From: Bacilli bacterium
GTDB taxonomy: Bacteria; Bacillota_I; Bacilli_A; RFN20; CAG-826
NCBI GenBank assembly: GCA_017477255.1
Contig: JAFUXB010000005.1
Coordinates: 1-64,000, forward strand
DNA: 64,000 bases
Reading direction: 5' to 3'
Shown here one piece after another: positions 1 through 64,000 of this stretch. The notes under the pieces were generated by a model. It searched no databases. It had not been told where the DNA came from and worked only from the letters and a program-made list of their open reading frames with translations. The translations under genes were made by a program, and so were the position numbers. Position 1 is the first letter of the stretch. Every line of letters starts with the position of its first letter.

Positions 1-220
1 CTTTATCCACTAATTCAAATCGTTTTTCAGGCGTCCAATTTTTGTTGGTTGAGGAATGTTTTAAACCGTTAGTTCCCAAATCATTATAAATTTTTACCCA
101 TCCTTTAACATGATGCATAAATGTTATGCGCTGATTCCTAGTTTTTCCAGGTGTCGCAATATATTCGCCATTTTTATACTTGTTTACGCATTCAAGTTTG
201 AATTCCCATGAATATTTCAT
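1..220 (-). CDS. IS3-family transposase OrfA, N-terminal part
   Basis: The 73 residues visible start MKYSWEFKLECVNKYKNG and contain GKTRNQRITFMHHVKGWV, the helix-turn-helix pattern at the start of IS3 OrfA proteins. OrfA binds the element ends and with OrfB forms the transposase by programmed frameshifting. The reading frame is open to the window edge. A terminal repeat lies 20-47 bp upstream, as expected for this family. Confidence 0.7.
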   Translation of the reverse strand, partial: MKYSWEFKLECVNKYKNGEYIATPGKTRNQRITFMHHVKGWVKIYNDLGTNGLKHSSTNKNWTPEKRFELVDK

Positions 221-267
221 AGAAAAAGTACCCCTTTCCTAATGTCTAGGATTTGGGGTACCTTTCA
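1..267 (-). mobile_element. IS3-family insertion sequence, partial (cut by window edge)
   Basis: Read inward from 267 on the minus strand, the sequence begins TGAAAGGTACCCCAAATC and continues into TAGACA. This is the usual style of terminal inverted repeat in the IS150/IS3 group (TG-start, CCCCAAA, TAGACA). It is followed by the start of an OrfA-like gene at 220. The rest of the element lies left of the window, so its length and second end are not visible. Confidence 0.6.
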
Positions 268-293
268 TTTTGCAGGCTTCTTTAAGGTTTTAG

Positions 294-1775
294 CTATTTA
301 TTTCCTTTTTCTTTAACTTCAATTACTTGTTGTTTTTGAGCTATTTTTCCACCAAGATATCCTGCAAGAAGAGTAGCAACATCTATACCAGTTGCTTCTT
401 TTATACCTTGGAAAATTTGAGTTCCATTTTTAGTAATTTCTTCACCAAGTTTTGCAGTATTTCCTTCACCATACATTGTAATATTTCCAATTTTTGATAA
501 GGCTTCTGCAGTTGGTTTAGCATAAGCTTCAACAGTATTAGGAATAACATTTGAATCAAGAACTAATTGTAATGTAGCAGCTTCTCCATATTGTTTCATG
601 GCTTCTGCTTTTTTCTTAATTGCTTCAGCTTCGGCTTCACCTTTAGCTCTAATTCCTTCAGCTTCTGCTAATGCAGCTTCTTTTTTAGCATTTGCTTCAG
701 CAATTAAAGATGCAGCACGTTTTTCTGCTTCATATAAATCAGCATCAGCTTTAGCTTTTCTTTCACTAGCTTCAGCTTCAGCATTTTTAACTACAGAATA
801 TAAACTTGCATCAGCTTCTCTTTCAGCTTTATATTTTTCAGCATCAGCTTTTTTATTGATCTCTGCATCTAATTTCTTTTGAGCAATTTCAGCACTCTTT
901 TCATTTAATGTAATTTCTTTAGTCTTTTTAGCAATTTCTGCTTCAACTTCATTATTATTAAGTACTAATTGTTGTTTTTGTCTTTGAATTTCATAAGCAA
1001 CATCAGCATCAGCTTTAGCTATATCTTCATTTCTTTTAAGTTCAGCTTTCTTTAATTCTAATGCGTTATTTTGTGCAGCTATTTCTAAAGCACTATTAAC
1101 ACGTGCATCATTTGCTTCCTTATCAGCTTCAGCTTTAGCGATTGCGATATCTCTTTCAGCATTAGCTTTAGCAATTGATGCATCTTTTTGAATTTGTGAG
1201 ACATTATCAATACCTAAGTTATAGATAACACTATTTGAATCAGAGAAGTTTTGAATATTAAAGTTAACAACTTCAATACCAAGTTTAGCCATATCAGGAA
1301 CAACGTTTTCCATCACTTTTTCAGCAATTCCTTTACGGTTTTGAACAAGAGTTTTAATATTGGCTGTACCAATAATTTCTCTCATGTTACCTTGTAAAAT
1401 TTGTTGAACTTGGGCTTGAAGATCAGCATTTGAAATACCAAGTAAACTTTCAAAAGCTCTATGTAATAATTGTGGATCACTAGAAATTTTTAAGTTAGCA
1501 ACACCATCAACATTAATATTGATAAATTCAGTAGTTGGGATTGGTTCGTCAGTTTTAATATCAACTTGGAAGACTTTAAGAGATAATTTATCTTGTCTTT
1601 GGAAGAATGGAATTCTAAATCCAGCCTTTCCAATTAAAATTTTCTTTTTACCCATACCTGAAATCATAATAGCTTCATCAGGTCCTGCTTTAACATAACT
1701 TGTTAAAAACAAAATAACAAAAAGAAAAACAATAACACAACCTACAATAATAAGAGCAATAACCCATCCTTGCAT
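294..1775 (-). CDS. floT: flotillin-like SPFH-domain membrane scaffold protein
   Basis: 493 aa. One N-terminal membrane segment (about residues 5-27) is followed by an SPFH/band-7 domain (about 28-200, with VKAGPDEA at its start). Then comes a long Ala/Glu/Lys-rich coiled coil (about 200-400) with the EAEA-type repeats typical of flotillins, and a Gly-rich tail (LLAGYLGGKIAQ). Length and order match bacterial FloT/YuaG, which organises membrane microdomains. The start is supported by AAGGAGG 6-12 bp upstream. No NfeD-type partner gene is adjacent. The apparent plus-strand frame inside it is a shadow of the Ala-rich repeats. Confidence 0.88.
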   Translation of the reverse strand: MQGWVIALIIVGCVIVFLFVILFLTSYVKAGPDEAIMISGMGKKKILIGKAGFRIPFFQRQDKLSLKVFQVDIKTDEPIPTTEFININVDGVANLKISSDPQLLHRAFESLLGISNADLQAQVQQILQGNMREIIGTANIKTLVQNRKGIAEKVMENVVPDMAKLGIEVVNFNIQNFSDSNSVIYNLGIDNVSQIQKDASIAKANAERDIAIAKAEADKEANDARVNSALEIAAQNNALELKKAELKRNEDIAKADADVAYEIQRQKQQLVLNNNEVEAEIAKKTKEITLNEKSAEIAQKKLDAEINKKADAEKYKAEREADASLYSVVKNAEAEASERKAKADADLYEAEKRAASLIAEANAKKEAALAEAEGIRAKGEAEAEAIKKKAEAMKQYGEAATLQLVLDSNVIPNTVEAYAKPTAEALSKIGNITMYGEGNTAKLGEEITKNGTQIFQGIKEATGIDVATLLAGYLGGKIAQKQQVIEVKEKGNK

Positions 1776-1946
1776 AAGAAATACCTCCTTTTTTCTTATT
1801 AGTTATATTATTCAACAAAATAATATAATTTGTAAATGAAATGATATAAGAATTTTTTTTGGTAATTAAAATTTAAAAACTAACTTTAAACTCTTAAGAC
1901 AACATTTATTTAAAGTAGCTTTCTACAACATTAAAACCCATCAATA

Positions 1947-2429
1947 TTAGATTGAATTATTGCTCTTTTTAATTTCATTTAAAAACTTATTTTTGTAATC
2001 TTCAATTTTCATTAAATTTTTATCTAAAGTAAAGTAACATTCATCATTATCATGTAAAACTATTGTAATTTTGGTGTCTTCACTTAGAAATGCTTCGCCT
2101 ACAAATGTAATGTCATATTGAAAAATTATATCTAAAAACTCCCTTAAAACCTTAGGTTCAAATATTATTTTTAAATATGTATATTCCTTTTTAAAGTATC
2201 CTTTTTTAATAATCTCTTCGTATTTTAATTCAAGTTTTTTAATCTCTTCAATTCCTTTAATGTAATTAGGACTTTCTATTATAGTACCATCAAACCTTAT
2301 AACTTTTAAAACCTGTAGTAAAACAGCCACTAAAAAATTTTTTTCATGTTCTTGCGATTTAAAAATCCACTCATCAAAATTCGCACGAACCATATTTTTA
2401 CCCATTTTAGTATACTCTATATATTTCAT
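1947..2429 (-). CDS. hypothetical protein
   Basis: 160 aa from the ATG at 2429, chosen because AGGAGG sits 5 bp upstream; a start at 2465 would have no such site. It is a charged, soluble-looking alpha/beta protein with no signal peptide or membrane segment. The C-terminal half has hydrophobic strands (KITIVLHDN, ECYFTL). I do not recognise the family. It is followed 17 bp upstream by another small unknown gene in the same direction, so the two may be co-transcribed. Function unknown. Confidence 0.6.
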   Translation of the reverse strand: MKYIEYTKMGKNMVRANFDEWIFKSQEHEKNFLVAVLLQVLKVIRFDGTIIESPNYIKGIEEIKKLELKYEEIIKKGYFKKEYTYLKIIFEPKVLREFLDIIFQYDITFVGEAFLSEDTKITIVLHDNDECYFTLDKNLMKIEDYKNKFLNEIKKSNNSI

Positions 2430-2482
2430 TAAAACCTCCTCTTTATTATTTTCCATAAAAAACAATAAATTTTATATAACTT

Positions 2483-2809
2483 CTACTCTATTGTCTTTTT
2501 TATTTTAGATTTAACTATTTCTCCAATTAAATCCCAATATCTCTGTTCAAATTTGTAGAAGAAAAGACTTATTTTCCTTCTTTTAGCAGTTAATTTAGGG
2601 TCTTCCCAATAAGGTTCAATACGAATATTTTTTCCATCATAAAACAAGTTTATTTCTAAATCATTAAATTCTAGCCATACATAAACCTTCAGCAAAAAGC
2701 GTTCATTTTGAAAATAAAAATATTCGCCTCCATTTTTTTCATAAGTTACTGAACAATGATATTCAGTAACTAAATAATTAAAAGCATTCATTATCATTTC
2801 ATACGCCAT
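2483..2809 (-). CDS. hypothetical protein
   Basis: 108 aa, rich in Tyr and Phe, with alternating strand-like segments (NGGEYFYFQNERFLLKVYVW) and no signal peptide. A good Shine-Dalgarno (AAGGAG) lies upstream of the ATG. It forms a run of small same-strand unknown genes with its neighbours at 1947 and 2883. Small, aromatic, cytosolic proteins in such runs are sometimes immunity-type proteins, but nothing here proves that. Confidence 0.6.
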   Translation of the reverse strand: MAYEMIMNAFNYLVTEYHCSVTYEKNGGEYFYFQNERFLLKVYVWLEFNDLEINLFYDGKNIRIEPYWEDPKLTAKRRKISLFFYKFEQRYWDLIGEIVKSKIKKTIE

Positions 2810-2882
2810 ATTTTTCTCCTTAAAGTTACTTAATTGATCAACTATTTATATTAATTCATATGTTTTCATATTAAAATTCGAT

Positions 2883-3365
2883 TTAAATATTATTTAGATA
2901 TACTTTATATTCATCAACTAAGAAAGATGCCATTTTTGTTGCTTCTATCTCTAAACTTCGATTTGATCTTTTTGTATCTTGTAAAAAATACCATTGATAA
3001 TAATAAGTTAGCAGCTTAGTCAATTGAAATATATCGTCTAAATTATTATAAAATGTGTCCTCACTTCCTATTGGCAAATAAATAGAAGGAAATGTTTTCT
3101 TTTTTTCATCACCTGGAAAGAAAATTCCATAGCAATATTTATTATTTGCTGATTTATATTTGCTACCTGCTGTAAGATGAATATAACATCTTAATGGGAA
3201 AAAATATCTCTTTCGTAAAAATTTTAAATATTCACAGATAAAATTAGCTTTTTTTAAATTAATGTTCTTATCTTTTATGATTCTTAAATCCCTTTTGCTT
3301 GAGTCTAGATAATAACTTTTAAATTCATAATCAATCCAACTAACAAATTTATTCATATTCATCAC
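2883..3365 (-). CDS. hypothetical protein, faint zincin-like C-terminus without HExxH
   Basis: 160 aa. The N-terminal half is basic. The C-terminal half reads LTYYYQWYF, then RSLEIEATKMASFLVDEY. The second part resembles the E-x-E-A-x-x-F-A helix that follows the metal-binding helix in ImmA/SprT-like peptidases, but the HExxH motif that should precede it is absent (YYYQW). So it may be a non-catalytic relative, or the likeness may be chance. Upstream sequence offers only a weak ribosome site. Confidence 0.5.
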   Translation of the reverse strand: MMNMNKFVSWIDYEFKSYYLDSSKRDLRIIKDKNINLKKANFICEYLKFLRKRYFFPLRCYIHLTAGSKYKSANNKYCYGIFFPGDEKKKTFPSIYLPIGSEDTFYNNLDDIFQLTKLLTYYYQWYFLQDTKRSNRSLEIEATKMASFLVDEYKVYLNNI

Positions 3366-3408
3366 TTAATTTAAAGCTCATGTACTACTCATTAATCATT
3401 ATATTATT

Positions 3409-4275
3409 TTATAGCTTACATCTAATAAATAAACTCACAAAATAAGGAATAATAAAAATCAAAAAAGAAAGTGAAATATCACTTAAATAAGCTAGTCCAT
3501 CGGATAATCTAGTTAAAATATTAATAGCTACAGTTAAACCAATAAAAACTATTAAGATTATGTTTTTGATTTTTTTCTCGTTTTCTACAACAAAACTAAT
3601 AGATCCAATTATTAAAATAGGAGAATAAATAGAAAGAAAATCAGGAAAATTAGAAAAATCACTATCACTAATATGCTTTAATTCCATTAATTCTAATTTA
3701 TTTTCACATGTTTTATACCAAGGAATATATTCAATTTCTCTAGTATAAGAAATTAAATAATTAACTCTATTTGATACTAAATATAAAAGTAAAAATGAAA
3801 TAATTAATGAAATTACAATCGATAAACCTGTAAATATGATTCTATTAATGTCTTCTTCTTTTATATATTTATAAGCAAATCTAAAACCATAAAAAACAAA
3901 TAAAAATGCAAATAACAATACAATAATAATTGCTAAAGGTTTAGCTAAAAAATTAAACCATCCTTCTTTACTTAATAAAAGGAAAAATAATGAAAATACA
4001 CCAGCAAAACTAACTAATATCCCTAATAAAATAACTAATATTCTATGAGATGTTTTGTTATAAAAAGACACTCCAAATTTAATTAATATTCCACCTAAAA
4101 CACTAACAATTCCAAAAGCAAAAAAGCTTAAAATTACATTAAAAACCATCCAGATTGGCGCTCTTTTTACTAAAAATAACGATTTACTTATTTCAAAATC
4201 TAAAAAAGTTCCTAATAAAAATAAGATTAAGAATGTAATTAAAACTATTAAACTTATTAATCTTTTTTTAGTCAT
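3409..4275 (-). CDS. multipass membrane protein, degenerate PAP2-phosphatase-like
   Basis: 288 aa with about seven hydrophobic segments. Two stretches sit where PAP2 phosphatases carry catalytic motifs. NFPDFLSIYSP replaces the usual FPSGH block, and TRLSDGLAYLSD resembles the SR-x5-H-x3-D block with the catalytic His lost. I infer a PAP2-fold membrane protein that has probably lost phosphatase activity; the fold assignment is by motif spacing only. A Shine-Dalgarno (GGGAG) precedes the start. The lipoprotein gene upstream ends 2 bp before this start, so the pair is likely co-transcribed. Confidence 0.6.
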   Translation of the reverse strand: MTKKRLISLIVLITFLILFLLGTFLDFEISKSLFLVKRAPIWMVFNVILSFFAFGIVSVLGGILIKFGVSFYNKTSHRILVILLGILVSFAGVFSLFFLLLSKEGWFNFLAKPLAIIIVLLFAFLFVFYGFRFAYKYIKEEDINRIIFTGLSIVISLIISFLLLYLVSNRVNYLISYTREIEYIPWYKTCENKLELMELKHISDSDFSNFPDFLSIYSPILIIGSISFVVENEKKIKNIILIVFIGLTVAINILTRLSDGLAYLSDISLSFLIFIIPYFVSLFIRCKL

Positions 4276-4277
4276 GT

Positions 4278-4805
4278 TTACTCCCTATAACTAAATTGAT
4301 TTTGGCAGAAACTAATTAGTTTATTTTTATTCATTGTAGGTTTTTTAACCATCAAACTTGCTACTATTTCTTCATCATAATAAAAATTTATAATTCTATA
4401 TTCACTTGAATTTACAACATCATTTCTAATTTTGTAAATAAGATCAATTGATTCATTTCGTTCAAATTTTTTACACGTAAAATAACAAGTCAAATAATTT
4501 GAAAAAAACTTATTAAAATTCCAGTTAAAAGATATACAAAAGCATTTATTTTCATTTAAGTTAGCAAAAAAATATCGATATTCCCCACCATTTCCATTTC
4601 CAATTAAGATCAAATAATTTTTTAATTCAGTATCTTCAATATATGCATCATGCAAAAATGATGAATTAAGTGCATATTTTTCTTCTGTTTTATTTTCTAC
4701 ATTAAAAAAATTAAAGAAATAATTATTATTTTCTTGTTCATAACTTCTGCTACAACTTAGTAACAAAAAAGAAATCATTAAAATAAGTGTTCTTTTATAA
4801 ATCAT
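4278..4805 (-). CDS. small putative lipoprotein
   Basis: 175 aa. It begins with a basic stretch and a hydrophobic core ending in SFLLLSC, a lipobox, so Cys18 should be lipidated and the rest exposed outside the membrane. The mature part is Asn/Tyr/Phe-rich with no family I know. No ribosome site is visible before the start. A TATAAA box ends 8 nt upstream of the ATG, so the transcript may have almost no leader. It precedes the PAP2-like gene by 2 bp. Confidence 0.6.
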   Translation of the reverse strand: MIYKRTLILMISFLLLSCSRSYEQENNNYFFNFFNVENKTEEKYALNSSFLHDAYIEDTELKNYLILIGNGNGGEYRYFFANLNENKCFCISFNWNFNKFFSNYLTCYFTCKKFERNESIDLIYKIRNDVVNSSEYRIINFYYDEEIVASLMVKKPTMNKNKLISFCQNQFSYRE

Positions 4806-4896
4806 AATTTAATTTTATATTAAAAAAATAAACAATCATACTATTTAATTGATTAAATCAGCGTTTTCTAAAAACTCCTAATTTCATCTTATTTAT

Positions 4897-4950
4897 ACTA
4901 GACACTTTTTCGCTATTTTGCAAAACTGTCTAGTAGCACTAGACACTTTT
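4897..4950. promoter_or_regulatory. candidate operator: dyad plus extra half-site
   Basis: A perfect interrupted palindrome, TGTCTAGT-AGC-ACTAGACA, lies at 4927-4945. A third copy of the right half with its flank (ACTAGACACTTTT) is at 4897-4909 and is repeated at 4938-4950. The array ends about 37 bp before the -35 box of the promoter at 4987. The geometry fits a transcription-factor site; the binding protein is unknown. Confidence 0.5.
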
Positions 4951-4986
4951 ACATCATATTTTTTTATCATTTTTTAAAATAAATAC

Positions 4987-5015
4987 TTGCACGAATAATA
5001 TTAATATATTATATT
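4987..5015 (+). promoter_or_regulatory. sigma-A-type promoter of the c-di-GMP riboswitch transcript
   Basis: TTGCAC at 4987-4992, a spacer of exactly 17 bp, and TATATT at 5010-5015. The expected transcription start near 5021-5023 coincides with the 5' edge of the riboswitch. Confidence 0.8.
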
Positions 5016-5017
5016 AA

Positions 5018-5115
5018 TAGCAGTGAAAAGCAAACTCATAGCAATATGGGGACGCAAAGCTATAGGGCCTTATAGAGGTAGCCAGTTGCCGTCAAGAAAG
5101 TAGATACGGTAAACT
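5018..5115 (+). ncRNA. cyclic di-GMP-I (GEMM-I) riboswitch
   Basis: The aptamer shows the diagnostic conserved blocks in order: AAGCAAACTCATAGC, then GGGACGCAAAGCTA, then AGGGCC, then GGTAGCCAGTTGCCG. GGGACGCAAAGC and GGTAGC-GTTGCCG are hallmarks of the GEMM-I class, which binds cyclic di-GMP. It lies between a strong promoter and two secreted-protein genes. A minus-strand gene about 6 kb away encodes an intact EAL phosphodiesterase. Confidence 0.93.
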
Positions 5116-5127
5116 GGTATTTTTTAT
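5082..5127 (+). terminator. riboswitch expression platform (intrinsic terminator)
   Basis: CCAGTTGCCG (5082-5091) can pair with CGGTAAACTGG (5107-5117), followed by a T-rich tract (5118-5127). The 5' arm is part of the conserved 3' element of the aptamer, so ligand-bound folding and the terminator exclude each other. I infer an ON switch: c-di-GMP allows transcription of the downstream surface proteins. Confidence 0.7.
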
Positions 5128-5140
5128 TTAAAGGGTGAAT

Positions 5141-6073
5141 ATGGCAATTAAAAATAGCAAACCATTAAAATTAGTTGCAGCAACTTCTGTTGTTATTTTC
5201 ACTTTACTTGCTTGTTTTAGTGGCGTATTTGCTTGGTTTACAAGTGTTAGAGCACAAGACACTAGTGGTAATTCAATGGCAATTGATTCTATTAGTGGTA
5301 AATTTTATAAATTAAGTTTACATAGACATGTTGAAGGAACTGGTGATTTTGAACCACAATCAACTGCAACTACTGTTTCTTTTAATAAAGAAGCTGAAGC
5401 TTCAGTTACAATTAGAAGTTGGAATCCAAGAGATCTAGATCCAGTTAATATGGATAACGCTTTACTTATGGGTAGCTATAACCCAAATCATCAAAGTGAT
5501 CCTGTTTTAATGCTTATTGAATTAAATGATTCTTATACAATTGAAGAAGGATCATCTTATAAAATTAATGCATCAATTACTAAACCTGTTGAAGGTAGTG
5601 ATACTTATGATGCAGATGTTACTTCATTTAAAAAAAGATATGGATTAAAAGATACTGATCCTCTTGAACCAGAATTTATTGGAAAAAATGTTGGATATGA
5701 TTTTGATGTAACAACTGATGATAATCCATTAAGTTCAATTGTTAAATATTATTCAACTGCTTATGCAGATGAAGATGCTTTAGACGCAATTACAAGTGAT
5801 TCTTCATATGATATTTCAAAATCAAGTCTAACTACTACTGGTTCATTTTTTACAATGACTACTAGTACAGATGGAACTATGACTTATAATCAAGATTTTG
5901 ATGATACAAAAGATTTTTATGTAGCTAACGCAGGTGAAACTGTTAAATATATTGCAGTTATTTTTGATTATTACTCAGAAGCTTTAGAATATATCTATAA
6001 TATCAACTTAGGTGATGAAAGACTTGATGAAGATATTATTAAATTTAAATGTGATTGGAATATGGTGGTCTAA
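5141..6073 (+). CDS. secreted surface protein with SipW-type signal, c-di-GMP controlled
   Basis: 310 aa from ATG 5141; a GTG at 5135 lies inside the AAAGGGTG ribosome site and is less likely. The N-terminus has a basic start, a hydrophobic segment and then GVFAWFTS, the style of TasA/CalY-like and SipW-dependent signal peptides. The mature part is Asp/Ser/Thr-rich and beta-strand-like, with no catalytic motif. It may be a fibre or matrix protein. The start follows the c-di-GMP riboswitch directly, and the gene ends at the base before the next start, so both form one operon. No SipW-type peptidase gene is visible in the window. Confidence 0.72.
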   Translation: MAIKNSKPLKLVAATSVVIFTLLACFSGVFAWFTSVRAQDTSGNSMAIDSISGKFYKLSLHRHVEGTGDFEPQSTATTVSFNKEAEASVTIRSWNPRDLDPVNMDNALLMGSYNPNHQSDPVLMLIELNDSYTIEEGSSYKINASITKPVEGSDTYDADVTSFKKRYGLKDTDPLEPEFIGKNVGYDFDVTTDDNPLSSIVKYYSTAYADEDALDAITSDSSYDISKSSLTTTGSFFTMTTSTDGTMTYNQDFDDTKDFYVANAGETVKYIAVIFDYYSEALEYIYNINLGDERLDEDIIKFKCDWNMVV

Positions 6074-9000
6074 ATGAAAAGTAGAACTTTAAGAAAAATT
6101 ATTGCTGCTACAACTTTAGTATTAGGAGTTGCTATTTCAGTCACTTCTTCTTTATCTTGGTTTGATGAAACAGTAAAAATTGAAACTGAAAATGTTACTG
6201 GTGTTTCAGAAGGTGCTTATTTCCATAGTGGAAACGGAACTAAAGATTATCCTTATACTATTACAAGAAAAAGACATTTATATAACTTAGCATGGCTTCA
6301 ATATTTAGGATATTTTCTTTCAAAAGATAGTGAAGGAAATATAAAAAGTGAACAAAACACTGTTTATTTCAGACTTTTAAATGATATTAATATGGATGGA
6401 ATGTATATTCCTCCAATTGGAACAAGTGAATATCCATTTATTGGAAACTTTGATGGTCAAGGTTATAAAGTTACTAATTTTAAAACAACTAATGATTATT
6501 CAGATTTTACTGGCGAAGGACAAAAACACCCTTACACTGTTACAACTGATAATTTTAAAGATAATCAAGTCAAAATTGTTGGTTTTTTTGGTGTAGTTGG
6601 TTCAATTGGTGATTCTTCAAATTACACATATGATTCAAAAACTAACCAAGTTAAAAATGTTGGACTTGATAACTTTGAAGTTAAATCAAAAGCAACTGAT
6701 ACTTTAGTTGGTTTAGCTGCAGGTTATGTTAATGGTGAACTTGCTAGTGTTGCAGTTAATAATGGTAAGTTAAATTTAACATCTGAAACTGCAACTACTG
6801 CTTTAGATAGCACTAACTTAACTTCAAATGTTTCAGATTATAGTATTGTTGGTTATGCTACTGATCCTTATAAAACTAAAGTAACTAAAGTAAGTCAAAG
6901 TGCTTATAAAGTTAATAGAGCTCAAACCCAAGAATTTGTTGTTCAAGAAGATGGCGATGAAAACGGTTATGGTGGTTCAATTGATATGAAATCACTTCAT
7001 ACTAGATTAAATAACATTAAAGATAATTACGCCACTAATGCTAGATACGACTACTGGAGAACTTACGATTATCATTCTGGCGTTAAAGACACTAATTATA
7101 CTGCAACAGCTTATGCATCTAATTATTATTCAGCCATTTATAATACTAACGATACTGCTGGTCACTATAATTTTGCATTACGTGATGACACCTACGACTC
7201 TCGTTATACTTATCTTGCTGGTGGTTACTATGAAACAGGTAATTATTATGAATTAGCTGATCATAAGCAGTTTGTTATATTCAATGGTACATACTATATT
7301 CAATGTAATGGAACAACAATTGACAAAACGACAAATGAATCTAACGCCACAACTTTTGAAATGGATTCTACTGGAAAAATTTTTTATAAAGTCAACAATT
7401 CCACGTATTATCTCAGAAATTATTATGGTGATTTAGCTGCTACAAACAACGAAGGATACGCCACTTCCTGGACTATAAACGATGATAAAACATATAGAAT
7501 TATTGGGAGCACTTACAATTCTCAAAATTATTACATAAAATATGATACAACTTCTGAAAGTTGGATATTAGATACATATGAAGTCACTTATTCAATTTCA
7601 TACCAAAATACAAATAACCACTTATCAACTAGCGGTAACAATTTAAGTAATTCAACAACAAATTCCCCTATTTGGTATTTAAGTTCATTAACAGGTACAA
7701 CTACAATTTACACAATAATAAATGGTCAACGATACTACCTTTACAGAAATAATGGCAACTTAAGATTAAATACAAATAGTCAGAACTGGAATATAGAAAG
7801 CAACGGCGATTATTTAAGATTTTATAATTACAGAGACTATTATGGAAATTATTATCTATCTTTTTATTATAATAACTGGACTTTAAGGTCAAATACAAAT
7901 AATGCAAATTTATTAGTAACAAAATATATACAAGATGTTAGTTCATATATACAAAAAACATCATTTACTACTATAAGTAAAGCAGGCCCAGATGAAGTCT
8001 TAGACAAAACAGTAGCCAAAATGACTTTTGAAGCTGAAAACACAACATATTTCCCTTTAGCAACAAAAAATAATACTAATGACTTTACTCCATTAGAAAA
8101 GAATTCTGCGTATATTATTTCTGGTTCATCAATTAGTGGAACAGTTAGTAGTTATAAAGATGTTGGAAATACTCGTGTTTCTTATTATCCAATTAGTGGC
8201 AATTTAAAAAACTTTGATAGATCTACTGGAGAATTCACGCAACTTTATACTGTTGATTATAGTGGCAGCACTCTTACAAGACAAACTATCCCAGAAAATA
8301 ACACATACGTTAGATATAAAGATGCAAAGGCATCACTTGAAAAAGTTTTAAGCAATGATGGTACAAATGCCTATGGTATGCACTTTATGGATGCGTCAAT
8401 TTCCAAGGAAAATATAATCACTGCTCCTTATGTTAAATTAAATAAAGATGACTTATATAATTATGAGTTACCTGTTAATTCAATTGACTTCCAATTAAAA
8501 GAATTTGGTTATATAAATTTTATAGCTGGTACATACTATGTAAGCACTCAAGGGACCGGCTACAACAACTCAAGTTTCTTTGCTTTATATAAAATAGAAA
8601 GATTAGATTCTGAACCTAAAAAGATTAATAGGATTTTAGAGATTGATAAAGTATACAAGCATACATCAGGTAATGAAAATTATTCATATGTATATCAATT
8701 AAAAGACGGCAATTCTACTTTCTATACAAAACCTTATAAAATAATAAATCAAGCTGGTGATAAAGCTTGGCTTGATGATAGTGATACAAGCCCTTATTCC
8801 ACTAATACTTATGTAGAAACATTACCTTCAGGCTATACATTAGCTTTTGATGTAGCAAGAATTCGTAAAAATAATATTGCAACTTCAACTTTTAACTATA
8901 ATGCTTATTATTTTGAAATACCTATGAATGATGGTGAATTCTGCTTAGGATCTGTTGAGGGCTCTGATGGCTCTTACTTAATGTACTTAGATATTGCAGC

Positions 9001-9847
9001 GAATGCACAAAATGTTGCTAGAACTGTATTTGCTGAATATTTCTTAAGATACGAAGATGAATATAATTTCCCAATTGGTGTTGCTGTTGTTAGTGATGTT
9101 GCTATCATTAGTACTCACACAAACACAACCGACCAAAGAACTTATGCTTCTGACTCATTTACAGTTATTATTGAACCTGGATATAAAGATAAGTTAGAAG
9201 TTTCTAGAGATACATCTGGAGCAATTCTTACTCGAAGTACGACAAGCAGCCTTGCTGAGCCGGGATATAAAGATGCTGATTTATCTTTAAAAGAAAACAA
9301 CGAAGAAATTACAGAATTTAAATATAACAAACGTACTACTTACGAAACAGTAAGAAATATCATAATAGATAGAGATACACGATTAGAAAGTAATACAATT
9401 ACTGTAATTGAAGAAAATTATATTGATGGTGTCTTAGATGGTTCTAGATCAGTAAAACAATATAATGAAACAATCGATGAAGCAAACTTAGTTTCACCTG
9501 ATAAAGCTAAATATTATTTAGTAAATGCAGACAAAGGAACAGGCAAAATTTGTACTGAAAGCGAAATTATTACAGTCCAACCAGACAAATCCAATTCCAA
9601 TGTATTAATAACTTACACTTACTTAATGCAAGATGGTTCTACTTCAACTAATACATTTGTATTAAACTTTACAAAAGAAACAGATACAAACTACTACACT
9701 GCTAATGGATACACAATTAGTGTTACATTAACTCCAGCTGAAGATAGTGAAGACACACTTGTAATGACTGTTACAGTTTATAATGCTAATGGTGAAAAAA
9801 TATCAATTAATACCATCACTATCAATGGTACTGGACCTGTTGCTTAA
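6074..9847 (+). CDS. very large secreted adhesin-like protein, c-di-GMP controlled
   Basis: 1257 aa. A signal peptide (residues about 1-30, ending SLSWFDE) again carries the S-W-F motif of its partner. Residues about 50-180 hold a GLUG-like beta-helix block (IPPIGTSEYPFIGNFDGQGY). Residues about 395-615 form several Tyr/Asn/Trp-rich units (W-x-I-x, YYL-x-NN-G-x-L) that look like a beta-trefoil or ricin-B-like carbohydrate-binding repeat. The rest is Thr/Tyr/Asn-rich strands. There is no sortase motif or C-terminal anchor. Codons in the middle region end in C more often than the flanks, hinting at domain exchange. The ATG follows the upstream stop codon immediately. Confidence 0.75.
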   Translation: MKSRTLRKIIAATTLVLGVAISVTSSLSWFDETVKIETENVTGVSEGAYFHSGNGTKDYPYTITRKRHLYNLAWLQYLGYFLSKDSEGNIKSEQNTVYFRLLNDINMDGMYIPPIGTSEYPFIGNFDGQGYKVTNFKTTNDYSDFTGEGQKHPYTVTTDNFKDNQVKIVGFFGVVGSIGDSSNYTYDSKTNQVKNVGLDNFEVKSKATDTLVGLAAGYVNGELASVAVNNGKLNLTSETATTALDSTNLTSNVSDYSIVGYATDPYKTKVTKVSQSAYKVNRAQTQEFVVQEDGDENGYGGSIDMKSLHTRLNNIKDNYATNARYDYWRTYDYHSGVKDTNYTATAYASNYYSAIYNTNDTAGHYNFALRDDTYDSRYTYLAGGYYETGNYYELADHKQFVIFNGTYYIQCNGTTIDKTTNESNATTFEMDSTGKIFYKVNNSTYYLRNYYGDLAATNNEGYATSWTINDDKTYRIIGSTYNSQNYYIKYDTTSESWILDTYEVTYSISYQNTNNHLSTSGNNLSNSTTNSPIWYLSSLTGTTTIYTIINGQRYYLYRNNGNLRLNTNSQNWNIESNGDYLRFYNYRDYYGNYYLSFYYNNWTLRSNTNNANLLVTKYIQDVSSYIQKTSFTTISKAGPDEVLDKTVAKMTFEAENTTYFPLATKNNTNDFTPLEKNSAYIISGSSISGTVSSYKDVGNTRVSYYPISGNLKNFDRSTGEFTQLYTVDYSGSTLTRQTIPENNTYVRYKDAKASLEKVLSNDGTNAYGMHFMDASISKENIITAPYVKLNKDDLYNYELPVNSIDFQLKEFGYINFIAGTYYVSTQGTGYNNSSFFALYKIERLDSEPKKINRILEIDKVYKHTSGNENYSYVYQLKDGNSTFYTKPYKIINQAGDKAWLDDSDTSPYSTNTYVETLPSGYTLAFDVARIRKNNIATSTFNYNAYYFEIPMNDGEFCLGSVEGSDGSYLMYLDIAANAQNVARTVFAEYFLRYEDEYNFPIGVAVVSDVAIISTHTNTTDQRTYASDSFTVIIEPGYKDKLEVSRDTSGAILTRSTTSSLAEPGYKDADLSLKENNEEITEFKYNKRTTYETVRNIIIDRDTRLESNTITVIEENYIDGVLDGSRSVKQYNETIDEANLVSPDKAKYYLVNADKGTGKICTESEIITVQPDKSNSNVLITYTYLMQDGSTSTNTFVLNFTKETDTNYYTANGYTISVTLTPAEDSEDTLVMTVTVYNANGEKISINTITINGTGPVA

Positions 9848-9851
9848 CAAA

Positions 9852-9882
9852 ATAAGGAGCGAATTAAATCGCTCCTTTTAAT
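9852..9882 (+). terminator. intrinsic terminator of the surface-protein operon
   Basis: AGGAGCGA and TCGCTCCT form an 8-bp stem with a 6-nt loop, followed by TTTTAAT just after the stop of the adhesin gene. Confidence 0.85.
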
Positions 9883-9908
9883 ATGCAAATAATGTGTTAT
9901 TTTTTGAT

Positions 9909-9936
9909 AAACCTTGTAAAACTCAACTCTTTTTGA
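9909..9936 (-). repeat. dispersed 30-bp motif, copy 1
   Basis: Minus-strand copy containing GAGTTTTACAAGGTTTATC. It overlaps the end of the YwaF-like gene and supplies its TGA stop. Confidence 0.6.
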
Positions 9937-10693
9937 CTAATTTAGTAATTCCATATACTATAAAATGAGTTGCAACACCTGTAATTAAATAAGCACTAAC
10001 GCTAATTAAAGTCCAAACTAAATGATGAACATTTTCATAAATGAATTTAAATACTCCAAATGTATGTCCATCATAAATATACATATAATCCATTCCAGTA
10101 ATATGATCAAAAATAAATACTAATATTGCAAGTATCAAAAACAACCCTAAACCATATAAAAAGTCTAATTTTTCTACTTTATAAATACCTGTAATTAACA
10201 TTATTAAAGGAACTATAAAAATTAATGTATGAAATAATAATGTATGTAATCCAAAAAATGAAAATACACTACATCCTTTTCCTCCAAAACCTACAAATAA
10301 AGTAATAAATCCCATAATCATATTAATAGTAACTAAGAAATTATTAGCTGCTTTTTTAATAATTGGAACTTTACAAAAGAAAGCTAAAGGAAACACATAC
10401 ATAAACATTGAACAAGAATGTAATGGCAATAGTATTGTTGTATCAAATGGTAAATTTTCCATTCCTTTAGCTACACATGTCCAAACAATAATCCATTTAA
10501 CTAAATCTATCGCAATAACAAAAATCCACATAGAAATTAATGTAATTCTAATTGTGGATTCTTTTTTCTTTCTTAATAAAAAACTTAATGCTAAACCTAC
10601 TATAATAGTTAAAGCAATAAATAAAAAATGTTCTAATGTAAAACTAAATGGACCTTCTCTATTAAACCAATCTCTTTTAAGAAAAAAGTTCAT
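9923..10693 (-). CDS. YwaF-family (TIGR02206-like) integral membrane protein
   Basis: 256 aa with six or seven membrane segments. It carries LPLHSCSMFMYVFPLAFF, the conserved LPLH-x-C motif of YwaF/TIGR02206 proteins, and later NVHHLVW. The family's function is not established. It is the last gene of the minus-strand signalling operon. A TATAAT sits only 2 bp before the ATG, too close to serve this start, so expression from the upstream Hpt gene is more likely. Its stop codon lies inside a copy of the dispersed 30-bp motif. Confidence 0.78.
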   Translation of the reverse strand: MNFFLKRDWFNREGPFSFTLEHFLFIALTIIVGLALSFLLRKKKESTIRITLISMWIFVIAIDLVKWIIVWTCVAKGMENLPFDTTILLPLHSCSMFMYVFPLAFFCKVPIIKKAANNFLVTINMIMGFITLFVGFGGKGCSVFSFFGLHTLLFHTLIFIVPLIMLITGIYKVEKLDFLYGLGLFLILAILVFIFDHITGMDYMYIYDGHTFGVFKFIYENVHHLVWTLISVSAYLITGVATHFIVYGITKLVKKS

Positions 10694-10702
10694 ATATTAT
10701 AG

Positions 10703-10737
10703 CAAAAACACTGCAAATCTAAGCTATTTTTAAAAAA
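10703..10737 (-). repeat. dispersed 30-bp motif, copy 2
   Basis: Minus-strand copy with core TTAGATTTGCAGTGTTTTTG, abutting the TAA stop of the Hpt gene and filling the gap before the YwaF-like gene. Confidence 0.65.
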
Positions 10738-11094
10738 TTAACCTAATTGATCAATTTTAGAAATAATGTTTACGTAAGAAAAATTAAGTTCTTCCATTTC
10801 TTTTTCTAAATCTACTTCTTCTAAATTTTCATAATTTCTAACTTTTTCACAAATAGCACTAGAAATACTAAAAAGTGGAGTTAATGATAAATTTCCTGCA
10901 ACACCTTTAAGTGAATGTGAAGCTTCAAAAACCTTTTTATAATCTTTTTCTTCATAGCCACTAACTATATCGCCATAACTATTGCTTTGCTTAAACATAA
11001 CAAGCATTCTAGTAATAAGTTGTTCATTCATTAATCTACCAAGTGCTTCTTGATAGTTTCCGCCAATAAGCACATAAAATTCCTGTAAAGTCAT
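10738..11094 (-). CDS. histidine phosphotransfer (Hpt) domain protein
   Basis: 118 aa, a single Hpt four-helix domain. The phosphorylatable His is in ASHSLKGVAGNLSL, matching the H-x-L-K-G-x-x-x-x-x-G consensus. Such proteins relay phosphate between a receiver domain and a histidine kinase. It begins 1 bp after the REC-GGDEF-EAL gene, so it may service that receiver. No histidine kinase gene is present in the window, so the phosphate source must be elsewhere. Confidence 0.88.
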   Translation of the reverse strand: MTLQEFYVLIGGNYQEALGRLMNEQLITRMLVMFKQSNSYGDIVSGYEEKDYKKVFEASHSLKGVAGNLSLTPLFSISSAICEKVRNYENLEEVDLEKEMEELNFSYVNIISKIDQLG

Positions 11095-11095
11095 A

Positions 11096-12769
11096 TTAAC
11101 TCTCCTTTTCTAATAATAATATAAAATCATCATATTTAAGTGGTTTTGATAAGTAATATCCTTGAATTAAGTTACATCCTAATGATTTTAAGAAATCGCA
11201 TTGTTCTTTAGTTTCAACACCTTCTGCTACAGTTTTTACTTTTAAAATCTTTGAAAGATTTATTATAAACTTGATAACTTTTCTTGAATTCTTATTTGAA
11301 TCAAACTTTCTCATAAATATCATATCTAGTTTTAAATAATCAAAAGGAAGATCTGTAATTGCATTTAATGTAGAATATCCAGTACCAAAATCATCCATTT
11401 CAATTAAATAATTATCATTTCTAAATGAATTTAAAATTCCTATTAATTGTTCTCCATCACGAGTATAAGCGCTTTCAGTAACTTCTAAATGAATGTCTTT
11501 ATGTTCTAAATTATTTTTAGCTAAAATGCTATCAACTTTCTTTTTAATTTCTAAAACAAAAAAGTCATTTCTTGAAAAATTAACTGAGATCTGCAGGGTT
11601 TTTGAATAATTCTCTTTAAAAAACTTTAAATCTTTACATACTTTTTGAAGCACATAAGTATCTAATTTTTTAATTAATCCATTCTTTTCAAAAAGTGGAA
11701 TAAAATCCCCTGGAGAAATAAAACCAAGTTCAGGATGAATCCATCTAACTAAAGCTTCTGCACCTTCAAGTTTTGGTTTATCTCCTTCAATATTAAATTT
11801 AGGTTGATAATAAATAATGAATTCTTCATTTTTAATTGCATTATCAAAATCACTAATTAATTTTTCAATATAAATATTTTGTTCAATACTTTTTGTATCA
11901 TAAAATCCAATATCTTGAGTTTGATCATCATTTGAATCTACAGCACTCATTGCTCTATCACACAAAACATTAATTTCTGAAGATTTATCAACATTTTGAT
12001 AAACACCGATTTTTACTTTTAAATTAATTCTTTCATGAAGTAAAGATAGTTCATTATTTAATACTTCTACTATATTTTCATAATTTGAAATATGATCAAT
12101 TAAAACATAAAAATAATCATCATGACTTCTACAGGCAATACCATTATTTTTATTAGCAAATTTAACTAATTCTTTAGCTATATTTTTTAAGATAGTATTT
12201 GATTTTTCGCTGCCTAAATAATCATGTAGAAAAATAAAGTTAGTTAATCTAATAGCGATTAAATCGTGTTTTTTACTGTTAAGTAAAATACCTTCACCAT
12301 ATAAATTAAAAGCTTCAGCATTTAATAAACCAGTTAGTTCATCTTCACGAGTTTTATTAACAACAATTTTAGATTCATATAAATCAATTAATTTAGCAAT
12401 TCGCGCTTTAATTACTTCTACATCATCATATGGTTTTTTAATAAAATCACTAGCTCCAAGTTTTAAACTTTTTACTTCCAATTCTTTTTCTGAAGTAGAA
12501 ACAATAACTGGAATATCTTTAATATTTATATTTGCTTTTTTTCTTTTTAAAACTTCAAAGCCATCAACTTTAGGCATTAATAAATCAAGTATGACAATAG
12601 TGATATATTCTTCTTTATTTAATATTTCTAAAGCTTCCTCACCATTGCTTGCAGTTAAAATCTCATAAGTATCTTTTAACATCTCAGCTAAAATAGTTCG
12701 ATTAATTAACTCATCATCGACTATTAATATTCTTCTTTTAATATTTAGTAAATTCTGATTCTTATACAT
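11096..12769 (-). CDS. response regulator with degenerate GGDEF and intact EAL c-di-GMP phosphodiesterase
   Basis: 557 aa. An N-terminal receiver (about 12-130) has phospho-acceptor Asp in VILDLLMP and Lys in KKPYDD. A GGDEF-like domain (about 140-300) has SHDDYF where GGDEF should be, so it is probably not a cyclase. The EAL domain (about 305-550) keeps its catalytic set: EALVRW, SVNFS, EVTES, MDDFGTGYS, LKLD and VAEGVET. It should hydrolyse c-di-GMP in the cytoplasm under phosphorylation control. The ribosome site AAGAGG lies 13 bp upstream. It is embedded between the PP2C sensor and the Hpt gene. Confidence 0.93.
   Translation of the reverse strand: MYKNQNLLNIKRRILIVDDELINRTILAEMLKDTYEILTASNGEEALEILNKEEYITIVILDLLMPKVDGFEVLKRKKANINIKDIPVIVSTSEKELEVKSLKLGASDFIKKPYDDVEVIKARIAKLIDLYESKIVVNKTREDELTGLLNAEAFNLYGEGILLNSKKHDLIAIRLTNFIFLHDYLGSEKSNTILKNIAKELVKFANKNNGIACRSHDDYFYVLIDHISNYENIVEVLNNELSLLHERINLKVKIGVYQNVDKSSEINVLCDRAMSAVDSNDDQTQDIGFYDTKSIEQNIYIEKLISDFDNAIKNEEFIIYYQPKFNIEGDKPKLEGAEALVRWIHPELGFISPGDFIPLFEKNGLIKKLDTYVLQKVCKDLKFFKENYSKTLQISVNFSRNDFFVLEIKKKVDSILAKNNLEHKDIHLEVTESAYTRDGEQLIGILNSFRNDNYLIEMDDFGTGYSTLNAITDLPFDYLKLDMIFMRKFDSNKNSRKVIKFIINLSKILKVKTVAEGVETKEQCDFLKSLGCNLIQGYYLSKPLKYDDFILLLEKES
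11585..11606 (+). repeat. match to the dispersed motif inside the EAL coding region
   Basis: TGAGATCTGCAGGGTTTTTG differs from the intergenic motif core by one base over this stretch. It overlaps the codons for the conserved EAL segment TLQISVNF on the other strand. The residues are family-conserved, so this may be coincidence. Confidence 0.35.
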
Positions 12770-12794
12770 ACGAAATTAAAACCTCTTATCTTAA

Positions 12795-14654
12795 CTATTT
12801 ATTAATATTATATTTGATAACTAAAACATTTTTATCATTTAATCTATCATAACTAAATGAAGATGCTAAATTTTTAACCATTAAAATTCCAAGTCCACCT
12901 TCTTCTAGTTTCTTTTCTTCACCAGTAATAGATTCTCTATTAACTTCAGTTTGATTAAATTTAACGCCCCTATCAATAAAAATTAATGTAATAACTTTTT
13001 TTACTCTATTATATTCATATCTAAAATAAACATCGCCAATGTCGCCATTATAGGCAAATTTAGCAATATTAGAATATATTTCATCTGCAATAATAGTTAA
13101 TTCATTAGTAATTTTAGAAGATAGTTCATCTTCCTTAGTTCCTTCTTTAATAACTTTAAATATTTCTTCAATATTTTCAGGTTTAGATTTAACTAAAATA
13201 TCTTTGATATTTGCTTCATCAGCTTTATAAGCTAAAGCAAGTAAAGTAATATCATCAGCTTGTTCAGCTTCACCAATAAATTTACTAACTTCTTCTTTTA
13301 AATCATAAAACATAGAAACGTGAGAAGTATATTCTTTCTTATTTAATTCTTTTAAAAGTCTTAGTTCGCCAAAGAATTCACCTTTTTCGTTTCTAGCTTC
13401 AGTAACTCCATCTGTATAAAGTAAGATGATATCGTTACTTTCTAATTTAATTTTTTGATCCATTAATGGAACATCTTCAATACATCCAAGTAAAAATCCT
13501 GAATAACAATCAAGTAATTCATATTTATTATTTCTTTTAATTACTGGATGATTATGACCGGCATTTGAATAAGTAAATTCACCAGTTTTAGTATCTAAAA
13601 TACCTAAGAAACAAGTAACAAACATTTGTGAAGAATTACCTTCACATAAAACTTTATTTACTTTCTTTAATATTTCACTTGGAGATTCACTTATATTAAT
13701 AAAATTTTTAATACAAGTGATTGTTTTCATCATAAACATTGCACCAGGTGTACCTTTTCCACTAACATCGCCTATTACAATTGCTACATGTGTATCATCA
13801 AGTTGGAAATAATCATATAAATCACCACCAACTTCTTTAGCTGGTTTAAGTTCAGCTAATATTGTTACATCTTTTGAATTAGTAAATTCATCAGGCAATG
13901 CACTTCTTTGAATTTCTTCAGCAATACTTAATTCTGTTTCAATTCTAGAATGATTATTAGATAAATTAATTTCATCACTTAATAATTTAAATGTTCTTTT
14001 ATTTAATGCATCAGTAATAAAGAAAACAACAGTTAAAAAGATAGCTCTAGCTAAATAATAATAAACAAATACTTTAATATATCTATTATCTCCTTGTTGA
14101 ACTTTTTCATTTAAAAATGCGACTCTTTCTTCAAATGTATTTAATTCAACTAATATATTTCTACCTGCTTCTTCATCATATACAATCTTTGCTCCATTAA
14201 ATAAATTAAGATCATATTCACCAAAAAACATACCAGCATATATACAAATAAGCATTGTAATAAGTGAAGTAAAAAATATAACTCTACCAACTTTAGGACT
14301 ATAATAATGATTTGCTAAAACAATACAAGCAGCCCAACCAATCATAGCATGTTTTGGCATAGCTACATTAACTGTAGCAATAACAGTCATAAATATAAAA
14401 AGAAGGAAATATTTCATTCCAGGCTTATTAAAAAATTTAGTTTTTTGCCAAATTAATGTAGATAACATCATGACAATATTGTATGGAAAGAAAATATTGA
14501 CTAAAAGTAAACTTCTAATAGGAAATACTTTAGTTAAATATAAAATATAAATAATTGTTAAAACAATCGCTGAAAAAACAGAGACTTTAACCATCTGTTT
14601 ATTGGCGTCATGTTCATTTTTTTCTAAAGTATCAATTTGAATACTTTTTTTCAT
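12795..14654 (-). CDS. membrane PP2C (SpoIIE/RsbU-type) phosphatase fused to RsbW-like ATPase
   Basis: 619 aa from ATG 14654; a GTG at 14663 overlaps the upstream stop but AGGTG fits the ATG better. About six membrane segments (about 25-225) with a short extracytoplasmic section are followed by a linker containing SIAEEIQRSALP. A PP2C domain (about 250-470) has VGGDLYDYF, GDVSGKG, SNAGHNHP and YTDGVTEA. A C-terminal GHKL ATPase (about 490-615) has NELTIIADEIYSNIAKFA and EGGLGILMVKNL. Phosphatase and anti-sigma-type kinase in one chain implies self-contained partner switching on the upstream STAS protein. Confidence 0.92.
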   Translation of the reverse strand: MKKSIQIDTLEKNEHDANKQMVKVSVFSAIVLTIIYILYLTKVFPIRSLLLVNIFFPYNIVMMLSTLIWQKTKFFNKPGMKYFLLFIFMTVIATVNVAMPKHAMIGWAACIVLANHYYSPKVGRVIFFTSLITMLICIYAGMFFGEYDLNLFNGAKIVYDEEAGRNILVELNTFEERVAFLNEKVQQGDNRYIKVFVYYYLARAIFLTVVFFITDALNKRTFKLLSDEINLSNNHSRIETELSIAEEIQRSALPDEFTNSKDVTILAELKPAKEVGGDLYDYFQLDDTHVAIVIGDVSGKGTPGAMFMMKTITCIKNFINISESPSEILKKVNKVLCEGNSSQMFVTCFLGILDTKTGEFTYSNAGHNHPVIKRNNKYELLDCYSGFLLGCIEDVPLMDQKIKLESNDIILLYTDGVTEARNEKGEFFGELRLLKELNKKEYTSHVSMFYDLKEEVSKFIGEAEQADDITLLALAYKADEANIKDILVKSKPENIEEIFKVIKEGTKEDELSSKITNELTIIADEIYSNIAKFAYNGDIGDVYFRYEYNRVKKVITLIFIDRGVKFNQTEVNRESITGEEKKLEEGGLGILMVKNLASSFSYDRLNDKNVLVIKYNINK

Positions 14655-14655
14655 T

Positions 14656-15810
14656 TTATGCACCTATATCTAAATCATTATATTGTTTTAAAAGTTCAGC
14701 TAATTTTTTATTTGATTTATCTAAATGCTTTAATGATTCTGGTTCAAATGTTAAATCCCACCACATCATGTGAATATAAGAAACAATTCTGATCTTATTT
14801 AAAATATCTTCATTATAGTTATCAAAATAATCTTTTAAGATTTGAATGTACATTTTTCTAGTTAATTCGCCATTCATTTTTAAGAAAACTTCGTTATTTC
14901 CAGGAATATCTTCTTCAAATGCACAATATGTTGCATAAATTGCAGCAAGTTCAAAAATTGGATGTCCAATTGATAATGTGTCCATATCAATTAAGAATAA
15001 TTCATCACCTTGAACCATAATATTTTTAACATGGCAATCACCATGAATAAATGTTTTTCTATAAGGGATTCCTTTTAAAAGTTCTCTACATTTAAAGAAA
15101 TCTTCAACATCTAAATAAGGTTGAATTGCTTCAAGTTTTTTAAACCATTCCTTTTTAGCATCAGGTAAGGTTTCATCTGTTGATTCTGTTGTATTAATTT
15201 TCTTTAAAAGATTTGCATATTTAGCACATAATTCATCAAATCTTTCAGGATAATTAACAAATAAATCTCTTAAAGAATGAGAATCTAACATTTCAAATCT
15301 AACACCTAATTTGTCATTAACTTTGACTATATCGAATGAAATTGCAGTTGGAATTCCTAAAATAAAGGCTTGTTTACAAAGATTTAATTCTCTTTCAATT
15401 TCTTTAATATCATTTTGTCTTTCATAAACTTTAATAATTGTGTCTTTATTAATTCTATAAACTTTTGAATAATAACCAGTTCCAATTATTTCACATCCTG
15501 TAACATCAACAACTGCTAATGCTTTTTTAATTTCCATTAAATTAGTAAAACCAGTCATTTGTAAAACATCATAAACTTCTAAAGAGGCATTAATTATAGA
15601 AACATCTTTATATTTTTGTTTAAGTTTTAAAATTATTCTAAGTCCAGCACTAGAAACATAAACAACTTTTTCAAAATCTAAAATTAATTTCTCAAATTGT
15701 TTTCCTTCTAATGTTTTATTAACATCTTCTTCAACACTAGCTGCTGTGGCGCTATTAATTTCTCCTACGAAAATTAATCTAAGTTCATTACCATCTAATT
15801 TAAATTCCAT
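14656..15810 (-). CDS. STAS domain fused to aminoglycoside-phosphotransferase-like kinase (TIGR02172-like)
   Basis: 384 aa. Residues 1-100 are a STAS/anti-sigma antagonist domain with the phosphorylatable Ser in YVSSAGLRII. Residues about 105-375 are an APH/choline-kinase-like fold with the ATP loop (GTGYYSKVYR, IIKVYE), the catalytic loop HGDCHVKNIM and the metal-binding LIDMDTLSIG. STAS-kinase fusions of the TIGR02172 type occur in anaerobes, but their substrate is unknown. The next gene starts 1 bp after this stop and encodes the matching phosphatase/kinase. A strong GGAGG precedes the ATG. Confidence 0.85.
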   Translation of the reverse strand: MEFKLDGNELRLIFVGEINSATAASVEEDVNKTLEGKQFEKLILDFEKVVYVSSAGLRIILKLKQKYKDVSIINASLEVYDVLQMTGFTNLMEIKKALAVVDVTGCEIIGTGYYSKVYRINKDTIIKVYERQNDIKEIERELNLCKQAFILGIPTAISFDIVKVNDKLGVRFEMLDSHSLRDLFVNYPERFDELCAKYANLLKKINTTESTDETLPDAKKEWFKKLEAIQPYLDVEDFFKCRELLKGIPYRKTFIHGDCHVKNIMVQGDELFLIDMDTLSIGHPIFELAAIYATYCAFEEDIPGNNEVFLKMNGELTRKMYIQILKDYFDNYNEDILNKIRIVSYIHMMWWDLTFEPESLKHLDKSNKKLAELLKQYNDLDIGA

Positions 15811-15935
15811 AAAGCCTCCAAAATCAAAGTTAATTGAATATAAAATTACCTGTTAAAAAAATTATATCAAAAAGTATAAATAAAAATTATAATTTTTATT
15901 TTGTTATTAATAAAATTTATAAATAACAGGCATTT

Positions 15936-16547
15936 TTAACGATATTCATCAGTAATATACTTGGTGAAAGCATCTAAAAACTCTTGTTCAGGCATTCCAT
16001 CATATAAATATTCATCAAATTTTTCAGAAATTTCTCTTTTTGACAAATCATCATATTGAATAAGATCATCCACACTAAAATATGTTAACTTATTATCTTT
16101 GAATGGAAAAATTCTAGTATCATCTAAAAATTTAAAATAATTATATCCGAAAAAACCCAAATATTCAGATACATAAAAATAATCAAGATTTAAAAAATAA
16201 TCCAAAACTTCTTTCTCGTTACTTGTAAAGTGCTTTCTATTGTCAAAATTTATTAAACTATTTTCATAAATAAGATAACAATTAACGCGATTATTTTTCT
16301 CTTCAACAACTTTATCAAAGTATCCAATAGAAAAATTATTTAAACAATCAAAATTAATAACTTTTGCGTTTCTATCAATTAAATAAGATTTAATCTCAAA
16401 TTTAACTAAATTAATATTAAATAAAACAGTTTTATCATTCTCTAAAATACCAAACTTAGGATCTAAGTCGAAAACAAAATCGTGCTTTTGACATCCACAC
16501 AACGTTAAAACAAAAAATAAATTAATTAAATGTTTAATCTTTTTCAT
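15936..16547 (-). CDS. small putative lipoprotein
   Basis: 203 aa with a signal peptide ending FVLTLCGC, a lipobox with Cys18 or so as the lipidated residue. The mature part is Phe/Tyr/Asp-rich without a known domain. It overlaps the start side of the next lipoprotein gene (ending 16534) by 14 bp, so translation is probably coupled. Sequence differs from the two paralogues upstream, although length and architecture are similar. Function unknown; surface-exposed by inference. Confidence 0.65.
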   Translation of the reverse strand: MKKIKHLINLFFVLTLCGCQKHDFVFDLDPKFGILENDKTVLFNINLVKFEIKSYLIDRNAKVINFDCLNNFSIGYFDKVVEEKNNRVNCYLIYENSLINFDNRKHFTSNEKEVLDYFLNLDYFYVSEYLGFFGYNYFKFLDDTRIFPFKDNKLTYFSVDDLIQYDDLSKREISEKFDEYLYDGMPEQEFLDAFTKYITDEYR

Positions 16548-17148
16548 AAAATCCTTGATAAAAATTTAAAAACTCTTGAATAGAATTATAATTCTTTAAA
16601 TCTTGTTTAAATTTATAATAGTTAATCTTTTTTAGATATGATTCATCTATATAAGATTCAGTTAATTCAAAATAAAAATTATCATTTAAAATAGGCAAAA
16701 TATATAATGGTGAAAAAGATAAATTATCCATAAAATGATATCCGCTTAAATATGTAATTGGATGTACAATCATTAAAATACCATCAAACTCAGCATTAAA
16801 ATAGCCATTACCATTTTCAATATCTTTATAGTTTTCATTTAAAATTGAACGATCAATTCTAAATTCATAACTAAAACCTGAACGTTCAATCTTACGACTT
16901 CTAATATATTCACTTCTTATTCCATCTACAAAAGAAAAACGTAATAAAAGATTTTCAGTTCCAAAATAATAAGAAATACGTTTCTCGTCTTTGAATGAAT
17001 AAATAGTCAAAAAACTATCATACCCATCATAGGTAAGCATTTCATTCAATCCATTATAAAAATTTAAGTCAAATTTATTTTTATTTGAACATGAAAAAGT
17101 CAATAAACTTAAATAAACTATAATATTTTTAAATTTCAACGCCTTCAT
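16534..17148 (-). CDS. small putative lipoprotein, paralogue of the 17297-17932 product
   Basis: 204 aa. The signal peptide ends SLLTFSC. It aligns with the product encoded at 17297-17932: FDLNFYNGLNE matches FDFYNTLDE, YDGYDSFL matches YDGKHSYL, FSPLYILP matches FSPLYVIP, and INYYKFKQDLKNY matches INYFKFKNDILNY. The two arose by tandem duplication. No known domain. AAGGAG lies about 17 bp before the ATG, which is distant. Confidence 0.65.
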   Translation of the reverse strand: MKALKFKNIIVYLSLLTFSCSNKNKFDLNFYNGLNEMLTYDGYDSFLTIYSFKDEKRISYYFGTENLLLRFSFVDGIRSEYIRSRKIERSGFSYEFRIDRSILNENYKDIENGNGYFNAEFDGILMIVHPITYLSGYHFMDNLSFSPLYILPILNDNFYFELTESYIDESYLKKINYYKFKQDLKNYNSIQEFLNFYQGFYEKD

Positions 17149-17296
17149 TAAACACTAAGACTCCTTGTTCATATAATTCTATATCATCATTTGTAATTAT
17201 AAAGAAATTAGAAACCATTATACTTCCGTTTTAACCATATAAAGGGATCTATTCAAACTTAAACACATCGATAATAAAAGAAATAATTTAATCGTT

Positions 17297-17932
17297 TTAA
17301 TAAGCTCCATGCTTATAGCAATAATCTACATATAACTTAATAAAATCTTCTTTGTTAGAATAATTCAATATATCGTTTTTAAATTTAAAATAATTAATCC
17401 TTTCTAAATAATTTTTGTGATAAAAATTTTCGATAAATTCAAAATCAATTGAGTTTTCATTAAATGGAATTACATATAACGGTGAGAAAAAACAACATTC
17501 TAATCCATAAATACCAGTTTGTTTATAATTTAATGGATTTAAAACAATCATTAATGTATTAATATTTAAAAATGAAAATTTAGTTGTTCTATCTTTAATT
17601 TCTAATAAAAATTGATCAGAAAGAACAGATTTAAAAACATTAACAGCAATTAAGCCTGCATAGTTGTTAATAATATTGTTGACTATATGCAACTTCGGAT
17701 GACCATATGCATTTTCAATAAAAATATCTAAATAATAATCGTATTCAAAAACTTGAATTGTTAACCCTTCACTAAATGTTTCTTCTATTAAATATGAATG
17801 TTTTCCATCATAGCAAAAATATTCGTCTAAGGTATTATAAAAATCAAATTGCATTTTGCTTTTATTGGTACTACATGAGCATAAACTACAACTTAAAATT
17901 AAACCTATTAAAAATTTTTTTGCCTTTTTCAT
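17297..17932 (-). CDS. small putative lipoprotein, paralogue of the 16534-17148 product
   Basis: 211 aa with signal peptide ending LCSCS (lipobox). Shared blocks with its paralogue (see that entry) span most of the mature chain, with identity moderate by eye. No ribosome site is visible upstream of the ATG. A TAAATT box with a preceding TG stands 5 bp before it, so the start context is unclear. The 148-bp gap to the paralogue holds only a 29-codon frame of doubtful meaning (17120-17209). Confidence 0.62.
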   Translation of the reverse strand: MKKAKKFLIGLILSCSLCSCSTNKSKMQFDFYNTLDEYFCYDGKHSYLIEETFSEGLTIQVFEYDYYLDIFIENAYGHPKLHIVNNIINNYAGLIAVNVFKSVLSDQFLLEIKDRTTKFSFLNINTLMIVLNPLNYKQTGIYGLECCFFSPLYVIPFNENSIDFEFIENFYHKNYLERINYFKFKNDILNYSNKEDFIKLYVDYCYKHGAY

Positions 17933-18046
17933 ACTTTAATTTAACATGTAAATATTTTTTTGAAAAGAATTGAATTAATGTTTAAATAAATATTTGATTT
18001 AAAAATTAATTATTTAAATCATTTTAGTTTTCAATAATTCCAAGTG

Positions 18047-18063
18047 TGCTAATATTTATATTA
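18047..18063 (+). promoter_or_regulatory. extended -10 promoter placing the RNA start at the msrA ATG
   Basis: TG-C-TAATAT at 18047-18055 is followed by 7 nt and then the A of the ATG. There is no Shine-Dalgarno before the start. The arrangement predicts a leaderless mRNA. Confidence 0.6.
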
Positions 18064-18554
18064 TGAAAAAGACAATTTATTTAGCTGGTGGATGCTTTTG
18101 GGGCGTCCAAGAATATTATTCAAGATTAAAAGGCGTATTAGAAGTTACTGCAGGTTATTGTAATGGTACAACTGCTTTTCCTAAATATGAAGAAGTTAAA
18201 ACAGGTACAACAGGACATGCAGAAACTGTCAAAATTGATTATGATGATTCACTAATTTCTTTAGAAGATTTATTAAATCATTATTTAAGATTTGTTGATC
18301 CTTATTCATTAAATAAACAAGGTGAAGATGAAGGAAGTCAATATAGAACAGGAATTTATTATGTTGATTTACTTGATGGAATTAATGCTAGAACCTATTT
18401 AGATGAACATTTAGAAAAAGGATATAAAATTGAAGTCAGTAAAATGTGTAACTTCTTTAAAGCTGAAGAATATCATCAAAATTATTTAAAAAAGAACGTA
18501 AATGGCTATTGCCATATCAATTTAAATTTAATTAAAAAAGGCGAACAAAAATAA
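18063..18554 (+). CDS. msrA: peptide methionine sulfoxide reductase MsrA
   Basis: 163 aa, full length for the family. It has the catalytic Cys in GGCFWGVQEYY and the conserved blocks GYCNGTT, YEEVKTGTTGHAE, RFVDPYSLNKQGED-GSQYR and AEEYHQNYL. It reduces methionine-S-sulfoxide in oxidised proteins using thioredoxin. The fused MsrB domain found in some relatives is absent. It stands alone between minus-strand genes and has no ribosome site (see promoter entry). The dispersed 30-bp motif and a bidirectional hairpin follow its stop. Confidence 0.96.
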   Translation: MKKTIYLAGGCFWGVQEYYSRLKGVLEVTAGYCNGTTAFPKYEEVKTGTTGHAETVKIDYDDSLISLEDLLNHYLRFVDPYSLNKQGEDEGSQYRTGIYYVDLLDGINARTYLDEHLEKGYKIEVSKMCNFFKAEEYHQNYLKKNVNGYCHINLNLIKKGEQK

Positions 18555-18560
18555 CATTTG

Positions 18561-18596
18561 TTTAAAAAATAGTTGAGATTTGCAAGGTTTTCAAAG
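18561..18596 (+). repeat. dispersed 30-bp motif, copy 3
   Basis: Plus-strand copy AAAAAATAGTTGAGATTTGC followed by AAGGTTTTC, 6 bp after the msrA stop and just before a hairpin. Confidence 0.65.
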
Positions 18597-18598
18597 AA

Positions 18599-18627
18599 AA
18601 AGGTAGGTTTTTTACGCCTACCTTATA
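18599..18627. terminator. bidirectional intrinsic terminator between msrA and clpB
   Basis: AAGGTAGG and CCTACCTT form an 8-bp stem around a T-rich loop. A-rich sequence on the left and T-rich on the right suit both converging genes. It overlaps the 3' end of clpB. Confidence 0.65.
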
Positions 18628-20737
18628 TTTGTTTAATTACAACTTCTTTATCATTATAATCAACTAGATATTTATGTTTAGTATCTACTTTTTGAGAGAT
18701 GATTTCATTTGCAATAACTGTCTCAACTTTATTTTGAATAAATCTCTTTATTGGTCTAGCTCCATAAATTGGAGAATAAGCACTTTCAAGAATATATTCT
18801 TTTAATTTGTCAGAGAAATCAAAGCTATAATAATTTTCTTTTAATCTCTCATTAAGTAAATTAAGCATTTTATCAACTACTTTTCCTTGAGTTTCTTTAT
18901 TTAATGGATTGAAGTAAACAATTTCATCAATTCTATTTAAGAATTCAGGTTTAAATGTTTGATGGAGTAACATATCTACTTTTTCTTTTTCATTATTAAG
19001 TAAATATTCACTACCTAAATTACTAGTCATAATGATAATAGTATTTCTGAAATCTACTACTCTTCCTTGAGAATCTGTTAATCTACCATCATCTAACATT
19101 TGAAGAAGTAAATTAAATACTTCAGGATGAGCTTTTTCAATTTCATCAAATAATACGATTGAATATGGATTTCTTCTAACTTTTTCAGTTAATTGACCAC
19201 CTTCTTCGTATCCTACATATCCTGGTGGAGCTCCAATTAATCTACTCGTTGAATATTTCTCCATATATTCACTCATATCAATTCTAATAATATGAGATTC
19301 ACTATCAAATAACGCTTCAGCTAAAGCTTTTGCTACTTCAGTTTTACCTACACCAGTAGGGCCTAAGAACAAGAATGATCCAATTGGTCTATTTGTATCT
19401 TTAATACCTGCTCTTTGTCTTAAAATAGCATCGCTAATTAAACTTAAAGCATCATCTTGGCCAATTACTCTTCTTTCAAGTGTTTCTTTAAGGTTTAATA
19501 CTTTTTCTCTATCACCTTTTTCAATTTTACTTAAAGGAATATTAGTCATCTTTGAAATAATTTTAGCGATTTGTTCTTCATCAACTACTTCACTTAAAAG
19601 TTTTTCTTTGTCAGAAGAAATTTCGTTTTCTTTTAACTTATTTTCAAGCTTAGGAATAACTTTATATTGAAGTTCGCCAGCTTTTTCATATTCAGAATGA
19701 GATAAAGCAACATCAAGATCAAATCGAGCTTTTTCAAGTTGTTCTTTAATCTGTTTAACGTTTAAGATTTCTTCTTTTTCTTTTTTCCATTTTTCTTTAA
19801 TTTCATCATCTTTTTCTTTAAGTGATGAAAGTTCTTTATTTACATCATCTAAACGTTTTTTACTTGCTTCATCGCTTTCTTTACTTAAAGCTACTTTTTC
19901 AATTTCAAGTTGTCTAATTTTTCTTTCAAGTTCATCAAGTTCACTTGGCATTGAAGCTAAATCTACTTTAATTGAAGCACATGCTTCATCAACTAAATCA
20001 ATAGCTTTATCAGGTAAAAATCTACTTGTTAAATATCTATTTGATAAAGTTGCTGCAGCAATTAAAGCATTATCAGTAATTTTTACGCCATGGAAAGATT
20101 CAAATCTATTTTTTAATCCTCTTAAAATAGTTACAGTATCTTCAACACTTGGTTCATTTACTAAAACAGGTTGGAATCTTCTTTCAAGTGCTCTATCTTT
20201 TTCAATATATTCTCTATATTCTTTTAATGTCGTAGCACCAATACAATCAATTTCACCTCTAGCAAGCATTGGTTTTAACATATTTGAAGCATCAAGCGCT
20301 CCATCAGTTCTACCAGCGCCTACAATTAAATGAATTTCATCGATAAAAAGAATTATTTTTCCTTCAGATTCTTTTATTTTGTTAAGAACTGCTTTTAATC
20401 TTTCTTCGAATTCACCTCTATATTTAGCACCAGCTACTAATGCTCCCATATCAAGCTCATAAATAGTTTTATTTTTCAAGATAGTAGGGACATCATCTTT
20501 AACAATTCTTTCGGCTAAACCTTCCAAAATTGCAGTTTTACCAACACCAGGTTCGCCTAGAAGAATAACGTTATTTTTAGTTTTTCTTGCTAAAATTTCG
20601 ATGATTTTACGAATCTCTTCATCACGTCCAATTACTGGATCAATTTTTCCTTTTTTAACTTCTTCGTTAATATCACGACCGAATTTTTGAAGGACATCTT
20701 TATCATTTTCATAATCAGGCATTTGATTCATTTGCAT
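18623..20737 (-). CDS. clpB: ClpB-type disaggregase lacking the N-terminal domain
   Basis: 704 aa from ATG 20737, preceded by AAGGAGG at 7 bp; upstream in-frame starts lie inside or before that site. AAA1 (about 30-280) has GEPGVGKTA and FIDEIH. A shortened middle coiled coil (about 290-410) follows. AAA2 has [19 protein letters not shown] and the sensor region GARPIKRFI. Usual ClpB is about 860 aa; here the Clp_N repeats are replaced by a short Met/Asn stretch. It disaggregates proteins with DnaK. A CIRCE element and sigma-A promoter lie upstream, so it is a HrcA-controlled heat-shock gene. Confidence 0.93.
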
Positions 20738-20768
20738 AAACATTCCTCCTTTCGCTTTTAGCACTTTC

Positions 20769-20796
20769 ATTATAATACAAAATTAGCACTCGTCAA
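20769..20796 (-). promoter_or_regulatory. clpB promoter
   Basis: On the minus strand TTGACG (20791-20796), a 16-bp spacer and TATAAT (20769-20774). The -35 box lies inside the CIRCE operator, so HrcA binding would block RNA polymerase. Confidence 0.8.
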
Positions 20797-20809
20797 GTGA
20801 GAGTGCTAA
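20783..20809. promoter_or_regulatory. CIRCE operator (HrcA site)
   Basis: A perfect TTAGCACTC-N9-GAGTGCTAA, identical to the classical CIRCE consensus. No hrcA gene is in the window. Confidence 0.97.
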
Positions 20810-21107
20810 AAATTTTTAAAATTTCCCTGCATTTTTTAAAATAAGCTCCACTTTAAAAATATTAACTTCAAAGCAGAGTTTCCATGTTTTTACAAATTAC
20901 AAATTGTTGACTATGCAAATTAATAAGTTAGTATCTAAACTTTTCCATTAGTTTTAATTTTGCACTTACTAAAAATATAAAAGTGCAAAATTTGCACCTA
21001 GATTTTTATTTGAGTGCACAATTTACTTATATAAAAATAAATACAATAATTCTAAATTTAAATTTTTGAAATATTAATATAAAAACAAATTTATAATTTA
21101 TTACGAA
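20810..21107. other. intergenic region between hydrogenase and clpB
   Basis: Mostly A/T runs. The only clear structure is a 10-bp hairpin, TTTTGCACTT (20958-20967) with AAGTGCAAAA (20981-20990), which may mark the end of the hydrogenase transcript although it has a poor T-tract. TTTGCACC and GTGCAC follow nearby. I see no gene. Confidence 0.5.
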
Positions 21108-22532
21108 CTATTTATATTCTTTTATTGCTTCTTTAATAGTTTTTGGTTTAGCGTCTTTACCATATCTATCAATTACAACTTTATCTCTAACTTCATGAGT
21201 TAAACAACATGGACCACCAATGCATCCACCTAAACAACCCATTCCTTCAATAAAATTAAAATCAACATTGCCATTTTTAGCTTTCATAAGAGCTAATCTA
21301 CAATTTTCAAGTCCATCAACAGTAATTGGTTTAGCTTCAAATGAACTTCCTTGTTCTTTTAAAGCTTCTTTAACTGCTTCAGTAAGTCCACCACTTCTAG
21401 CAAATATTCTTCCATAATAAGAAGCATCATCTAATGGACTTTCTTTTAATGTTGAAGCGTCAATATCTCTAGAATCGATCATAGCTTGTAATTCTTCAAA
21501 AGTTAAGACTACATCAATATATTTTCCTGCATCTGTTTCTTGAATTTCTTTCTTTTTAGAAATACATGGTCCAACAAACATAATTTTACATTCTGGATTA
21601 TGTTCTTTTACCCATTTAGCAATTGTAGCCATTGGTGATAAGTTACTAGAAATATATTCTGATAAAGTTGGATAATATTTTTTAATAAAATTAACAAAAG
21701 TTGGACAACATGAAGAAGTTAAAAATCCTTTTTCTTCAAGCTCTTTTGCTTCATTATAAGCGACCATATCTGCACCTAAAGCAGCTTCAACAACATTACT
21801 AAATCCTAATTTTTTAATCGCAGTAACAACTTGTCCTAATGTTGCATATTTAAATTGGGCAGCAATTGATGGAGCAACTATTGCATAAACTGGATATTTT
21901 TTAGAGAAATTACTATCTTTTAATATACTAATAGCTTCTTTCATATAAGATTTATCCATAATTGCACCAAATGGACATTGATAAACACATGCACCACATT
22001 GAATACATTTTTCATCATTAATTTCAGCAAAATGTAATTCATCCATGCTAATTGCATTAACTTTACAAGCTTGTTCACAAGGTCTTAAAAAGTTTTGGAT
22101 TGCGTTATATTGACAAGCTTTGGCACACATTCCACAGTTAACACATAATTCTTTATTAATATAGGCAGCTCTAGTGATTGGATTAAATGTAATTGCTTTT
22201 TTAAAACATGCTTTTTCACATCTTCTAGCAATACATCCTCTACATCTACTTGTTACTTCATATCCTCCAAGTGGACATTCATCACAAGCAATTTTAACAA
22301 CTTCAATTACGTTATTTCTATCTTTTGATCCACCAAGAGCTAATTTCATTCTTTCTAAAACAATTGCTCTTTCTTTATAAATGCAACATCTCATCGTGCT
22401 TTTTGGCCCTGGAGATATACGCATTGGGATGTCATTATAATTTTCTAATAGATTATCATCAAAAAGACCTCTTGCGATTTCTTTTAATACTTTATATTTA
22501 AGTTCTTGAACATCTGTATCGAATTTTCTCAT
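21108..22532 (-). CDS. [FeFe]-hydrogenase, group B-like
   Basis: 474 aa. The N-terminal half carries Cys-rich iron-sulfur motifs: CDECPLGG, CRGC-ARRCEKAC, CVNCGMCAKAC and CIQCGACVYQCPFGAI. The H-cluster domain (about 200-470) has the three signatures in variant form: TSSCCPTF, GPCISKKKE and EGMGCLGGCIGGPC. The final GGCIGGP and the TSSCCPTF variants match group B enzymes rather than the prototypical TSCCPxW/MPC forms. It handles protons and H2 with ferredoxin; direction is unknown. AGAAGG lies upstream of the start. rex precedes it on the same strand, fitting redox control, though I see no clear Rex site. Confidence 0.92.
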   Translation of the reverse strand: MRKFDTDVQELKYKVLKEIARGLFDDNLLENYNDIPMRISPGPKSTMRCCIYKERAIVLERMKLALGGSKDRNNVIEVVKIACDECPLGGYEVTSRCRGCIARRCEKACFKKAITFNPITRAAYINKELCVNCGMCAKACQYNAIQNFLRPCEQACKVNAISMDELHFAEINDEKCIQCGACVYQCPFGAIMDKSYMKEAISILKDSNFSKKYPVYAIVAPSIAAQFKYATLGQVVTAIKKLGFSNVVEAALGADMVAYNEAKELEEKGFLTSSCCPTFVNFIKKYYPTLSEYISSNLSPMATIAKWVKEHNPECKIMFVGPCISKKKEIQETDAGKYIDVVLTFEELQAMIDSRDIDASTLKESPLDDASYYGRIFARSGGLTEAVKEALKEQGSSFEAKPITVDGLENCRLALMKAKNGNVDFNFIEGMGCLGGCIGGPCCLTHEVRDKVVIDRYGKDAKPKTIKEAIKEYK

Positions 22533-22585
22533 AAACGTACCTTCTATTAATAAAACAATATTTTACTAAAAATAGTTATCATTAC

Positions 22586-23230
22586 CTAATCATTATTTAA
22601 TTTATTTTTAACTTTGTGAGCAAGTATTGATAAAGATGCAGCTAAGTCCATATTTTGAACTATAACACCTTCATCTATTTCCAAATGAATTGGTACAAAA
22701 TTTAAAATTCCTTGAATTCCTGCTTTAACAAGTCTTTGAGCAATTTCTAATGCATTTTCTTTTCCAACAGTTAAAATTGCAATATTTACATCTAAAGTTG
22801 GAATATATTTTTCTAAATTATCAATTGAAAAGATTGGTTTATCATTTATAACTGTTCCAATTTTAGAATTATCAATATCAAATCCAGCTAAAACATTTAA
22901 TCCATAATTTGCAAAGCCTTCATATCTTAAAATTGCTCCACCTAAATTACCAACACCAATAACTACGGCATTACTAACTTTTTTATATCCTAAATATTCT
23001 TCTAAATCAGCAACAATATCATCAATTCTTCTTCCAACCCCTGGTTTTCCTTGTTTAGTTGCTATAAGTTGGAAGTCTTTTCTAATTTGTTCTTCTGAAT
23101 AATCAATTTCTTTAGCAAGTTGTGAGCTTGAAATAAGAACTCTTCCTTGATTTTGTAATTTATATAAAATTTTAAGATAAAGTTGCAATCTTTCTAATTT
23201 TCTTGTTGCATGATCATTTTGTTTTTTCAT
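22586..23230 (-). CDS. rex: redox-sensing transcriptional repressor Rex
   Basis: 214 aa, normal length. An N-terminal winged helix (about 1-80) has SSSQLAKEIDYSEEQIRKD and GKPGVGRR. A Rossmann domain follows with VVIGVGNLGGAI, the NADH-binding GxGxxG, then AGFDID. Rex releases DNA when the NADH/NAD+ ratio rises and controls fermentative and hydrogenase genes. It sits 53 bp upstream of the hydrogenase. TTAAGGAAG gives a ribosome site. Confidence 0.96.
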   Translation of the reverse strand: MKKQNDHATRKLERLQLYLKILYKLQNQGRVLISSSQLAKEIDYSEEQIRKDFQLIATKQGKPGVGRRIDDIVADLEEYLGYKKVSNAVVIGVGNLGGAILRYEGFANYGLNVLAGFDIDNSKIGTVINDKPIFSIDNLEKYIPTLDVNIAILTVGKENALEIAQRLVKAGIQGILNFVPIHLEIDEGVIVQNMDLAASLSILAHKVKNKLNND

Positions 23231-23319
23231 AAATTATACTTCCTTAAAATATTCTTCTTATTTATTTTAAAATAAATAAAATTAGAAAACACTAATAATT
23301 TAAAAATAAGCAAAATAAA

Positions 23320-23358
23320 AAGTCTTAAATTAATTTTTAAAATTAAAATTAAGACTTA
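23320..23358 (-). terminator. terminator between the lysine importer operon and rex
   Basis: AAGTCTTAA and TTAAGACTT form a perfect 9-bp stem around an A/T loop. On the minus strand it is followed by TTTTTATTTTG, ending the transport operon. Confidence 0.75.
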
Positions 23359-23381
23359 TTTTAAGTGAGTTTTGAAGCAAA

Positions 23382-23415
23382 TTTTTAAAAAATAGTTGAG
23401 TTCTGCAGGGTTTTA
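23382..23415 (+). repeat. dispersed 30-bp motif, copy 4
   Basis: Plus-strand copy with exact core GAGTTCTGCAGGGTTTTA. It overlaps the TAA stop of the importer ATPase, in reverse orientation to that gene. Confidence 0.7.
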
Positions 23416-24420
23416 GGAATTTATACCTTTAATAAAGGCTTTAGTTCTAGGTGATTTAGGATTAGAGAAAACTTCTTTTGTTTCACCAAATTCAACAATA
23501 TTTCCATTTTCAATAAAGATAACTTTATTAGCAACATTTTTAACAAAATTCATTTCATGAGTAACAATAATCATCGTTCTTTCTTCATTAGCTAATTTCT
23601 TCATAACATTTAAAACATCATTAACCATTTCAGGATCTAATGCACTCGTAGGTTCATCAAAAAGTAAGATTTCTGGATCCATACATAAAGCTCTAGCAAT
23701 GGCGACACGTTGTTTTTGACCACCACTTAATTGACTTGGTCTATAATTCATTCTGTCATCCATATTAACAGCATTTAATTCCTTAAATGCTTTTTCTCTT
23801 GCTTCTTTTTTATCTCTTTTTAAAACATCAATTTGAGGCAATACGCAATTCTTTAAAACATCCATATTGTTAAAGATATTAAATGATTGAAAAACCATTG
23901 TAATTTTTGATCTTAATACATTAAGTTCTTTATCTGAAATTACAAAATTATTTGCTTGTTTAATACTCTCGTTATAAGCATTTAAATCAAAGAAATTTTC
24001 CTTTAAAATTTTCATTTTCCTTGCAGATCTGAACTCTTTTTTTGCTTTTTTGATATTTTGAAGATTTTCTTTTGAGTTATCTCCTTCTATTTTTTTATTA
24101 ACAAAAATAGCTAAATTGTCTTCAGTTTCAACAAGTAATTCATCGTGTTTAATAAGAGCTTTATTATATTCTTCATAATTAACAAAATCATCTTTACATT
24201 TTTCAATTTGAAAATATGGTTTATCTTCAAAAGTTAATGTACCTCTAGTTGGAGTTTCAAGTAAATTAAGGCATCTTAAAAGTGTAGATTTACCACTTCC
24301 ACTAGGACCGATTATAGCGACTACATCGCCTCTATTTACACTAAAAGAAATGTCTTTTAATATCTTTTCCCTTCCAAAATATTTAGCTAGATTAGATACA
24401 TTTAAAACTACTTCACTCAT
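23413..24420 (-). CDS. amino-acid ABC importer ATPase with large internal insertion
   Basis: 335 aa; GlnQ/HisP-type ATPases are about 240. Walker A is GPSGSGKST near residue 40 and the Q-loop MVFQSFNIF is near 170, so about 95 extra residues lie between them. The insert is charged and helical (EEYNKALIKHDELL, KKAKKEFRSARKMK). The rest is canonical: LSGGQKQR signature, Walker B ILLFDEP, and H-loop IVTHEMNFV. It energises uptake with the permease and binding protein upstream. The start overlaps the permease stop by 4 bp. The lysine riboswitch heading the operon suggests the substrate. Confidence 0.9.
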   Translation of the reverse strand: MSEVVLNVSNLAKYFGREKILKDISFSVNRGDVVAIIGPSGSGKSTLLRCLNLLETPTRGTLTFEDKPYFQIEKCKDDFVNYEEYNKALIKHDELLVETEDNLAIFVNKKIEGDNSKENLQNIKKAKKEFRSARKMKILKENFFDLNAYNESIKQANNFVISDKELNVLRSKITMVFQSFNIFNNMDVLKNCVLPQIDVLKRDKKEAREKAFKELNAVNMDDRMNYRPSQLSGGQKQRVAIARALCMDPEILLFDEPTSALDPEMVNDVLNVMKKLANEERTMIIVTHEMNFVKNVANKVIFIENGNIVEFGETKEVFSNPKSPRTKAFIKGINS

Positions 24421-25202
24421 AAATCATAGCTCCTTTTTAATCTTCCAAAAGGATTTAAAGATATCTTTTCTCCATCTAATTTCTTTTCTATTAGTTTTAA
24501 GACTAATGAAGCAATCAAAGTCATGACTAAATAAATTAAAGCTAATATAAAATAACATTCTAAAAATGCATAATTTGTTGAAGCTATATCTTTCATTCGA
24601 TAATAAAGTTCAGTAACAGTAATTACATTTAAAACACTAGAATCTTTAATATTTACAATAAATTCATTTCCTATAGTAGGTAAAGCATTTCTTAAAGCTT
24701 GAGGTAAAATAATTTTTAATGATGCACTTCTAGCACTCATTCCTAAAGATCTAGCTCCTTCTACTTGTCCTTTATCAACTCCATTAAGTCCAGATTGAAC
24801 AATTTCGCCCATATAAGCTGCAGTATTTAATGTAATAACAATTAAACCTGCAATTAGCCATCCATTTATTACATTAATTATTTCTTTAGGGAAAATTATA
24901 TTTTCAAAATTTATACAAATAGCTAAGCATCCATATTTAAAAATAAGAGCTTGAACCATCATAGGAGTTCCTCTTAAAACTATTGAATAAATACTGCAAA
25001 ACCCCCTTAAAATTACTTTTAAAGCCTTAATAAACTTATTATCTAGTTCTTTTACTTTTATATTTTTGCCATATGCTAAAAATACACCTAAAATTAATCC
25101 AACTACTGTTCCAAATATAGAAAGGATTAAAGTTGAAATAATTCCAGCTAAAATAAAATCTCCATTATTAGTAAATATTTCACCTATTTTATTAAAGTTC
25201 AT
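24417..25202 (-). CDS. amino-acid ABC importer permease (HisM/GlnP type)
   Basis: 261 aa with about five membrane segments. It has the EAA loop SGLNGVDKGQVEGARSLG followed by LKIILPQALRNALPTIGNE, the contact site for the ATPase in polar amino-acid permeases. It is probably a homodimer, since only one permease gene is present. It is tightly packed: the binding protein ends 2 bp before the start and the ATPase overlaps its stop. Lysine is the inferred substrate from the riboswitch. Confidence 0.92.
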   Translation of the reverse strand: MNFNKIGEIFTNNGDFILAGIISTLILSIFGTVVGLILGVFLAYGKNIKVKELDNKFIKALKVILRGFCSIYSIVLRGTPMMVQALIFKYGCLAICINFENIIFPKEIINVINGWLIAGLIVITLNTAAYMGEIVQSGLNGVDKGQVEGARSLGMSARSASLKIILPQALRNALPTIGNEFIVNIKDSSVLNVITVTELYYRMKDIASTNYAFLECYFILALIYLVMTLIASLVLKLIEKKLDGEKISLNPFGRLKRSYDL

Positions 25203-25204
25203 AT

Positions 25205-26077
25205 TTATGCATTTTGAGCACTTCTAACTGAAGCTTCGCCCATTAATCTTCCTCTTTCTTCTTCACTTAATTTTGCTAAAGCTCCATTAAGCTCATTTTT
25301 TAAAGTTTCATTTCCTTTTTTAATTCCAATATTTACTGATAAACCAATAATATCATCTTCACTTAAAAAGCTTTCATAATCACAATAAAGTACTGAAAGT
25401 CCACCTAAATTTGTCATAGCTTCGATAACTGGAAGTTCAGCAGGCATTGCAAAAGCTGCTCCACTTTTAACATCAAGAGCTGCTAAAGGATAAGTTGCTA
25501 ATGGTTGATTATGATGAACATTTAATTCTTCAATGCTAGCAAAATAAGTATCAATTAAATCGTCTCCTACAACATTAGCTTGGCAAACTAAATTTTGATT
25601 AGAGAATAAAGTTTTTAATTCTTCATAACTTGCAGGATTTTCTTTTGAATTCCCTTCAGGTAAATTTTCAGTTTTAATTAAAAAAGCTAAATCACTACTT
25701 AAATAAGGATCTGTAAAATCAATTGTTTTTAATCTTTCTTGAGTTACACTCATTCCAGCTAAAACTGCATTAATTTCATTATTTACTAAACTAAGAATTA
25801 ATGAATCCCATTCTATTTTTTTAATAACTACTTCTTTATTTAATTCTTTTGATAAATATCTAGCAATTTGAATATCATATCCATCTGCATATTGATTTGT
25901 TCCAAATATTGGTAATGAAAATTCATTACTAGAATTAATTGTCCAATTAAATGGTTGATATGCACATTCCATACCAATAACTAATTTATTTTCATTATTA
26001 GTCCCAGTATTTGAACATGAAGCAAGTAACGATAGTGATAAAACACCAAAAACACCTAAAAAACCATTTCTTTTCAT
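25205..26077 (-). CDS. lysine(-type) ABC importer substrate-binding lipoprotein
   Basis: 290 aa. The signal peptide ends SLLASC (lipobox), so the protein is membrane-anchored. Family 3 solute-binding blocks are present: VIGMECAYQPFNW, YADGYDIQIARYLSKEL, WDSLILSLVNNEINAVLAGMSVT and TDPYLSS. Amino-acid binders of this type capture substrate and deliver it to the permease. GGAGG sits 5 bp before the ATG. It is the first gene after a lysine riboswitch with terminator, so expression should fall when lysine is abundant. Confidence 0.92.
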   Translation of the reverse strand: MKRNGFLGVFGVLSLSLLASCSNTGTNNENKLVIGMECAYQPFNWTINSSNEFSLPIFGTNQYADGYDIQIARYLSKELNKEVVIKKIEWDSLILSLVNNEINAVLAGMSVTQERLKTIDFTDPYLSSDLAFLIKTENLPEGNSKENPASYEELKTLFSNQNLVCQANVVGDDLIDTYFASIEELNVHHNQPLATYPLAALDVKSGAAFAMPAELPVIEAMTNLGGLSVLYCDYESFLSEDDIIGLSVNIGIKKGNETLKNELNGALAKLSEEERGRLMGEASVRSAQNA

Positions 26078-26091
26078 AAATTACCTCCAAA

Positions 26092-26130
26092 AAAAGAAAG
26101 AGATTGCACTTTATATCGATGCAATCTCCC
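26092..26130 (-). terminator. lysine riboswitch expression-platform terminator
   Basis: On the minus strand AGATTGCA and TGCAATCT pair around TCGATATAAAG and are followed by CTTTCTTTTTTT, just before the binding-protein gene. Confidence 0.85.
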
Positions 26131-26146
26131 GCAAAAAGGCAATTTA

Positions 26147-26314
26147 GATTTCACCGATAGCTCCTCTACATAATTGTAGGAGTCTATAAGATTTTCTCTT
26201 ATAGCCCAACTCCCTTAAATACCTTTAAGGTGTTTCGGCAACTTCGCCTTTCACTAGCATCATTAGATGTCTCTTCAACTAGTTACTTTTCTAATTGCGC
26301 CTCTATCAATCTCG
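26147..26314 (-). ncRNA. lysine riboswitch (L-box)
   Basis: The minus-strand RNA shows the L-box core in order: GATAGAGGCGC, AAAAGTAACTAG, GTGAAAGGCGAAGTTGCCG, GGGAGTTGGGCT and GGAGCTATCGGTG. The first and last blocks pair (GATAG with CTATC, extended by G-U pairs) to close P1. Several stem-loops in between match the five-helix layout. It controls the amino-acid ABC importer and marks it as a lysine transporter. Confidence 0.9.
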
Positions 26315-26319
26315 CTTTA

Positions 26320-26347
26320 AGTATAAATGCTGGTGAAAAATTTGCAA
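26320..26347 (-). promoter_or_regulatory. promoter of the lysine importer operon
   Basis: TTGCAA (26342-26347), a 16-bp spacer and TATACT (26320-26325) on the minus strand, immediately before the riboswitch. Confidence 0.7.
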
Positions 26348-26437
26348 GTACTTGATTATTTAATTTTTAAAAAATATGAGAATTAACTGATATATCAAAT
26401 TATAAATAGGCAAAAACTCTCTTAAATTCAATAAAAG

Positions 26438-26466
26438 ACTCCCTTTTTAATTTGGAGCCTATCTTC
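26438..26466 (-). terminator. putative terminator after the antitoxin gene
   Basis: On the minus strand GGCTCC and GGGAGTC pair around an A/T loop and are followed by TTTTATTG. Confidence 0.6.
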
Positions 26467-26500
26467 TCTTTTTCAAATCTTTAAGTCTTTTAAAAATCTG

Positions 26501-26794
26501 TTACTTCTCACTATCGTCAGCACTATCTAATTCCTCCAAAATTTCAGACAAGGAAGAATATCTCTTATATTTTTCTTTGTCTTTCTTCATATCTTCAAAT
26601 TCGAGGAATGACTTAAGTGTTTCTTCATTACGAGTTAATTTTTTAATCTCAAAAGGTATTCTTTGTTCTCTTACAGATTGTTGTAAAAAAAGAGTTATTG
26701 CACTTGATAAATCTAATCCAAATTCAGAAAATAACTGAATTGCTTCTTTTTTTAAATTACTATCGATTGAAATGTTTGTATTTACCTTTGCCAT
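26501..26794 (-). CDS. RelB/DinJ-family antitoxin, no adjacent toxin
   Basis: 97 aa from ATG 26794, where the conserved MAKVNTNISIDSNLKKEA begins; an upstream extension to 26833 lacks a ribosome site. This N-terminus is the ribbon-helix-helix of DinJ/RelB (TNIRID-type strand, then LFSEFGLDLSSAITLFLQQ). The RIPFEI motif follows, normal for DinJ. Antitoxins of this type repress their own promoter and neutralise a YafQ/RelE toxin. Downstream on the same strand there is only a terminator and the riboswitch region, and upstream nothing, so the toxin is missing here. Confidence 0.88.
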   Translation of the reverse strand: MAKVNTNISIDSNLKKEAIQLFSEFGLDLSSAITLFLQQSVREQRIPFEIKKLTRNEETLKSFLEFEDMKKDKEKYKRYSSLSEILEELDSADDSEK

Positions 26795-27239
26795 AAACAA
26801 TATCTCCACAATTTTCATACATATTATAAACATTAAATGCGTGTAATATCAACAGTAAATTAAGCATTTCTCTTATTTGAAGATTGCTACTTATAAGTTA
26901 ACATTAATCCGAATAAATAAAAACGAGGCACTTTTACAAAAATGTCTCGTTTTTCCTTAATAATATATTAATTTAATAAGATTATATCAATAACAGTAAA
27001 CATAATAAATGGCACAATTTTTCTTTTCATAAAGTTTGCCTTTTAATAAAAATATTGGAGTTCTGTAAGGTTTTTAATAAAAAATGCAGGTTTTAACGTA
27101 TTTTAGATTTATCTAAAAATAGTTAATTATATTTTACCTGCATTATTTTATTATAAATTAAATCAATATACTAAAATGAATATGAAATTCACTGTTTAAT
27201 ATTGTTTAATTACTATTATTTATTTTTAATTATAAAAGA
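26795..27239. other. intergenic region with two hairpins and one dispersed motif
   Basis: No gene found in 445 bp. A strong hairpin AACGAGGCA / TGTCTCGTT lies at 26927-26956, flanked by A and T runs so it could terminate either way. Another, AATGCAGGT with ACCTGCATT, spans 27083-27145 with a long A/T loop that contains a partial AAAAATAGTTA. Copy 5 of the dispersed motif lies between them. Confidence 0.6.
27045..27077 (+). repeat. dispersed 30-bp motif, copy 5
   Basis: Plus-strand, diverged copy GGAGTTCTGTAAGGTTTTT next to a long-loop hairpin. Confidence 0.6.
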
Positions 27240-28172
27240 CTAAGAGATTGGAGGATTCACTGAACCCCAGACAATGTTATTTGGATTAACTGACCCATAC
27301 CACTTAACATACCAATCTTCTGGCGCTGTTTCATAACTACAATATATGTACAATTCTTCATTAATGCCATCAATTATTCCACTTTTAATCGTCAATATAT
27401 TATCCAAAATTAAATACTTCAAATTAGATGCACCATTAATAGGATAACTATTAGCATTCAAATTACGTAAAGTAATTTTCATAGCAGCAGTATTAAAAAT
27501 TGAATTCCTTCCAAGTTCAGAAACATTATAAACATTGCCCTCATCATTAATTGTGAAGGCACTCACTGTAATTTCAGAATCTTCGCAAGCAACATCACAT
27601 ATAATTGCATCGAATGTATCATTGAACAAGACAACTTTCATCTGATTAATTTGAATAATTTTTTTAATATTCCAATAAGTAACAAAGGTTGAACTTGCAT
27701 TTAATCCTTCTAAACCAATATCCGTAGAATAATTAAATTCAAAGAAACTCAATCTTCTTCTAAAAAGTCCAAGTACATATCCAAAATTAAAGCAATAACT
27801 TCCTAAAGTTTTCACATCTTTAGAAACATATAAATATTCAACTTTTTTACATCCCTCAAAACATCTATCTCCTACTTTTATAACATTACCCAAAATTTCA
27901 ATCTTTTTAAGTGATTCATTTTGATAAAAAGCATAAGCCGAAATTTCATTATTAATATTTGAAAAATCAAACGACTCTAATTTTAAGCAACCTTTAAATG
28001 CACTAGATTTTATATTCTGTACAACACTACTATTATTAACGGTTGTTAATTTACTTTGATTTAAAGCAAAACTTTCGGGAATATTAGTACATCCATTACC
28101 TAAAGTAATTTGTTCAAGATTACTAGCTGTATTAGTATTAAACAATCTATAACATTTCAGTAATGTTATCAT
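27240..28172 (-). pseudogene. C-terminal part of BspA-like LRR lipoprotein, split off by a frameshift
   Basis: 310 codons. Residues such as SFALNQSKLTTV, IKSSAFKGCLKLESF, ISAYAFYQNESLKKIEI and VGDRCFEGCKKVEYLYV are BspA-type (LRR_5) repeats that continue those of the upstream frame. There is no ribosome site or signal peptide. The first codons overlap the end of the 28147-31272 frame. The junction ATGTTATAGATTG would restore one frame if a TA dinucleotide were present (TTATATAGA). I read this as the end of one gene broken by loss of two bases, or a sequencing error. Confidence 0.75.
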
Positions 28173-31100
28173 TAAAACAAATACTTTTTATGTCTAAATG
28201 ATTATAAAATAGATCATAACTATAGGATTCAACATCAATTAAAGAACCACTATATTCAATTTGGTTTGGAATTACTACATTTTCGCCCCCAATTATAGTT
28301 TCTAATCTTGCTTTATATTCTCCATTTCTCATATAAACGGCATATTTTGAACCTAAGCTATCATATATACAGCCTTTATAACCATATAAAACTATTATCC
28401 CAGAAGACCAATCTGATGCGAATGTTTTTAAGTCGTTTTCAATATCTAAATAAATTACTGAAGCAGTGGCAATATAAGGAAATAATTTTAAATTTGCTGA
28501 AGCATTTATATAGATTTTATTAGTAGAAAAAACAGATTTACCAATTGATTTTACGTTTTTACTAATATTTATCACACCATCATTTAATAAACTGCATGCA
28601 TAAAAACATGAGTCATTAAAAGTTTCAATATACTCAAACCCTTGAACTTCTTTTAAAGACGTGCAACCATGAAACATCTCACTTGGTATTTCTTTAATAT
28701 TTTCATGAATTGTTACTTTTGAAAGATTTTTACACGCATAAAAAATCTTAGGGCCTAAATTATCAGAAGTAATCTTTTCAGGGATTTCTACTTCATCTAT
28801 TAAATCACAGTATGAGAAAGCATAAGGATCAATTCTTAAAAGATTTTTATTTAATTTAATGGTTTTTAACTTAGTACTGCTAAAGCAACTATCACCTATC
28901 AAGATTAAATCATCATTAAAAGTAATCTCACTTAGATTATTACAATGATAAAATGCCAATTCATTCAATACCCTCATATATCTTGGTAATGAAATCTTTT
29001 TAACAGTAGAACAAGATTGAAATGCCATTTGGCTAATACCTACTACTTTTTGATTATCCCACATATCCGGAATAATAGGCTCTTCCTCTATGCCACTATA
29101 CTTGCTTACATACTTACAAGACTCGGCATAGACCCATTCTAAATTTTCACCCATGTAAGAACCTTGTTCAAAAGTTATATCAATAGATTTCTTGTAATAT
29201 TCTGCTTTAAATGTAATTTTTTGATCATCTGCACTTATTTTCTTCCGTTCTTTAAACTGGTATTCATATAATTCATCATTTTCTTTAGTAGGCACCTCAC
29301 CATCATAGGTTGATTCATTTTCACTAGTGACATATTTGCTTTGAAGCAATGTTCCATCTTCATCTAAATATTCAACTGTATATGGTGCATAACTTGCACT
29401 ATATTGTGCAGTTGCTATTAAATCACCGTTTACAAACGATGTGTCTATATCCCATCCAGTAAATTCGTATACATAATGTTCTTCTTGTATGGCTTTTGTT
29501 GGAGTTTCACCTTCATATTCAATTGAAGTGCCATATTCAATATTTTCATGTTTTTCTAAAATTGATCCGTCATCATTCTTAAAAGTAACTGAATATGGAA
29601 TATACGACCATGAAGCTTCTAAAGTTATATCTTCAGTTACAATAAAGTAATCAAAATCGAATTCTTTTTCTTTATATGTCCAATAATTGAAATTATATCC
29701 AGTTCTACTTATTGTTGGTTCTTTTACTTTTTCACCGTGTTTTACTTTTTGAGAAGCAACTTCATTACCACCATTCGAGTTAAATGTCACGGTATGATAT
29801 TCAACTGCTTCTAACGTTTCAAGTCGAGAAATAATATCACTAATTTTGCTATTATAATCATTTTGAATTTCTTCAATAAGATTATTCATTTCAGTTTTTA
29901 AATTAACTAATTCACTATTAAGCGAATTGATTTCACCTTGTATATCACTAATTTCGGCATCATATTTTGTAACTAAATTATTCAATTTACTTTCAAATTC
30001 TTCTTCTAATGCTTTTTTATCTACTGCATAATTCTCTTTAAACTTATTTAAATCGGATTTATCTTGTTCGAGCGCTTGATTTAAAACAGTTACTTGTTCT
30101 TGATATTTTTGATCTAAATCACCAATCTTCTTATTATAGTCTTCAATAATTTCGTTTTTTGTACTATCTAATTTATTGTTTAAGTTTAAAATTTCTTCAT
30201 TTAAAGCATCTTCTAAAGCTTTCTTATCTTTTACATATTGTTCTTTAAAAAGATCAAAATTAGTTGTTAATGATTCTAAAGATTCATTTAAACTATTTAC
30301 CTTCTCATTAAATTCATTATCTAAATCACTAATTTTCTTGTCATAATCTTCTTTTAATTCGTTTCTTGCTTTTAGTTCTTCTTCAGATAAAGAATTAATT
30401 TTAGAATTATAATCATCTTCTAAAGCTATTTTATCAGCATCATGTTTAGCTTTTAATTCTTCATAATTACTATTAATAGTAGAGACTTGATTATTAAATT
30501 CAGTTTCTAATTGTTCTAAAGCTTCTTGGAATTCTTCTTTTAATTTATCTCTAGCTGCTTGTTCATTTTCACTTAATGAATTTATTTTTGTATTATAGTC
30601 TTCTTCTAATGCTTTTTTATCAGCATCATATTGGATTTTAAAATTAACAAAAGAGTTATTTAATGAAGTAATTGTCTCATTTAATTTTTCTACTTCACTA
30701 AAATATTTATTATCTAAGTTTTCTAATCTTTCTTTATAGTCTTTTTGTAACTCTTCTCTAGCTAAAGTGTCTTTAGTATCTAAATCATTAATTTTCTTAT
30801 TATAGTCATCTTGTAATTCTTTTTTATCATCATCGTGTTTTTTAGTTAAAGCTTCTAGATCTTGACTATTTTTTAAGATTTTTGCACTTAACTCTTCGTT
30901 TTTAGTTTCAAATTGCAATTTTAAACCAGCTAATTTATCATTATAATCTTTCTCTAAATTTGCTTTTTCTAAAGCTAATTGTTCTTCAAGTTCTTTAATC
31001 TTTTTTGTGTTTTGATTAATTTTTAAATTACATTCATCAATTTTAGCTTGATAATCATTTTTAACATTTTTGATTTCTTCACTCATTGAATTATCAAGAC

Positions 31101-31272
31101 TAGTTATTTTGTCTTGTAATACTTTAATTTGTTCTTTTAAATTATCAATTTCTGATTGTAATTCACTTGTATTATTATCAAGTGCAGCCATTAAATCGTC
31201 TTTAGTACATCCTGAAAGTAAACTAACAGTTCCTAAACAAATTGCTAATCCGAGTAAAAACTTATTTTTCAT
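28147..31272 (-). CDS. large surface lipoprotein: coiled-coil stalk, InlB/MucBP-like repeats, BspA-type LRRs (frameshifted end)
   Basis: 1041 aa. The signal peptide ends VSLLSGC (lipobox). Residues about 25-485 are a heptad-rich coiled coil with repeated units around KKALEEDYN-KIN and KALEE. Residues about 490-690 hold InlB B-repeat/MucBP-like modules (TVTFNSNGGNEV, YSVTFKNDDGSILEKH, YEFTGWD). Residues about 690-1041 are BspA/LRR_5 repeats (AFQSC, LNELAFYHCNNLSEITF). This is a long stalk presenting an LRR binding head, as in host- or glycan-binding surface proteins. The frame ends early; the LRRs continue in another frame at 28172. TTGGAG precedes the start. Confidence 0.82.
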   Translation of the reverse strand: MKNKFLLGLAICLGTVSLLSGCTKDDLMAALDNNTSELQSEIDNLKEQIKVLQDKITSLDNSMSEEIKNVKNDYQAKIDECNLKINQNTKKIKELEEQLALEKANLEKDYNDKLAGLKLQFETKNEELSAKILKNSQDLEALTKKHDDDKKELQDDYNKKINDLDTKDTLAREELQKDYKERLENLDNKYFSEVEKLNETITSLNNSFVNFKIQYDADKKALEEDYNTKINSLSENEQAARDKLKEEFQEALEQLETEFNNQVSTINSNYEELKAKHDADKIALEDDYNSKINSLSEEELKARNELKEDYDKKISDLDNEFNEKVNSLNESLESLTTNFDLFKEQYVKDKKALEDALNEEILNLNNKLDSTKNEIIEDYNKKIGDLDQKYQEQVTVLNQALEQDKSDLNKFKENYAVDKKALEEEFESKLNNLVTKYDAEISDIQGEINSLNSELVNLKTEMNNLIEEIQNDYNSKISDIISRLETLEAVEYHTVTFNSNGGNEVASQKVKHGEKVKEPTISRTGYNFNYWTYKEKEFDFDYFIVTEDITLEASWSYIPYSVTFKNDDGSILEKHENIEYGTSIEYEGETPTKAIQEEHYVYEFTGWDIDTSFVNGDLIATAQYSASYAPYTVEYLDEDGTLLQSKYVTSENESTYDGEVPTKENDELYEYQFKERKKISADDQKITFKAEYYKKSIDITFEQGSYMGENLEWVYAESCKYVSKYSGIEEEPIIPDMWDNQKVVGISQMAFQSCSTVKKISLPRYMRVLNELAFYHCNNLSEITFNDDLILIGDSCFSSTKLKTIKLNKNLLRIDPYAFSYCDLIDEVEIPEKITSDNLGPKIFYACKNLSKVTIHENIKEIPSEMFHGCTSLKEVQGFEYIETFNDSCFYACSLLNDGVINISKNVKSIGKSVFSTNKIYINASANLKLFPYIATASVIYLDIENDLKTFASDWSSGIIVLYGYKGCIYDSLGSKYAVYMRNGEYKARLETIIGGENVVIPNQIEYSGSLIDVESYSYDLFYNHLDIKSICFNDNITEML

Positions 31273-31321
31273 AATATTTCTCCAATATAAAAATAATTTA
31301 TATTTTTGTTAGCTCATTATT

Positions 31322-31376
31322 TGATATATAAAATAACTTGATGAAAACTCAAAAACTCAAGATATTTTATATCCTA
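31322..31376. repeat. long imperfect inverted repeat
   Basis: GATATATAAAATAACTTGA pairs with TCAAGATATTTTATATCC with a 15-nt loop, giving about 16 pairs. It lies between the gene ending at 31450 and the BspA-like gene, and could end the former transcript or be a small element remnant. Confidence 0.55.
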
Positions 31377-31449
31377 ATAAATAATGTATTAATTAGATCA
31401 ATAAATATAAAAGTAATCCAAAAACGCTTTAATCCTTGCTATTTTCTAA

Positions 31450-31968
31450 CTATTTCTTGAGTTCTCTTTCTATTACATTTAATAAACTTGGATATTTTTT
31501 AATAAAATAATCATAGTATTTTTGCATTAAGTCAACATTTTCAGGGAATTTAATTGACCTTAAATTCTCTTTTGACCAATTATCTATCAAAGGTATATCA
31601 TTGCAATATGCACCGATAAAATATTTTCCACGCGCTTCTTTATATTCATCTAAAGACATATCTAGATATTTCTCTAAAATAATCACTTTTTCATACAAAT
31701 CTTTATTTTGTGTTTTAAGTTCACCTAAGATTCTTTCTTTAATTTCTTTATCTGGTATGTAAGTTTCATATACTACTGGGTCTGGTTTCCAAGGAGTTTC
31801 ATCCTTGAACATTTCTTCCCTTTCTTTACGATTTTTAGGGTCATCCTAATCATAGTTATAATTTTCTTTTAAAAGGTAATATACACGAAATCTCCAATAT
31901 CGATCTGCATATCCCCCTAATTGTTCTCTATAAAGCCTTTTTAAATCCTCATATAATTCTTTTTCCAT
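31450..31968 (-). pseudogene. SAM-riboswitch-controlled gene of unknown function with an in-frame amber codon
   Basis: From ATG 31968, with an excellent AAGGAGAG site, the frame runs MEKELYEDLKRLYREQLGG for 40 codons to TAG at 31846-31848. It stays open in the same frame afterwards (DDPKNRKEREEMFKDETPW) to a TAA at 31450. A 120-codon frame could restart at ATG 31812 but has only AGGGAAG upstream. So it is a 172-codon gene with a nonsense mutation, two overlapping products, or read-through. TAG is an ordinary stop elsewhere here (for example at 48127). The chain is charged and helical with no family I know. The SAM-I riboswitch hints at sulfur-amino-acid or methyl metabolism. Confidence 0.65.
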
Positions 31969-31995
31969 ATTTCTCTCCTTAATACCATAAAGAGG

Positions 31996-32033
31996 AATTA
32001 AAAAGCTCCCATCGTCACGATAGGAGCTTTAAT
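31996..32033 (-). terminator. SAM riboswitch terminator
   Basis: On the minus strand AAGCTCCTATCG and CGATGGGAGCTT form a 12-bp stem with a 3-nt loop, followed by TTTAATT. The sequence ACGATGGGA also occurs in the aptamer 3' side (32044-32052), giving a built-in antiterminator alternative. Confidence 0.9.
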
Positions 32034-32043
32034 AGTTTTATTG

Positions 32044-32130
32044 TTCCCATCGTTCAAGCTTTGGCACCCAACATTACTTGGGTTGCCGGTGGATTACTGG
32101 GCTTGTCCCTAACCACACTCTTTATGGTGT
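32044..32130 (-). ncRNA. SAM-I (S-box) riboswitch
   Basis: Minus-strand order: CACCATAAAGAGTGTGG, TTAGGGACAAGCCCAG, CACCGGCAACCC, GGGTGCCAAAGCTTG. AGGGAC-x-GCCC, CCGGCAACC and GGTGCCAA are the invariant S-box positions. The closing helix pairs CCAT near the 5' end with ATGG at the 3' side. Loss of SAM frees the 3' strand to pair with the terminator arm, so the gene downstream should be on when SAM is scarce. Confidence 0.88.
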
Positions 32131-32134
32131 TATT

Positions 32135-32163
32135 ATTATGCAGTTTATAAATTTTTATTTCAA
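32135..32163 (-). promoter_or_regulatory. promoter of the SAM riboswitch transcript
   Basis: TTGAAA (32158-32163), a 17-bp spacer and CATAAT (32135-32140) on the minus strand. The start is expected at about 32128, at the aptamer 5' edge. Confidence 0.75.
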
Positions 32164-32237
32164 TTCTTGATATTGGTTAACTACATTAAAATTTTAGAAT
32201 AGTCAAAAATTCAATACTATTTACATATTTTAAAAGA

Positions 32238-33086
32238 TTAAACATTTTTTTTAATTTTATTTTCTAGGCTTATTCCATCAGAATCAACCCAATTTTTAGG
32301 TCCGGAAACAGATTGCCCAGAACAAAAGCATGCTGCGCCAGATGAACTTTTAAAAAGTATATCCTCTGTTGTGACCAAGTTTTCTATTTTGTTTTTATAT
32401 AAATTTCTTTGTGCCGGTATTTTTTTAATCCATCTTTTTGCAAAAGAACTTTCGTCATTAAGTTGACTTCCTTTAAGTAAAACGAACCCATCATCACTGA
32501 GAACTCCTTTTGCTTTTTTTCCGTTATAAGAATATGTATATGTAGTCTGTTTATCATTGTTTGTCACAAGAGGCTCCTCAAGAACTCTATAACCTAATGC
32601 ACTTAAAATTAATTTTGAATTTTCGATGAATAATGACATATCCGCTTCATCTTCTTCTGAAAGCTGAGATGAGCTTGGATTTTTATTATTTTTAACTAGA
32701 TATCTTCCTGACACAGACGCCATATTAGTAAATCTATTTTCAAGATAATTTAATTCAGTAGGACCTATATCTTCTCCTGAAGAAACAAAAACTACACAAG
32801 CATTCCATAATGGAACGCTATCATGAGCCTCTTTTATTCGACTAAGTACTCCTTGCCCATTTTGTCTCTTATTTCCTTGTCCTACATATACAAATTCACT
32901 GTCTTCTTCATCGCACCCAAATAAAAAATATACACCTGCTTGCTTTAAAAAAGTGATATTATCACATTTATCTAAATCTGATTTTGGAATTTTATACCCG
33001 ATTCCATTCCATCCAGAAGAAAAACTACATTTAATCCTTCCTGTTGCAGTTCCATCCATTAAAAATAATTTGATTGTTGTTTTCAT
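32238..33086 (-). CDS. GIY-YIG nuclease-family protein with C-terminal DUF4357
   Basis: 282 aa. The GIY-YIG core is seen as GVYFLFG and FVYVGQGN (about 50-75), then GVLSRIKEAH with the catalytic-type Arg, and TELNYLENRF with the metal-binding Glu. A linker follows, then a DUF4357 domain (GKKAKGVLSDDGFVLLKGS, FKSSSGAACFCSGQSVSG, NWVDSDG). Standalone GIY-YIG-DUF4357 proteins are common in accessory regions; their target is unknown. GGAGG lies 4 bp before the ATG. It sits at the left shoulder of the defence island. Confidence 0.86.
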   Translation of the reverse strand: MKTTIKLFLMDGTATGRIKCSFSSGWNGIGYKIPKSDLDKCDNITFLKQAGVYFLFGCDEEDSEFVYVGQGNKRQNGQGVLSRIKEAHDSVPLWNACVVFVSSGEDIGPTELNYLENRFTNMASVSGRYLVKNNKNPSSSQLSEEDEADMSLFIENSKLILSALGYRVLEEPLVTNNDKQTTYTYSYNGKKAKGVLSDDGFVLLKGSQLNDESSFAKRWIKKIPAQRNLYKNKIENLVTTEDILFKSSSGAACFCSGQSVSGPKNWVDSDGISLENKIKKNV

Positions 33087-33392
33087 ATTTCCTCCAACTA
33101 TGTATACCCAAAAATATTAAATATAATTTTTTAGAGGAAGAAATCCTCTTTTACATCCCTTATCAAACAAAACCATATCCTCTCTTTCGTTACATAATTG
33201 TCGATCATAACAAAAAGAGATTGTTGACCATTCCCTTAAATTTATCAATTTCTTTTTTAAAAAGCATTACATTTTTTTCTACATTAATTCTAAAAGTAAA
33301 ATCAGTTTTTGTTTTTTAAACGGAATTTAGTCTAATAAACGGAATTTACACATTCTTTTTAATGTGCTCAAAAATCCTCTAAAAACACTATA

Positions 33393-33489
33393 ATTCTCAA
33401 TTCAAATTCCGTTTTAAATTAAAATTTGAGAATTTGGTCTAATAAAATTTAAGTTTGTTTATTATCAGGAATTTATTTTAAGCATTCAC
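33393..33489 (+). repeat. 97-bp palindromic repeat, copy 1 (MITE-like)
   Basis: It starts ATTCTCAATTCAAATTCC and ends GGAATTTATTTTAAGCATTCAC. These ends are imperfect inverted repeats. A second copy of exactly the same length, about 84 of 97 bases identical by hand count, is at 63848-63944. Confidence 0.7.
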
Positions 33490-33509
33490 GTATTTTATAT
33501 AAACGTTTT

Positions 33510-33717
33510 TTACTTTACACAATAGCTTTGGCCTTTCGTGTCTATCGTGTAAAAGTAAAACTTTCGTGTAAGCACACTTTACCAGCTTGTTTTCAACAAA
33601 TAAAAATTAGGCATTATTATCGGTAACAGGACTTGAACTTTACCAAAATTGTCTATAAATAAAGAAAAAGTGCTGATTTGAGACCAGAATCTCGTTTCAA
33701 TACAGTTGTTTCAATAT
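33510..33717 (+). repeat. about 207-bp direct repeat, left copy (island boundary)
   Basis: It begins with ATAGCTTTGGCCTTTCGTGT and ends with a hairpin (33670-33703, inner stem GAGA/TCTC) followed by AGTTGTTTCAATAT. The copy at 41954-42159 has the same start (ATAGC-CCTTTCGTGT), the same terminal hairpin with compensating base changes (AAGG/CCTT) and the same AGTTGTTTCAATAT tail, in the same orientation and nearly the same length, but a diverged interior. The two bracket 8.2 kb of accessory genes. Within it 33620-33640 resembles the 3' end of a tRNA. Confidence 0.6.
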
Positions 33718-33822
33718 GGCAAAGATGAATCATTTTAATACAATGCACACCACTGCACACCCTTTGCACACCCCTTAAAAATGTTTCAAAAAATATCTTA
33801 TTTTTATCTCTTTTTTAGTGTT

Positions 33823-34755
33823 TTATTTTAATTTAAAAAACATTCTATAACTATTATTTATAATTACATCATTCATTTTCTTTATTAAGCTAATATCGTC
33901 TTCAATTATTGAAAACTTTTCAACAGGAAATATTATAGAAACTGATGGAGAAATAGGATAATAGAATTTTACATAATCATGGTCAATATCTTTCGCAATA
34001 TTTACAACTGGTTGATCACTAGTAATTAATGCTTTTTGATTACTTTTGATAAAACAAATATGGTTTGTTTCTTTTCTAGATAATAATTCATAAGACGCCA
34101 TATTTGTCATAATAATAATCAGTACTTTCCACAATTTTTCAGGATTCAATTGACCTTTAATATTTTCAAAATGATTAGCGTTTTCTAGGTTATTTATTAC
34201 TTTGTTTTTTTGTTTTTGAGTTCTTAAATATTGACTAAAAAGATAAAGCCCAAAATTTAGTAATTTGTCATCTTGGTCCAAAAAACTTTCCTCACAATTT
34301 AACAAGCATTTTTTTATACAATCATCTAAAGTGGATTCAAAATTAGATTGTAAATCTTCTCCGCACTGAATAGCTATTTTATTTGCCAAGTTTTTGTCTT
34401 CTGGATTGTCTTTGTTTTCCATAATTGAACAAGCAAGTTGCCACATACCAATAAAACTATCATTTATTTCCTTTACCCGAGGTTTTGAGTTTTTATAAAA
34501 AGTTTGTACTTGCATTAATTCGAGATTAGTTAATTTTTCCATTTTATACATATCTCTTTCAGTACAGACATCTTTCAAATTGTTTGAAACAAAATTAGTT
34601 TTATCTCTACATGTTAAAATGTGCGTTCCATCACTAGACCAATTAGATAAATACTCTCTTTTTACATAATGGGAACCTCTCGTTGGATTTAAATATCTTT
34701 TAAATAACTCTTCATTTTTAGTATCCATACAAAAATCACCATTCTTCAGCACCAT
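33823..34755 (-). CDS. DUF4238-family protein
   Basis: 310 aa. The DUF4238 start motif is HYVKREYLSNWSSDG (usual HYVPxFYLRxF), followed by a basic/aromatic stretch (VCTERDMYKME). The late motif ITSDQPVVN matches the family's TSDNPV. The family is common in defence and accessory islands, with no settled biochemical role. The start is uncertain: ATG 34755 or ATG 34728 (MDTKNEELF), both with weak ribosome sites. It is the first gene inside the left direct repeat. Confidence 0.78.
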   Translation of the reverse strand: MVLKNGDFCMDTKNEELFKRYLNPTRGSHYVKREYLSNWSSDGTHILTCRDKTNFVSNNLKDVCTERDMYKMEKLTNLELMQVQTFYKNSKPRVKEINDSFIGMWQLACSIMENKDNPEDKNLANKIAIQCGEDLQSNFESTLDDCIKKCLLNCEESFLDQDDKLLNFGLYLFSQYLRTQKQKNKVINNLENANHFENIKGQLNPEKLWKVLIIIMTNMASYELLSRKETNHICFIKSNQKALITSDQPVVNIAKDIDHDYVKFYYPISPSVSIIFPVEKFSIIEDDISLIKKMNDVIINNSYRMFFKLK

Positions 34756-34786
34756 TTATCATTTTTTCAACAAAATCCTTATTAAA

Positions 34787-35190
34787 CTAAAAACTCTGCT
34801 TTGTATATGAGGTTATTCCTATCACTTTATCAGCTATTGGTAATTCATAGTGATCCAATCCTACTCTTGCATGTGGTCTTACATGACAAACACCGTTTGA
34901 ATTTCTTTCTTCTTTAGGAAATTTATCCTTTATTTTTCCCTTAGTATCATAATAGAAAGCTTCGCCTCTTCTAACAAAATCTGCACATCCTTCGTGCATT
35001 TCTTTAATAGTACCATCTACTACTTTGTTTGGTGCTTTTCAAAAAATACTTTATCAAAACTAATGATTCCATCTTTTGCAAGATTAGTCAAGGCTGTAAC
35101 AGAATCATTATCTAACCAATTAACATCTACTATTGTATTATCAATTATTAATTCTATTGTTTTATTCATGTATGGATCATCTTCCTTGTT
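34787..35190 (-). pseudogene. truncated, frameshifted MutH/Sau3AI-like endonuclease C-terminus
   Basis: The 3' part reads NGVCHVRPHARVGLDHYELP and ends YTKQSF. This resembles the HVRPHA...TK-x-FW-L-N end of MutH/Sau3AI-type GATC nucleases, here cut by a stop after F. Upstream, in another frame, is EDDPYMNKTIELII and DVNWLDNDSVTALTNLAKDG. The frames join near 35025-35035 (run of T at GTATTTTTTGAAAAG), giving FEKAPNKVVDGTIKE. The 5' portion is missing and homology stops beside TTGTTTCAATAT (35186-35197), the tail of the island-boundary repeat. The family call is by motif only. Confidence 0.55.
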
Positions 35191-35313
35191 TCAATATGTA
35201 TAAGGACAAGTATGGTAATACAAATGAAACATCCCTTAAATTTTGAAACACCATAACGAAAAAGTGAAACACCCTTGAAACACCCTTACGTGTAATAAGA
35301 AAAAGTCTCCACT

Positions 35314-35484
35314 TTAAGGTTTGGATACAAATGACCTACTCCTGCTTGCTTTATCAGTTTTTATTTGCTTATCCATTACGCATCTAAAAACAAATAAATG
35401 AGTATATTTACCATATAATTCTACATCTTCATCTATGACTTTAAAATTGTCATAATAGTCTTTGCACACAACGATTATAATTTT
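35314..35484 (-). pseudogene. orphan open fragment of unknown origin
   Basis: A 56-codon frame without a proper start encodes CKDYYDNFKVIDEDVELYG, continuing to YTHLFVFRCVMDKQIKT and ending SFVSKP. It looks protein-like in composition but begins at a stop codon and lacks a ribosome site. I take it as the 3' remnant of a lost gene. The remaining bases of the gap 35191-35555 hold short direct repeats of GAAACACC and no other gene. Confidence 0.35.
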
Positions 35485-35555
35485 TTATAATTTGATCCAC
35501 TATTTCACTACCAATTCACAGAGTTTAATAATTTGAATTAAACCAATTACTAAAT

Positions 35556-35867
35556 CTAATCTTTATACTTGTTAATCAAGTCAGCATATTCAGTATCTAT
35601 ATTAGATAAAAGTGTCAACTTACTTGTATTTAAAGTTTGTATTTTTTGAGAAATCTCTTTATAAATAATTTGATGAACTTTGTTTAAAATTAGAGATTCA
35701 TCATATGTTTCAATTTCGACTTCACTATTAATCACTAAATTTATAAGATATAACAAAGAATCTCTATCAACCTTATCAACTTCAACATAATTTCCGTTTT
35801 TATCTAAATAATAGCCTTTCCCATCTTTAATCTTTAAGATTTTTATAGGTTTCTTTTCGCTCAACAT
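35556..35867 (-). CDS. small hypothetical protein, partner of the PHP-ATPase
   Basis: 103 aa, charged and helical (YLINLVINSEVEIETYDESL, KIQTLNTSKLTLLSNIDTEY) with an N-terminal strand-rich part (KILKIKDGKGYYLDKNG). No signal peptide or catalytic motif. It overlaps the 3' end of the PHP-ATPase gene by 41 bp in another frame, so its translation is likely coupled. It is the last gene of the island operon. Family unknown. Confidence 0.65.
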   Translation of the reverse strand: MLSEKKPIKILKIKDGKGYYLDKNGNYVEVDKVDRDSLLYLINLVINSEVEIETYDESLILNKVHQIIYKEISQKIQTLNTSKLTLLSNIDTEYADLINKYKD

Positions 35868-37848
35868 ATGATTCCTCTCCTCCTTCTAAGCTATTAATCA
35901 TTACTACATAATTCTTAATTTGAGTATTATTTACAGAAGTTAAGACTTTATTCTCTCTGTTTCCTCCGTATATAGAAAACATAGTTCCATCTGCTGTATT
36001 AACTGCTTCAGTATACAAAATATAGTTTGAATTTAAATTTCCACCAAGAACATTATTATGTGTTGATACAAATACAGGTATTTTTTTACTTATTGATGTA
36101 ATTTTATCAACAATATCAGTTCTTAAAAATATATTATCAAATGATGATTCGGGCTCATCAATCAACAACATATCATAGTTCTCAGCATCACTTAAATTCT
36201 TTTCTAAATTAAATTCAGCACGTTCACCACCAGAAACAGGATAGCCATTGGCATTTAATACCTGATAATTGATTCTAACAAAATACTTATAAATTTGATC
36301 TTTTTGTATATGCGGTTTATCTTCAAAAGAATTTAAATAATCGAAAGGATTATCATATAAATTATATGATGATGAGTATTCTCCCTTTTTTCCAACAAAA
36401 TTTTGTAGTTCTTTTGCAGATCCAAACGGTTCTCTTTTAGCTACTATTTTAAATTTTCCAATTTGATTTTCTAATAAAAGTTTAGGTTTTTTAATTATGT
36501 CAGCTATCTTTACAAACAAATTCTTCTTTATTACATCCGTAGCATATTGATTAATATCAAATGATGGAATAGCATTTTGAGATGACTCAATTGATAAAGC
36601 ACGTTGAATCTTATCAATCAATTCATTTGCTTGTTTACATATTAATTCTTCTCTCTTCTTTTCCCTATGAATTTTGACGAATTCATTTAGCATTTTAATA
36701 AGATTCTCATTGGAAATGTACTTATTAATTATTTTTTCGTATGTTCCAGAATCTAGTAAATTTGAAATAGAATCAATAATGTTTTTAGGTTTTTTATCTA
36801 TCACATATTCAAATTTTTGTTCACTAAAAACTGGGACTTTAGAAAAAGCATCATGATTATCCATATCAACAGCAAATTCAACTAATGAAGAAACATAATC
36901 GCTAAGCTTTGTTTCTTGTTCTTTATAATTAATACTTAAAACATTATTTACAATTTCCTTAAATTCAGCCAGATATTCATCGCTATAAATACTTCTATCA
37001 TTTGACATACTTTCATCAAATTTTTTGTTAGCAGCTTCTTTATCCTTTTCAATCAAATCAAACTGTTTAATATATTTAACATTATCAAAATTTTCATTTA
37101 TTCGATCTAAAGTGTATGTTTTTCCTGATGATCTCTTACCAAAAATAATATTTAACCCAGAAGAAGCTAATGTCCCGTCATCTAAAATTGGAAATAAGTC
37201 CCTCTTCTTTTTGTCATTAATATAAACCTTTTCTTTATCACGAATTGCTTCCTTCATTGAGTAAAAATCAGTAGAGTCAGTATCAATATATGTTTGTTTG
37301 TTTAATAATGGGATATCATCAGCCATCCTCATGTCACTAAAGAGTAAAGGTGTCAAAGTTCCTTTTTCTTTATATAATCTTATAAATTTTTTAGGACTGC
37401 AAACCTCTCCACAGATAAAACTAGAGCCAATTCTATCTAAAATAAATTTTTGTATTTTTGGATTTTTATCATAATGTGGGATTAATAAATACTCCTCATG
37501 ATTAGAAAATATATCCATAAAGAAATCAAGAGAAATATCATTCTTTTCTTTGAACTCATCATGTATTTTTTTACATTGCTCTTCAAATTCTTCTATTTTA
37601 GTAAAAGGAGCAACAACAATTAAATGACCACCTTCAAGAGTTACTTCTATACCAGGATAAACAGCTACATCTTTCAAGTGAATTTTTATAAGATCAAAAT
37701 TTGCTCTATCAAATAAATTATGATTAGTAATGGCTATTGCATTAATTTTCTTTTTTTGCACATATTCTGAAATTTTATCAAGACTAAAATCAAATGCAGA
37801 ATCTAAGTCTGTTTTAATTGTATGAATGTGAAAATCAATTTTTATCAT
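35827..37848 (-). CDS. PHP-domain phosphoesterase fused to SMC/ABC-type ATPase
   Basis: 673 aa. Residues 1-220 form a PHP domain with metal-ligand motifs DFHIHT, ITNHNLF, GIEVT, GGHLIVV and LIPHYDK. Residues about 230-673 form an ABC/SMC-like ATPase: Walker A FGKRSSGKT, a helical insert, signature VSGGERAE, Walker B MLLIDEPESSFD and His switch VSTHNN. Such PHP-ATPases (TrlF-like) recur in mobile and defence loci and are thought to process nucleic acid, but the substrate is unknown. The ribosome site GAAAGGGG lies inside the end of the upstream lipoprotein frame. Confidence 0.86.
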   Translation of the reverse strand: MIKIDFHIHTIKTDLDSAFDFSLDKISEYVQKKKINAIAITNHNLFDRANFDLIKIHLKDVAVYPGIEVTLEGGHLIVVAPFTKIEEFEEQCKKIHDEFKEKNDISLDFFMDIFSNHEEYLLIPHYDKNPKIQKFILDRIGSSFICGEVCSPKKFIRLYKEKGTLTPLLFSDMRMADDIPLLNKQTYIDTDSTDFYSMKEAIRDKEKVYINDKKKRDLFPILDDGTLASSGLNIIFGKRSSGKTYTLDRINENFDNVKYIKQFDLIEKDKEAANKKFDESMSNDRSIYSDEYLAEFKEIVNNVLSINYKEQETKLSDYVSSLVEFAVDMDNHDAFSKVPVFSEQKFEYVIDKKPKNIIDSISNLLDSGTYEKIINKYISNENLIKMLNEFVKIHREKKREELICKQANELIDKIQRALSIESSQNAIPSFDINQYATDVIKKNLFVKIADIIKKPKLLLENQIGKFKIVAKREPFGSAKELQNFVGKKGEYSSSYNLYDNPFDYLNSFEDKPHIQKDQIYKYFVRINYQVLNANGYPVSGGERAEFNLEKNLSDAENYDMLLIDEPESSFDNIFLRTDIVDKITSISKKIPVFVSTHNNVLGGNLNSNYILYTEAVNTADGTMFSIYGGNRENKVLTSVNNTQIKNYVVMINSLEGGEESYVERKETYKNLKD

Positions 37849-37853
37849 CTGCT

Positions 37854-38039
37854 TTATCCCCTTTCTAAAATTTTACTCGTACTTGAATCATCTTCCTCTG
37901 AATCAGTTGATAGTATTGTTATTGAAGGTTCTTTTGTATACGGATTGTTTGATATAACATTTTTGTTACTGCAAGAACACAACATTACTAAAGGAATAGA
38001 TAGTAATATAAACAATGTTATTTTCCTAAAATTCATCAT
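37854..38039 (-). CDS. tiny putative lipoprotein inside the defence operon
   Basis: About 61 aa from ATG 38039 (38051 and 38036 also possible). MMNFRKITLFILL-SIPLVMLCSCSN is a signal peptide with an LCSC lipobox, followed by a short Ser/Thr/Asp-rich tail ending STSKILERG. It overlaps the end of the winged-helix gene and ends 5 bp before the PHP-ATPase, with that gene's ribosome site in its last codons. It fills what would otherwise be the only 177-bp gap in a compact operon. There is no independent ribosome site, so coupling is assumed. Confidence 0.5.
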   Translation of the reverse strand: MMNFRKITLFILLSIPLVMLCSCSNKNVISNNPYTKEPSITILSTDSEEDDSSTSKILERG

Positions 38040-38481
38040 TAAATTTATCATTTATCCACTCAATCCATTTAATAATGGTATGAGATCGTCTTTTATACAT
38101 TTCTTCGCTTTCAAAACTGACATATGTTTTAAGCAGTTCAATAACATCGCTTCTATCTAATTTCGTTCCAAGACGTTTTTCTAAAAAATATACATGCCCA
38201 AAAACATCATGTGATACAATAATTTGCGCTAATTCTATTTCTTGTTCGGTTCTTGAGAGTTTTCTAAGTTTTTTGCCCAATAATGTGAATTCTTTTTTTT
38301 CATCAACAAAGCCTAAATACATACATGCAGATAAATAATACTGAACCTGTCTATCTGCTATTCCATCAAATAATAAACTTATCTTGTTTTTATTTTTCAA
38401 ATTGCTTTCATCTTCAATATTTAACAATGATATGACTTTATTAAAATCATCAGCTTGTGGAAATGGTATATTCTTATCCAT
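38026..38481 (-). CDS. small winged-helix-like protein of restriction-modification operons
   Basis: 151 aa. The N-terminal part contains ISLLFDGIADRQVQYYLSAC, then MYLGFVDEKKEFTLLGKKL, a helix-turn-helix/winged-helix pattern I associate with small proteins (DUF7226-like) next to type II restriction-modification genes. The C-terminal part is helical (RRSHTIIKWIEWIN) and no catalytic residues are apparent. It overlaps the dam stop by 8 bp, has AGAGG upstream, and is followed by the lipoprotein frame. It may bind DNA or act as a specificity or control factor; that is inference. Confidence 0.65.
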   Translation of the reverse strand: MDKNIPFPQADDFNKVISLLNIEDESNLKNKNKISLLFDGIADRQVQYYLSACMYLGFVDEKKEFTLLGKKLRKLSRTEQEIELAQIIVSHDVFGHVYFLEKRLGTKLDRSDVIELLKTYVSFESEEMYKRRSHTIIKWIEWINDKFNDEF

Positions 38482-39304
38482 AAATAATAACCTCTTTCAC
38501 TTTAGATCTCTTTGAACCATCACAACTTATAAATCTAAAAGCTTCAATATGAACTATCTTATATCCATTGCATTTAAACAATTCATTGACAAACTTAGTG
38601 TCATTATTGCTAATTATTACTCTACAGCCTCTATCAATTAATCTGTCACATAAATTTTTTAATCTTACTAAATCAGATTTGTTAAATCCTATTGCTGAAT
38701 AAGATGTGAAACCAGTTTCTTCATAATCATATGGTGGATCAAAATATACTACGTCTCCTTTGGTTGCATCCTCTACTGCTTTTTCAAAATCTAAACAAGT
38801 TATTTTGAACGATTTTTCATTGAGTAATCTACTAAGTCCATTTATCTTTTTTTCCATAATAATATCTGGATTTTTATATTTTCCTTTTGGAACATTAAAA
38901 TGTCCGCTAGAATTAACTCTATACAAGCCATTGTAGCAAGTTTTATTTAGGAATATAAATCTTGCAGCCTTTTCAACATTCGAAATATTATCATAATTTT
39001 TACTTCGGTCCATTTTTCTAATTCTTTCATAATAAGCATCAGAATATTTAGATTGATGAATTTTTAGTAATTCAATTAATTCGCTAGGATTGTTTTTTAT
39101 AACATTATACATATTAATTAATTCTTTATTCGAATCATTAATGACGGTTTCATTCAATTCTAATGAAAAGGCAATAGCGCCACCGCCAATAAATGGTTCA
39201 TAGTAATGTCCATTGTCTTTTTTTAACTGGTCAGGATTTATTATTTTTGATATTTGATTTATTAATAATCTTTTCCCTCCAGCCCATTTTAATATTGTTT
39301 CCAT
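38474..39304 (-). CDS. dam: DNA adenine methyltransferase, D12 class (Dam/M.DpnII type)
   Basis: 276 aa, usual length. The SAM-binding motif I region is LKWAGGKRLL and EPFIGGGAIAF. The catalytic motif IV is YFDPPYDYEETGFTSY. Later ISNNDTKFV also fits the class. Dam-type enzymes methylate N6 of adenine, typically in GATC; the site is inferred from family only. The start overlaps the stop of the DGQHR gene (TAATG) and the 3' end overlaps the next gene, so it is a core part of the operon and presumably protects host DNA. Confidence 0.93.
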   Translation of the reverse strand: METILKWAGGKRLLINQISKIINPDQLKKDNGHYYEPFIGGGAIAFSLELNETVINDSNKELINMYNVIKNNPSELIELLKIHQSKYSDAYYERIRKMDRSKNYDNISNVEKAARFIFLNKTCYNGLYRVNSSGHFNVPKGKYKNPDIIMEKKINGLSRLLNEKSFKITCLDFEKAVEDATKGDVVYFDPPYDYEETGFTSYSAIGFNKSDLVRLKNLCDRLIDRGCRVIISNNDTKFVNELFKCNGYKIVHIEAFRFISCDGSKRSKVKEVIIYG

Positions 39305-41580
39305 TAGATAGCCTCACCATTTTCATCTTTAATAAATTCACTATATATTTTCTTAATTGATTCAAACTCACTTGTAACAATAGATTGATTTAAACTGATT
39401 CTATTTTTAGCTGATTCTAAATCAGTAAGCCATTGCAAGGTATTAATTTTATTCATCTTATTGGATGGTAAAACTAAAACATCACTGCAAAAAGCTGACC
39501 AGTTTGTACCATAGTTTGCAATTTGTTTGATTTCATTAAAAGAAATATAGTCCCATTCATCGACTTCCTCATCATTACCTTGAATTTGTCTATTTACTTT
39601 TTCAATTGCAACTTTAGATATTAAATCATTTCTTAATTTTTCAGGTAAATACTTGTGCATCCATTGAGAGTCATTTCCAATTTTATCTTTCAAACGTCTC
39701 TTGATTTCATCGAGTATTTCTCCAATATATTGTGAAGCATACGGATTATTATTAACACAATTTTCCTTGACATACTCTTCAAGTTCTGGATATGTAAAAT
39801 CAGGGAACTTGGTATTAAAAGCTACCCTTAATTTATTCCATGATGTTTTCTTAGCTGCTCCGCCTTTCGCAGTTTTAATTGCATTTATCGTATCAAGGTC
39901 TAAAGTATTAATTGTATCAGCTAAATTTAATAACATGCCTTCACATTCTTTAAAGAAAGAATCACCATCATCAACTATCACCTTATTTTCTTTCTTTAAT
40001 TGGATATTGACTATATCATTAAAAACTTTAATCAAGGCAAATGTGGTATTGTTAATTGTTAAAAATCCCTCACTACCTCTATCCCGTTCTTCTGAACAAT
40101 AATCCTTAATTGTTTTAAAGCACTTAGATATAAATGGAAATAATATAGCCTCTGTCTCATCATTATCTGTCTTATCAAATGTACCAGGAGTCAGTATTTC
40201 GTTCTTACCTTTTTTGTAAATATTAAAGAAATTTGATTGCTTAAAAGCATCGTTAATATAATCTAGAGTTATACAACGCTTTGTATTTGATAAATCTTCA
40301 CCTGTAACAACTCTACCGTATAAAGGAGACTTTGTATCTTCACCCAATTGTTGTCCTAAATCTAATCGTAATGCTTCCTGCCTTTGAGCATATAATTCAG
40401 CATTCCATAATAAATCAATATTTAATGTGTTTCTAAGACCTTTAGGTACTGATTTTTGATTTTCATTTATGTCCATAAACAGTTTAACTTGTTCGTGTTT
40501 TTGCATATCAACAAAAGCCACAACAGGAACTGAATTACATGAAGCAAATTTTGAATCAGAATAACCGTATAATCTATGTTGTCCATCAATTACATATAAA
40601 GATTGATAAGTCTTTGGAAGCTTTAACGTACCCATTCTTGAAAGGTTATTATCAGTTCTGGTTGAGGATGGTTCAAAAACAACTCCTCTTCCATTTGTAT
40701 CTATGGATACAATTAAAGAGTTAGGAAAATACCCTCCTTCATTAACAAATTTTCTAATAGCTTTTAATCTATCTTTTTTAATTAGTCTTTGATATGTAGG
40801 CATTAATTTATGATTTGCTTTATTTCTATGTAAAATATATGCTAGCTTTAACAGTCTTTCTGGCTCAATTAAAAAAGTATAATAAGTCTTGTTTCCCATT
40901 TTTCCTTCAATTGCAGGAACACTTGAATTCATACCTTTAATTTCAGTTTTTGCAAATAAATTGCCCAATAATTGATATCTAGCTGCAGAACCTAAATGAT
41001 CTGACAAATCATTGTAATATCTTACTTTTTCATAATCGAAATTAGCGATTCTAAAATCTTCCATTCTCTTAATATCAGCATCACCAATAACGAAATTTTT
41101 TGTAGCGAAAATATACTTAACTCTTACTTTAGGATATTTCTTTCTAACTTCATTGGATAACCCTTTGAAGTTTCCGTTAATTGATTCAAGTTCAGTCTTC
41201 CAAGTTTTAGTATTATCTTCTTTTTCAGTTGCCTTACACTCAATTAGTAAGCAAATTTCATCATCAATAGCAATTATATCAATTTGCTTAGACGAAACAT
41301 CAGAATAATCTAATTTAAATTTATTTGTGGCGTTCATCACCTTAAATCCCATTTTTTGGAATATTAGCCAAACTTCATTTTCAAATAGATCTCCTACAGA
41401 TTTTTCTTTTTTCACAAGAGCTGAACCATTTTTATATTCTTTAAATACTTCCCAACCTTTATTGATAAATTCATCAATTTTATCTGCAGACACTTTTTGC
41501 TCAATAAATTTATTTTTTCTCTTTTTTGTAGCTTTAAGAAGTTCTTCACCAGAGACCAAATCATCCCAATTAGTAGCCAT
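39304..41580 (-). CDS. PD-(D/E)XK nuclease domain fused to DGQHR (DndB-like) domain
   Basis: 758 aa from ATG 41580, where GGGAGG stands 7 bp upstream; the frame extends to 41616 without such a site. A restriction-endonuclease-like fold (about 65-150) has GDLFENEVWLIFQKMGF, QIDIIAIDD and LLIECKATEK, i.e. the D...E-x-K metal site. A DGQHR domain follows (about 230-450) with YVIDGQHRLYGYSD and ImDINENQKSV-like text. DGQHR proteins include DndB, which regulates phosphorothioate DNA modification. The fusion of nuclease and DGQHR next to a Dam methylase suggests a modification-sensing restriction factor. Confidence 0.85.
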   Translation of the reverse strand: MATNWDDLVSGEELLKATKKRKNKFIEQKVSADKIDEFINKGWEVFKEYKNGSALVKKEKSVGDLFENEVWLIFQKMGFKVMNATNKFKLDYSDVSSKQIDIIAIDDEICLLIECKATEKEDNTKTWKTELESINGNFKGLSNEVRKKYPKVRVKYIFATKNFVIGDADIKRMEDFRIANFDYEKVRYYNDLSDHLGSAARYQLLGNLFAKTEIKGMNSSVPAIEGKMGNKTYYTFLIEPERLLKLAYILHRNKANHKLMPTYQRLIKKDRLKAIRKFVNEGGYFPNSLIVSIDTNGRGVVFEPSSTRTDNNLSRMGTLKLPKTYQSLYVIDGQHRLYGYSDSKFASCNSVPVVAFVDMQKHEQVKLFMDINENQKSVPKGLRNTLNIDLLWNAELYAQRQEALRLDLGQQLGEDTKSPLYGRVVTGEDLSNTKRCITLDYINDAFKQSNFFNIYKKGKNEILTPGTFDKTDNDETEAILFPFISKCFKTIKDYCSEERDRGSEGFLTINNTTFALIKVFNDIVNIQLKKENKVIVDDGDSFFKECEGMLLNLADTINTLDLDTINAIKTAKGGAAKKTSWNKLRVAFNTKFPDFTYPELEEYVKENCVNNNPYASQYIGEILDEIKRRLKDKIGNDSQWMHKYLPEKLRNDLISKVAIEKVNRQIQGNDEEVDEWDYISFNEIKQIANYGTNWSAFCSDVLVLPSNKMNKINTLQWLTDLESAKNRISLNQSIVTSEFESIKKIYSEFIKDENGEAI

Positions 41581-41582
41581 AA

Positions 41583-41774
41583 TTAATCCTCCCAAATAAT
41601 ATTGTTTTCTTTGCAAAAAACATCAAAAGTCATAAGTCCTTTTTTTGTAGGCCTTGTCTTTCCGTTTTCCCATCTTGAAATTGTAGGGAAAGATACATTA
41701 AGTTTTTTCGCTAATTCCTCTTGAGTAAGATTTAATTTTGCTCTAACATAAACTAACTTTTCCTTGAATTCCAT
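41583..41774 (-). CDS. XRE-family helix-turn-helix controller protein
   Basis: 63 aa from ATG 41774 with GAGGT 7 bp upstream; an extension to 41807 is less supported. The HTH is LTQEELAKKLNVSFPTISRWENG, followed by RPTKKG. The size and place, first gene of a restriction-modification-like operon and 2 bp from the next, suit a C-protein that times methylase and nuclease expression. No obvious dyad is visible in its short leader. Confidence 0.85.
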   Translation of the reverse strand: MEFKEKLVYVRAKLNLTQEELAKKLNVSFPTISRWENGKTRPTKKGLMTFDVFCKENNIIWED

Positions 41775-41953
41775 ACATTTTACCTCATTCTTTGCATAAT
41801 TAGTCATTTCTTATCATAGTATATCATCTTTTTGATAAATTGCTATATAAAGACCATTTTATCGCATATTTATTTTGTCTTTTTCTCAACATTAATGCAT
41901 TATGTTAACAAATTTCAGAATCCTTTGGAGATTTTTTGGATTTAAAAGCCTAG

Positions 41954-42159
41954 TTTTACTCGATAGCCTGACCTTTCGTGTATTTTTAGACCTTTCCTGT
42001 AAATACTTTTTAAAATACACAACTATAAGAATACAAGAGGAAAAATTGTATCACTATAGTTGTCATAAATCCTTGCTATACAATAGGCTTGATACAACAA
42101 AACAACAAAAAAGTGTTGATTTAAGGAAAATCCTTGTATCAACACAGTTGTTTCAATAT
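41954..42159 (+). repeat. about 207-bp direct repeat, right copy (island boundary)
   Basis: It contains ATAGCCTGACCTTTCGTGT at the start. A hairpin ACAACTATA / TATAGTTGT with inner ATACAA / TTGTAT lies at 42018-42062. A second hairpin GTGTTGAT / ATCAACAC with inner AAGGA / TCCTT is at 42113-42145, then AGTTGTTTCAATAT. It matches 33510-33717 at both ends and in the final hairpin. No credible protein is encoded on either strand. Confidence 0.6.
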
Positions 42160-42457
42160 AACTAAAAAACAGGAGTCTTAATCGATTTCCGTCTTTTGGT
42201 CTTTATTATTTTAAGTGTCCGATTTGGAGTTCACTTCATTATTTCTCCTTTTTTACATCCACCAATGTCTTATTAGTTCTTACACTTGGCGAAGTTGAAT
42301 TAATTACTTCAACAGGTGCACGTGAATTCTTATCCATTCATTCAAGAAGGTTATGTTCTTCACATTTTTAGTAATTTTTCTTAAACACATAATGCTAGCG
42401 TTTATCAATATGAGTATAAGATTTATGTCTAATAAAACTTATTTTGCAATCAAAAAA
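42160..42457. other. decayed intergenic region with IS remnant
   Basis: Apart from the solo IS3 end and a 32-codon minus-strand frame that abuts it (42239-42337, MDKNSRAPVEVINSTSP to VKKEK, probably the end of a lost gene), I see no functional feature here. Confidence 0.5.
42211..42238 (-). mobile_element. solo IS3-family terminal inverted repeat (remnant)
   Basis: Inward on the minus strand from 42238: TGAAGTGAACTCCAAATC then GGACACTTAA. It is the same pattern as the element end at 267 (TG-A, ACCCCAAATC, TAGACA). No transposase frame follows, so only the end survives. Confidence 0.5.
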
Positions 42458-42898
42458 CTATATATTTTTTGCTAATTTCTTTTTAAGTTCATCGCAAAGA
42501 TATTTGTATCTTAAATATTTTTCTTCATTTTTAAAATGATCTTCTCTAAATTGTTCATTTTCTAGCTTATATTCTAATTTTTTATTGCCAAATTGTTCGC
42601 TAGTTAAATCAAATACGTAGCCATCTACTACGTTATAGCAATGAAAACTTCCATCTTCTAAAGGAATTCCATAAACTTTTCCACCAAATATATCTTGAAC
42701 TAAAAATGCTGTAGTTGAACATTGTCCTACTGTTTTATTTTCTAAACTCCAATCTTTTCTAAGTCTTGGTGCACAGCTATATTCACACCAAATATCATTT
42801 AATAAATCATAAAGCTCGAGTGTAGTTGAAATACCTTTATATTCACTATTATTTTTTAAAATTTTGCTATTTTCATGACCATAAAATTTGTAACTCAT
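42458..42898 (-). CDS. YunG-like protein
   Basis: 146 aa from ATG 42898, with GAGGT upstream at 7 bp. Conserved features of the YunG family are visible: IWCEYSCAPRLRKDW, KTVGQCSTTAFLVQDIFGGKVYG, SFHCYNVVDGYVFDLTSEQFG. The family has an NlpC/transglutaminase-like look (Cys in GQC, His in FHCYN, Asp in FDLT), but no activity has been shown. It is divergent from the following BspA-like gene. Confidence 0.78.
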   Translation of the reverse strand: MSYKFYGHENSKILKNNSEYKGISTTLELYDLLNDIWCEYSCAPRLRKDWSLENKTVGQCSTTAFLVQDIFGGKVYGIPLEDGSFHCYNVVDGYVFDLTSEQFGNKKLEYKLENEQFREDHFKNEEKYLRYKYLCDELKKKLAKNI

Positions 42899-43006
42899 TA
42901 TTAATACCTCGTCTTTAATATACAATAAGAAATATTTTTGTTCAAAAAAATGATGTCAAAAATTATATATTTTAATAAAATTAAATATATAAGGAGCGAA
43001 ATTAAT

Positions 43007-45379
43007 ATGAAAAGCAAAATAATTAAGAAAATCGCTTTTACGATAATACCACTACTTTTACTTGTTGGTTGTTCAGCTAATATTAATGAAAAAAATAGTG
43101 AAAATAAAAATGAACAACCAGCTTCGATGCTAAATAATAAAGTTTTACCTTTAGCAAAATCTAATAAAGTTAGATTTATTAACTATAATGGTGAAACTTT
43201 AAAAGAAACTAAAGATTTAACTAAAGATGTTAGATTTAATGAGGAAGAACCTACTAGAGAAAGTACTTCTAAATATGACTTTAAATTTAAAAATTGGAGT
43301 TATTCATATAATAAAGAAACTAATGAAACAATAGCAAAAGCTAATTTCACTCCTATTAGAAAATCTTATAAAGTTGAATTTTATTTAGAAGATGGAACAT
43401 TAGTTAATTCTCAAGAAGTAGAATATGGAAAACTTCCTTCTTTAGATTTTGCTACTTCTATTAAAAACATTGAAGATTTAAATAATGTAATTAGTCCAGT
43501 AACTAAAGATATTAAATATAAAATAAAGAAGAGAAATAATACTCCTACTTATTTTTCTTATGGACTAGTATTTCAACATTTTTATAATGAAGAAACTAGC
43601 CAAGATGAATTTGCTGTTACTGAATATAGAGGTGAAGATTTAAATGTAATTATTCCTGATTCGTTCCAAGGAGTGCCTGTTACTTTAGTAAAAGAAGGTG
43701 CTTTTGCTGGAAATAATTTAATTACTTCTATTACTTTTGGTAAATATATTAATGAAATAGAAAGAGGAGCAATTTATGGCTGCTCTAATATAGAAAGATT
43801 TAATATAGCTGAAGGAAATGAAAATTTATTTATTAAAAATGATGCTTTATTTACTAAATCTCCTTATCTTACCTTAGTTGCTTATCCTGCTAAACTTGAT
43901 GGATCTTATGAACTTGAAGCAAGAACTAATGAATTTGATTATGTAATTGAAATGGGTGCATTTAATTCATCAAATTTAGAAATATTAAAATATAATCAAA
44001 TTGGTGATAATAACGTAACATATTCATTAAATTATTTATTCTCTACTGAATTTGAAGATTATAGTCAATTCCCAACTAAACTAAGAACAGTTTTCTATAA
44101 TGGTGGAAATATTGGAGAAAATTTCTTTAAAAATATGACTACATTAGAATCAGTAGTTTTAGAAAATAATTTAGAAAATCCAATTGAAACTATTGGAGAA
44201 TACGCTTTTACTGGATGTTCTAATTTAGAAAGTGTAGTTATTCCTTCTACTGTTACTGATATTGAAAATTATGCGTTTAATGATTGTATATCTTTAGAAA
44301 ACGTAAAACTTGGATTTAAAGAACTAAATATTAATAAGATTGGAAAAAATATTTTCCAAAACTGTATTTCTTTAGAAGGAAATCCAGTTGATGGAATATG
44401 TTATATTGGAAATGACACATATCCTTATCAAATTGCTTATAAAATCGATAGATTTTTTAAAGGTGATGAAATCACATTTAAAGAAGGAACAATTATAATT
44501 TACGATGAAATTTTAAGAAATAATATAAGGATTAAAAAAGTTAATTTTGAAGGAAATACTTTAAAAACAATTGGGTTTAGGGCATTTTCTTATTGTAAAG
44601 TTACTAATTTTGCTTTACCAAAATCTTTAACTGATGTTGATCCATTAGCATTTATTGCAGATAATGAAGAATATGATAATAATGTAATTGATGATATCCG
44701 TTATATTTCTTCTACTGATGATGGAAATGGTGTAATTAATGAATTTTATGCATTTAGATCATCAAAAACTGCCACTTCTACAAATATTTTAAAAGATACA
44801 AGATTTATTGATATTATGTTTTTTAGATATACCCTTGAAGCATATCACTCATTCTCATTAGATTCAGAAAATGAAAACTTTGTTGTTCAAAATAATGCTT
44901 TATATGGAACTAGTAATCATGTTTTATATAAAGTTTTTAATGGCACTAATGAATATAAAATCACTAGTTTAAGTTATGACAATCCAGTTGAATATATAGG
45001 TGGAAAAGCATTTTATTGTACAAATTATACATATGTAGATATGCCTTATAACATTACTTATATTGGCTCTTGTGGATTTGGAAAAATGCAAAATTTAAAA
45101 AATAAATATTTTACTTCTGGTAGCTATATTTCAATGCCAGGAAATCTTGAATTTATTGGATCTTACGCATTCTATAAATCAGGAACTACTAATTTAACAT
45201 TTAGTTTTTATTGTAGTAACCTTTATAACATTGGAACTGGCGCTTTTAGTCTTGGCTCTGGAGCTAATACATTTGCAATTTTAAATTTCCATATGTGGAA
45301 AAATAAAGAGGAAGCCCCTGCTTCTTTATTTAATTACGAATGGCAAAGTTCTTATGTAGAAGTGAATTATGGAGCATAA
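43007..45379 (+). CDS. BspA-like LRR surface lipoprotein with MucBP/InlB-like repeats
   Basis: 790 aa from ATG 43007, with AAGGAGCG upstream; the frame extends further 5' without support. The signal peptide ends LLLLVGC (lipobox). Two beta-grasp modules follow (KVRFINYNGETLKETKD, YKVEFYLEDGTLVNSQ). From about residue 210 there are BspA/LRR_5 repeats (VKEGAFAGNNLITSITFG, IGEYAFTGCSNLESVVIPS, IGGKAFYCTNYTYVDMP). It is exposed on the cell surface and probably binds host or microbial ligands. The next gene starts 13 bp after this stop and is of the same type. Confidence 0.85.
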   Translation: MKSKIIKKIAFTIIPLLLLVGCSANINEKNSENKNEQPASMLNNKVLPLAKSNKVRFINYNGETLKETKDLTKDVRFNEEEPTRESTSKYDFKFKNWSYSYNKETNETIAKANFTPIRKSYKVEFYLEDGTLVNSQEVEYGKLPSLDFATSIKNIEDLNNVISPVTKDIKYKIKKRNNTPTYFSYGLVFQHFYNEETSQDEFAVTEYRGEDLNVIIPDSFQGVPVTLVKEGAFAGNNLITSITFGKYINEIERGAIYGCSNIERFNIAEGNENLFIKNDALFTKSPYLTLVAYPAKLDGSYELEARTNEFDYVIEMGAFNSSNLEILKYNQIGDNNVTYSLNYLFSTEFEDYSQFPTKLRTVFYNGGNIGENFFKNMTTLESVVLENNLENPIETIGEYAFTGCSNLESVVIPSTVTDIENYAFNDCISLENVKLGFKELNINKIGKNIFQNCISLEGNPVDGICYIGNDTYPYQIAYKIDRFFKGDEITFKEGTIIIYDEILRNNIRIKKVNFEGNTLKTIGFRAFSYCKVTNFALPKSLTDVDPLAFIADNEEYDNNVIDDIRYISSTDDGNGVINEFYAFRSSKTATSTNILKDTRFIDIMFFRYTLEAYHSFSLDSENENFVVQNNALYGTSNHVLYKVFNGTNEYKITSLSYDNPVEYIGGKAFYCTNYTYVDMPYNITYIGSCGFGKMQNLKNKYFTSGSYISMPGNLEFIGSYAFYKSGTTNLTFSFYCSNLYNIGTGAFSLGSGANTFAILNFHMWKNKEEAPASLFNYEWQSSYVEVNYGA

Positions 45380-45391
45380 GGAGGAATAAAT

Positions 45392-48046
45392 ATGAAACAC
45401 TTTAAAAAATTATTAGTTTTAATTGGATTAAGCTTAATTTCTTCTATGTCTTTTTCTTGTAAGAAAAATAATCCTAGATATATTACAGATACATATATTA
45501 ACGAAAATAAAGAATTAATCGTTGTTTATAGCGATGGTTCTACTGAAAATAAGGGTAGTGTTAAAGATAAAGACAGTGCTCCAGAAGAATTAAAAGGAAA
45601 AGTTATTTTAAACTTTAATCATGATGAGGGAAGTGTTACAGCAAACACTTTAGAAGGTCTTGTTGGAGATAAAATTACTTTAACTATTACTCCTAAAGAA
45701 AATTATTTAATTGAGGAAGTTAGACTCAATAGTGTACCTTTAGCTGCTCCTTATGAATTTAATTTAGTTGAAGGTGAAAATATTGTTGATGTAATTTTTA
45801 AAGAAATTCCTGAAGTAGATCCAATAGATCCTACTATAGAAACTGTTTTAGTTATATTTAAAAACTTCGATGGCACCGAACTTTATAGAGCTGAAATAAA
45901 TAAAGGTAAAAATGCAGTTTATTTAGGTTCTACTCCAACTAAACCATCAAATGAACAATATAATTATGAATTTACTGGATGGGATAAACCTTTAGAAAAT
46001 ATTCAAGTTAATACAACTTTTACTGCAACATATAAACAAGTAACAAGAAAATATAAAGTTACTTTCATAAATTATGATGGTCAAGTTCTTCAATCAGAAG
46101 AAGTTTTATATGGCGAAATTCCTCTATACACTGGAATTACTCCAGAAAAACCAGGAACTGCTACTACAACTTATGAATTTTTAGGTTGGGACAAACCATT
46201 AACTGAAGTTAAAGGTGAAGTAACTTATACTGCAGTATTTGTTGAAAATTATGCTCCAACTTATAGAAACAAAGGCTTCGTATTTGAAATTCAACCAGAA
46301 AACGCTTCATTCTATGTTAAAAAATTCTATGGTGATGATAAAAATATTGTAATTCCTAGTGAATTTGAAGGAAGACCAGTTATAGGAATTAAAGATGAAG
46401 CATTTAAAGATAACACGCAAATGAATTCAATTTATATTCCAGAAACTATAGAATATATCGGAAATAATGTCTTCTTTGGTTGTGAAAATATCACTAAAGT
46501 AATGGTAAGCACTAAAAATACTCACTTTAAAATTTTAAATGATTACAAACTTATTGGAAATGACACTGAACTTATTTACGTCGTTCAATCATTTAATACA
46601 ATTTTAGATTTAACTAATGATAATTTAGAAACAATTAGAGATGGTGCATTAAACTGTAACCACCTTAAAACACTTGTTATTAGTGGCGATTTATTAACTT
46701 CTACTTCAAAACTATTTGGTGGAGAAGAATATGTTAGTGAAACAATGCATTCAATCGTTATTGATGGAGGAAATATCAAAAAAGACGCATTTAAAAATGC
46801 TAAAAATTTAAGATCAGTTTCATTTATTAATAATCCTACAAATCCTACTACTGAAATAGGAGAATCAGCATTTGAAGGTTGCGAAGGTGTTCAAGAATTA
46901 TTTATTCTTGATGAAGTTAAAAAATTAGGTAATAGATGCTTTGCAAATATGCCAGGATTAAAGAAATTAACTTTTGGAACAGGTGATGATATAAATATTG
47001 AAGAATATGGACTTGAAATGCTCGATGGTACCAATAATATTGATGGATATTATGTTTCAAATATGGGACCTAGCTTATATTGTTTAGGAAATGAAACAAA
47101 AAGATCAATGATCATTTATAAACAAAATAATCCTGAATCAGCTACTTCTAAAACTTTAGAAGTTGATTATGGAGTTGAATTTATTGCTAAAGGTGCATTT
47201 ACTAATTCAACATTAACTAAAGTAGATTTTAATTATGGTTATGGATTAAATAATGATTACGAAGACCAAAAATTAAAATGTATTGATACTGAAGCTTTTG
47301 CTGGTGTTACAAATTTAGCTTCAGCTGTTGCTTTACCTACTACTTTAACTAAAGTTGGTTTAAATGTATTTACTGGAACTAAACTTGCTACAAATGCTTC
47401 AGAACTTAAAAATGTTGAAGATAAAACTGTTTATCTATTAAAAAATACATTTACTAATATTGCTGATACAGTAATAGGAATTGAAGATAGTGCATTTACT
47501 TCTAACACTAATACAATTACTGTAAATAGTGAAAATAAAGTATTTATTAAACCAAATGATTATATTATTAAAAGAAAAGATTTAGATATTCTTTATAAAT
47601 GTTATGACCAAGGTTATACAGAAGAAACAGATGGAACAACTTCTTATTACACAGTTGTTTTAGATGCAAAAATAATTGCACCTTATGCTTATAATGAAAT
47701 TGGTCACGTTAAAGCCTTAAAATTTTTAAATGTTGAAAGAATTGAAAAAGATGCAATTTATAGAATGAGTTATGTAACTAATATATTCTTTGATAATACA
47801 TTAACAACTCTTAATTCTAGAGCAATTAATGATTCTAACTCAATTGATTATGGTAAATATGATTTAACTCTCCAAATGCCTAAAACTTTAATTAATTTAG
47901 GAGAGGAAGCAATTTATACTAGAAGAAGAATTCGTGTTGAAACTGATGCTTCTAGCATCCTTCCTACTTGGGAAGATAATAAGTGGCATCATTCATATTC
48001 AACAACTGTAACTTATACATTTAATAAATATTATTGGACTTATTAA
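45392..48046 (+). CDS. BspA-like LRR surface lipoprotein with three beta-grasp repeats
   Basis: 884 aa. The signal peptide ends SSMSFSC (lipobox). An N-terminal beta domain (about 25-140) is followed by two well-formed InlB/MucBP-like modules (VLVIFKNFDGTELYR, YEFTGWDKPLEN; YKVTFINYDGQVLQS, YEFLGWDKPLTE). LRR_5 repeats follow from about 330 (IGNNVFFGCENITKVMV, IGESAFEGCEGVQELF). The modules resemble those in the products at 28147 and 43007, showing family expansion. AAGGAGG supports the start. A terminator follows the stop. Confidence 0.86.
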   Translation: MKHFKKLLVLIGLSLISSMSFSCKKNNPRYITDTYINENKELIVVYSDGSTENKGSVKDKDSAPEELKGKVILNFNHDEGSVTANTLEGLVGDKITLTITPKENYLIEEVRLNSVPLAAPYEFNLVEGENIVDVIFKEIPEVDPIDPTIETVLVIFKNFDGTELYRAEINKGKNAVYLGSTPTKPSNEQYNYEFTGWDKPLENIQVNTTFTATYKQVTRKYKVTFINYDGQVLQSEEVLYGEIPLYTGITPEKPGTATTTYEFLGWDKPLTEVKGEVTYTAVFVENYAPTYRNKGFVFEIQPENASFYVKKFYGDDKNIVIPSEFEGRPVIGIKDEAFKDNTQMNSIYIPETIEYIGNNVFFGCENITKVMVSTKNTHFKILNDYKLIGNDTELIYVVQSFNTILDLTNDNLETIRDGALNCNHLKTLVISGDLLTSTSKLFGGEEYVSETMHSIVIDGGNIKKDAFKNAKNLRSVSFINNPTNPTTEIGESAFEGCEGVQELFILDEVKKLGNRCFANMPGLKKLTFGTGDDINIEEYGLEMLDGTNNIDGYYVSNMGPSLYCLGNETKRSMIIYKQNNPESATSKTLEVDYGVEFIAKGAFTNSTLTKVDFNYGYGLNNDYEDQKLKCIDTEAFAGVTNLASAVALPTTLTKVGLNVFTGTKLATNASELKNVEDKTVYLLKNTFTNIADTVIGIEDSAFTSNTNTITVNSENKVFIKPNDYIIKRKDLDILYKCYDQGYTEETDGTTSYYTVVLDAKIIAPYAYNEIGHVKALKFLNVERIEKDAIYRMSYVTNIFFDNTLTTLNSRAINDSNSIDYGKYDLTLQMPKTLINLGEEAIYTRRRIRVETDASSILPTWEDNKWHHSYSTTVTYTFNKYYWTY

Positions 48047-48062
48047 GTTAAATTATCCACTT

Positions 48063-48093
48063 AAAAAGGCACAATTAATTTGTGCCTTTTTCT
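48063..48093 (+). terminator. intrinsic terminator after the BspA-like pair
   Basis: AAAAAGGCACAA and TTGTGCCTTTTT pair around TTAAT. The T-run on the plus strand and the A-run on the other side allow use from both directions. Confidence 0.85.
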
Positions 48094-48103
48094 TATGTTT
48101 TTT

Positions 48104-48135
48104 ATCAAAAACCCTGCAGAACTCAACTATTTTTC
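48104..48135 (-). repeat. dispersed 30-bp motif, copy 6
   Basis: Minus-strand copy with exact core GAGTTCTGCAGGGTTTTTG. Its AAAAATAG supplies the TAG stop of the aldo/keto reductase gene. Confidence 0.75.
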
Positions 48136-49242
48136 AAATTCTTTAGCAACTTCTACAAGTAAATCTCTAATGTGTAATTTTTGTGGACATACTCTTTCGC
48201 ATTTTCCACATTTAATACAATCACTAGCTTTTCCATTATTTATAGTGTGGACGTTATTATAATAAAAATTAGCATTCCAATCATTAAATACTCTTTTTGA
48301 ATTTAAAAGAGCAAATAAATCAGGAATAGAAATATGTTTAGGACAACCATCAATGCAATATCTACAAGCAGTACATGCAATTAGGTGTTGCCCTCTAAAT
48401 ATTTCTACTATTTTTCTAGTTAATTTAAATTCTTCTTCAGTAATAGGTTTAAAATCTTTCATAAAAGATAAATTATCTTCCATTTGTTCTAAAGTAGACA
48501 TTCCAGATAAAACCATCATTACATTTTCAGGACTTGCAGCAAATCTTAATGCTAAATTTTGAGGAGTAATTCCTTGTTCTTCTAAAACTTCTTTTGCCAT
48601 TCCTGGAAGTTTAATTAAATTTCCACCTTTAATAGGTTCCATTATAATTACTGGTTTATTATATTTAACACAAACGTCATAACATTTTTTAGATTGAACG
48701 GCTACATCATCATAATCCAAGTAATTATATTGAATTTGAACTACTTCTACTTGAGGATTTTCTCTTAATATTTTTTCTAATACATCAGCAGTGTCATGGA
48801 AAGAAATACCAACATGTTTTACTTTTCCTTCTTTTTTAAGTTCACTAGCAATTTCATAAGCTCTACATCTTTTAAATTGTTCGTAATTTGATGCATTTTG
48901 AGCATGCATTAAATAAAAATCAAAATAATCAACACCACAAGCTTTTAATTGTTCTTCAAATAAAGGGCGAATATCTTCTTCTTTATTAAAAAAATTACCT
49001 GTTAATTTATCTGTTAATAAATATTTATCACGAGGATATCTACTAGTTAATGCTTCTTTTAAAGCTAATTCACTTCTTCCACCTAAATAACCGTGAGCAG
49101 TATCAAAATATATAAAACCTTTTTCGATAAAAAGATCTACCATCTTTTTAAATTGTTCTATATCGACTTCTTTTTCAATTAAAGGAAGTCTCATACAACC
49201 AAAACCAAATTTTTGTTCATTAAGTTCGAAAAATTTCGCCAT
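48127..49242 (-). CDS. aldo/keto reductase with C-terminal ferredoxin-type 4Fe-4S domain
   Basis: 371 aa from ATG 49242, preceded by AGGAG. The AKR barrel (about 1-270) has FGFGCMRLPL, the catalytic YFDTAHGYLGG and LMHAQNAS. The C-terminus (about 280-371) carries two cluster motifs, CTACRYCIDGCP and CIKCGKCERVCP. Such proteins are common in anaerobes and probably reduce small carbonyls with NADPH or ferredoxin; the substrate is unknown. The gene stands alone, its stop lying in the dispersed motif. Confidence 0.92.
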   Translation of the reverse strand: MAKFFELNEQKFGFGCMRLPLIEKEVDIEQFKKMVDLFIEKGFIYFDTAHGYLGGRSELALKEALTSRYPRDKYLLTDKLTGNFFNKEEDIRPLFEEQLKACGVDYFDFYLMHAQNASNYEQFKRCRAYEIASELKKEGKVKHVGISFHDTADVLEKILRENPQVEVVQIQYNYLDYDDVAVQSKKCYDVCVKYNKPVIIMEPIKGGNLIKLPGMAKEVLEEQGITPQNLALRFAASPENVMMVLSGMSTLEQMEDNLSFMKDFKPITEEEFKLTRKIVEIFRGQHLIACTACRYCIDGCPKHISIPDLFALLNSKRVFNDWNANFYYNNVHTINNGKASDCIKCGKCERVCPQKLHIRDLLVEVAKEFEK

Positions 49243-49263
49243 AAACACATCTCCTATCTTTAA

Positions 49264-50577
49264 TTATAAAAACATAACGAAATAGATAGGCATATAAACA
49301 ATTTTACCTTCTACTAAAACTTCATTTTTATTACTTAAAACATAACCTTTTTTAATTCTATATTCATCGCTATTTAATAATTTTGGTAATGCTCTAAAGT
49401 TTCGATAATCTTTACCAGATTTAATTTCAATAGGTAGAGGACACAAATTATCATAATCATTAATTATAAAGTCGACTTCACCTACTTTTTTCCTATCATA
49501 ATAATATAAATCATGGCCATGGCATTTTAATTCTTGAGCGACAACTGTCTCGTATACTGCTCCTAAATTAACCCCAGATTCTTCATTAAGAATTGCGTTT
49601 ATATTATTTTTATAAAGTTTATCAGTTAATAAACCAACATCATTCATATAAAGTTTAATTGAATTTTTTGTAGTTGACTGAATAAGAGGAAATCTTGGCT
49701 CACTAATAGCTTTAACCCCAAGAGAAATGCCAGATGTAAGCAAATAATCAAACTCATTTTGGTATCTTTCAAATCTTGCATCTTTTTTATTTTCTATTGA
49801 ACTTATTTGAATTCTTTTTACTTTGTTTTCAATATTGGATGGAATTAAGTCGTAAATTCTTTTTATAACTAAATTACTTACTCTATCATATTTTGATGCA
49901 TCATTTGAGTAATACTCAATTATTTCATCCTGAATATCTTTAATTTTAGCTACATTTTGAAATTTTATAAAAGAATCCACACAACTAGGCATACCACCAA
50001 CATATAAATATGTTTTGAATAATTCCAATATTTTTTGATGCAAAGAAAGATTAACAGATTTTTTATTATCATAGCATTCTTTTAAATGGTTAATTGCCAT
50101 AGAACCAACCGAGTTTGCAATTAAAAACTCTTCAAAATCCATTGGATACATTCTTTTTATTGTTACGTATCCCATTGGTGATAAAAATTCACTAGACAAC
50201 GCAATGCCAAGTTCAGATCCACTACAAATATATTTAAATCTATTATCTTCTGCTAAAGGTTTTAACAAAGAAAAAAGCTTAGGATATTCTTGTATTTCAT
50301 CGATAAATATAACAGTGTCATTTCTATTATTTAATTTGTCGCCTGCAACTACACTAACTTGTATATAAAATTCTTTAACAGTTCCTACTTTTTCAAAAAG
50401 TTTTTTATCTTTTTTATCTTCGGTCATATTAAGTTCTATGTAATTTTTAAAATGCTTTTTTGCAATTTCACGAATTGAATATGTTTTACCGACTTGTCTT
50501 GCACCCTCAATACATAATATTTTATTATCGTCACTTTTTAAATATTCTTCGATGTATTCTGATATTTTCCTATACAT
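49264..50577 (-). CDS. AAA ATPase with DUF4143 C-terminal domain
   Basis: 437 aa. Walker A is GARQVGKTYSI, Walker B FIDEIQEYP, with sensor-like YICSGSELGIAL. The C-terminal DUF4143 part has YETVVAQEL and the nuclease-like GEVDFIIND...PIEIKSGK. This ATP-binding family is scattered in gut anaerobes, often in many copies; its role is unknown. ATAGAGG lies upstream of the ATG. The promoter is built into a tandem repeat array (see that entry). Confidence 0.9.
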   Translation of the reverse strand: MYRKISEYIEEYLKSDDNKILCIEGARQVGKTYSIREIAKKHFKNYIELNMTEDKKDKKLFEKVGTVKEFYIQVSVVAGDKLNNRNDTVIFIDEIQEYPKLFSLLKPLAEDNRFKYICSGSELGIALSSEFLSPMGYVTIKRMYPMDFEEFLIANSVGSMAINHLKECYDNKKSVNLSLHQKILELFKTYLYVGGMPSCVDSFIKFQNVAKIKDIQDEIIEYYSNDASKYDRVSNLVIKRIYDLIPSNIENKVKRIQISSIENKKDARFERYQNEFDYLLTSGISLGVKAISEPRFPLIQSTTKNSIKLYMNDVGLLTDKLYKNNINAILNEESGVNLGAVYETVVAQELKCHGHDLYYYDRKKVGEVDFIINDYDNLCPLPIEIKSGKDYRNFRALPKLLNSDEYRIKKGYVLSNKNEVLVEGKIVYMPIYFVMFL

Positions 50578-50609
50578 TAATAAAACCTCTATAATATGAA
50601 TTCATTATT

Positions 50610-50638
50610 ATTATACATAATAAAATACGGTTTTCCAA
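50610..50638 (-). promoter_or_regulatory. promoter of the DUF4143 ATPase gene, -35 box inside a repeat unit
   Basis: On the minus strand TTGGAA (50633-50638), exactly 17 bp, TATAAT (50610-50615). The -35 box is part of the first unit of the 33-bp-period array. Confidence 0.8.
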
Positions 50639-50739
50639 CATTTTTTGACCAGTTTTTATACGGTTTTCCAACAAAAATTGAGCCAAAAATATACGGTTTT
50701 CCAACATTTTTTGACCAGTTTTTATACGGTTTTCCAACA
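50625..50739 (-). repeat. tandem array, four 16-bp units with exact 33-bp period
   Basis: ATACGGTTTTCCAACA occurs without a mismatch at 50625, 50658, 50691 and 50724. The 17-bp segments between units 1-2 and 3-4 are identical (TTTTTTGACCAGTTTTT); that between 2-3 differs and looks partly inverted. The array lies just upstream of the DUF4143 ATPase and covers its -35 box. It resembles a cooperative operator (three helical turns per step). Confidence 0.85.
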
Positions 50740-50751
50740 TTTTGATATGTT

Positions 50752-53226
50752 TTAATCTTTAGATTTTATTATTTTAATAGGCTTTATAAACTTAAATAAT
50801 ATTAATGCAATTATTGAAAGTAAGGTAGTTGCAACAAGTAAAATTCCTAAATCAATAGCTATTAAATTAGGAATAAATTTAATAATTGTTCCTTTAAAAT
50901 TAAATCCACTTATAAAACTTGTTAAAGAATTAACTAATACTTTATCAGTATAAGGAATAATTAGCGCTCCTAAAGCAAGTGATCCTAAAACTCCTAAAAT
51001 AGAAACAACTAGTCCTTTTAATATAAATATAGAACTTAATTCTTTATCACTTGCTCCTAAAGCTTTCATTACTCCTATTTCATAAGTGTTTGAAGTAATT
51101 GCTTTAATGCTATAGTTAAAATAAAAAACAATAACTAATAAAATAACTAAAACTTGTAAAATCTTAAATAAATCAACGAATGAATCTACTAATTTACCAA
51201 TTTGGTTAACAGATAAACTTGAAGGAAGATTTACGTTAATTTTTGGATTAGAGGCTGCAATATCAATGATTTTACTTAAATCGTTATTATTTTTAAAAGC
51301 AATTTGGAAAGGTTCAATATCATATTTTTGCATTTCTTTAAAAGAATCTACATCAATTGAAGTGCATGAACTCACTCCAATAATTTTAAATTCTTTTTGC
51401 CATATAATTTCTTTTGTAGGATCATTGTGTTTATATTTAATAAAGTTTAAATAAACTTGGTCTTCTTCTTTTAAAGGAGTCATTTTTGAAGTCGTTGGAT
51501 AATTCTTTTCAAAATACTTGTTATAAGTTTGGGCAAGAATAACTGCAGTATTTTTAGGCATATTTCTTTTTTCGCCAATTCCTATTGTTGTTCTATTTTG
51601 TGCACTTACACTTTGAAAAAAGATATCTTTTTCTTTATTTTCATAAGCTATACCCATGAAACTAAAATAATTACTTAAAATACCTTCATCAATATATTTT
51701 TGATAATTTGGATTTAAAGAATAAGTTAGTCCAAGTCTAGTTTGTATATCATTAGAAAACTTAATAAATTCCATGTCTTTTAAATCCATTTTTGAAAAAG
51801 ACATTGTATTTTCATTCTTTTTTAATAAATCTTTATATTTTTCTTTATAATCTGTTTTTATTATTGCTCCAATTTTCCCAAACATTCCTTTATCAACATT
51901 GATTTTTTGATAATATGGTCCTAAAACTTCTTCATAACTATTTAATTCATTTAAATACATTACAGAATCAGCAAAAAAATCTGTTGCAATTAAATAATCC
52001 TCATTTTTACATTTTTCTATATCACCAGCTAAAACTTCATATTTACCATTAAGTCCAAATTTAGCTTCTAAATATTCTTCATCAGCAACTAAAGTGCCAT
52101 AAGTTTCACTAAGTCTTAGACCAATTGTGTCGCCTTTAACAGATCCATAAGGATAATATAAATTATTATCCATATAAGGAAGCGCTCTACTTCTTTGATT
52201 AATTAAAAAAGCTTGAGAATAAACTGGATATGCTTTGTTATTTGTTAATGATTTACTAATATCATCAATTTCTTTTAAGCTAAAATTTCCAATCTTATAA
52301 TAATTTGTCGTAATATCACCACTTAAAAGCTGAACTTGATTAACTCCATTTTTATTAAATTCATCTTTTAAAGTTTCATTAATATTAAATTTTAAAAAGC
52401 CTTGTATATCGAAAAATAAAGCTCCTAAAACAGTTACTAAAACAATTGTAAAAATTGAATTCCATCTTTTATTAAATAAAAATGATTTAAATAATTTAAA
52501 TAAATTTTTAGGCGGAATTTTATTTTTAACTAATTTGCATTTTTCAAAAGTTTCTTCGTCGTCATGAGGTGCGTTACTTATTTTTCCATTATCTAAATAA
52601 ATAATGTGATCAGCAAATTCATTGCACTCTTCTTCTTTATGTGAAACTACAATAACTAGTATTTTTTGAGATAAAACCTTCAAAATCTCAAGTATTTTTT
52701 TAGAATTTACTTTATCTAAATTTCCAGTTGGTTCATCACAAAGTAAAATTTTTGGTGATTTTGCTACGCCTCTAGCAATAGCTACTCTTTGTTTTTGACC
52801 ACCACTTAATTGACTTGGTTTTTTATCTTTATGTTCATAAAGACCAATATCTTTTAAAAGCTTATCTACATCAATATTATTTTCTTCGTCTTTAGAAAGT
52901 AAAAAAGTTACATTTTCATAAACTGTTAATTGTTCTAATAGATAAAAATCTTGGAAAACAAAAGAAACAATACTTGATCTATATTTGTTTAATTCGTTCT
53001 CATTTAATTCTTCTAACTTAAGTCCGTTTACTTCGATTGAGCCGCTAGTAATTGAATCAAGACCACCTAAAAGATTAATTAAAGTTGATTTACCTGATCC
53101 ACTATTTCCAGATATAAAAAACATACCAGTTTTAGGAAAAGATAAATTATCTATATCTAAAGCTTTTTCTTCATTGTTTTTAGTTTTGTAAATTTTAACT
53201 AAATTTTTAATCCTAACGAGACTCAT
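50752..53226 (-). CDS. ABC transporter, ATPase fused to FtsX/MacB-type permease
   Basis: 824 aa. The N-terminal ATPase (about 1-225) has GNSGSGKSTL, LSGGQKQRVAIARG and ILLCDEPTGNLD. Then a membrane segment near 255, a large extracytoplasmic region (about 280-680), and three C-terminal membrane segments with the FtsX-type block EIGVMKALGASDKELSSIF. This MacB/LolD-like layout serves in peptide or antibiotic export and cell-envelope sensing. No Shine-Dalgarno is seen, and a terminator hairpin ends only 5 nt before the ATG. The HTH gene upstream may regulate it. Confidence 0.9.
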   Translation of the reverse strand: MSLVRIKNLVKIYKTKNNEEKALDIDNLSFPKTGMFFISGNSGSGKSTLINLLGGLDSITSGSIEVNGLKLEELNENELNKYRSSIVSFVFQDFYLLEQLTVYENVTFLLSKDEENNIDVDKLLKDIGLYEHKDKKPSQLSGGQKQRVAIARGVAKSPKILLCDEPTGNLDKVNSKKILEILKVLSQKILVIVVSHKEEECNEFADHIIYLDNGKISNAPHDDEETFEKCKLVKNKIPPKNLFKLFKSFLFNKRWNSIFTIVLVTVLGALFFDIQGFLKFNINETLKDEFNKNGVNQVQLLSGDITTNYYKIGNFSLKEIDDISKSLTNNKAYPVYSQAFLINQRSRALPYMDNNLYYPYGSVKGDTIGLRLSETYGTLVADEEYLEAKFGLNGKYEVLAGDIEKCKNEDYLIATDFFADSVMYLNELNSYEEVLGPYYQKINVDKGMFGKIGAIIKTDYKEKYKDLLKKNENTMSFSKMDLKDMEFIKFSNDIQTRLGLTYSLNPNYQKYIDEGILSNYFSFMGIAYENKEKDIFFQSVSAQNRTTIGIGEKRNMPKNTAVILAQTYNKYFEKNYPTTSKMTPLKEEDQVYLNFIKYKHNDPTKEIIWQKEFKIIGVSSCTSIDVDSFKEMQKYDIEPFQIAFKNNNDLSKIIDIAASNPKINVNLPSSLSVNQIGKLVDSFVDLFKILQVLVILLVIVFYFNYSIKAITSNTYEIGVMKALGASDKELSSIFILKGLVVSILGVLGSLALGALIIPYTDKVLVNSLTSFISGFNFKGTIIKFIPNLIAIDLGILLVATTLLSIIALILFKFIKPIKIIKSKD

Positions 53227-53230
53227 AAAT

Positions 53231-53252
53231 AAAAAAATAAGCGTTTTTTAAC
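53231..53252 (-). terminator. hairpin abutting the ABC transporter start codon
   Basis: On the minus strand AATAAGCGTT pairs with AACGCTTATT, followed by TTTTTATTT and then directly the ATG at 53226. The stem includes the TAA stop of the upstream HTH gene. It works as a terminator or attenuator between the two genes. Confidence 0.75.
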
Positions 53253-53254
53253 GC

Positions 53255-53473
53255 TTATTCCTCAGTTAAATAATAATAACCACATTTTTTCGAATATTTT
53301 AGTTCTTCTGTTTTATAAAAGTTATATAAATACGCTCTTATTTCTTGCATATAACGTCTAAACGTTAAATCAGGTATGTCTAAAACATCTTGAACCTCAG
53401 ATTTTGTGATTCTTCTATTTTTCATTAAAGTTTCATAAATAAATAATAATGCTTGCGATTTGTTTAATCTCAT
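53255..53473 (-). CDS. small winged-helix transcriptional regulator
   Basis: 72 aa. SQALLFIYETLMKNRRITKSEVQDVLDIPDLTFRRYMQEIRAYL is an HTH_11/YafY-type DNA-binding domain, followed by a Tyr-rich hairpin (KKCGYYYLTEE). The ligand-binding WYL domain that usually follows is absent. AAGGGG gives the ribosome site. It directly precedes the ABC transporter and probably controls it. Confidence 0.78.
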   Translation of the reverse strand: MRLNKSQALLFIYETLMKNRRITKSEVQDVLDIPDLTFRRYMQEIRAYLYNFYKTEELKYSKKCGYYYLTEE

Positions 53474-53631
53474 AATTTCCCCTTATTGATATTTAAAAGT
53501 TCATCAATAACGTTATTAATGATATGTGCTAGCATTTATATTATTTATTGAATGTATCAAAAAACGAAACAAACAAACCGGTTTTTACTCAAAACAAACG
53601 GATATTTGATATTTTACATATAAAATTAAAA

Positions 53632-53664
53632 AAATAAGGATCTACCCTTATTATTTTTATTTTA
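53632..53664. terminator. terminator after the tandem-XRE gene
   Basis: AATAAGG and CCTTATT pair around ATCTAC, with A-runs on the left and T-runs on the right, overlapping no gene. Confidence 0.75.
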
Positions 53665-53679
53665 ATAAATTATTTATTT

Positions 53680-54687
53680 TTATGGATTTTCAGGTACTAA
53701 AGGTGAAATCCGTTCAAAATATTGATAACCACAAATTTCACATTGATATTCATAGTTTCCTTCATTATCATAGGTTGGTTCAGTATAAGAGATTTCAATA
53801 AACTGATGCGCTTCAAACTCTGTTGTAGCATCACAAATTACACACTCTTTCCAGTGTCCCACATCATCAAAATTATAACCTTCTTCAAAATTATGGTCAC
53901 CAGTAGGTTCAACAGTTTTATGATAATGATATGGACATTTTTCGCATGCATATAAAACTTTTCCTTCATAACCACAACTTACTTCAACAATAACAGTTTC
54001 TTTTAAGACATGTTCTTCTTTTTGAGCTATTTCACCCTTTTCATTAACATACCAATGATAGTGTTCATCATATAAAATTGAATTTTCTGTTTTATTTTCA
54101 ATTGGAGTTGCTTTTTGTCTTCTTTGAATAGTCGTGACTACTCCAGTTGTCGTTGCTGCACCTAAACTAATAACAATAACTATTGGCAAAAATATAGGTA
54201 AAAACACTCTTTTTTTCTTAATTGGCTTCTTATTTGTTTCATCTTTATGAGGAAGACAAAAATATAATTCTTCAACTTTATATTCATATGTAGAACATAA
54301 ATGTAAAAAATTAGATAATTGTGGTAAAGATGTGCCTTTTTCCCGCGAAGCAACAGTTTTTACGTTTACTTCAAGCATTTTAGCTAAATCCAATTGGGTT
54401 AAATTGTTCTTTTTTCTTAAATATTTAAGGTTATTAGCAAATCTATTAGCATCAAATTTATAAATATCGCATATTTTATTAACTTTATAATCTCTAGCGT
54501 AAAGGAAATTTTCTAAATCAACATTTAAAATTTGGCAAAGTTTACCCCATACACTTAAATCTGGAAAAGCTTTACCTTGCTCCCACAATGAAACAAGTTG
54601 AGCACTATACCCAACCGCGCTAGCAATATCATTTTGTGAATATCCAAGTGCGTTCCTTCTACTAATTAAAAAGTCTTTAAATTCCAT
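53680..54687 (-). CDS. tandem-XRE membrane protein with extracytoplasmic CxxC modules
   Basis: 335 aa from the second of two ATGs (54687). Two helix-turn-helix domains: YSQNDIASAVGYSAQLVSLWE (about 17-38) and LTQLDLAKMLEVNVKTVASRE (about 95-116). A basic stretch and one membrane segment (about 165-185) follow. The outside part holds three CxxC modules (YACEKCPYHY, ECVICDATTEF, YQCEICGYQYFE) that look like small zinc or disulfide ribbons. DNA-binding inside and a Cys-rich sensor outside suggest a one-component membrane regulator. TATAAT sits 7 bp before this ATG with no ribosome site. Confidence 0.8.
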   Translation of the reverse strand: MEFKDFLISRRNALGYSQNDIASAVGYSAQLVSLWEQGKAFPDLSVWGKLCQILNVDLENFLYARDYKVNKICDIYKFDANRFANNLKYLRKKNNLTQLDLAKMLEVNVKTVASREKGTSLPQLSNFLHLCSTYEYKVEELYFCLPHKDETNKKPIKKKRVFLPIFLPIVIVISLGAATTTGVVTTIQRRQKATPIENKTENSILYDEHYHWYVNEKGEIAQKEEHVLKETVIVEVSCGYEGKVLYACEKCPYHYHKTVEPTGDHNFEEGYNFDDVGHWKECVICDATTEFEAHQFIEISYTEPTYDNEGNYEYQCEICGYQYFERISPLVPENP

Positions 54688-54700
54688 CATTAATATTATA
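54688..54700 (-). promoter_or_regulatory. -10 box giving a leaderless transcript of the tandem-XRE gene
   Basis: TATAAT at 54695-54700 on the minus strand is followed by seven bases and then the A of ATG 54687. No Shine-Dalgarno is present, and the -35 region is weak. Confidence 0.6.
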
Positions 54701-54763
54701 GCTTGTCTTTGCAAATATACATTAAAATCTAGTTCATTTATACATGAATTTTAAAGCTTATTT

Positions 54764-54800
54764 TATCAAAAACCCTGCAAATCTAAATTATTTTTTAAAA
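54764..54800 (-). repeat. dispersed 30-bp motif, copy 7
   Basis: Minus-strand copy TTAGATTTGCAGGGTTTTTG, between the divergent XRE and plsX genes. Confidence 0.7.
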
Positions 54801-54852
54801 ATTCAAATTTCGCAAATTAATTTCAAATATTAGTTATAAAACCCTTATAAGT

Positions 54853-54881
54853 TTGCACCTATTCTTTCTTTTATATATAAT
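54853..54881 (+). promoter_or_regulatory. plsX-acpP promoter
   Basis: TTGCAC (54853-54858), a 17-bp spacer and TATAAT (54876-54881). Confidence 0.85.
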
Positions 54882-54912
54882 TATAGTGGTCAAATAAAGA
54901 GGGAGATTAAAA

Positions 54913-55881
54913 ATGGAAAAATCATATACCATTGTTATTGACACTTTAGGAAGCGACAAAGGGCCAACAGCAATTTTAGAAGGCTGCAAACTAGTACTTG
55001 AAAAATTTCAAAACGTTAAGTTAATTATTGTAGGTCAAGAAGAATTAATTTCTAGTTATGACTTTCCAAAAGATAGAATAAGAATAATTGAAGCAAATGA
55101 TACTATTACTAATTTAGATAATATTAAAGAAGCTTTATTTAAAAAAAGAGATGCATCTATTTTTAAAGCATTAGCAGAATGTGCAAATAACGATGAAGTA
55201 ATCGGATTAATTTGTGCTGGAAATACTGGTGCTTTACTTGCTGGTTCTTTAAGATATTTATTAAATGAAAAAAGAACAAGACCTGCTTTAGCAGCAATTT
55301 TACCTACAACTGTTCAAGGTAAATTCACTTGTTTAGTTGATACTGGTGCTTCTATTGATTGTGGTTCTGAACAACTAATTGAATTTGCTCATTTAGGAAC
55401 TGACTTTATGAGAAAACTTTATAAAGTTGAAAGTCCAAGAGTTGCACTTCTTTCAAATGGTACAGAACCTACAAAAGGTAATGCATTAATTAAAGAAACC
55501 CACAAATTATTAGCTCATGAAGAAGGTATTAATTTTGTTGGAAATGTTGAAGGAAGCAATGCATTAAATTATAACTGCGATGTCTTAGTTGCTGATGGAT
55601 TTGTTGGAAATCAGTTATTAAAAATTACTGAAGGATCAGCTAAAAATTTCATTATGGAAATTATGAAATTTGGAAAAATAACCGGGAACGAGGCGGTTTC
55701 TAAACAAATTGTTGGACATTTAATGTCAATTTATAATTTTGAATCATTGGGTGCAGGCATACTTTTAGGTGCTAAAAAATATTGCTTAAAATGTAGAGGA
55801 TCTAGTGGTCCAGATGCAATTTTAAGTGCTGCTCATATATTGTTAAATATCACTGAAAATAAAACTTTTTATGAAAATTAA
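54913..55881 (+). CDS. plsX: phosphate acyltransferase PlsX
   Basis: 322 aa, normal length. Family blocks: DTLGSDKGP near the start, CAGNTGALLAGSL, ALAAILPT, ALLSNGTEPTKGN, VLVADGFVGNQLLKITEG and GAGILLGAKKYCLKCRGSS. PlsX converts acyl-ACP to acyl-phosphate, the acyl donor of PlsY in phospholipid synthesis. AGAGGGAG precedes the ATG. It forms an operon with the acyl carrier protein gene 13 bp downstream, but no fab genes follow. Confidence 0.96.
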   Translation: MEKSYTIVIDTLGSDKGPTAILEGCKLVLEKFQNVKLIIVGQEELISSYDFPKDRIRIIEANDTITNLDNIKEALFKKRDASIFKALAECANNDEVIGLICAGNTGALLAGSLRYLLNEKRTRPALAAILPTTVQGKFTCLVDTGASIDCGSEQLIEFAHLGTDFMRKLYKVESPRVALLSNGTEPTKGNALIKETHKLLAHEEGINFVGNVEGSNALNYNCDVLVADGFVGNQLLKITEGSAKNFIMEIMKFGKITGNEAVSKQIVGHLMSIYNFESLGAGILLGAKKYCLKCRGSSGPDAILSAAHILLNITENKTFYEN

Positions 55882-55894
55882 TTAAGGAGAAATT

Positions 55895-56122
55895 ATGTAC
55901 GAAAGATTATTAAAAATTATTAAAGAAAATGTACCAAATTTAGATGTTAGCAAAGTTACTGAAGATTCTTTGCTTGTTGAAGATTTAGGAATGGACAGTA
56001 TTGCTATGTTAATGATGTCAATGTCAATTGAAGATGAATTTGGCATCACTTTTGATGATTTAGTCGTTTTTAAAACAGTTAAAGACGTATTAAATTATTT
56101 AAACGAACACGCTACTAAATAA
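55895..56122 (+). CDS. acpP: acyl carrier protein
   Basis: 75 aa. The phosphopantetheine Ser is in LGMDSIAMLMM, a DSI variant of the usual DSL motif. Helix 3 and 4 text (EFGITFDDLVVFKTVKDVLNYL) is typical. It carries acyl chains on a 4'-phosphopantetheine arm. AAGGAG precedes the start. It is co-transcribed with plsX. Confidence 0.93.
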   Translation: MYERLLKIIKENVPNLDVSKVTEDSLLVEDLGMDSIAMLMMSMSIEDEFGITFDDLVVFKTVKDVLNYLNEHATK

Positions 56123-56136
56123 AATTATTTGGATAT

Positions 56137-57258
56137 TTAAATCTTTTTAACAAAGCATCTTCTTCTTTTTGTAAATTCTCTTTCAAAATTACTCATAAAT
56201 CCGAGGATGTTATTGTTATTTTCGAGCATTAAATTAGTTTCCATATAATCAATGCCATTATTGCATAAATGATCATAGAAATGTGTTACGATAATACCTG
56301 CGACACCTTTCATTGTATATTCTGGTAAAACACCAATTAAACCTAAGTCAATGACGTTAGGTTTCTTTTTATTTTTAAAGAAATCAATTAAAAATCTAGG
56401 TGTGATTTTTCCTTTATATTTAGTAATTACTTTTGAAAGTGAAGGAAATACTAAAGCAAATCCTACAACTTTATTGTCCTCTGTTAAAACTACCATGATA
56501 TCTTGAGGTCTTAAGATTAAATTAAAGTTAGAAATGCTCGAATCCATCATTTCTTTTGTAAACGGAACAGTTCCATAAATCTTATTATATGTAATATCAA
56601 TTATTTCAAAGAATTGCTCTTTATATTCTTTAATAAATTTACTGACACTTTTTGGAGAATAAGCTCTTAATTTATAGCGTTTTTTAGCCATTTCACTAGC
56701 TTTTATTAATCTTTCATCTTTTTCTTTTGGTGGGAAAATTTTATATTCAAGCCAATCAACATCTTTTTCTAGTCCATAATTTTCTAAAAGCCTTTGATAA
56801 TAATCAAAATTATATTGTTCTTCATAAGTTTGGAATTTATCAAAACCTTCAATAAGTAAACCTTCTCTTTCTAAGTCGCTATATCCTAAAGGACCAACAA
56901 GTTCATCCATTCCTTGTTCTTTTCCCCATTTAGCAACAGAATCTAATAAAAGATTAGCAACTTCTTGATTATCTATTGCATCAAACCTTGTAAATCTAAC
57001 TCTTTTTTGTTTCCATTTTTCATTTGCTGCAAGTTGAATAATTCCTTCAATTCTTCCTACAACTTTATTATTTTCATCTACACATAAATAAAAAACTGTT
57101 TTACATGTATTGTTATAAACATAATTCTTTTTAAATATTTTCTTCTCATCACTATTTAAAGCTGGAACAAAATATTTATTTCCCTCATATAAATCTATTT
57201 GAAATTTTACAAATCTATTAATGTCTTTTTTAGATTTAACTTCGATAATTTTATACAT
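56137..57258 (-). CDS. GNAT-like N-acetyltransferase family protein
   Basis: 373 aa. The N-terminal part resembles an acetyltransferase (YLCVDENNKVVGRIEGII, DELVGPLGYSDLEREGLLIEGF) and the C-terminal part a second GNAT fold (VVLTEDNKVVGFALVFPS, DLGLIGVLPEYTMKGVAGIIV, YMETNLMLENN). The GPLGYSD-x-EG segment is typical of this long two-part family from anaerobes. Substrate unknown. AAGGAGAG precedes the start. It converges with acpP with only 14 bp between the stops and no visible terminator. Confidence 0.8.
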   Translation of the reverse strand: MYKIIEVKSKKDINRFVKFQIDLYEGNKYFVPALNSDEKKIFKKNYVYNNTCKTVFYLCVDENNKVVGRIEGIIQLAANEKWKQKRVRFTRFDAIDNQEVANLLLDSVAKWGKEQGMDELVGPLGYSDLEREGLLIEGFDKFQTYEEQYNFDYYQRLLENYGLEKDVDWLEYKIFPPKEKDERLIKASEMAKKRYKLRAYSPKSVSKFIKEYKEQFFEIIDITYNKIYGTVPFTKEMMDSSISNFNLILRPQDIMVVLTEDNKVVGFALVFPSLSKVITKYKGKITPRFLIDFFKNKKKPNVIDLGLIGVLPEYTMKGVAGIIVTHFYDHLCNNGIDYMETNLMLENNNNILGFMSNFEREFTKRRRCFVKKI

Positions 57259-57324
57259 AACGCTCTCCTTGAATATTATAATTCATTTAATAATTTATTA
57301 ATAATTTCCAATAAGAATCTATTT

Positions 57325-57355
57325 TAGAAAACCATGCAAATCTACGATATTTTTT
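57325..57355 (-). repeat. dispersed 30-bp motif, copy 8
   Basis: Minus-strand copy GTAGATTTGCATGGTTTTC, head-to-tail with copy 9. Confidence 0.7.
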
Positions 57356-57386
57356 CAAAAACCTTGCAGAACTCAAGTATTTTTCT
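57354..57386 (-). repeat. dispersed 30-bp motif, copy 9
   Basis: Minus-strand copy TTGAGTTCTGCAAGGTTTTTG, tandem with copy 8 and abutting the TAA stop of the EEP gene. Confidence 0.75.
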
Positions 57387-58577
57387 TTATTTTAATTTAA
57401 ATTCAAGTGATACAGGTTCATGATCACTATAAGCAAAACCTTCAATATTTGTCTTAGGATTTATTGTTCTAATTGTTTTAATTGATGTAACTTCAATATT
57501 ATCAGAAACTATAAATCCATCAACTGAAGCTACAAACGTTTCACCTTCAATCCAAGTTATATTGTTATTTCTACAAGTTGGATTATTATCGCTACCATAA
57601 ACAGTAAAGCCTGAAGTGATTGGTGAATTATGATTTTCATCAAATAAATAAGATAACCAATCTGGTTTCTTTTTTGTCATTCCAAATGGTCTATTTGTTG
57701 AATCATTATAATCAAATTTTGGATTATTAACCAATAAATCATGATTAAAATCTCCACTAACAATACAATAATTACCTTCTTCTTTAACTTTATTTAAGAA
57801 AGCATTTAACTCTTCCATTTGAATCTTTCTAATTTTTCCACCTTCATCATAAGCTGACATGTGGTTATTTACCAGATATAAGATTTTTCCATTGTCTACT
57901 TCAATTTTATTAACCTGGAAACATCTATCTAAATCAAAGAATTTTGAAAAATCAGTAGCAACTGTATATTCTTTTCTTTCACTATGTGTAATTTTATATT
58001 TTGAATAAGTTGATAAACCAGATTGAACTGAACCATGCATATCATATAAAGGATATGGTAAAAATGCAGTATGGAAGTTTTTAGCAAATGAATGCATATA
58101 ACCTTCATTCAATTTACCTCTATAAATTTTGTCTTCATCAACGTAATAAGATCTAGTTGAATGAACATCTACTTCTTGGAGTAAAACAAAATCTGAATCT
58201 TCATTTTTAACTATATTACTCGATCCATTTATGTTATATAAAATTTCATCTTTAGAACGACCTTTTGAATAATACCCAGTAATTAAATTACCTTCATCAT
58301 CATATCCATCATCCATAAAGAAAGTATAATCTTGTGAATAAGCACCAAAACCAATGTTATAAGTTATAGCCTTATAATTAGATCCAATCGACACTTTTTC
58401 GTGTTGAGCATTTCCATCAGGAGTAAGTTCAATACTACCAATTCTATTATATGAACCAATAATATAAACAACATAACTTAAAACCAATCCAACAGCTTTA
58501 AAAACTCCAATAACTGCACTAAGCCCTACTGCTGTCCATATTTTTTGTGCTTTTGTCATCTTTTTATTCTTTGCCAT
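57387..58577 (-). CDS. membrane-anchored endonuclease/exonuclease/phosphatase (EEP) family hydrolase
   Basis: 396 aa. One N-terminal membrane segment (about 15-40) anchors an EEP domain facing outward: ITYNIGFGA, FVLLQEVDVHSTRS (catalytic Glu), NNHMSAYDEGG, VSGDFNHDLL (catalytic Asp/Asn) and the final SDHEPVSLEF. Enzymes of this fold cleave phosphodiesters in nucleic acids, lipids or sphingomyelin; the substrate is not readable here. No ribosome site is visible. TATAAT lies 15-20 bp before the ATG, giving at most a leader of about 7 nt. Confidence 0.88.
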   Translation of the reverse strand: MAKNKKMTKAQKIWTAVGLSAVIGVFKAVGLVLSYVVYIIGSYNRIGSIELTPDGNAQHEKVSIGSNYKAITYNIGFGAYSQDYTFFMDDGYDDEGNLITGYYSKGRSKDEILYNINGSSNIVKNEDSDFVLLQEVDVHSTRSYYVDEDKIYRGKLNEGYMHSFAKNFHTAFLPYPLYDMHGSVQSGLSTYSKYKITHSERKEYTVATDFSKFFDLDRCFQVNKIEVDNGKILYLVNNHMSAYDEGGKIRKIQMEELNAFLNKVKEEGNYCIVSGDFNHDLLVNNPKFDYNDSTNRPFGMTKKKPDWLSYLFDENHNSPITSGFTVYGSDNNPTCRNNNITWIEGETFVASVDGFIVSDNIEVTSIKTIRTINPKTNIEGFAYSDHEPVSLEFKLK

Positions 58578-58625
58578 AGTAATACCAATTAATTATAATT
58601 TTTTATAATTAAACTTTCACTTTTA

Positions 58626-59771
58626 TTATCTTACTGGATGTCTTTTTTTAAGAGTATTATATTGTCCAAATTCACATCCAACATTTTCACAATATATTTC
58701 ATCAATTAATTTTTTATTATGGTAAAGTTTAATGGTTCCTACTCCATTACCACCATTCCATAATCTTCTGTGAAGTCTTGATCCGTTAGGAGCTTCATAA
58801 TTAATTAAAAGCATGTCTTCTTTTTTACATTTGATATCAGTAATCATTTTATTTGACCATGTTTTTTGTTCAACATGCCAAATAATTTCATCTTCAGTTT
58901 CATGACAATCAAATGTAGTTTTTACATTATGCAAAAACTTAGAAAAATTAAATTCATAACACTTTCCTTCATAGTAAAATGCACTTAAAAGCTTGCGGTT
59001 TAAAGCTATTTTTCCAATTTTTGGGCATCCACCACCAATATCAAATGCACTATTTTCAAGTTTTTTACCTGTATTTAAACTAGTTAAATTATTTGAAGAT
59101 AACCAAACCCAAGGTGAAGTAAAATCTTTTCCCCAGTTTTTATCTGCATAACCATAAGAATCTTCATTTTTAATTTCATATTCTTCGCCATCAATTGTAA
59201 CAGTTCCTTCAAAATAAGATTTCATTCCTTCAGCATGCCAAAACATTTCAAAAAGTTGCATCTTTCTAAATAGTTTCCCAGCACCATAACCAACATTAAA
59301 AGCTATATCTTTTTTTATCTTTAAATTCCAAGACATCTCTCCGCTTTGGCACATATATTCAGGATGTTTTTTAATTTCTTCCGCGTCAATTTTAATCGAC
59401 CCAATCGTTGAAAGCTCGTCTAAGAAAAAGCCATCTGCTTTAATATAAAAAGGTTTTTTATATTTAACTTCTATCTCTTTCCAACCAAAAAATTTATGAA
59501 GTTGTTTTGCGTTTTTTCCCCATGCACCAGCTTTAATCATTAAGTATGATGGTTTAATTTTATTTGCTTTATTTTCATCAAGTTGACCAAGTATTGGATA
59601 TTCTTTTCCACTACTAGGATTACACAAGAAAAATTCAATAAAGAATGATTTTCTTTCTTTTGTTTTTATATTTGTTCCAGTAAATGAATGCCGCCACCAG
59701 TCATAACCCAGTTTTGCTTGTTTTTCATAAAGTTGACATTCATCTCTACTAATATCATGCTTATTAAACAT
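58626..59771 (-). CDS. tocopherol cyclase-like / lipocalin-like protein
   Basis: 381 aa. Conserved Trp/Asp/Gly motifs match the tocopherol-cyclase-like family (PF14249): FFGWKEIEVKYK, HAEGMKSYFEGTVTIDGEEY, SYGYADKNWGKDF-SPWVWLSSNN and AFDIGGG. In bacteria this fold is thought to bind or transform lipids or isoprenoids; a true cyclase role is unlikely in an anaerobe. GAGG precedes the ATG. It is adjacent to the EEP hydrolase on the same strand with a 48-bp gap. Confidence 0.82.
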   Translation of the reverse strand: MFNKHDISRDECQLYEKQAKLGYDWWRHSFTGTNIKTKERKSFFIEFFLCNPSSGKEYPILGQLDENKANKIKPSYLMIKAGAWGKNAKQLHKFFGWKEIEVKYKKPFYIKADGFFLDELSTIGSIKIDAEEIKKHPEYMCQSGEMSWNLKIKKDIAFNVGYGAGKLFRKMQLFEMFWHAEGMKSYFEGTVTIDGEEYEIKNEDSYGYADKNWGKDFTSPWVWLSSNNLTSLNTGKKLENSAFDIGGGCPKIGKIALNRKLLSAFYYEGKCYEFNFSKFLHNVKTTFDCHETEDEIIWHVEQKTWSNKMITDIKCKKEDMLLINYEAPNGSRLHRRLWNGGNGVGTIKLYHNKKLIDEIYCENVGCEFGQYNTLKKRHPVR

Positions 59772-59811
59772 ATTTTTGCCTCGTAAATATTAGTTAAACT
59801 AATACTAATTT

Positions 59812-59846
59812 ATATAAAATAGTTGAGTTCTGAAGGGTTTTTGAAG
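59812..59846 (+). repeat. dispersed 30-bp motif, copy 10
   Basis: Plus-strand copy GTTGAGTTCTGAAGGGTTTT followed by TGAAG, just before a terminator hairpin. Confidence 0.7.
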
Positions 59847-59848
59847 TA

Positions 59849-59876
59849 AAAAGGTAGCTTTTTAGCTACCTATATT
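59849..59876 (-). terminator. terminator of the hyp operon
   Basis: AGGTAGCT and AGCTACCT form a perfect 8-bp stem with a TTT loop. On the minus strand it is followed by TTTTTACTTC. It overlaps the last codons of hypA. Confidence 0.8.
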
Positions 59877-60214
59877 ACTTTTACCTCTTTGATCATTACA
59901 TCTCTACCACTTACAAGATATGTATTTCCACCACCACATTTTGGACATTCTTTTCCATATGCAGTTGTCTTATAAGTTTCTTTACAATCTTCACAATAAG
60001 AGATAGCTTCAATAAAGATTAGATTGAGTTTGGTGTTTTTCATATATTCTGTTTTCTTTTTTGACCATTCAAATGCATCAACAAAATATTCTTTTACAAC
60101 ACCACTTACTTCACCAACTTCTAGAGTAAGTTCACAAACTTCTTTAACATTATTTTCTTTAGCAAGTTGTTCAATTTGTTTAATGACGTGAACAACTATT
60201 CCTAACTCATGCAT
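59870..60214 (-). CDS. hypA: hydrogenase/urease nickel incorporation protein HypA
   Basis: 114 aa, normal length. It starts MHELGI, with His2 and Glu3 as nickel ligands, and has a zinc ribbon CEDCKETY...CPKCGGG. HypA delivers nickel with HypB during [NiFe]-hydrogenase maturation. Its start overlaps the preceding flavoprotein gene by 8 bp. No [NiFe]-hydrogenase gene is in the window. Confidence 0.94.
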   Translation of the reverse strand: MHELGIVVHVIKQIEQLAKENNVKEVCELTLEVGEVSGVVKEYFVDAFEWSKKKTEYMKNTKLNLIFIEAISYCEDCKETYKTTAYGKECPKCGGGNTYLVSGRDVMIKEVKVI

Positions 60215-63101
60215 CTATTGAATTACCTGTATTTGGATGAGTTTTATTAAATTCTTTGTTTGCTTTTTTATAAGCTTTACGTTTTTTAGCCATTTCACGA
60301 GCTTCTTTACTACCTGAATGAGCAACAATCTTAACAGCACGTTTTAAGGCATATCCTGCGAGTCCGCCGACTTTCTTTTCAGCAACTCTCATATTTGACA
60401 TTTCTGGATGGTCTCTAACTAAATGGATTGCATCGAAATGACATTTTGTAGTACAGATACCACAACCGATACATTTATGTGGATCAACAAATGCAGCACC
60501 ACAAGATAAGCAACGACTTGTTTCAATGCGGACTTGTTCTTCAGTTAAAGTCTTGTGAGCATCTTTAAATGAATTCTTATAATCAACACTTTCATCCATT
60601 CCTTCTTCTTGTCTACCTGCATCATCATAACCTGGAAGAGTGATATCATCTTTATTTAATTGTACAAATCCTCTTTGGTTAAATGCGATAGTTGGGTGAG
60701 CGTTTGGTCTAACGTGTCTTGCTAATGCATCAGCAACTTGATGTCCTGCTGCAATTGCATCAATAACAAATTTTGGACCGCTATAAACATCACCACCAAC
60801 GAAGATATCTTCATCAGCAGTTTGATAAGTCATCTTATCAGCGATTGGATAATTTCCATGCCAGAATGTAACTTTTGTTCCTTTTAATAAGTCACCCCAG
60901 ACAATAGTTTGTCCAATAGCGAATATAACTTTTCCTGCTTCGAGTTCAATAGTTTCATTTTCATCATATTGAGGATTAAATTTACCTTCAGCATCTAAAG
61001 TTGCAGTACATTTTTTAAATACGATACTTGTAACTTCGCCTTTGGCATTAACTTTGAGTTCTTTTGGTCCATAACAATTGACGATTTCAATATTTTCTTC
61101 AAGAGTTTCTCTAACTTCTTCATTTGATGCTGGCATATGATCTCTATCTTCTAAGCAGACCATTGAGACTTTCTTAGCACCAAGTCTATGAGCAGTTCTT
61201 GCACAGTCAACAGCAACGTTACCACCACCGACAACAACAACTTCGCCTTTGAATTCTTTCTTTTCACTTAAAGCATTTCTTAAATAATCTACTGCAATAT
61301 CAGTTCCTTTTGCTTCATCATTAGCAACACCTGGTCTTCTTCCACCTTGGCAACCAATTGCAATATAGAAAGCTTTGAATCCTTGTTTTTTAAGTTCTTC
61401 GATTGTAATATCTTTACCAACTTCAACGCCGGTTTTAATTTCAACGCCTAAAGCTTTGATTACATCGATTTCTTTTTCAATAACATCTTTTTCAAGTTTA
61501 TATGATGGAATACCATAAGTAAGCATACCACCAGCTTTTTCATTCTTTTCAAATACTACTGGTCTAAAGCCCATTACACCTAAATAATAAGCTGCACTAA
61601 GTCCTGCTGGACCTGCACCAATAATAGCGATCTTTTCTTCAAATTCACCATGTGTATTAGCAATAATTTTTTCTGGTACATATGGTTTTTCACTTCTTAA
61701 ATCTAAATCTGCAACGAATTTTTTAACTGCATCAATGCTAACTGGAGCATCAATTTTTCCTCTAGTACAAGCATCTTCACAGCGTTTATTACAAACTCTA
61801 CCACAAACTGCTGGGAATGGGTTTTGAGTTTTAATTAATGCTAAAGCTTCTTCATATTTTCCTTCTTTAGCAAGTTTTAAATAACCTTGAACTGGGACGT
61901 GTGCTGGACAAGCAACTTTACATGGTGCAGTTCCTGAAGGATAAGTATCATGTCTTCTTGCTGTATCTCTATAATTTTCATCCCAAGCATATTTTCCCCA
62001 TTTGATCTTATCTGGGAGTGGTTGACTTGGATATGTAGCTTCTTTTCCATCAGCTTTACATAATTTTTGACCAAGTTTAACAGCACCTGCTGGACAATTT
62101 TCAACACATTGACCACAAGCAACACATTTATCTTTTGTAACATTAGCAGTGTAGCTACTTCTTGAAAGATTTGGAGTATTAAATAACATTGAAGTTCTTA
62201 ATGCGTTACAAATCTTTACATCACAGTTACAAATATCAAAGATTTTATTTTCACCATCAATATTAGTAATTTGGTGAACAAATCCATTCTTTTCTGATTG
62301 TTCAAATATTTCGAGTGCTCTTTCTTTAGTAATATAGTGTGCACGACCAGTTTCAACAGCATAATCTGCCATATCACCAAATTGAATACACCAATCATCA
62401 ACATCATCAATACATCCATCACCTAAGACAGCTCTTGATGCTCTACATGAACAAATACCAGCAGCAATATGTCCATCATATTTCTTCATCCAGTGAGAAA
62501 TCTTTTCAACATCGATTGCTTCTTGGTTTTGTGCAATTGCTTTTTCAACAGGAATAACGTGCATACCAACGCCATCACCACCAGGTGGAATCATTTGAGT
62601 AATTCCTGCAAGTGGGATAAATGTCATTCTTTCAAAGAAAGATGCTACTGGAGGATTCTTTTCAATTCTAGCTACAGTAGAATTCATAAGTTCTGCAGAA
62701 CCTGGAACAAAGAATGTTAAACGATATCTTTTAATTTTTGGTGCGTCTTTTATTGGTTCTTCCCAAGCATAATTATCACCATAATCATATTCAATAAATC
62801 CAATAACTGACATTTCATCGAGTAATTTTTGGAATTCAACAGGATTATATTCTTTATTCATTTTAAGAAGTTCTTCAAATGAGTAGAATTTTCTTAATTT
62901 CATTTTATTAAGAATTCTAACATGTTCAATCTTTAAAACTTCTCTTAATCCCCAATATTCTGGATCAGTAGTTTTAACTCCTGCTAGTTTGTGAGGAACT
63001 ACGTCAGTTATCTTTTTAGCTAACTTTCTATATTCCTTTTCATATTCGTAATCTTTTTCACCTTGATATTTGGAGATTACTTTTTCATTTTGTTCTGACA
63101 T
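60207..63101 (-). CDS. large GltD-like flavoprotein with iron-sulfur domains
   Basis: 964 aa. The N-terminal part (about 1-320) has GICSCRASRAVLGDGCID and ICNCDVKICNALR cysteine clusters, then a ferredoxin CVACGQCVENCPAGAV. The GltD-like core (about 390-850) has CKVACPAHVPVQGYLKLA, VCGRVCNKRCEDACTRG, FAD site AIIGAGPAGLSAAYYLG, NAD(P) site VVVVGGGNVAVDCART, and IFVGGDVYSGP. A C-terminal ferredoxin follows (CLSCGAAF, CIGCGICTTKC). It likely moves electrons between NAD(P)H and ferredoxin. Placement between hypB and hypA suggests a link to hydrogen metabolism. Confidence 0.88.
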   Translation of the reverse strand: MSEQNEKVISKYQGEKDYEYEKEYRKLAKKITDVVPHKLAGVKTTDPEYWGLREVLKIEHVRILNKMKLRKFYSFEELLKMNKEYNPVEFQKLLDEMSVIGFIEYDYGDNYAWEEPIKDAPKIKRYRLTFFVPGSAELMNSTVARIEKNPPVASFFERMTFIPLAGITQMIPPGGDGVGMHVIPVEKAIAQNQEAIDVEKISHWMKKYDGHIAAGICSCRASRAVLGDGCIDDVDDWCIQFGDMADYAVETGRAHYITKERALEIFEQSEKNGFVHQITNIDGENKIFDICNCDVKICNALRTSMLFNTPNLSRSSYTANVTKDKCVACGQCVENCPAGAVKLGQKLCKADGKEATYPSQPLPDKIKWGKYAWDENYRDTARRHDTYPSGTAPCKVACPAHVPVQGYLKLAKEGKYEEALALIKTQNPFPAVCGRVCNKRCEDACTRGKIDAPVSIDAVKKFVADLDLRSEKPYVPEKIIANTHGEFEEKIAIIGAGPAGLSAAYYLGVMGFRPVVFEKNEKAGGMLTYGIPSYKLEKDVIEKEIDVIKALGVEIKTGVEVGKDITIEELKKQGFKAFYIAIGCQGGRRPGVANDEAKGTDIAVDYLRNALSEKKEFKGEVVVVGGGNVAVDCARTAHRLGAKKVSMVCLEDRDHMPASNEEVRETLEENIEIVNCYGPKELKVNAKGEVTSIVFKKCTATLDAEGKFNPQYDENETIELEAGKVIFAIGQTIVWGDLLKGTKVTFWHGNYPIADKMTYQTADEDIFVGGDVYSGPKFVIDAIAAGHQVADALARHVRPNAHPTIAFNQRGFVQLNKDDITLPGYDDAGRQEEGMDESVDYKNSFKDAHKTLTEEQVRIETSRCLSCGAAFVDPHKCIGCGICTTKCHFDAIHLVRDHPEMSNMRVAEKKVGGLAGYALKRAVKIVAHSGSKEAREMAKKRKAYKKANKEFNKTHPNTGNSIDA

Positions 63102-63107
63102 AACGGC

Positions 63108-63779
63108 TTACTCCTTGTAAAATTTAAGTCTTTGTATAAAATAATCAGCAACTTTATCGATTCCTTCACCTGTTTTTGCACTTATAGGAATAATTGTTGC
63201 ATCCTTATTTCTTTTTTTAATTGAATTAATACATTTTTCCATATCGAAATTAAAATATGATAATGCATCAATTTTATTTATGATTACTAAATCACTTTTT
63301 TCAAATACTAATGGGTATTTAAGTGGTTTATCATCACCTTCTGGAATACTTAATATCATAATATCAAGTGTTGCACCTGTATCAAATTCAGCAGGACACA
63401 CTAAATTTCCAACATTTTCTAAGAAAACTAAGTCTAAATCATCAATATTTATTTCATCTAGACCAGTTTTAGTCATTCCAGCATCTAAATGGCACATGCC
63501 TCCTGTATGAAGTTGAATAGATTTAACTCCAGTTTTTTTAGCAATATTAATAGCATCAACATCGCTATCAATATCTGCTTCCATTACACCAATTCTAACT
63601 TTATCTTTAAGATTATTAATTAAAGCCGTTAAGGTTGTTGTTTTTCCTGCTCCTGGTGAAGACATTAAATTAACAACAAATACTCCTTTTTCTTTAAGAT
63701 AACTTCTTAAAGCATCTGCTTCAAGATCATTATCAGCATAAGCTGAACGATGTAATAAAATTGTACGGACACTTTCCAT
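63108..63779 (-). CDS. hypB: hydrogenase nickel incorporation GTPase HypB
   Basis: 223 aa. P-loop LMSSPGAGKTTTL, the metal-site block GGMCHLDAGM, ENVGNLVCPAEFDTG, and the GTP specificity motif INKIDAL. The His-rich N-terminal tail of some HypBs is absent. It inserts nickel with HypA. There is no ribosome site. TATAAT ends 8 bp before the ATG, so the mRNA may be nearly leaderless. The flavoprotein gene begins 6 bp after its stop. Confidence 0.94.
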   Translation of the reverse strand: MESVRTILLHRSAYADNDLEADALRSYLKEKGVFVVNLMSSPGAGKTTTLTALINNLKDKVRIGVMEADIDSDVDAINIAKKTGVKSIQLHTGGMCHLDAGMTKTGLDEINIDDLDLVFLENVGNLVCPAEFDTGATLDIMILSIPEGDDKPLKYPLVFEKSDLVIINKIDALSYFNFDMEKCINSIKKRNKDATIIPISAKTGEGIDKVADYFIQRLKFYKE

Positions 63780-63787
63780 TTACTGAT

Positions 63788-63816
63788 ATTATATAAAATT
63801 AGTAAAGCGTTTTAAA
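63788..63816 (-). promoter_or_regulatory. hyp operon promoter, RNA start at or next to the hypB ATG
   Basis: TATAAT at 63788-63793 with TTTAAA 17 bp upstream (63811-63816) on the minus strand. The predicted start is 63780-63781 and the ATG begins at 63779. Confidence 0.6.
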
Positions 63817-63847
63817 CTACTAAAATAATTAATTATTTTAAGCATGG

Positions 63848-63944
63848 ATTCTCAATTCAAATTCCATTTAAAATAAAAATTTAAGAATTTTGCATGATAA
63901 ATTCTAGGTTTATTCATTATCAGGAATTTATTTTAAGAATTCAC
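63848..63944 (+). repeat. 97-bp palindromic repeat, copy 2 (MITE-like)
   Basis: Same length and orientation as 33393-33489, sharing ATTCTCAATTCAAATTCC at the left and ATTATCAGGAATTTATTTTA near the right end. It lies between hypB and the window edge with no gene recognised beyond it. Confidence 0.7.
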
Positions 63945-64000
63945 AATAAAACTTTCTAAATCAATACGTTTTAAACCAAAATTTTGTCTTATCTGCCATT

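Follow-up and report, generated by a model that had tools for sequence, protein, structure and literature searches.

The question raised by this locus is whether a c-di-GMP riboswitch in front of two genes for secreted-type proteins and a neighbouring operon for an EAL-domain protein work as one unit. Both lie in a window of 64,000 nucleotides, the whole stretch of DNA that was analysed (Table 1). The preliminary description had read them as a local circuit, with producer and consumer of the same signal side by side. Taken as a whole, we regard the following explanation as quite likely: the riboswitch is an ON switch for ORF1 and ORF2, this unit forms one of the outputs (class B) of a c-di-GMP regulon for surface proteins that extends across the order, and the EAL operon is an independent sink for c-di-GMP.

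Table 1. Features of the riboswitch unit and of the convergent EAL/partner-switching operon (positions within the window).
Feature	Position	Strand	Basis or remark
Three CTAGACAnTTTT copies (two direct, one inverted)	4898..4950	.	upstream of riboswitch
Putative promoter TTGCAC-N17-TATATT	4987..5015	+	direct sequence reading
c-di-GMP-I riboswitch aptamer (GEMM-I)	5019..5093	+	RF01051, 58.4 bits, E 7.7e-9
Expression platform: terminator hairpin 5081-5118 and U-tract	5081..5129	+	fold
ORF1, 310 aa	5141..6073	+	SipW-type signal (SGVFAWF); conserved C-terminal DYY...CDW motif
ORF2, 1257 aa	6074..9847	+	SipW-type signal; N-terminal GTKDYPYTI module; possibly lectin-like middle
Terminator-like hairpin between convergent units	9854..9877	.	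terminator-like scan
TMEM164-family membrane protein, final gene of minus-strand run	9923..10693	-	PF14808 E 1.7e-14
Hpt phosphotransfer protein (HSLKG)	10738..11094	-	PF01627 E 2.8e-6
REC-GGDEF*-EAL, predicted c-di-GMP phosphodiesterase	11096..12769	-	EAL residues complete; GGDEF signature lost
Membrane PP2C (SpoIIE) - RsbW-type kinase fusion	12795..14663	-	PF07228 E 1.4e-49; PF13581 (HATPase_c_2) E 1.8e-13
STAS - APH-type kinase fusion	14656..15810	-	Pfam STAS (PF01740) and APH

The proposed GEMM-I aptamer was confirmed, its score lying above the curated gathering threshold of RF01051 (35 bits). An order-specific riboswitch model, whose own set includes the window sequence, gave 78.6 bits. 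The hairpin with its U-tract had a computed folding energy of −14.4 kcal/mol (z −3.47), and its 5' arm (CCAGUUGCCGU) is at the same time the 3' strand of the aptamer. Aptamer and terminator are therefore mutually exclusive, and since the ligand-bound aptamer excludes the terminator, a transcriptional ON switch for c-di-GMP is predicted, in agreement with the type of platform proposed earlier. Aptamer and exclusive terminator are computed features; ligand binding and the direction of control are what we infer from the sequence. The same overlap was found in 66 of 109 riboswitches of the order, as compared to 3-9 with shuffled flanks, and in the other 43 a simple scan did not detect an overlapping terminator. 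Many class I c-di-GMP riboswitches of Clostridioides difficile are OFF switches. This, together with the 43 members for which the scan detected no such terminator, would be in line with c-di-GMP repressing the secreted proteins, either through an OFF switch or with a hairpin that is not an effective platform. We consider such repression highly improbable since the arrangement in the window and in 66 relatives is the layout of an ON switch, and since no anti-terminator alternative was found. The putative promoter is absent from the output of the consensus scan. The CTAGACAnTTTT motif matched three times in the window against 0.66 matches expected by chance; its copies, in a region that was flagged in the terminator-like scan, are a possible operator or upstream terminator.

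That the riboswitch precedes two secreted-type proteins was borne out by the SipW-type N-termini of both. Such a signal is defined here as a hydrophobic stretch with T-x-A-W/Y-F/Y at its end; GVFAWF in ORF1 fits this motif, SSLSWF in ORF2 its loose form only. As start of ORF1, the ATG at 5141 better suits the AAAGGG ribosome site than the mechanical ORF start, a GTG at 5135, which is less likely. ORF1 matched no Pfam or NCBIfam family and belongs to an order-wide family (A1), with a riboswitch directly upstream in 30 of its 31 strong matches. The A1 profile found no PDB match at E values up to 1, and a single-sequence AlphaFold2 model was unusable (pLDDT 39.6). On sequence grounds we rejected ORF1 as a TasA or camelysin homologue, in view of the missing Pfam match, the missing solved relative by profile and a likeness confined to the signal. 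Neither ORF1 nor ORF2 matched cognate_SipW (TIGR04088), the best relative reaching 14.9 bits against a cutoff of 19, and neither protein was assigned to this model. ORF1 is a candidate surface or filament subunit and ORF2 a candidate adhesin. The profile of ORF2 (A2) matched a putative IgA1 protease (3n6z, E 5.9e-5) and the lectin SeviL (E 0.024), and RicinB_lectin_2 was detected weakly in 2 of 19 relatives (best E 0.0078).

The survey of the order covered 279 genomes, 123 of them with the riboswitch. The first genes of the riboswitch operons carry SipW-type (TasA/BsaA-like) export signals; the strict motif occurred in the first two genes of 74 out of 105 operons and in none of 313 control ORFs. 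Sorted by the operon they lead (n = 111), 44 riboswitches preceded a class A cassette, 33 ORF1/ORF2, 19 another SipW-type protein (a few of these being EAL proteins whose motif is loose) and 6 signalling enzymes only. Typical products of the class A cassette are a SipW-like signal peptidase, a McrB-like ATPase of the membrane and an EAL phosphodiesterase, the latter being encoded in 29 of the 44 cassettes. The peptidase of the cassette matched NF046067 with E 2.9e-15, under the cutoff of that model. Cassette gene P4 and the riboswitch occurred together in 99 genomes, P4 alone in 14, the riboswitch alone in 24 and neither in 142, in counts uncorrected for phylogeny; of 25 genomes in the genus, 5 had the riboswitch, and strong EAL and GGDEF occurred in these same 5, phylogeny being ignored here too. 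Neither the class A cassette nor a SipW-like peptidase was found in the assembled part (~53%) of the window's own genome, and the peptidase is present in genus-mates G004, G011, G018 and G024. Gene order and its conservation are computed results. The adhesion/release circuit of the preliminary description is supported in part: throughout the order, the operons behind riboswitches code for surface-type proteins and in many cases also for a phosphodiesterase. The local producer-consumer circuit is not supported, as no intact GGDEF was found nearby or in the assembled half of the genome.

The content of the minus-strand operon was as described before: Pfam domains confirmed the STAS-kinase, PP2C-RsbW, REC-GGDEF*-EAL and Hpt proteins. 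The components of RsbU/SpoIIE-RsbW-RsbV partner switching are all present, as PP2C (PF07228), HATPase kinase (PF13581) and STAS antagonist (PF01740). STAS-APH and PP2C form a conserved gene pair, PP2C following in most relatives of the order. In most relatives the Hpt gene immediately follows the EAL gene, this REC-GGDEF*-EAL/Hpt pair occurs widely among Firmicutes of the rumen and gut, and the TMEM164-family gene starts about 45 bp after hpt. The EAL domain was identified with E 6.6e-64 (PF00563) and aligned with the solved phosphodiesterases MorA (4rnh, E 1e-49) and RocR. All EAL catalytic residues are indeed present and are invariant across 70 aligned sequences including the window; judged by this computed domain and residue content, the protein looks catalytically intact and would be active as a phosphodiesterase. 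Its GGDEF position, however, reads SHDDY, and the signature is not kept across orthologues. Lacking the GG(D/E)EF active site, the protein is, by its sequence, not a diguanylate cyclase. In the assembled half of the genome we found no other GGDEF protein, nor any diguanylate cyclase whose motif is intact. As read from its sequence, the locus encodes a consumer of c-di-GMP only, and the claim of a producer next to it had to be abandoned. An apparent second riboswitch copy in the genome was discarded, contig C7 being a 100% redundant duplicate of C3. The degenerate GGDEF domain and the degenerate EAL proteins found elsewhere in the order would agree with a c-di-GMP-binding receptor or regulator that is inactive as an enzyme, the PP2C and STAS proteins then controlling a sigma factor. 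The invariant EAL residues and the alignment with solved phosphodiesterases speak against such a receptor, which we deem very unlikely.

If riboswitch and EAL operon were one adhesion/release switch, the phosphodiesterase would reset the riboswitch. The two units adjoin in the window, and in a distant genome (locus L182) an EAL-Hpt pair stands directly before a riboswitch-SipW-type operon. Furthermore, some c-di-GMP enzyme was encoded within the captured 12 kb at 19 of 52 class B riboswitches, as compared to 1 of 20 in-order control loci. These enzymes, however, mostly differ from the EAL protein of the window. L182 was the one further locus among about 75 with a riboswitch beside REC-GGDEF*-EAL/Hpt; in about 74 of 75 the EAL protein lies away from the riboswitch, and in genus-mates G004, G018 and G024 no contig carries both the EAL operon and a riboswitch. 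One in about 75 is close to chance level, as estimated by us from 2-3 riboswitches per genome of ~1.4 Mb, and conserved adjacency was therefore rejected. The transcripts moreover converge with a terminator between them, and a producer is absent. A local circuit of this kind is unlikely, and the EAL operon is probably a chance neighbour of the riboswitch. The special link claimed for them was not supported, the EAL/Hpt pair being widespread. A lack of conserved adjacency, which the preliminary description had named as refuting its proposal, was thus observed for these two operons, but not for the unit of riboswitch and surface-protein genes, which is conserved.

In the mechanism that we favour, an order-wide regulon with an independent sink, the aptamer would hold CCAGUUGCC at high c-di-GMP, the terminator would thereby be blocked and ORF1-ORF2 transcribed. 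Both proteins would be cleaved by a dedicated SipW-like peptidase and then displayed at the surface, where ORF1 would be a small subunit, structural or filament-like, and ORF2 a large protein of modular build that resembles adhesins. Class A, the other main output of the regulon, would provide the peptidase, further SipW-type proteins, the membrane McrB-like ATPase and a phosphodiesterase that would exert negative feedback on c-di-GMP. The neighbouring operon may encode a phosphorelay-controlled phosphodiesterase (REC and Hpt), attached here to the PP2C/STAS pair of partner-switching proteins, which is conserved. This phosphodiesterase would reduce c-di-GMP on its own inputs and reach the riboswitch only via the cellular pool. 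We tentatively extend this to a possible complete and undescribed surface-assembly system under class I ON riboswitches in this uncultured order, which might comprise SipW-type subunits and the peptidase dedicated to them, a McrB-like AAA+ ATPase that is anchored in the membrane and, together with a conserved partner (P4-P5), would power assembly or export, large lectin-like adhesins of the ORF1/ORF2 type and a feedback phosphodiesterase.

Adhesin control by c-di-GMP riboswitches is known mainly from C. difficile, where it concerns the surface adhesins CD2831 and CD3246 (PMC6366702). The predicted turning on of surface adhesins, and the logic of adhesion and release, are alike in both cases. 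In C. difficile, however, the adhesin genes are turned on by class II riboswitches and their products depend on sortase (PMC6366702), whereas the window has a class I riboswitch and SipW-type signals. SipW/TasA-type secretion has been described mainly in Bacillus and C. perfringens, where protein regulators govern it. In C. perfringens, sipW-bsaA is under the control of a two-component system and of temperature, with no c-di-GMP riboswitch reported (PMC7395162). With SipW-TasA/TapA of Bacillus subtilis and SipW-BsaA of C. perfringens, which form surface or biofilm fibres, the system of this order shares the predicted dedicated SipW-like peptidase and the signal type, although ORF1 has no detectable sequence homology to TasA. 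We found no open-access paper joining "c-di-GMP riboswitch" with SipW, or c-di-GMP with RF39; open-access papers with TasA, SipW and c-di-GMP dealt with Bacillus or clostridia, and their titles and abstracts contain no link between riboswitch and SipW. Here, the two are repeatedly joined in gut bacteria with small genomes that make up a large uncultured order, and this suggests a general route for the control of attachment in these organisms. Several unannotated protein families gain testable functions, and the McrB-like ATPase of the membrane becomes a candidate component of a machine for surface assembly.

The EAL protein of the window resembles the REC-EAL phosphodiesterases RocR and PvrR in domain make-up and catalytic residues, and the PP2C resembles SiaA of the SiaA-type PP2C/STAS partner switches by sequence. 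The window differs from these systems in that RsbW-type and APH-type kinases are fused to the PP2C and the STAS domain, respectively, and both fusions share an operon with REC-GGDEF*-EAL and Hpt.

The riboswitch, its terminator, the two open reading frames and the STAS-APH, SpoIIE-HATPase, REC-GGDEF-EAL and Hpt genes named in the preliminary description were all found. The 5' arm of the terminator hairpin is the 3' strand of the aptamer itself. Aptamer and terminator are thus mutually exclusive and the layout is predicted to be that of an ON switch, where high c-di-GMP most likely turns ORF1 and ORF2 on; we infer both ligand binding and the direction of control. CTAGACAnTTTT occurs three times (two direct copies and an inverted one; 4898-4950) immediately 5' of the riboswitch promoter region. 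The window also contains a lysine riboswitch (26150-26313, minus strand; Rfam, 87.8 bits).

Features of the riboswitch unit and the neighbouring EAL operon, in window positions
Feature	Position	Strand	Remarks
c-di-GMP-I aptamer	5019-5093	+	Rfam, 58.4 bits; single such aptamer in the window
Terminator hairpin and U-tract	5081-5118	+	fold -14.4 kcal/mol, z -3.47
ORF1	5141-6073	+	directly abuts ORF2
ORF2	6074-9847	+	directly abuts ORF1
Four-gene run: STAS-APH, SpoIIE-HATPase, REC-GGDEF-EAL, Hpt	15810 to 10738	-	overlaps or gaps of at most 25 bp

Across the order, the c-di-GMP-I family (RF01051) was present in 123 of 279 genomes. Within the genus it occurred in 5 of 25, and strong EAL and GGDEF matches were confined to these same five. 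We read the operons downstream of the window riboswitch and 110 others. A cassette that we call class A was headed by 44 of the 111 and a class B unit, the ORF1/ORF2 type of the window, by 33. Other proteins with SipW-type signals were scored behind 19, at least three of which rest on a loose motif in an EAL protein, and signalling enzymes only behind six; nine had no clear downstream gene within the sequence examined. Among 105 riboswitch operons, 74 had a strict SipW-type motif within the first two genes, as against none of 313 control ORFs (at least 150 aa, mostly from the same order), counts that ignore phylogeny. A terminator overlapping the aptamer, with a 5' arm starting at least 4 nt inside it, was found for 66 of 109 riboswitches, as compared to 3 to 9 with shuffled flanks, so the ON layout is the common one in this order. 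The scan sought a simple hairpin and T-run without bulges and misses the bulged hairpin of the window itself; 66 is therefore likely an undercount.

The link between the riboswitch and ORF1 was close. With a redundant contig counted once, the ORF1-family profile gave 31 strong matches in the order, 28 of them with a listed riboswitch at most about 70 nt upstream. Examination of the upstream DNA recovered riboswitches for two more (L258 and L259), so that 30 of 31 are riboswitch-led; the lone exception, in genome G087, sits 157 nt from the end of its contig, with no riboswitch in that stretch. Relatives of ORF2 share a GTxxxPYxI module immediately after the signal. The ORF2-family profile matched the structure of a putative IgA1 protease (3n6z, E 5.9e-5) and gave a weak match to a lectin, and a ricin-type lectin model weakly matched two ORF2 relatives; on this basis, ORF2-type proteins are candidate adhesins. 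A sequence test for TasA family membership was negative, and the structure model of ORF1 was unusable.

The class A cassette is conserved at L016:4073-13128 and 43 other loci. In full it consists of P1, P2/P3 with SipW-type signals, P4 and P5, together with a signal peptidase resembling SipW, an EAL protein of the membrane, a member of the phosphorylase family and a large protein with a degenerate EAL domain. We found no description of it in the open-access literature. P4 is predicted to be a membrane protein and carries a McrB-like AAA+ domain (PDB McrB, E 3e-4; PADLOC PDC-M26A, E ~1e-36), and P5 matched no known family. With P4 as class A marker (E 1e-160 or better), 99 of the 279 genomes had both P4 and the riboswitch, 14 P4 only, 24 the riboswitch only and 142 neither, uncorrected for shared ancestry. 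Class A leaders (e.g. L016:4153-4287) carry a conserved TTGGGACA and neighbouring hairpins between terminator and first gene, possibly a further RNA element; Rfam matched only the aptamer there.

The preliminary description had credited the window EAL protein with all catalytic residues. This was borne out, since all 70 aligned sequences keep the motif residues unchanged; MorA aligned end to end with the domain. The GGDEF signature, SHDDY in the window protein, was not kept across the family in the same alignment. A TMEM164-family gene follows about 45 bp 3' of the four minus-strand genes. Upstream of STAS-APH, three similar small lipoprotein-like genes stand in tandem (15936-17932, minus strand); the one tested belonged to no family. 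The locus is assigned only to the c-di-GMP-I riboswitch family, the EAL phosphodiesterases and the partner-switch module.

REC-GGDEF*-EAL (GGDEF*, signature lost) and the Hpt gene behind it form a module of two genes that is widespread in Lachnospiraceae, Erysipelotrichaceae and other gut Firmicutes (~40-45% identity), preceded in several loci by a hybrid histidine kinase; the EAL protein had matches in 57 of the 279 genomes (E 1e-80 or better). STAS-APH, matched in 75 of 279, forms a separate conserved pair with PP2C-RsbW, the PP2C directly following in most loci. None of 19 loci examined with extended downstream DNA had the EAL gene directly downstream of this pair, and genome G083 carries a partial version of the combination, STAS-PP2C-EAL. 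The window operon thus joins two modules, each of them common. In G222, a GGDEF gene stands behind PP2C, with an EAL-Hpt pair no more than ~10 kb away (L313, G222:C6:20000-39999), a link in another genus between the partner-switch pair and c-di-GMP synthesis. A GGDEF/EAL, STAS, PP2C, STAS-APH cluster with stops and frameshifts (G018 contig C4, L030:12500-17600) is a relative of the window operon, decaying or poorly assembled.

Conservation of the adjacency between riboswitch and EAL operon was not supported. When 84 loci, most of them surrounding REC-EAL genes from a wide range of taxa, were scanned with an order-specific riboswitch model, a riboswitch close to REC-EAL was found in L182 only, and the EAL orthologues in G004, G018 and G024 had none nearby. 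By our estimate, one or two such cases are expected by chance, given 2-3 riboswitches per 1.4 Mb genome. L182 (2139-7024, a Bacillota MAG) presents the window neighbourhood in a tandem arrangement: EAL-Hpt, then the riboswitch, then two SipW-type proteins. The broader notion of clustering found some support: c-di-GMP enzymes of any kind lay in the examined 12 kb for 19 of 52 class B riboswitches, a few misassigned enzyme operons included, versus 1 of 20 control loci, an excess due mostly to neighbouring class A cassettes and cyclases.

ORF1-ORF2 would be one output of an order-wide c-di-GMP regulon that also makes export machinery and a phosphodiesterase. The adjacent EAL operon would be a general sink for c-di-GMP that takes phosphorelay and partner-switching inputs and acts via the shared pool. 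ORF1 and ORF2 are presumably processed by SipW and function at the surface. The system would work like the riboswitch-controlled adhesins of Clostridioides difficile (PMC6366702) in combination with SipW-dependent fibres (PMC7395162).

The proposal that producer and consumer of the signal stand side by side held for the consumer only: a GGDEF search of the assembled half of the genome (837 kb, estimated 53% complete) returned just the degenerate window copy, leaving a locus without a visible producer. Most of the genomes used for comparison are drafts too. A second riboswitch, on contig C7, was rejected as the same DNA as the window (contig C3), since the two match at 100% identity for 19,948 bp or more, and the assembly thus includes redundant sequence. 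Rumen and gut samples are the source of many relatives of the EAL protein, and we take the lineage to be uncultured and gut-dwelling.
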